Shown here: positions 1 to 20,088 of the stretch, piece after piece
How the letters are laid out: each line of letters opens with the position of its first letter
How positions within the stretch are numbered: the stretch's first letter is position 1
IMG/VR virus record: IMGVR_UViG_3300025132_000413
Location: 1 to 20,088 of that record
Origin: a virus
Direction: 5' to 3' (one strand)
DNA length: 20,088 nt
Notes under the pieces: generated by a model
Databases searched by the model: none
What the model saw: only the letters and a program-made list of their open reading frames with translations
What the model was told of the DNA's origin: nothing
Translations under genes and position numbers: made by a program

Positions 1-3000
1 TAACAGAATAATCATTTGCAGAACCATCACCAATTCTTACTTGACCATTAGATGCGATGCGAAGATGGTCTGAATTTTGAGTCGCAAATATATGTTCTGT
101 TGCTCTATAACCTAATGGTTGTAAAGAACTACCATCAGCATTTATTGCTTGAATACAATTATTATCAGCACCAACTTCACCTATATTGTGAGTAAATATT
201 ATAGCACCATCACCAGAATGGCCACCAGGTGTTACATGGAATTTTGCTGTTGGTATAGTACTTCCAATACCAATATTACCACCATTAAGAATAGTTAATT
301 CACCATCTTCATTATTAGTTCCAAAAGATAAATTTGCTGCTGTTGGATTCTTGATAACAAAATTGCCACCAAATGTGTGACGCATACTTAACCTGTCTGA
401 ACCATCAGCAGGAATTAAAATCTCACCATCAGATTTGATGCGAAGTTTTTCGTCACTGTCAGCAATTCCATCTATTCTAAATGAAATAAAACTATCAGAT
501 GAACCTGCCCCACCATCAGCAGTTAAAGTTAAATATCCACCAGCACCATCAATTTGACTATAAACACCAAATGGATCACTATCATTTAACCTAATTACTG
601 GGTTTGCTGATAATATCTCTAAAGTTTCATGTGGACGAGTAGTTCCAATACCAACACGATTTTGTAATGCATCAAATACTACATTAGTACTACTATATAA
701 AAATTCATTTTCTCTACCATCATGAGGATTTGCATTCTCAACAAAACTCATATAGTAGGTGCCAATTCCAGCAGCTTCAAATTCTGATGTTAAACTAATA
801 TTAGTGCTACCAATACTAACCCTATTAGCATTATTTACTGTTAAATCACCAGTAGAAACCCATTGTACACCGTCATTCTGTCGTGTCTCTAAAATATATC
901 CATTTTCGGCTCCATAACTATTATTTTTATCATACAGTGCTCCACTTATTGTAGTAATACCACTTACACTTAAATTTGTTGTATCTAACTGATTAGATAC
1001 TGTAATACCAGCCCCAGATGTAGAAAGTCGTTCTATATCATTATAAAATAGTTTTACAGAATCACCTTCTGCAGCACTAATCATTTTTACACTATCATTT
1101 GCACTATTAATTTGTACAGCAGATCCATTAATTAATAAACTTCCAGTACCAGAATCTCTTATATAACTATTATCATTTTCATGAAATATTTCAAGACCGT
1201 CAGAAGTAGTACCAAATATAGATTTTACATTATCAAGAAAAATAAGTTCATTTTCAGATTTATCCCACTTAACACCTTCAGAATTTCCATCACTACCAAA
1301 AAATACTACATTTCCATTATGATTTGCTCCAGTATCAGTTACAGTTCCATTTACCTCAATTCCAGAACCAGTAGTTTTAAATCTCCAAGTACCATTGTCA
1401 TACAATTCAACAGCTCCACCAGAACTGAAAGATGCCATTGTCTGTGCTAATTCTACATTACCAATATAAACAATAGTATCAGATTCAATACTTAAATCAT
1501 TACCAGCACCTGTTTTTGTATGTCTTATTATACTATCATCACCTGAAAATATTTCTAAATTATCATTAAATATTGCTTTTGTATTATGACCAAAATATGC
1601 TGTACTACCAAAACCAACAGTTGCACCTGTACCAGTTTGTACACTTCCAAGAAATGTAGATACACCAGGATTTACAATAAGTTTTTGGAAATTACCTTCA
1701 TCTAGGAATAAATCATCATTTACATATAAATCTCCACCAATATAGAAATCACCACCAGTGGTTGTTATACCACCAGCAGCAGCAAGAGTAACTGCAACAC
1801 CAACAACCTCTCCTTCACCATATGTTGGGCCAGTAATTGATAATCCACCACCAACATTCAAATTTTTATCAATTCCAACACCACCATCTACCAATAATGA
1901 TCCAGTATCAGTAGTGGTAGATTCTAAATTTTCTGTAATAGAAACTACACTTGAAGTTTCTATAGTACCACCTTCTGCACCTATAGTTAAATTTCCAGAT
2001 GTAGTTTCTATAGTATTAGTATAACTTTGAATATTTCCAACTGTAGATACACCTGATACCTTTAAATCAGTTGTGGTGACAACTCCTATTACATTTAATC
2101 CTGTTCCATTAAATTTTAAATTAGGACTATCTTGTAAAGTACTTCCAATTCCTACCCATACAACACGATCTTCATGTAAATTATAAGAGGTTGAAACTCC
2201 AGCAAATATAGTACCATTAAAACTAGAAACACCAACAAAAGTAGATAAACCAGTTACTTCTAATTCACTAAATCTTGCTGAACCAAATACATCTAATAAT
2301 TTTTCTGGTTGAGTACTACCAATACCTACTCTTTGATCAACACTGTTCCATACAAAATTTGATGCACCATCAACATATCCTGAACTACTATGATATTGAA
2401 TATCAAATATAGTACCACCAGCACCAGCTGTAATAGCATTTGATGATGTCCATTCAACTCCAGTTGTTCCTCTGGTTAGAATATTTGATTGAGTACCTGG
2501 ATCATTATTAAAGTCATAAATTGTTCCTGTTAATCTTAAATTTCCCTGTAAATGTAAATCTTGATGTGGAATTGTGGTTCCTATTCCAACTGAACCAAAA
2601 CCAACATTAACAGTAAGAGTTGTTCCACCAATACCAACATCTAATCCTTGACCTACAGTTAAAATACCAACAGTTTTATCAAATACTAAATTTGATGATG
2701 TACCAAAATCAGTAACACCTAAACCAGTTGGATCCCAACTAAACAATACTTCCCCACTATTTCCTGGAGGAGAAACAGTAATAGTTCCTATAGTACCAGC
2801 ACTTACACCAGGAACATACTTATTCGCAGTAACACCAATTCCATTACCCCTAAAATCAATTTGTGTAACACTACTTGCAGTTCCCACTTGAGAACCTTCA
2901 TCAAATAAAGTAACACCCGCAGGAGCTACTCCTCCTTGTAATGGAACCCAATATCTACCTCCATTCGGATCATCTAAAATTGAAATTATTTGATATCTAT

Positions 3001-3145
3001 CACCAAGAGGAATATCACTACTTCCCCCATTAGGAGGATTACCAACGTTAGGTTCAGCTTGTTCTAGACCAAGAAACTCATATCTATCATTTGTTAATTG
3101 GTCTTGAGGAGTTCTTCTAACTCTTCCACTTAGATACTTAGGCAT
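1..3145 (-). CDS. Tail fibre-like virion structural protein, C-terminus cut by window edge
   Basis: The frame is open from the ATG at 3145 to the left edge, giving at least 1048 residues with no stop; it is therefore a partial gene. The start, MPKYLSGRVRRTPQDQL, overlaps the stop of the upstream gene by 8 bp. The N-terminal ~100 residues look like a conserved attachment domain (GLEQAEPN, then DRYQIISI and GGRYWVPL). The remainder is low-complexity beta-rich sequence with recurring motifs such as VGIGTTIP, VGIGSTQPEKLLDV, VGIGTTRPHETLEI and IGIGSTIPTAKFHV, a 'SLLVDGGVGIDKNLNVGG' module and 'LEIFHENDNSYIRDSGTG' modules. Such repeats are typical of trimeric fibres of marine T4-like phages. It is last in the visible tail operon, after two other long fibre-like genes. 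A host-contact or baseplate-attached fibre is inferred; no receptor-binding or chaperone domain is visible because the C-terminus is missing. Confidence 0.85.
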   Translation of the reverse strand, partial: MPKYLSGRVRRTPQDQLTNDRYEFLGLEQAEPNVGNPPNGGSSDIPLGDRYQIISILDDPNGGRYWVPLQGGVAPAGVTLFDEGSQVGTASSVTQIDFRGNGIGVTANKYVPGVSAGTIGTITVSPPGNSGEVLFSWDPTGLGVTDFGTSSNLVFDKTVGILTVGQGLDVGIGGTTLTVNVGFGSVGIGTTIPHQDLHLQGNLRLTGTIYDFNNDPGTQSNILTRGTTGVEWTSSNAITAGAGGTIFDIQYHSSSGYVDGASNFVWNSVDQRVGIGSTQPEKLLDVFGSARFSELEVTGLSTFVGVSSFNGTIFAGVSTSYNLHEDRVVWVGIGSTLQDSPNLKFNGTGLNVIGVVTTTDLKVSGVSTVGNIQSYTNTIETTSGNLTIGAEGGTIETSSVVSITENLESTTTDTGSLLVDGGVGIDKNLNVGGGLSITGPTYGEGEVVGVAVTLAAAGGITTTGGDFYIGGDLYVNDDLFLDEGNFQKLIVNPGVSTFLGSVQTGTGATVGFGSTAYFGHNTKAIFNDNLEIFSGDDSIIRHTKTGAGNDLSIESDTIVYIGNVELAQTMASFSSGGAVELYDNGTWRFKTTGSGIEVNGTVTDTGANHNGNVVFFGSDGNSEGVKWDKSENELIFLDNVKSIFGTTSDGLEIFHENDNSYIRDSGTGSLLINGSAVQINSANDSVKMISAAEGDSVKLFYNDIERLSTSGAGITVSNQLDTTNLSVSGITTISGALYDKNNSYGAENGYILETRQNDGVQWVSTGDLTVNNANRVSIGSTNISLTSEFEAAGIGTYYMSFVENANPHDGRENEFLYSSTNVVFDALQNRVGIGTTRPHETLEILSANPVIRLNDSDPFGVYSQIDGAGGYLTLTADGGAGSSDSFISFRIDGIADSDEKLRIKSDGEILIPADGSDRLSMRHTFGGNFVIKNPTAANLSFGTNNEDGELTILNGGNIGIGSTIPTAKFHVTPGGHSGDGAIIFTHNIGEVGADNNCIQAINADGSSLQPLGYRATEHIFATQNSDHLRIASNGQVRIGDGSANDYSV

Positions 3146-5084
3146 TACTGTTCTCTAAAACACTACCCACAAATTCCATTTGAAGAGGAGCAACTTGACC
3201 ACCAGCATCTGTTGTTCCTACTCTCACACTTATTTTATTATTAGTAGATTCAATTATTGATGTAGAAATACCTGAAACAGGATCAGATGGTCTTGGATAA
3301 CTGTGTTCAGTTCCATTATTATCCAAAGTGCAAGTGAATATTAATGAATTATTAGCAATTTGGATTTTATCAGTAGAACGTTTCATTCCACTTGCAGTAA
3401 AACTAAGAGGTACTGCTTGATGTGTATAATTTCCACCTCCTATCACCACTCCCTTAGTAATACCAGCTGTTGCTGATACAAAACTATGAGCATTAGTATT
3501 TGTAGAAGGAACATTATCCAAAACTTGCACATCAAATGTGTTTGTTGTGACATTAGAAACTTGTATCCATTTACCACTTATTGGATCACTATATCTTGGA
3601 TATGTTTTATGTGATGCAATTCCAATATAATCTCCATAAGTACAACTAAATGTTAATGAATTATCCGCAATTTTAATACCATCACCATTTTCTAATCCAT
3701 GATTAGTTATGGTAACAGTCATCACACCTGTAGTAGGATCATAATCTATATCCTCAGGTTGCATAGAAGTTGCAGGTACAAATGTATGAATACCAGTATA
3801 TGATGCAGTACCAACATCTAAACTAATTGTAGTATCTGTGGTTGCAGCAATTGCAACAGAATTATTATAAGCAGGATCATTTTCTGTCGCATCACCATAT
3901 CCATTGGGTCGAGGATATGTATGAACACCTACATGATTATCTTGTGCACATGTAAATTGAAGAGATTTTGGTACCAATCTCACACTTGTTATTCCAGCTC
4001 TAAATGTATGTTCATCACCAACAGTTAAAGTTGCGATCCCCGCAACTGGATCATATTCAGCATCTGAAACCGTAAAATAATTTAATGGTGTTGTTCCTAC
4101 TTGTACTTCAAAATTATTATTATCCTTTTTAGTGACTTCCTTCCATTTACCACTCATAGGGTCAATATAAGCTCTAGGATAGGTTTTAATATTCTGATTA
4201 CTATCCATAGAACATTGAAATGCTAATGAATCATCATCAAATTTAACTAAATCACCAGTTTCAAAAACATGTCCTGCTAATGTAACTGTCAATATACCCA
4301 CTCTTCCATCATATTCAGCATCATCAGGAGTATAAGAACCTGAAGATGTTATCATATTATGATCAACAATAGTAAATGTTGTAATACCAGTTCGTGGATT
4401 ATATGTTGCATTAGAAGGAGTATAAGTTCCACCACCATCTAATGTTATACTATTAGATTTTGCTCTAACAAAAGAATGAATTGCTGGATTATAAACATGC
4501 TTATACCCTAAAGATCTTCCAACAACAGATGAAAAAGTACATGAGGTTCCTACAGTATCTACAATAGTATCTACAGTATATGACTTTTGAGGATCTGGGA
4601 ATATATTAGTAGTAATACCTGCATTACTTGAACAAGTAAATGCAATACCAGCCATAGTTATTTGAGATCCAACCTCAAATCCATGAGGGGTTTCTCCTGT
4701 TGTTACTGTTGCAATTCCAGATGGTTCATCATATATAACATCCGTAATCGTTCCAATGCCAGTTTGAATTCCAGTAATATATAAACGATCTATAACTAAT
4801 GGTGTTTTCTCTAAGACCAACCTACCATCAATTAAAATTACAGCATCATTTGGTGGTATTTCTACATCTTTTATAACTCTTATATCTCTACTAAGACCTG
4901 TACTTCTCTGTACCCTTCTTTGTATAAAAGTAATTTTTGGATGAGTTCCACCAACAGCTACATTTGATACTTGAGCATACAATACTAATGATGAAGCTCC
5001 TGTGGGAACTTCATATAATTTTTGTTCTCCTGGTGCTACAGGAACAGCAATGTTTATAAATTTATTTACTGGTGCAATTGCCAT
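3138..5084 (-). CDS. Virion structural protein with repeated beta domains (648 aa)
   Basis: This is a 648-residue protein with ATG at 5084, one base after the stop of the preceding fibre gene, so it is probably translationally coupled. Residues 1-110 form a distinct N-terminal domain (MAIAPVNKFINIAVPV; later EIPPNDAVILIDGRLVLEK). From ~114 to the end the chain is built of five or six degenerate repeats of about 90-100 residues. Each carries a 'YDPxTGIxTVTI' strand, a 'GDxIKIxDNSLTFxC' segment with a cysteine, a 'TYPR' turn, 'DPxSGKW' and 'FxVQVG' or 'HSFV'. I recognise this as a type of structural protein common in marine T4-like phages, with no T4 equivalent I can name. Its place between two fibre genes suggests a fibre, fibre-hinge or baseplate decoration role. 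No catalytic motif is seen. Confidence 0.8.
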   Translation of the reverse strand: MAIAPVNKFINIAVPVAPGEQKLYEVPTGASSLVLYAQVSNVAVGGTHPKITFIQRRVQRSTGLSRDIRVIKDVEIPPNDAVILIDGRLVLEKTPLVIDRLYITGIQTGIGTITDVIYDEPSGIATVTTGETPHGFEVGSQITMAGIAFTCSSNAGITTNIFPDPQKSYTVDTIVDTVGTSCTFSSVVGRSLGYKHVYNPAIHSFVRAKSNSITLDGGGTYTPSNATYNPRTGITTFTIVDHNMITSSGSYTPDDAEYDGRVGILTVTLAGHVFETGDLVKFDDDSLAFQCSMDSNQNIKTYPRAYIDPMSGKWKEVTKKDNNNFEVQVGTTPLNYFTVSDAEYDPVAGIATLTVGDEHTFRAGITSVRLVPKSLQFTCAQDNHVGVHTYPRPNGYGDATENDPAYNNSVAIAATTDTTISLDVGTASYTGIHTFVPATSMQPEDIDYDPTTGVMTVTITNHGLENGDGIKIADNSLTFSCTYGDYIGIASHKTYPRYSDPISGKWIQVSNVTTNTFDVQVLDNVPSTNTNAHSFVSATAGITKGVVIGGGNYTHQAVPLSFTASGMKRSTDKIQIANNSLIFTCTLDNNGTEHSYPRPSDPVSGISTSIIESTNNKISVRVGTTDAGGQVAPLQMEFVGSVLENSNA

Positions 5085-5085
5085 A

Positions 5086-8000
5086 TTATCTCAATGCTAA
5101 TATTAATGGTGTTAATTGTGCTTGAATAGCTCTATTAAAGTCTCTTCCAGATATCGTAGATGTTGTTTGGTCTATAGTTAGACCTTCACCAATTTTAAAG
5201 TTTCCTTTTTGATCAGTACTGGTGAATGGAACTTGTCCACCATTAATAGCAACGATTTCATTTTCAGGAATAGGTTCACCACCCTGGAAGGGGTTTGCTC
5301 TATTTATGTCTGTACCTGCACCAACATATTCAAAAGAATGAGAACTGGTGATAATACGACTTAATCTTACAAATTCACAAGTAGTTCCAGAACCTATAGA
5401 ATAAGGAACAAACTGGTCAAATGTTATAGTTGTCAACCCAACATTTGTTGGTTCAGTTGAACTTTCAACAGTAAACAATATTGGATCAGTATCTACTATA
5501 GCAGTAGCATCTCCACTGGAAAAACTAACATTAATATCTTGATTTGGAAGGAAATTCCTACCACTCGATACAACATCAATAGATGCAATTGTTCCTGCTG
5601 CACTTACATTTGCAGAAAATTCAGGAAGAATTGCTTCTGGTCCTAAAGGTGTATTTACAGTAACAACTGGTGGAGCTGCCTGAGTATAACCACTTCCACC
5701 ATCAGTTATTTGAATTCCTCTAATTAATTGAAGAGGTCCTGTTACTATTCCAGTAGCAATAGTATCATTATAATTATTTAAATCAATATGAAAATAAGCA
5801 CCTTGTCCATCAAAAGGTTTTCTATAATTACCATTAGTATCAGTAACACTATTTACGGAAACAATATCATTTTCTGCAGAAATATCATCTCTGGTTGAAC
5901 CAGTAAATTCAACATCACCATAACCATCAGCAACTAATCCATAGATACCAAATGATGAGTTTGAGTTTGTCAAGTCACATTGACCACCAGTGTCACAATA
6001 AATTGCTTTTTCACATCCAATTGTAAATATAGAAACTAACTGAGCATATGCATTATTACTAATAGAAACACCTATACCATTCTCATTATACTGTGTAAAT
6101 GAATCGCATACCATACTCTTAATATCTTGACCTAAATCATTAGTTCCAAAGAATGCTGCATTTACATAATCACCATCAATTCTCATACCAACACTACCAG
6201 TCATAAAGTTGGTACAATTCCTAATATAAGGACTTCTATATCTACCTCTTGGCCCTTGGTTTGCTGGACCATATACAGTATATCCTGTTACTGCCTGATA
6301 TCCTTTACCCGAAGCAACAGCTTGTGATGTGGGAGGAAAAGCAACTGCTCCCATATTAGAATGATTGGTGCTATTTACTTGTCCCGCAAAATTTAAATTT
6401 TGTATTAAGCAACCTGCCCTGACATGAAATACATCTTTATCAACATTATTGGGAACAACTGTTACCAATCTCAAATCTTCACCAGAAATAGTAACTTCAG
6501 TTCTTAAACCGACAGGATTATTTTCATAATATACACCAGAACGAACGATTATAGTATCACCTGCTTCTGCAATTGCTGCTGCTCCACCTATTGTTTTCTT
6601 AGAATCTCCTTCTAACAATCCACTATTTGAATCATCACCATTCATTGAAACCCATATAGCATTTTTTGTTTGAACACCAGAAGGTCTCCATGATACACCA
6701 GTTCCTACAGATGCCAAACGATAATCAGTTTGACCAATTCCAGGACCTGCAATACTATCATTAATATCTTTTAATGGGCCATCAAGTTCTACGGTATCTC
6801 CAAATGTAGAAACACCAGCAACAGTTAAATCCGTGGTTCCTGTAGTACCAGTTACAGTTACACCTGTCCCAAGAGTTTCTAATCTTTTCGAATCATCAAA
6901 GAAAATGGATGTTCCAGCACCAACTGTAGCCTGAAGATAATTCTCTCCTGCACTGGATTGTAGAGATAAATTTGTAGCTTGTATTAAAAGATCTCCTGTA
7001 CCATTTTCGGTAATAAAAGTATTTTTATTTGTTGAATTATAATATATTTCTAATTCTCCACTAGAACCAAATTTCGCTTTTTTATCGTTTAAAAGAGTAA
7101 AATCTCCACCAATATTCAAATTACCTTCAATACCAGCACCACCACTTTCAACAATAAGAGCACCCTGATCTTTATTAGCAGAACTAGTATTAGCAGATAC
7201 AACTAAATTCTCGGTTATATAAGCACTATCTCCAACATATAACTTTTCATTAATACCTACTCCACCAGCAACTTGTAAAGCTCCACTTGTAGTATCAGTT
7301 GCTCCTTGTTCACTTTCAATTGTAGTAATTCCCTTAACAAATAATTTCTCCCCAATACCTGTTCCACCAGTTACCGTTAATGCACCACCATCACTCGAAT
7401 CATTTGCACCTGTGTTATTAGTAAATTTAACAACACCTTCAACATCTAAGGTACCTTTAATATTAGTATTACCATTATCGGTATCAACCGTAAACTTACT
7501 AGTACCAGAATTGTTCTGTACTTTAAAAAATTTATTGTCTGCTTGTATAATTAAACTATCTCTAAATGTAGAAAGACCTATAACATTAAGAGAACTATCA
7601 AATTCAACGGGACCTGTAGCACGAACAGTTCCATTAATATCTAATTGTGCAGTTGGAATGGTACTACCAATACCAACATTAGTCATACGATATATGGTAG
7701 TACCTGCACCTGTTCCAGCATTATAGTCATAAGTATATCCCCACAAATCTTGAGTATATACTGTGGCTAAACCAGTAACTTCGTTTACATCACGTGCTTT
7801 TGGAATTAAAGTATCAGTTCCTACCCCCAAACTATTAGTTTGTACAAAGTTTAAGATAGTAAATGATTGACCAACACCAACTTCTCCACCATCAGCAGGT
7901 ATTGGAACATATTGGTTTTCATCCATCAAGAAGATACCTTCTGTGAAATTAGGTTCAAAAGAAACCCAAGTTATTCCAGTTGATTCAGCAGATAAAAATT

Positions 8001-8514
8001 GACCAGATTGACCTTTTAGATTTCTAGAATCATAGATATTATCTCTAATAGAAACACTACCAAAAATATCAAGTTTTATATTTCCATCATTTGCTATGTT
8101 TACTGTTGGATTGGTTGATCCTATACCAACAGTACCTAATCCACTTACAACTAAAGCAGAATTATTATTAAAATCAGAAATATCAAATCTATCTACAGGA
8201 AGAGTAGTTCCTACACCAACTCTACCATCAGTCGTATTTGCCGTAAATACAGTACCACTTGTACCAACATTAAACTTTTTCTTAGCAGTTAGGAAATTAA
8301 TATCTAACTTACCTAAAATATCAAGATCATTAGCAAAAGTTCCAATACCAGTAAAATATGAAGTATCTCCTACAAATAAATCATCATTTATATTAATACT
8401 ATCAAATTCAATATCATTAAACTTCTTAAAATCATAATCTAATATTCCTGTAATATAAACATTTTCAAATACTGAATTGCCTTGTTGAGAAAAATCTGCA
8501 TTAATTTGTGACAT
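5086..8514 (-). CDS. Long tail fibre-like structural protein with beta-helix domain (1142 aa)
   Basis: This is a 1142-residue protein with ATG at 8514, two bases after the preceding stop. Residues 1-150 include VGVGTTLP and VGIGSTNP motifs; another VGIGSTIPTAQLDINGTV lies near 280-297. Residues ~375-470 hold three copies of a 'GALxVxGGxGIxEKLxVG' module. Residues ~485-560 hold a 'LEIYYNSTNKNTFITENGTG' module followed by 'SKRLETLGTGVTVTG'. Residues ~615-870 look like a right-handed parallel beta-helix of the pectin-lyase type: 'IWVSMNGDDSNSG', 'AGDTIIVRSGVYYENN' and 'CLIQNLNFAG', followed by regular short strands. After that come 'ITDGGSGYTQAAPPVVTV' (~936) and a conserved-looking tail, 'GNFKIGEGLTIDQTTSTISG'. 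A fibre or baseplate appendage is inferred. No depolymerase active-site residues could be assigned, so enzymatic activity is not claimed. Confidence 0.85.
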   Translation of the reverse strand: MSQINADFSQQGNSVFENVYITGILDYDFKKFNDIEFDSININDDLFVGDTSYFTGIGTFANDLDILGKLDINFLTAKKKFNVGTSGTVFTANTTDGRVGVGTTLPVDRFDISDFNNNSALVVSGLGTVGIGSTNPTVNIANDGNIKLDIFGSVSIRDNIYDSRNLKGQSGQFLSAESTGITWVSFEPNFTEGIFLMDENQYVPIPADGGEVGVGQSFTILNFVQTNSLGVGTDTLIPKARDVNEVTGLATVYTQDLWGYTYDYNAGTGAGTTIYRMTNVGIGSTIPTAQLDINGTVRATGPVEFDSSLNVIGLSTFRDSLIIQADNKFFKVQNNSGTSKFTVDTDNGNTNIKGTLDVEGVVKFTNNTGANDSSDGGALTVTGGTGIGEKLFVKGITTIESEQGATDTTSGALQVAGGVGINEKLYVGDSAYITENLVVSANTSSANKDQGALIVESGGAGIEGNLNIGGDFTLLNDKKAKFGSSGELEIYYNSTNKNTFITENGTGDLLIQATNLSLQSSAGENYLQATVGAGTSIFFDDSKRLETLGTGVTVTGTTGTTDLTVAGVSTFGDTVELDGPLKDINDSIAGPGIGQTDYRLASVGTGVSWRPSGVQTKNAIWVSMNGDDSNSGLLEGDSKKTIGGAAAIAEAGDTIIVRSGVYYENNPVGLRTEVTISGEDLRLVTVVPNNVDKDVFHVRAGCLIQNLNFAGQVNSTNHSNMGAVAFPPTSQAVASGKGYQAVTGYTVYGPANQGPRGRYRSPYIRNCTNFMTGSVGMRIDGDYVNAAFFGTNDLGQDIKSMVCDSFTQYNENGIGVSISNNAYAQLVSIFTIGCEKAIYCDTGGQCDLTNSNSSFGIYGLVADGYGDVEFTGSTRDDISAENDIVSVNSVTDTNGNYRKPFDGQGAYFHIDLNNYNDTIATGIVTGPLQLIRGIQITDGGSGYTQAAPPVVTVNTPLGPEAILPEFSANVSAAGTIASIDVVSSGRNFLPNQDINVSFSSGDATAIVDTDPILFTVESSTEPTNVGLTTITFDQFVPYSIGSGTTCEFVRLSRIITSSHSFEYVGAGTDINRANPFQGGEPIPENEIVAINGGQVPFTSTDQKGNFKIGEGLTIDQTTSTISGRDFNRAIQAQLTPLILALR

Positions 8515-8516
8515 AT

Positions 8517-9053
8517 TTAACCCCCAAGTACCTTATCTTTATCTAAATTAACAAAATTACCACCAATAGATGAAATTACACTACCCCAACTCAGTTTTAA
8601 ATGTATTGGTAAATTTCCATCTTTACCATTAACTTGCACCTTAGTGGCATTTAATACAATCTCTCTTGTACCATGAGTAGATGAATCACCTATTAGAATT
8701 CTATTAGCTTTTAATGCTATTACATCTGCTTCTAAGGTAAGTTGATTAGAAGCTTGAATTCCAATATTACTATTTGTAGAATTAACTTGAATATCTCCAC
8801 CATGAGATATAATGTTTATTGATGTTCCAGATGAACTACTTTTACTACCTGCTTGAAATATTACATCACCTTCAGATTCCATTCTGGTATTATTAGATTC
8901 ATGATGAGCTAATACAAATCTACGCCCCTCATCATTAGTTGCTTTCATAGCAAAAGCTTCTGGCCCATAATCACTGCTTTCAGGATTACCAGTCTCTAAG
9001 TATAATTTTGGTCCAAATACATCTTGTATTCTTGCGTCTTGAGGGCCTGACAT
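8517..9053 (-). CDS. Beta-helical spike-like baseplate protein (gp5 C-terminal-like)
   Basis: This is a 178-residue protein with ATG at 9053, two bases after the upstream stop. Residues ~1-65 contain 'KLYLETGNPESSDYGPEAFAM' split by charged turns, and 'RRFVLAHHESNNTRMES'. Residues ~63-145 show short alternating strands of the kind found in the triple-stranded beta-helices of gp5 C-terminal, gpV and VgrG spikes: 'GDVIFQAGS', 'INIISHGGDIQVNS', 'NIGIQASNQLTLEADVIALKA', 'ILIGD'. The gene lies close to the OB-fold and gp27-like hub genes, which fits a membrane-puncturing spike made as a separate polypeptide. The length is short for a whole gp5. No PAAR tip or enzymatic domain is visible. Fold assignment is by pattern only. 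Confidence 0.7.
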   Translation of the reverse strand: MSGPQDARIQDVFGPKLYLETGNPESSDYGPEAFAMKATNDEGRRFVLAHHESNNTRMESEGDVIFQAGSKSSSSGTSINIISHGGDIQVNSTNSNIGIQASNQLTLEADVIALKANRILIGDSSTHGTREIVLNATKVQVNGKDGNLPIHLKLSWGSVISSIGGNFVNLDKDKVLGG

Positions 9054-9055
9054 AA

Positions 9056-10777
9056 TTATTTACCTATACAATCAATAATTTCAATAACTTCACCTTGAGG
9101 CCTGGTTTTACTCATTATGGGTTTTAAAATTGCTCCTACTCCAGTTTCACTATTGATATTTAGTTCAGGTAAACCATTATATGGAATCCTACTTACCATA
9201 GTTCCACTAACAATTCTTCCATCACTTATTTCCAATTCTGCATTATCTAAAGTATCTCCCACCTCATAACCATCTCCACCATTTTCAATAATAATTTTAT
9301 CAATAAAGAGTGGAACTTCAGCATCTTCCGCAGGATAATTTTCTCCCCCATTAATAATTGTAATACTTGTAATTTGACCATAGGTTGGAGACTTTGGATT
9401 TTGATCAACATGTGCTCTTCCATATGCACCATACCCTTCATTACATTCATCATCAAATGTTACAAAAGGATCACTCTCATACCCAGATCCTGGATTTGTA
9501 ATATCAACACCAACAATACTTGCCGTATTTTTTACTCCACCAAATATATCATCCATATTCATTCTTTGTACATAATTACCAAGAATAACTTTACCCTTTC
9601 CTCCAGATCCACCTCCACCAAAAATATCCACTTCTGGTCCTCCACATTTAGTAGGATTACCAGTATTACAAGGATCTATACCATCAGAAGAACCTCCAAA
9701 CATTGCCCATGATCCATATTCTTTTTCAAAAGGTGTACTATTCTCAGTTACGGAAGCTAAAGCTAATGCTGTTGACTTAAACATCTTACCAAAATTACTA
9801 CTATCACTCTCTGATGTTCCCCCTTTTCTTACACCCTTACCAATAACATATTTTGAAGATGTAGGACATGAAGTTTTCTCCAAACAATCACCAACAGCAG
9901 GAGCAACTTTTTTAACTACATTTATTCCAGCACTTAAAAAATCTTTAGGATTAAAAGATACTGGCACTCCATTAGAAAGTAAATCTGCCAAAATTGGAGT
10001 TAAAAGTGGAGTAGTGGCAGAATCAATAGCATTTACAATTTTATTATTAATTGCACCCATTAATTGCTCAGTCGCACACGGAGAAGCATTTGTTGTATTC
10101 TTTATAGATGCAGATATAAGATCAGATACAATACCTTCCATAGAATTACTTAAATTTGGTGTTAAGCAATTAACAGTTTCTAATAATTTATTAACTGATC
10201 CTGAAAGACTATTCTGAATAGCAGTAATATCTTTAATTGCTGCTGGCATTGGATAAGAAGGATTTACCATTGCAAACCTCATTGCCTTAATACCAGCAAA
10301 CCCATCACCAATTACAGATTCTAATTTATCATTCATTGATCCAGTCATTTTATTAACAAATGGATTCATAGTACGACTCATTACTGAAGATATACTTTTA
10401 ATTTCACTTGCCATATTCAAATCTGAACTTCCAGGTCCACTAACTTTATCAAAAAAATTAGTCAAATTAGCTTGCATTTTATCAAATGTAGTATCCCTAC
10501 AGGTATTTGGAGGTATAATAACTTTTCCTGTAGTATCACTATCTGATATATTACATGCTTTAGCAATTCTAATAAACTGCTTTCTCTTTTTTTGTGCTTC
10601 TGCAGAAAGTTCCTTAAGAGGAATAGGACTTATATCATCAAAGTTTTTAGGATATAAATCTTTAAACTTACTAATAACACCTTGTAATTTTTCATCACGA
10701 GGATTTGCTTCTATTAAATTTTTAACATATGAAATAGTATTTTCATCTAATACTGAAGGTGCTGGTGTTTTGCTCAT
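9056..10777 (-). CDS. Virion structural protein, cysteine-containing, with NGGxGY repeats (573 aa)
   Basis: This is a 573-residue protein with ATG at 10777, preceded by a GAGG ribosome-binding site about 9 bases upstream and a 27-bp gap, one of the few gaps in this operon. Residues 1-110 are helical and charged (ISYVKNLIEANPRDEKLQG; KELSAEAQKKRKQFIRIA). Residues ~110-300 are helical with small residues (ASEIKSISSVMSRTMNPF; SVNKLLETVNCLTPNLSNSM). A glycine-rich linker occurs near 380-397 (DIFGGGGSGGKGK). Residues ~420-515 hold three copies of an 'I-x-NxGxxY' strand module (DITNPGSGYESDPFVTF; IINGGENYPAED; IIENGGDGYEVGDTL). Ten cysteines are spread along the chain, most of them in the first 380 residues. 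I do not recognise a T4 counterpart. Position between the OB-fold and spike genes argues for a hub or spike-associated role. Confidence 0.75.
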   Translation of the reverse strand: MSKTPAPSVLDENTISYVKNLIEANPRDEKLQGVISKFKDLYPKNFDDISPIPLKELSAEAQKKRKQFIRIAKACNISDSDTTGKVIIPPNTCRDTTFDKMQANLTNFFDKVSGPGSSDLNMASEIKSISSVMSRTMNPFVNKMTGSMNDKLESVIGDGFAGIKAMRFAMVNPSYPMPAAIKDITAIQNSLSGSVNKLLETVNCLTPNLSNSMEGIVSDLISASIKNTTNASPCATEQLMGAINNKIVNAIDSATTPLLTPILADLLSNGVPVSFNPKDFLSAGINVVKKVAPAVGDCLEKTSCPTSSKYVIGKGVRKGGTSESDSSNFGKMFKSTALALASVTENSTPFEKEYGSWAMFGGSSDGIDPCNTGNPTKCGGPEVDIFGGGGSGGKGKVILGNYVQRMNMDDIFGGVKNTASIVGVDITNPGSGYESDPFVTFDDECNEGYGAYGRAHVDQNPKSPTYGQITSITIINGGENYPAEDAEVPLFIDKIIIENGGDGYEVGDTLDNAELEISDGRIVSGTMVSRIPYNGLPELNINSETGVGAILKPIMSKTRPQGEVIEIIDCIGK

Positions 10778-10798
10778 ATAGATATAACCTCGTATTAA

Positions 10799-10806
10799 TA
10801 TTTATT
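10799..10806 (-). promoter_or_regulatory. Candidate internal late promoter (AATAAATA)
   Basis: Read on the minus strand this is CTAATAAATATTAATACGAG, containing an 8-mer that matches the T4-type late promoter TATAAATA in seven of eight positions. It ends 21 bases before the ATG at 10777 and overlaps the stop codon of the OB-fold gene. This geometry is nearly the same as the better match before gp26. AT-rich sequence produces such matches by chance, so this is suggestive only. Confidence 0.35.
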
Positions 10807-11452
10807 AGAACATATTAAACTCAGTTTCCTGAGCAGCATTTTCTGCTAAAGCTTGATCAATCTCTGATTGCATATCATCTACAGGTGGTTTAGGAATAGG
10901 TTTAGGAATAGCACCTACAGTAGCTTCAAGAGGTATGCCAGATTTTTTTAATTGTTCTAAAGGAGATTTTCTATTACTTTTGGATGGAGATATAGCCTTA
11001 GGACTACAAATACCATCAGCTTCACTAGTTTCTTGCCTTTTGAGTAAATTATTTTCTTTTGTTGACCCTACAAATCCAGTTTTTGATTCAAATCTTCCTC
11101 TTCCATATTTAATACCTGCGGTTCTACCTAAAGAATTTGTAATTACAGGATTTTGTTTTCTATTACCATCTAAGAATTTACCCATTACAACATCACCTTG
11201 AGAAAGTGCTGGTTTTCTTTGCCTATTTCCAGCACCAGTACCATCACTTACACCAAGAGCAGTAGTTGCAAATACAATATCTTCATCCTTTATTGAATTA
11301 TCAGAAGGATGGTTGCCCATAATAGCAACTCTATATCTATAACCAAATCCAGCATCCCCGTCAATTTGATCATCTTGAGATTCATATGGTAAAATCATAC
11401 CAATCCATTCATTGGTATTTAATCCATAAAAGTCTAAATCGGAAGTAGTCAT
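10805..11452 (-). CDS. gp5-like baseplate OB-fold protein lacking a lysozyme domain
   Basis: This is a 215-residue protein whose ATG overlaps the upstream stop by one base (TGATG). Residues ~8-110 read as the OB-fold of the gp5/gpV/VgrG hub family: 'FYGLNTNEWIGMILPYES' opens it, followed by 'GYRYRVAIMGNHPSD', 'DIVFATTALGVSDGTG' and 'LSQGDVVMGKFLDGNRKQNP'. Family members use this domain to sit on the gp27 ring. The next ~105 residues are a charged, proline-rich, probably extended tail (PLEQLKKSGIPLEATVGA, then IPKPIPKPP). T4 gp5 continues from the OB domain into a lysozyme domain and a beta-helix; neither is present here. It directly follows the gp27-like gene, which supports the hub role. Confidence 0.7.
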   Translation of the reverse strand: MTTSDLDFYGLNTNEWIGMILPYESQDDQIDGDAGFGYRYRVAIMGNHPSDNSIKDEDIVFATTALGVSDGTGAGNRQRKPALSQGDVVMGKFLDGNRKQNPVITNSLGRTAGIKYGRGRFESKTGFVGSTKENNLLKRQETSEADGICSPKAISPSKSNRKSPLEQLKKSGIPLEATVGAIPKPIPKPPVDDMQSEIDQALAENAAQETEFNMF

Positions 11453-12780
11453 CAGGTGTTCTTGGAAAAATGTAACCCGTAGGAATCACGTATCAAATTT
11501 ATAGATGTAACAGATTTCTCTGCTTCAAAATAATGACAAAGAGATTGAATAATATAATTACCACTGGATTTTTGATCAGGGCCTTGTTCCTTTTTCTCAG
11601 TTATATCTTCAATTTCAAGACGTAAAGTATCTCCAGCTTCTAAATCAGTGTTGCATGGAATTGTAATAGAATGTTTTTGAGAAAATAGTATATTATATCT
11701 AGTAGTTCCAGCAGCATAATATAATTCGGGACTATTATTTGGATCTATATTTTCTTTTTCTGCACCAATATTTAACACAGCAGTTTGAACTCTATGAAAT
11801 TTATTCCCTGCTTTAAATTCTTCATCTAATATACTAGGTATCTCTGGTTTTTTACCCAAAGTATTAAATTTAGGATCCTTATATAACTTTCCATTATCAA
11901 CAGTAATATCAATTTCTGTAAATCCATATGTTGCAGGATTAAAGAAAATTGTTTTATTAGCATATACTCCAGATCTAATCTGAGATACAAGATTTTGATC
12001 TTTTTTAACTTGCAAAGATGCTATTTTATAATCATTCTTTTCACTCTTAGATTGTTGCATTGATGTAACTTTACCATCATAAAAATATGATTCCTTATAT
12101 GGTTCTCCATTAACCAAACTATCAACAGAAACATACCTAAATCCAGATTTAGTTTCATATGCAAAATATCCAGGATTAGCTGTATTTTGAGGTATGGTTT
12201 GCTTTGCAAGCATAGAAATCAAATCAAATGGTCTTTTAGTCATTCCAGCAAATGAATATGAATTACTACTATCATCAATCTTAATTCTATCATCATCCAA
12301 TTTTAATTCATTCTTAAGAATTTTTTGAACTGATTGTGAAATACTACCGTCATAATGCTGTGTAACTCTTTTAATATTATTAGTCCATCCAATTTTTGAA
12401 ATAAATCTCAATTGAATAATTTCCATTGTTGAACTCTTTGATATCACTTGAACTTCATTTACATAAAATCTTTTATGAACATTCTTATCTGATGAAAAAT
12501 CCAATCCTTCCCCTATAGGATCCTTAATTTTCATAAAAATTTCACATCCAGCTTCTAATGGTAAAGAAGCATGTAAAGATCCCATTCTATCACTATCTGA
12601 AGATTTAGAAGCACCAGAAGTACTAGTAATAGTAATAATACCTGTTATATAAGGTGACAATATATTCTCATAATAATAGATATTATTAATCCTAAATTGA
12701 CCCTTTGCAAAATCTACTTCATTCTTACCATCAGCAGATTTTATTTTAAATACTTTATAATGTGATTCTTGTACAGACAT
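11452..12780 (-). CDS. 27: Baseplate hub subunit, gp27-like
   Basis: This is a 442-residue protein; its ATG overlaps the previous stop by one base (TAATG). The N-terminus 'VDFAKGQFRINNIYYYENIL' followed by 'PYITGIITITSTSG' (residues ~22-55), the middle 'KRFYVNEVQVISKSSTMEII' plus 'LRFISK' (~103-129), and the C-terminal 'RYNILFSQKHSITIPCNTDL' with 'GDTLRLEI' (~361-390) and 'SGNYIIQSLCHYFEAEKSVT' (~406-425) are the alternating beta segments expected of the T4 gp27 / gpD-type hub, a ring that joins tail tube and spike. T4 gp27 is about 390 residues, so this one is slightly long. The order tape-measure region, gp27-like, OB-fold protein fits a hub operon. The gp27 label is from pattern and context rather than an alignment. 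Confidence 0.7.
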   Translation of the reverse strand: MSVQESHYKVFKIKSADGKNEVDFAKGQFRINNIYYYENILSPYITGIITITSTSGASKSSDSDRMGSLHASLPLEAGCEIFMKIKDPIGEGLDFSSDKNVHKRFYVNEVQVISKSSTMEIIQLRFISKIGWTNNIKRVTQHYDGSISQSVQKILKNELKLDDDRIKIDDSSNSYSFAGMTKRPFDLISMLAKQTIPQNTANPGYFAYETKSGFRYVSVDSLVNGEPYKESYFYDGKVTSMQQSKSEKNDYKIASLQVKKDQNLVSQIRSGVYANKTIFFNPATYGFTEIDITVDNGKLYKDPKFNTLGKKPEIPSILDEEFKAGNKFHRVQTAVLNIGAEKENIDPNNSPELYYAAGTTRYNILFSQKHSITIPCNTDLEAGDTLRLEIEDITEKKEQGPDQKSSGNYIIQSLCHYFEAEKSVTSINLIRDSYGLHFSKNT

Positions 12781-13799
12781 TATGGCACCCTCATATCAGA
12801 ATTATTTAATGATGATGGAATTGGATCCACATGAGAAAGTGATCCACCAGAATTATTACTTTGTCCATTACTTACCATTTTTTCTACTTCTATAGGAATA
12901 ACAACTGTCTTAACATTTGCATCTCCCATATTACCTTTTAGATCCCGACTATATTTTTCCACTTTACTTATTATACCTTTAGTCGAAGATGCTATATCCG
13001 AAGAAATGGCACCTTGATCACCACCACCCACAATATTCTGAGATTTTTTACCATCACTACCCAAGAGTTTAGAAGGATCTATTGCTAAAAGAGATTCAAC
13101 AGGACTTTCTTCCTCTTCTTCCTGCTGTTCCTTCTCTGCATTTTTTATTTCTGCTTTTTCTTCATTACTCTCACTTGTCTTAAGTTGTTGATCTGCATTA
13201 TCTGGAGTAGATTTACTAATTTTAGCCTTCTCACTTTCAGTCGATTTCTGAGAATTATCACTTTCCAATCCAGGAACATTTGAAGCAAGAGTATTTACTT
13301 CCTTTTCAACAAGTGCAGAACCTTCAGATAAGGCTTCAATATTTTTTTCAGATTCTTTTTTATTAAAAAATCCCATTATCCAACCACCAAATTTAAATAA
13401 AGCCTTTGCAATGGTACTTGTTACTTTCCATACAACCTTTATTAAAGGTGAAACAATATCAAATGCAGTTTTTAATCCCTTAATAATACTAGGTAATTTA
13501 TCAACCAAAAACCCCATCATAAGATAACCAAAGAAATTCAATATCCTATCCTTCATACTCATTACCACTCCAGTTACATTACCCAATACACTTTTAATAG
13601 GACCACCCTTAGACTGCTTCTTTTCTATGTTTTTCTCAGCAGTCATTCTTTCAGCCTGCAATGCTTGTCTACGAACCAAAGATGATTTTTTAGAATTTAA
13701 TTTAGACAAATTTTTATTATTCTCGGTTAATACACTTCTAATATTAACTGCAGTAATTTTTAATTTTGTTACTTGTTCCTTTTTAATTGTTGTTGGCAT
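12780..13799 (-). CDS. Tail hub/tape-measure-associated protein with hydrophobic segments (339 aa)
   Basis: This is a 339-residue protein whose ATG overlaps the preceding stop by one base (TGATG). Residues 1-60 are basic and helical (coiled-coil-like: KLKITAVNIRSVLTENNKN). Residues ~85-145 are strongly hydrophobic with aromatic residues (NFFGYLMMGFLVDK at 88-101; WKVTSTIAKALFKFGGWIMG at ~124-143), like the membrane-active helices of tape-measure proteins. Residues ~150-235 are very acidic and low in complexity, ending in a run of glutamates. The C-terminus is Ser/Asn/Gly-rich. Its FFGxLxxGFxxDK motif is shared with the 565-aa neighbour. I do not know a T4 equivalent. A role in the tail lumen or hub, perhaps as a second tape-measure component, is inferred from position and composition. 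Confidence 0.7.
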   Translation of the reverse strand: MPTTIKKEQVTKLKITAVNIRSVLTENNKNLSKLNSKKSSLVRRQALQAERMTAEKNIEKKQSKGGPIKSVLGNVTGVVMSMKDRILNFFGYLMMGFLVDKLPSIIKGLKTAFDIVSPLIKVVWKVTSTIAKALFKFGGWIMGFFNKKESEKNIEALSEGSALVEKEVNTLASNVPGLESDNSQKSTESEKAKISKSTPDNADQQLKTSESNEEKAEIKNAEKEQQEEEEESPVESLLAIDPSKLLGSDGKKSQNIVGGGDQGAISSDIASSTKGIISKVEKYSRDLKGNMGDANVKTVVIPIEVEKMVSNGQSNNSGGSLSHVDPIPSSLNNSDMRVP

Positions 13800-15496
13800 C
13801 AGTCAAATATCCCCAATTCTTCTTTTACATACATTGGATAAAAATTAGAAGGATCTTCTGCACCTATAATAGGCATTGAATCTCCATCACCCCTAATACC
13901 AGCCTTCTGTTTTGCATTAGCCATATCACCCAACTTAACAGTATCCATAACTGTTACACCACTTTTTGACGGTGCTTGAAGATTTTGTGCTGTGGATTTT
14001 ACATTTCCAGAGAAATCCATTTGAGTAGCAGTATTTACTACACTCTTATAATCCTGCTCAACAGAACTAATGTCTGCAGTTTCTGTTTCACCAGATTTAC
14101 TCTTCTTATGGTCTCTTACCATACTACCAGCATCAAGAGCAACAGAAAGAGCAGTTCCAACACCTGGAATCATAGATGCAGCACCAGATCCTAATTCAAG
14201 TGCAGCACCCATCCAATCAGGAGGACTTGATAATAATCTCCCTACTGCAAATGCAGCACCCATTCCCAATCCAACAATTGGAATTTTCTTAAGTAATCCT
14301 TTTCCTCCTGCTTTACCCAAACCTTTTATTAATCCCTTTCCACCACCTTTTACTATTGCTTTTGCACCTTTAGCAAGATTTTTTGCTCCTTTTACACCAG
14401 ATTTACCAGCATTAACTATACCCTTTCCCATACCCTTAAGACCTTTACCAATACCTTTTATCCTCTTCATTCCCTTTTTACCAAATAAAGCAGTTGCAGC
14501 ACGTGATGCAATTTTTCCTGCTTTACCATACTTAAATATAGATTTTGCTATTCTAATAGCATTCTTTATAATATTAATAGCACCACCAACAAATTTACAA
14601 ACACCAACAATAACTTTAACAAATTTCTTAACAATAATACCACCTACAAGAATACCAAGACCTGCTGCAATTTTTGCTCCATGATCTCCAAGAAACTTAA
14701 AAAATCCTATAACAAATTCCTCATTCTTTGATAACCATTTTAATGCTTTATCTGCTATAAACCCTGCTGCCAAATTACCAAAAAATCCTATCATTTTATC
14801 TAATATATTTTTTGCAGGAGCAGTAACAGCACTAAATGCAGTACCAACTTTAGAACTTATCTTATTAACAGTCTCAATACCAGATTCTAAATTACCACGT
14901 TTCTTAGAATCAGCAGAAGATTTTAAAGCAGATATCTCAGTTTCCTTTTCAGTAATTCTATTTGCAAAATCTTTAGCTAATGCATTACCAATGTCTTCAA
15001 GTGTATCAGATACTTCATCTAACGGATTTTCCTTACCTCCATATGGTTGTTGCTGTATTTTAATAATTTTCTTAATAGTAGTAATTTTCTGTTCATTATT
15101 AGCAACTCTTTTTTCTAATTGTTCTAAATCTGTTTGACCACCTGTCAATCCAAGTCCTTGTGGTGTAATAGCACCTCCTGAACTAGGACTTAATCCTTCA
15201 CTATTAGAAATTGGATCACTAGCATCAATAGGACCAAGGGCACTTGATTTTTTAAAGGATGCACCACTTATCTTATTCTTCCTGAATAATGCCTTTCTAT
15301 CACCAGCAGAAAGATACTCACCCTTAGATGTGGTACCAGAACTCCATATAGGTTCTTTACCTATGGTTTTTTTAGCACCACCAGAAATAGAGGAACGTTT
15401 TGCAAGTGCTTTAGCTCCACCAGACACTATTGCTCCACCCATCTTTCCTGCGGGTAATGCTCCTGCTATTTTTGCCCCAGTTAATAGTGCAGCCAT
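13799..15496 (-). CDS. Putative tail tape-measure protein (565 aa)
   Basis: This is a 565-residue protein with ATG at 15496; an AGGAGG sequence lies 13 bases upstream inside the end of the gp51-like frame. The first 120 residues are Gly/Ala/Ser-rich and disordered. Coiled-coil-like stretches fall at ~122-148 and ~170-205. A hydrophobic block starts with GFFGNLAAGFIADK (237-250) and continues with IAAGLGILVGGIIVKKFVKV (~276-295). Residues ~320-403 form a Gly/Lys-rich run (KGIGKGLKGMGKGI and similar), followed by hydrophobic glycine-rich helices (IVGLGMGAAFAVGRLL, ~407-422). The size is close to T4 gp29 (about 590 residues), the tape-measure and hub protein. The position directly after the gp26/gp51 chaperone-like pair is where tailed phages usually keep the tape-measure gene. 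No sequence similarity to gp29 was established. Confidence 0.65.
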   Translation of the reverse strand: MAALLTGAKIAGALPAGKMGGAIVSGGAKALAKRSSISGGAKKTIGKEPIWSSGTTSKGEYLSAGDRKALFRKNKISGASFKKSSALGPIDASDPISNSEGLSPSSGGAITPQGLGLTGGQTDLEQLEKRVANNEQKITTIKKIIKIQQQPYGGKENPLDEVSDTLEDIGNALAKDFANRITEKETEISALKSSADSKKRGNLESGIETVNKISSKVGTAFSAVTAPAKNILDKMIGFFGNLAAGFIADKALKWLSKNEEFVIGFFKFLGDHGAKIAAGLGILVGGIIVKKFVKVIVGVCKFVGGAINIIKNAIRIAKSIFKYGKAGKIASRAATALFGKKGMKRIKGIGKGLKGMGKGIVNAGKSGVKGAKNLAKGAKAIVKGGGKGLIKGLGKAGGKGLLKKIPIVGLGMGAAFAVGRLLSSPPDWMGAALELGSGAASMIPGVGTALSVALDAGSMVRDHKKSKSGETETADISSVEQDYKSVVNTATQMDFSGNVKSTAQNLQAPSKSGVTVMDTVKLGDMANAKQKAGIRGDGDSMPIIGAEDPSNFYPMYVKEELGIFD

Positions 15497-15502
15497 CTTA
15501 TT

Positions 15503-15691
15503 TTACATTCCTCCTTTTTGCTGATGCTTTAGGTTTTCTTCCTCAATATATTGTTGGAGAAGGGAGACATATATTTCTCTTTCCCACGGTATCATGTTTT
15601 CAAGCTCTGTTAAGCTATATTTATGGTGCTGCATGAGAGCAAAGTTTGTCCGATAGTAATTCTCTAAACTCTCATGTGCCAGAGCTAACTG
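15503..15691 (-). CDS. 51: gp51-like hub-assembly segment, likely made as a gp26 -1 frameshift extension
   Basis: This short frame is too small for routine ORF calling. It is open from 15709 (after TGA at 15710-15712) to TAA at 15503-15505. Read from the CAG at 15691 it gives 62 residues: QLALAHESLENYYRTNFALM, then a stretch with YSLTELENMIPWEREIYV and a basic-acidic helix ending KGGM. It resembles the short gp51-like proteins annotated between gp26 and the tail genes in marine T4-like phages. The only ATG that would give more than a few residues is at 15634 (43 aa), which would cut off the conserved-looking 'LAHESLENYYRTNFAL' part. The frame begins exactly where a T TTT TTC slip in gp26 would deliver the ribosome, giving a 301-residue gp26-gp51 fusion. 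Independent initiation at 15634 is the alternative. Confidence 0.6.
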   Translation of the reverse strand, partial: QLALAHESLENYYRTNFALMQHHKYSLTELENMIPWEREIYVSLLQQYIEEENLKHQQKGGM

Positions 15692-16407
15692 AAAAAAGAT
15701 GCTAGTCCCTCAATTACCACCTCACTCTCAACTTTAGTTTCTGGATTTGTAACCTTAACCTTATGAGATAATTTAGGCATCGTTTCAAAAAATTCCTCAA
15801 CCATTTTAAATTGTTTAGAATTCATCTGTTCAACAAAATCTTTCAATTCTTTTTTAGTACACTCTGAAGCATCCCATGCCTCTTCTTCATTATAAACTTG
15901 ATTTATACAATTCATAATAACATCAAGAGATTGATCAACTTGTGGTTTATCCGTACCCGTTTCAAAATTAGATTCAATAAATTGATTTAATGATGGATAA
16001 TTCATTTGAACAGATAATTGATCATCTAATTTAATAACATTAGTATGATTTTTATTTTTCTGAACTTTAATAGAATCAATGTCAATTTCCATTTGAACTT
16101 GTGTTGTTCCATCATCAGGACAAGTGACATTCACTTCTACAGTTTCACCTACAGATTTAGCTCTAATATTTAAAAACAAATATTCAATGTCAAAAGTTGG
16201 CAATTTATCAACCTTGATTCCTCTAGTACTAATACAATCACTAATAACAGATTTAATTGCATTAGTAATTTGTTTAGTATCTTCAGATTCCAATGCCATA
16301 ATTAAAATCTTCTCTTCTTTAACTAAAAAAGGTCTATATTTAACTTTTTTTCCATTAGAGGGCAATACCAACTCATAGAGTGGTGTAGAAATTTTTGGTA
16401 AAGGCAT
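15685..16407 (-). CDS. 26: Baseplate hub subunit / tail assembly chaperone-like gp26
   Basis: This is a 240-residue protein with ATG at 16407, preceded by a 27-bp gap holding a good late-promoter match. It has the features of the T4 gp26 baseplate family: 'YRPFLVKEEKILIMALESED' near residue 24, 'LPTFDIEYLFLNIRAKSVGE' near 69, a 'NVTCPDDG' turn near 93-100, and a C-terminal part with 'FVEQMNSKQFKMVEEFFETM' (~191-210) followed by 'VVIEGLASFFS'. T4 gp26 is about 208 residues and acts in hub assembly. The gene ends at TAG two codons past a slippery T run, and a conserved-looking gp51-like frame continues in -1. The short product would be 240 aa and the frameshifted product 301 aa. The family is confident; the chaperone comparison is inference. 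Confidence 0.8.
   Translation of the reverse strand: MPLPKISTPLYELVLPSNGKKVKYRPFLVKEEKILIMALESEDTKQITNAIKSVISDCISTRGIKVDKLPTFDIEYLFLNIRAKSVGETVEVNVTCPDDGTTQVQMEIDIDSIKVQKNKNHTNVIKLDDQLSVQMNYPSLNQFIESNFETGTDKPQVDQSLDVIMNCINQVYNEEEAWDASECTKKELKDFVEQMNSKQFKMVEEFFETMPKLSHKVKVTNPETKVESEVVIEGLASFFS
15691..15697 (-). promoter_or_regulatory. Putative programmed -1 ribosomal frameshift site (T TTT TTC)
   Basis: On the minus strand the gp26 codons read TCT TTT TTC AGT TAG, so the heptamer T TTT TTC is in the X-XXY-YYZ register required for simultaneous -1 slippage. Slipping avoids the TAG at 15685-15687 and enters the gp51-like frame at CAG. Four bases downstream, AGCTCT (15686-15681) can pair with AGAGTT (15672-15667) around an 8-base loop with one G-U pair, a modest hairpin. 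The same logic operates in lambda G/GT and many other tail-chaperone gene pairs; use here is inferred. Confidence 0.6.
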
Positions 16408-16431
16408 AATTCTTGATACACTTCAGTGTTT

Positions 16432-16440
16432 TATTTATAG
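16432..16440 (-). promoter_or_regulatory. Late promoter for gp26 and downstream tail genes (CTATAAATA)
   Basis: The minus strand reads CTATAAATAAAACACTG, an exact match to the T4-type late promoter TATAAATA, with the preceding C often seen in such sites. The motif ends 24 bases before the gp26 ATG, leaving a leader of roughly 17 bases if transcription starts at the usual distance. It overlaps the TAA stop (16435-16437) of the tail-tube-fold gene. This is the strongest promoter-like match I found in the window. Confidence 0.6.
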
Positions 16441-17124
16441 TACCTTATCTATAACTTTATTGAGAATTTTTGTAAGGAGAGATTTTTTATTTGGATCAAG
16501 GATATACCTATCATAAGCAAACTGAACGGTTACTTTCAAAATATCTGCTTGGCCATAATTAACTGGTATAGAAGTCATTCCTTTTGGAAAAGCATTTATA
16601 AATTTATATGTAATGGATTTATCCATATCTTTTTCAAATTTTGTAATGGATAAACAACCAGATTTATACCCAATCTTATTATCTCTATTCATAGGATAAT
16701 TGAATCTTCTATAATAATTTTCACTATCATTTTTAGTTATTCCTTCAACATTATCATCTCCAGAAATATAATCCATCCAACCTTCAAAAAATTTAAGTAC
16801 ATTATAATCTTGATCAACATAAAAAGTAAAATCACTATCAATATAGAGTCTAGTATGAGCAAATTGTTGATTTATACCTTGAAAATTATCTTTAACTTCT
16901 GCTGTAGCAAATGAACTTGTAGGCAATGATGCTTCTGAACACATTATTCCAATATCCCCTCCATAAGAATATCGATAATTGACATCATAAGCAGAAAGCA
17001 AATAATCTTGAAGTTCATCAGTTATACCAGAAATATGAACTTGATACTGATTGTTTAATGATAACTTACTAAGATCCATTTTAGTAAGTGCATTCATCTT
17101 ATATTTGGAAATAATACCTGCCAC
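16435..17124 (-). CDS. Tail-tube-fold protein, gp54-like (baseplate-tail tube initiator) or gp19-like
   Basis: This is a 229-residue protein starting with GTG at 17124, chosen because AAGG lies about 8 bases upstream and the next ATG would remove the N-terminal MAGIISKYK. Sequence typical of T4-type tail tube proteins is visible: 'GDIGIMCSEASLPTSSFATA' (~56-75), 'HTRLYIDSDFTFYVDQDYNV' (~90-109), 'LKFFEGWMDYISG', then a basic strand region with 'YKFINAFPKGMTSIPVNYG' and 'LKVTVQFAYDRY'. These are the inner-surface and inter-subunit strands of the gp19/gp54 fold. T4 gp19 has 163 residues and gp54 has 320. The intermediate length, the baseplate-gene context and the neighbour across the divergent promoter favour a gp54-like initiator, but a tube protein cannot be ruled out. 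Confidence 0.65.
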   Translation of the reverse strand: MAGIISKYKMNALTKMDLSKLSLNNQYQVHISGITDELQDYLLSAYDVNYRYSYGGDIGIMCSEASLPTSSFATAEVKDNFQGINQQFAHTRLYIDSDFTFYVDQDYNVLKFFEGWMDYISGDDNVEGITKNDSENYYRRFNYPMNRDNKIGYKSGCLSITKFEKDMDKSITYKFINAFPKGMTSIPVNYGQADILKVTVQFAYDRYILDPNKKSLLTKILNKVIDKVL

Positions 17125-17125
17125 T

Positions 17126-17165
17126 CTAAATACCTTATAACAGTTTTATATTATAAAGTATTTAG
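17126..17165. promoter_or_regulatory. Divergent promoter region built on a 15-bp inverted repeat
   Basis: The 41-bp gap between the divergent GTG (17124) and ATG (17166) is almost filled by two arms, CTAAATACCTTATAA (17126-17140) and TTATAAAGTATTTAG (17151-17165). They are reverse complements of each other with one mismatch, around a 10-base spacer. Each arm supplies the leader just before one start codon (TTATAAgGTATTTAG or TTATAAaGTATTTAG) and, on the other strand, a TCTAAATA element that is one base from the late promoter TATAAATA. It may be a symmetric late promoter pair; binding of a regulator is unproven. Confidence 0.5.
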
Positions 17166-17606
17166 ATGTCTTATAAAGGAAGATATCAACCGAATAACCC
17201 CCTAAAGTATAAAGGTAACTTTCGGAACATCATTTATCGTTCTCTATGGGAACTTAAATTCATGAAATATTGTGATAGTAATCAAAATATTTTAGAATGG
17301 GGAAGTGAAGAATTTTGCTTACCTTATAGATCCCCATTAGATAATAAGGTTCATAGATACTTCCCAGACTTTTATATTAAAGTGAAAGAAAATACTGGAA
17401 AGATTAAAAAGTATGTAATTGAAATAAAACCCCAAAAACAGTGTATTGAACCTAAAAAACAAAAAAAGAAAACTAAAAGTTATATTTACGAAGTTCGTCA
17501 ATATGCACAAAATCAAGCAAAATGGAAAGCAGCAAAAGAGTATTGTCTTGATCGGGGATTAGAATTTAAAGTATTAACAGAAAACGAATTAGGTATAACC
17601 AGATGA
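17166..17606 (+). CDS. 4: Head completion nuclease gp4
   Basis: This is a 146-residue protein, close to the roughly 150 residues of T4 gp4 (gp50/65), which acts on filled heads before tail attachment. The pattern is of a TnsA-like PD-(D/E)xK nuclease: 'YRSLWELKFMKYCD' with E29, 'HRYFPDFYI' with D68 and 'YVIEIKP' with E86 and K88. A basic stretch follows (KKQKKKTKSY), and the C-terminus 'AKEYCLDRGLEFKVLTENEL' is the usual family ending. The start follows the mirrored leader of the divergent promoter. The stop overlaps the next ATG (ATGA). It is the first gene of a four-gene plus-strand group. Confidence 0.85.
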   Translation: MSYKGRYQPNNPLKYKGNFRNIIYRSLWELKFMKYCDSNQNILEWGSEEFCLPYRSPLDNKVHRYFPDFYIKVKENTGKIKKYVIEIKPQKQCIEPKKQKKKTKSYIYEVRQYAQNQAKWKAAKEYCLDRGLEFKVLTENELGITR

Positions 17607-17983
17607 CAAATAGTTACCCCACAGATGATAAACATAATAGAATTCGTGGTGTTATTGATAACATCATAGGAACAGAAGATCCTGACGATTTAATGTTAGA
17701 ATTAATGGATGCTATTAGTAATACGGAAGTATCTGTTCCAGAAGCTGGAAAATATTATGCTTTTGTCTATAATCCAAAAACTCCTAATATTGAATATGAT
17801 GCACACCCATTAGTTGCGGTTACTAATATACTCCAATGGGGTTTTAAAGGATTCAATTATCACTGGGGTCAAATGAGACAATATACGTGGCAAGAAGTAG
17901 TTGGTAGAGTGTATGAAATTTATCCAGAAGAACTTGCTGATGCAAGAGAGATACCTTTTGGTAAAAAGCGTCTAAATAGTTAA
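17603..17983 (+). CDS. Conserved T4-like phage protein of unknown function (126 aa)
   Basis: This is a 126-residue protein whose ATG overlaps the gp4 stop, so translation is probably coupled. The N-terminal ~45 residues are acidic. The core is aromatic: 'KYYAFVYNPKTPNIEYDAHP' followed by 'LVAVTNILQWGFKGFNYHWG' and 'MRQYTWQEVVGRVYEIY'. The pattern YDxxPL...GFxGxNxHW recalls small virion proteins of T4-like phages, but I cannot attach a function. It has no signal peptide or membrane segment. Its place between a head-completion gene and a baseplate gene suggests a structural or assembly role; that is context only. Confidence 0.7.
   Translation: MTNSYPTDDKHNRIRGVIDNIIGTEDPDDLMLELMDAISNTEVSVPEAGKYYAFVYNPKTPNIEYDAHPLVAVTNILQWGFKGFNYHWGQMRQYTWQEVVGRVYEIYPEELADAREIPFGKKRLNS
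17971..17978 (+). promoter_or_regulatory. Candidate late promoter before gp48 (TCTAAATA)
   Basis: TCTAAATA differs from TATAAATA at one base, ends 20 bases before the gp48 ATG, and lies across the last codons of the preceding gene. The same 8-mer occurs on both strands of the divergent promoter region. A GTAGG ribosome-binding site follows 6 bases before the ATG. Chance occurrence in AT-rich DNA is possible. Confidence 0.3.
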
Positions 17984-17998
17984 AAATGTAGGTCGATA

Positions 17999-19036
17999 AT
18001 GTCGTATAATCTTAATTGGGGTGAACAAAAACAATATACCAAAGAACGAATAAATAAAAGTCTTGGTGGTTCTGCAGCATCTGGTGAATTATTTAAAACA
18101 AACCCTGTTGGTGGTAAAACATATGCCGAAAGTATAAATGTTCCTTTAGGTAAAAGTAAAGGTGGAAATAAAAAATCACATTCTGAAATCACTTCAAAAA
18201 TAAAAACATCAGGAGCTTCAGAAAAACTCCCTTCCAACTTGAGATATCCATATAGCACCATTGACAATACACAAGATTTTATTAAATTCTCTATATTTAA
18301 ATATAAAAGAAGTGGTGTTGTTACAAAAGATGAAAATGATTTAAAATCGGAATTATTAGGTAGTATTCTTCTTCCCATTCCAGCACAACTTGTAGATTCT
18401 AATAGTGCTAACTATGGTCCAGGTAATATGAACTTCTTGCAAGAAGGAGGAATAGGTGCTGCTGGTGCTCTCTTTTCAGGAGAAGGTGAAGAAGCAGGTA
18501 AGAAAGTTAATAAAATGATTAAAGATGCAACGGGAGATTTAGTTAAAGATTATTTTACAACTCAAGCAATTAATAGTATTGGTGGAAATTTAACCTTAGA
18601 CCAAGTAATGGCAAGATCAAGTGGGCAAATAATAAATCCAAATATGGAATTATTATTCAGTGGACCTGCTCTTAGAGATTTTAGTTATCAATTTAAATTT
18701 ACACCAAGATTTCAAAAAGAAGCAGAAACTGTTAGAACCATTATCAAAGCATTCAAAAGAAATATGGCTCCTAAAGGTGCTGGTCAAGCAATGTTAAAAT
18801 CACCAAATATATTTGAAATTCAATATGTTGGTAAAGCAAGTGATTATTTAAATAAAATTAAGCTATGTGCTCTTAAAAATGTTTCCATGAATTATGCTGG
18901 TGAAGGAACATTCGTTACTTATCAAGATGGTTCTCCAATATCAATGAATATGACATTATCATTTACAGAATTAACACCAATATTCAATGAAGATTATGGA
19001 TCATATGATGATAAAACAGACGGAGTAGGTTACTAA
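17999..19036 (+). CDS. 48: Baseplate tail tube cap gp48
   Basis: This is a 345-residue protein, close to T4 gp48 (364 residues), which caps the baseplate with gp54 and starts tail tube polymerisation. Clear family sequence lies in the C-terminal half: 'NPNMELLFSGPALRDFSYQF' then 'KFTPRFQKEAETVRTIIKAF' and 'KRNMAPKG' (~213-262), 'SPNIFEIQYVG' (~270), 'LCALKNVSMNYAGEGTF' (~290) and 'TLSFTELTPIFNEDYG' (~318). 'LLGSILLPIPAQLVDSNSANY' is split across ~119-140. Tail tube cap proteins share this tube-like beta fold. The first 100 residues are polar and disordered. The gene ends one base before gp53, which points to coupled translation and stoichiometric supply of two baseplate parts. Confidence 0.85.
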   Translation: MSYNLNWGEQKQYTKERINKSLGGSAASGELFKTNPVGGKTYAESINVPLGKSKGGNKKSHSEITSKIKTSGASEKLPSNLRYPYSTIDNTQDFIKFSIFKYKRSGVVTKDENDLKSELLGSILLPIPAQLVDSNSANYGPGNMNFLQEGGIGAAGALFSGEGEEAGKKVNKMIKDATGDLVKDYFTTQAINSIGGNLTLDQVMARSSGQIINPNMELLFSGPALRDFSYQFKFTPRFQKEAETVRTIIKAFKRNMAPKGAGQAMLKSPNIFEIQYVGKASDYLNKIKLCALKNVSMNYAGEGTFVTYQDGSPISMNMTLSFTELTPIFNEDYGSYDDKTDGVGY

Positions 19037-19037
19037 A

Positions 19038-19697
19038 ATGGGATATTTTAGAGAATTACCAAACGTAGAATATCAAGATTTTTTATCTGACAGTATTTCT
19101 TCGCAAAGTTATCTGACGGTTAAGAACTTATTCAGAAGAAATAAATTACGTGATGACTTACAAAATATTTTTACACTCTTTGATAAGTATGAAATTGTAG
19201 AAGGTGCAAGACCTGATACTGTGGCAGAGGAATTTTATGGTGACTCAGAATTAGATTGGGTTGTTCTTATAACTGCTGGTATTATTAATGTGAGAGATGA
19301 ATGGCCTCTATCAAATAGTGAATTATATAATTATGCATATGGAATTCATGGAGATGACTTAAGTAATGTAAGATATTATGAAACAACCGAAGTTAAAGAT
19401 TCGCTCGGAAGATTAATTCTCCCTAAAGGTAAGGTAGTAGATAGTGATTTTACAATACCAAAACCAGATACTTCAAATGAAGAATCGGCAACATTAAATC
19501 CTGTAATAGGTATTAGTAATTGGGAATATGAAATTATGAAAAATGACAAAAAATCATCAATATATTTACTTAAAAGAAATTATTTACAACAATTCTTAAA
19601 CGATATGAGAGATATTATGGTATATCAACAATCTTCTGAAAGGATTAATGATAGATTAATACGAACGGAAAATACAAAGGTTTCTATGCCAATATAA
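19038..19697 (+). CDS. 53: Baseplate wedge subunit gp53
   Basis: This is a 219-residue protein (T4 gp53: about 196). It shows the family start 'MGYFRELPNVEYQDFLSD' and 'YLTVKNLFRRNKLRDDL' (~25-42), then 'FTLFDKYEIVEGARPDTVAE' and 'EFYGDSELDWVVLITAGI' (~46-83). This last part is the LysM-like domain of gp53 that clamps wedges around the hub. 'WPLSNSELYNYAYG' follows. The ATG is one base after the gp48 stop, with GGAG and TAGG upstream. It is the last gene of the plus-strand group and faces gp32 across a terminator. The C-terminal third (DFTIPKP...; LKRNYLQQFLNDMRDIM) is also typical of marine versions. Confidence 0.85.
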   Translation: MGYFRELPNVEYQDFLSDSISSQSYLTVKNLFRRNKLRDDLQNIFTLFDKYEIVEGARPDTVAEEFYGDSELDWVVLITAGIINVRDEWPLSNSELYNYAYGIHGDDLSNVRYYETTEVKDSLGRLILPKGKVVDSDFTIPKPDTSNEESATLNPVIGISNWEYEIMKNDKKSSIYLLKRNYLQQFLNDMRDIMVYQQSSERINDRLIRTENTKVSMPI

Positions 19698-19699
19698 AA

Positions 19700-19722
19700 A
19701 AAGGGGTCGTTAAGACCCCTTT
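19700..19722 (-). terminator. Hairpin terminator between convergent gp53 and gp32
   Basis: AAAGGGGTC (19700-19708) and GACCCCTTT (19714-19722) form a perfect 9-bp stem around a GTTAA loop. On the minus strand the stem is followed by a run of seven T (19702-19696), so it is a strong intrinsic terminator for gp32, whose stop is 7 bases before the stem. On the plus strand only TTTCTTGTGTT follows, so termination of gp53 transcripts would be weaker. Confidence 0.85.
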
Positions 19723-19728
19723 CTTGTG

Positions 19729-20088
19729 TTATTCTGCAGCGAGTTGAGAGAAATACGATAATGCATCGTCTTCTTCTTCAGTTCCTGACCCAGTAGTAGC
19801 AGCAGTGACTAATTCTTCTGCTGAACCACGATCATTATCTTCATTAGATACTTCAGGATCTTGACGTACTTGTGCCTTGTTACCAAGAACATATTCAAGA
19901 CGTTTCTTCAGTTCGTCATAAGACTTAAACTGATCTGCGGCAACAAACTCTTCTAAAGAATTTTCTTTCTTCCAGAGTGCTTCCATTGCATCATCATCAT
20001 CCAATAGTGGAGATGTTGCAGTGAACTCAGAAGAGTCATAGTTACGATAACCAGCAACGTTCTTAGCCTTCAACTTGAAGTTAGCACC
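19729..20088 (-). CDS. 32: Single-stranded DNA-binding protein gp32, C-terminal part only
   Basis: The frame enters from the right edge and ends at TAA 19729-19731, giving 119 visible residues. The visible start 'GANFKLKAKNVAGYRNYDSS' lines up with the end of the T4 gp32 core ('[20 protein letters not shown]' from memory). 'LLDDDDAMEALWKKENSLEE' and 'ADQFKSYDELKKRLEYVLG' follow in the same order as T4's 'DKFKSFEELNTKFGQVMG' region. The last ~45 residues are acidic (EVSNEDNDRG; TEEEDDALSYFSQLAAE), corresponding to the C-terminal tail with which gp32 contacts replication and recombination proteins. The apparent start at 20073 is an internal TTG (leucine), not a start. Codons here appear richer in C-ending and G-ending forms than in the fibre genes, as expected of a highly expressed gene. 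Confidence 0.85.
   Translation of the reverse strand, partial: GANFKLKAKNVAGYRNYDSSEFTATSPLLDDDDAMEALWKKENSLEEFVAADQFKSYDELKKRLEYVLGNKAQVRQDPEVSNEDNDRGSAEELVTAATTGSGTEEEDDALSYFSQLAAE

Follow-up and report, generated by a model that had tools for sequence, protein, structure and literature searches.

Among the closest described counterparts of the locus analysed here are the gpG and gpGT proteins of phage lambda, which follow the same short and long frameshift logic as gp26 and gp26-gp51. In lambda, the tape measure is bound by both proteins, and recruitment of the tail tube is the task of T (PMC5009743). We found no sequence relation between the two systems, and their slippery heptamers differ. 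The phage studied here is also contractile-tailed, unlike lambda, and a G/GT-like function would be assigned to its proteins by analogy. A second relevant system is E. coli dnaX, which, like the Kyanoviridae relatives described below, combines a 5′ SD-like element, a homopolymeric heptamer and a 3′ stem-loop. The dnaX heptamer is A AAA AAG, in contrast to U UUU UUC here, and slippage shortens the product in dnaX whereas here it would lengthen it. Finally, the TAC genes of the Vandenendeviridae and Andersonviridae (phage Adele, PMC12846349) carry a conserved -1 slip on a T-run, and their C-terminal domain is made only as a fusion. They differ from the present case in belonging to other phage families and in using a GTTTTT motif.

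The tail assembly chaperones of T4-like phages were reportedly identified by Vladimirov, Gautam and Davidson (Virology 2022;566:9-15), whose abstract is said to assign T4 genes 26 and 51 and to describe frameshifting as kept in several T4-like groups. The paper on phage Adele, in the passage that cites this work, gives it as the source for poly-T -1 slip sites in T4-like TAC-N genes (PMC12846349), and the corresponding passage of another paper, which also cites it, mentions that some T4-like phages have one short gene and one long fusion gene (PMC10885494). T4 gp26 and gp51 are elsewhere listed as hub assembly chaperones; gp51 is essential, of unknown function, and required yet absent from the particle (PMC3004832). 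The original prediction for this DNA took the frameshift to be not established for T4-like phages, which the 2022 report and the poly-T sites mentioned by the citing papers contradict. The principle is already published in outline and our result is mostly confirmation. The two-sided stimulators and the altered N NTT TT(T/C) site of the Ackermannviridae may be undescribed details, and it is the architecture of the signal that deserves further work.

The DNA analysed (the window) is a 20,088-base IMG/VR virus record in which the gp26 locus and its neighbours all lie on the minus strand (Table 1).

Table 1. Features of the gp26 locus, in window coordinates
Feature	Position	Strand	Evidence
Tail tube protein, upstream gene	16435..17124	(-)	Pfam Phage_TTP_2 2.3e-20, phrog_45 7e-33
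Gene 26, TAC-N-like short form, 240 aa, 27.4 kDa	15685..16407	(-)	ORF call, Pfam, PHROG
SD-like GAGGGA, 8 nt upstream of heptamer	15706..15711	(-)	enriched at the codon level in Kyanoviridae relatives
Slippery heptamer T TTT TTC (zero frame TCT TTT TTC)	15691..15697	(-)	
Zero-frame stop TAG, one codon past heptamer	15685..15687	(-)	
Candidate 3′ stem-loop, ~6 nt past heptamer	15662..15684	(-)	weak in window, strong in relatives
-1 frame extension, gp51-like/TAC-C-like, 62 codons + TAA	15503..15691	(-)	phrog_634; T4-type gp51 profile
Candidate tape measure, next gene, 565 aa	13799..15496	(-)	position; weak PHROG matches in other phages

The protein encoded by gene 26 matches PF12322 (Pfam T4_baseplate; 1.1e-74) and phrog_150 (baseplate hub, gp26 family; 2e-79). 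Its gene ends, in the zero frame, with GCA TCT TTT TTC AGT TAG and thus includes the predicted in-register T TTT TTC (15697..15691 in the coding direction). The heptamer does lie just before the gp26 stop, but its placement two codons upstream was slightly loose, since a single sense codon (AGT) separates it from TAG. It is of the dnaX type, X XXY YYZ, and is accompanied in the window by a weak candidate 3′ stem-loop. The coding strand of the window contains a single TTTTTTC over its entire length, and all the minus-strand genes together contain four in-frame copies of T TTT TTN.

Past the slip site, the -1 frame reads CAG TTA GCT CTG ... and continues to a TAA at 15505..15503. As predicted, it is free of stops for 62 codons and lacks an ATG in the first 19, the first being codon 20. 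The gp51-like identity proposed for its product is borne out by a match to phrog_634, the "baseplate hub assembly catalyst" family of gp51 (2.1e-30). The product also matches the C-terminal columns of phrog_150, and a profile of the extension aligns with the C terminus of T4-type gp51 (E 1e-12). The locus therefore has both parts that characterize the T4 gp26/gp51 family, a PF12322 domain and a C-terminal piece that shares ancestry with the end of T4 gp51. The predicted gp26-gp51 fusion would measure 301 aa and 34.8 kDa, with ..GLASFFQLALAHESLE.. as its expected junction peptide.

Relatives were collected as 80 viral contigs fetched via the extension, 87 fetched via relatives of gp26, and named phage records, and their junctions (n=175) were classified using profile HMMs built on the gp26 domain and on the extension. 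The gp51-like part lies in the -1 frame in 174/175 junctions, and T TTT TTC, T TTT TTT or T TTT TTG is present in the slipping register in 170 of them. Heptamer-bearing junctions occur in Kyanoviridae and in KVP40-like Vibrio, rhizobial, Pseudomonas and Aeromonas phages, and include those of P-SSM2, Vibrio QD01, Sinorhizobium phiM7 and phiM9, Pseudomonas pf16, Rhizobium RHph_Y68, Aeromonas G2, Pelagibacter Mosig, Agrobacterium Atu_ph04 and Stenotrophomonas Yut2. The five junctions without a canonical heptamer belong to three Ackermannviridae-type phages and to two contigs with a broken gp26. These two contigs (L021, L077), considered as possible true exceptions, were left uncounted, as their gp26 frames are truncated or split. 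Stenotrophomonas phage IME-SM1 (L087 3700-3760) has a longer annotated gp26, which we attribute to a probable one-T homopolymer artefact by comparison with Yut2 (L195).

Codon choice at the site was analysed in 83 non-redundant junctions picked from the heptamer-bearing ones. The codon preceding TTT is AGT, GAT, TCT, GCT, AAT or ACT, and so ends in T, in all 83. Given the codon usage of the genes themselves, and with the sequences taken as independent, a T-ending codon followed by TTT at this frequency has p ~1e-30, a rough figure given that the sequences share ancestry and that presence of the heptamer was the basis of their selection. At Phe-Phe pairs elsewhere in the same genes, T TTT TT(T/C) is found in 5/87 cases.

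The ends of Ackermannviridae-type gp26 genes (L089, L090, L095, L193, L194) are likewise followed by a gp51-like extension in the -1 frame. Their slip site is N NTT TT(T/C), in the forms CTT TTT, ATT TTC, GTT TTT and CTT TTC, and resembles the T7 gene 10 type. In one phage of this type, Klebsiella phage Magnus, the first part of the extension is devoid of start codons.

A candidate for the predicted hairpin 3′ of the heptamer is present in the window, but it starts about 6 nt downstream rather than 4 and is weak when considered alone. Its folding energy, -6.4 kcal/mol, is not significant against dinucleotide shuffles (z -0.25); with synonymous-codon shuffles the z score is -2.1. Among the relatives, an RNAalifold consensus over all downstream regions failed to yield a shared structure, as the register of the hairpin varies among clades, and a synonymous-shuffle test was used in its place, in which 36-nt windows were compared with versions carrying synonymous codons. 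The first 36 nt past the heptamer fold much more stably than these versions, with a mean z of -3.67 in 51 Kyanoviridae-type junctions, 90% of which fall below -1.5, and of -1.55 in 33 junctions of other types, and the score decays to about 0 further downstream. The typical cyanophage hairpin begins 5 nt past the heptamer and has an 11-bp stem (GTATGGCTCA.../...TGAGTCATAC), and another marine group carries a GCCTC...GAGGC stem at the same place. When pairs were counted over the Kyanoviridae hairpin, 85.7% of cells were paired, compared to 26-43% in slid versions; covariation alone is modest because two-sided changes are few (5 cells).

Kyanoviridae also carry an SD-like element about 9 nt upstream of the slip site which is stronger than synonymous codons predict. 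For the Kyanoviridae-type group, 16S anti-SD pairing in the segment from -18 to -7 relative to the TTT codon has an energy of -8.05 kcal/mol, compared to -5.15 kcal/mol for synonymous versions, and no comparable anti-SD peak occurs away from the slip site in the stretch tested. The effect is slight outside this group. Taken as a group, the Kyanoviridae-type junctions thus have what would be a 5′ SD-like stimulator, and the window has GAGGGA at this place.

One alternative is that gp51 is a separate small gene with its own ATG past the gp26 stop, expressed by reinitiation or coupling, and that the T6C run simply reflects a Phe-Phe ending of gp26. An in-frame ATG does precede the gp51 core in 53/83 non-redundant junctions, often just past the gp26 stop, and gp51 is annotated as an independent gene, with the ATG inside the hairpin, in the GenBank records of P-SSM2, L082 (5010-5183) and other cyanophages. 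Against this, there is no ATG before codon 20 in the window and no ATG, GTG or TTG before the core in 26/83 junctions, while four more have only TTG or GTG. A separate gp51 start may operate in the 53 junctions with an ATG. In Kyanoviridae the ATG, where present, sits in an arm of the 11-bp hairpin, with the SD-like GGAGG about 24 nt upstream of it; judged by its position, this GGAGG would be too far from the ATG for initiation and is suitably spaced for the heptamer. The absence of start codons together with the position of the Kyanoviridae ATG means that a separate gp51 start cannot be the general mechanism. The T before TTT is moreover set by codon choice in the heptamer junctions, and in T4 the same fusion is encoded as a single polypeptide. 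A separate gp51 gene consequently appears quite improbable as a general explanation, although a separate start could add product in some phages. The independent gp51 gene of cyanophage GenBank records is likely a misannotated frameshift extension, and many such public annotations are probably wrong. Two large Aeromonas phages (L091, L181) lack a usable start codon in the part of the extension that precedes the core, which recommends them as test cases of obligate frameshifting.

Two other explanations place the change of frame outside translation. A gene split by a homopolymer sequencing error might be suspected, since a six-T run is error-prone and IME-SM1 has five T where its relative Yut2 has six. 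Yet the six-T run and the -1 register recur in 170/175 junctions from contigs and isolates, with the zero-frame stop nearby, and this conservation makes an error extremely improbable and already refutes it in practice. Slippage of RNA polymerase on the T run, giving mRNAs one base longer or shorter, has precedents on T/A runs in bacteria (PMC5009743). We nevertheless regard it as very improbable here: the run is of only six T, and the phase of the heptamer is under selection, as are the SD-like element and 3′ hairpin at spacings appropriate for a ribosome.

Translational frameshifting is thus the preferred reading. From the comparative sequence data, we consider it very probable that a -1 frameshift at the end of gp26 yields a short gp26 and a long gp26-gp51 which would form a tail-assembly chaperone pair. 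That a frameshift makes gp26 and gp26-gp51 in analogy to G/GT, as originally proposed, is strongly supported by the conservation of the heptamer, the -1 register and the 3′ hairpin and, in cyanophages, of the 5′ SD-like element. Gene 26 would encode the short form. Some of the ribosomes, holding two Phe-tRNAs on U UUU UUC, would slip one base back, miss the UAG and read 62 more codons to give the long form. Slippage would probably be stimulated by the downstream stem-loop and, in the cyanophage clade, additionally by pairing between 16S rRNA and the SD-like sequence upstream, in the manner of E. coli dnaX. The analysis demonstrates the anatomy of the sequence, its conservation, selection at the codon level and homology to T4 gp51 over the entire fusion; slippage in the cell, its efficiency and the chaperone role are inferred.

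Production of two forms by frameshifting is not universal among T4-like phages. T4 carries genes 26 and 51 on opposite strands and uses no frameshift, and separate short and long genes are also found in RB43, SW69-9, LF73P4 and 10 T4-type viral contigs, the phage types with this layout being T4, RB43, Krischvirus and Aeromonas 44RR-type. Both T4 proteins match PF12322 over its full length (gp26 8.8e-64, gp51 3.9e-52). They are paralogues, and T4 gp51 is composed, like the fusion predicted in the window, of a gp26 domain and a C-terminal piece, the latter being 27% identical to the window extension (E 6e-5). The frameshift fusion aligns with T4-type gp51 end to end through the junction (hhalign E 6e-23, columns 26-302 with 6-251), and T4-type gp26 aligns as a profile with the N-terminal part of gp51 (E 5e-21). 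T4 would accordingly obtain the same two proteins from its paralogous genes 26 and 51. In a midpoint-rooted tree built on the domain that they share, gp26 and gp51 of the T4 type form a group with a support of 0.98, which is consistent with one duplication in that lineage. We suggest, tentatively and as somewhat short of an even chance, that in cyanophages a dnaX-type two-sided stimulator tunes the ratio of short to long form, and that recoding gave way to two genes through one duplication in the T4 lineage, making gp51 in effect a former frameshift product. The two layouts provide a natural comparison of recoding and gene duplication for setting the ratio of two protein forms. The relationship also helps to make sense of T4 gp51, the "hub assembly catalyst" not found in the virion, which would represent a tail assembly chaperone in its long form.

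On the model of lambda G/GT, gp26 and gp26-gp51 would act as chaperones, many short and few long copies coating the tape measure and recruiting tail-tube subunits. A good structural model of T4-type gp51 (pLDDT 85.6) matched only members of its own family in BFVD, and a search of the PDB gave no convincing counterpart. The gene that follows the extension was predicted to be the tape measure, an assignment which is plausible but weakly supported. Relatives have an ORF of 530-705 aa after the extension, sometimes with a short ORF between, and the equivalent gene has weak tape-measure PHROG matches in QD01 (1e-4), phiM7 (2e-5) and pf16 (0.0085). The window gene itself gave no clear tape-measure match in the PHROG search and no match to T4 gp29 by HMM comparison. 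Where T4 has genes 27-28-29, the window (12780-15496, minus strand) encodes two consecutive poorly annotated proteins of 565 and 339 aa, either or both of which may serve as the equivalent of the T4 tape measure.
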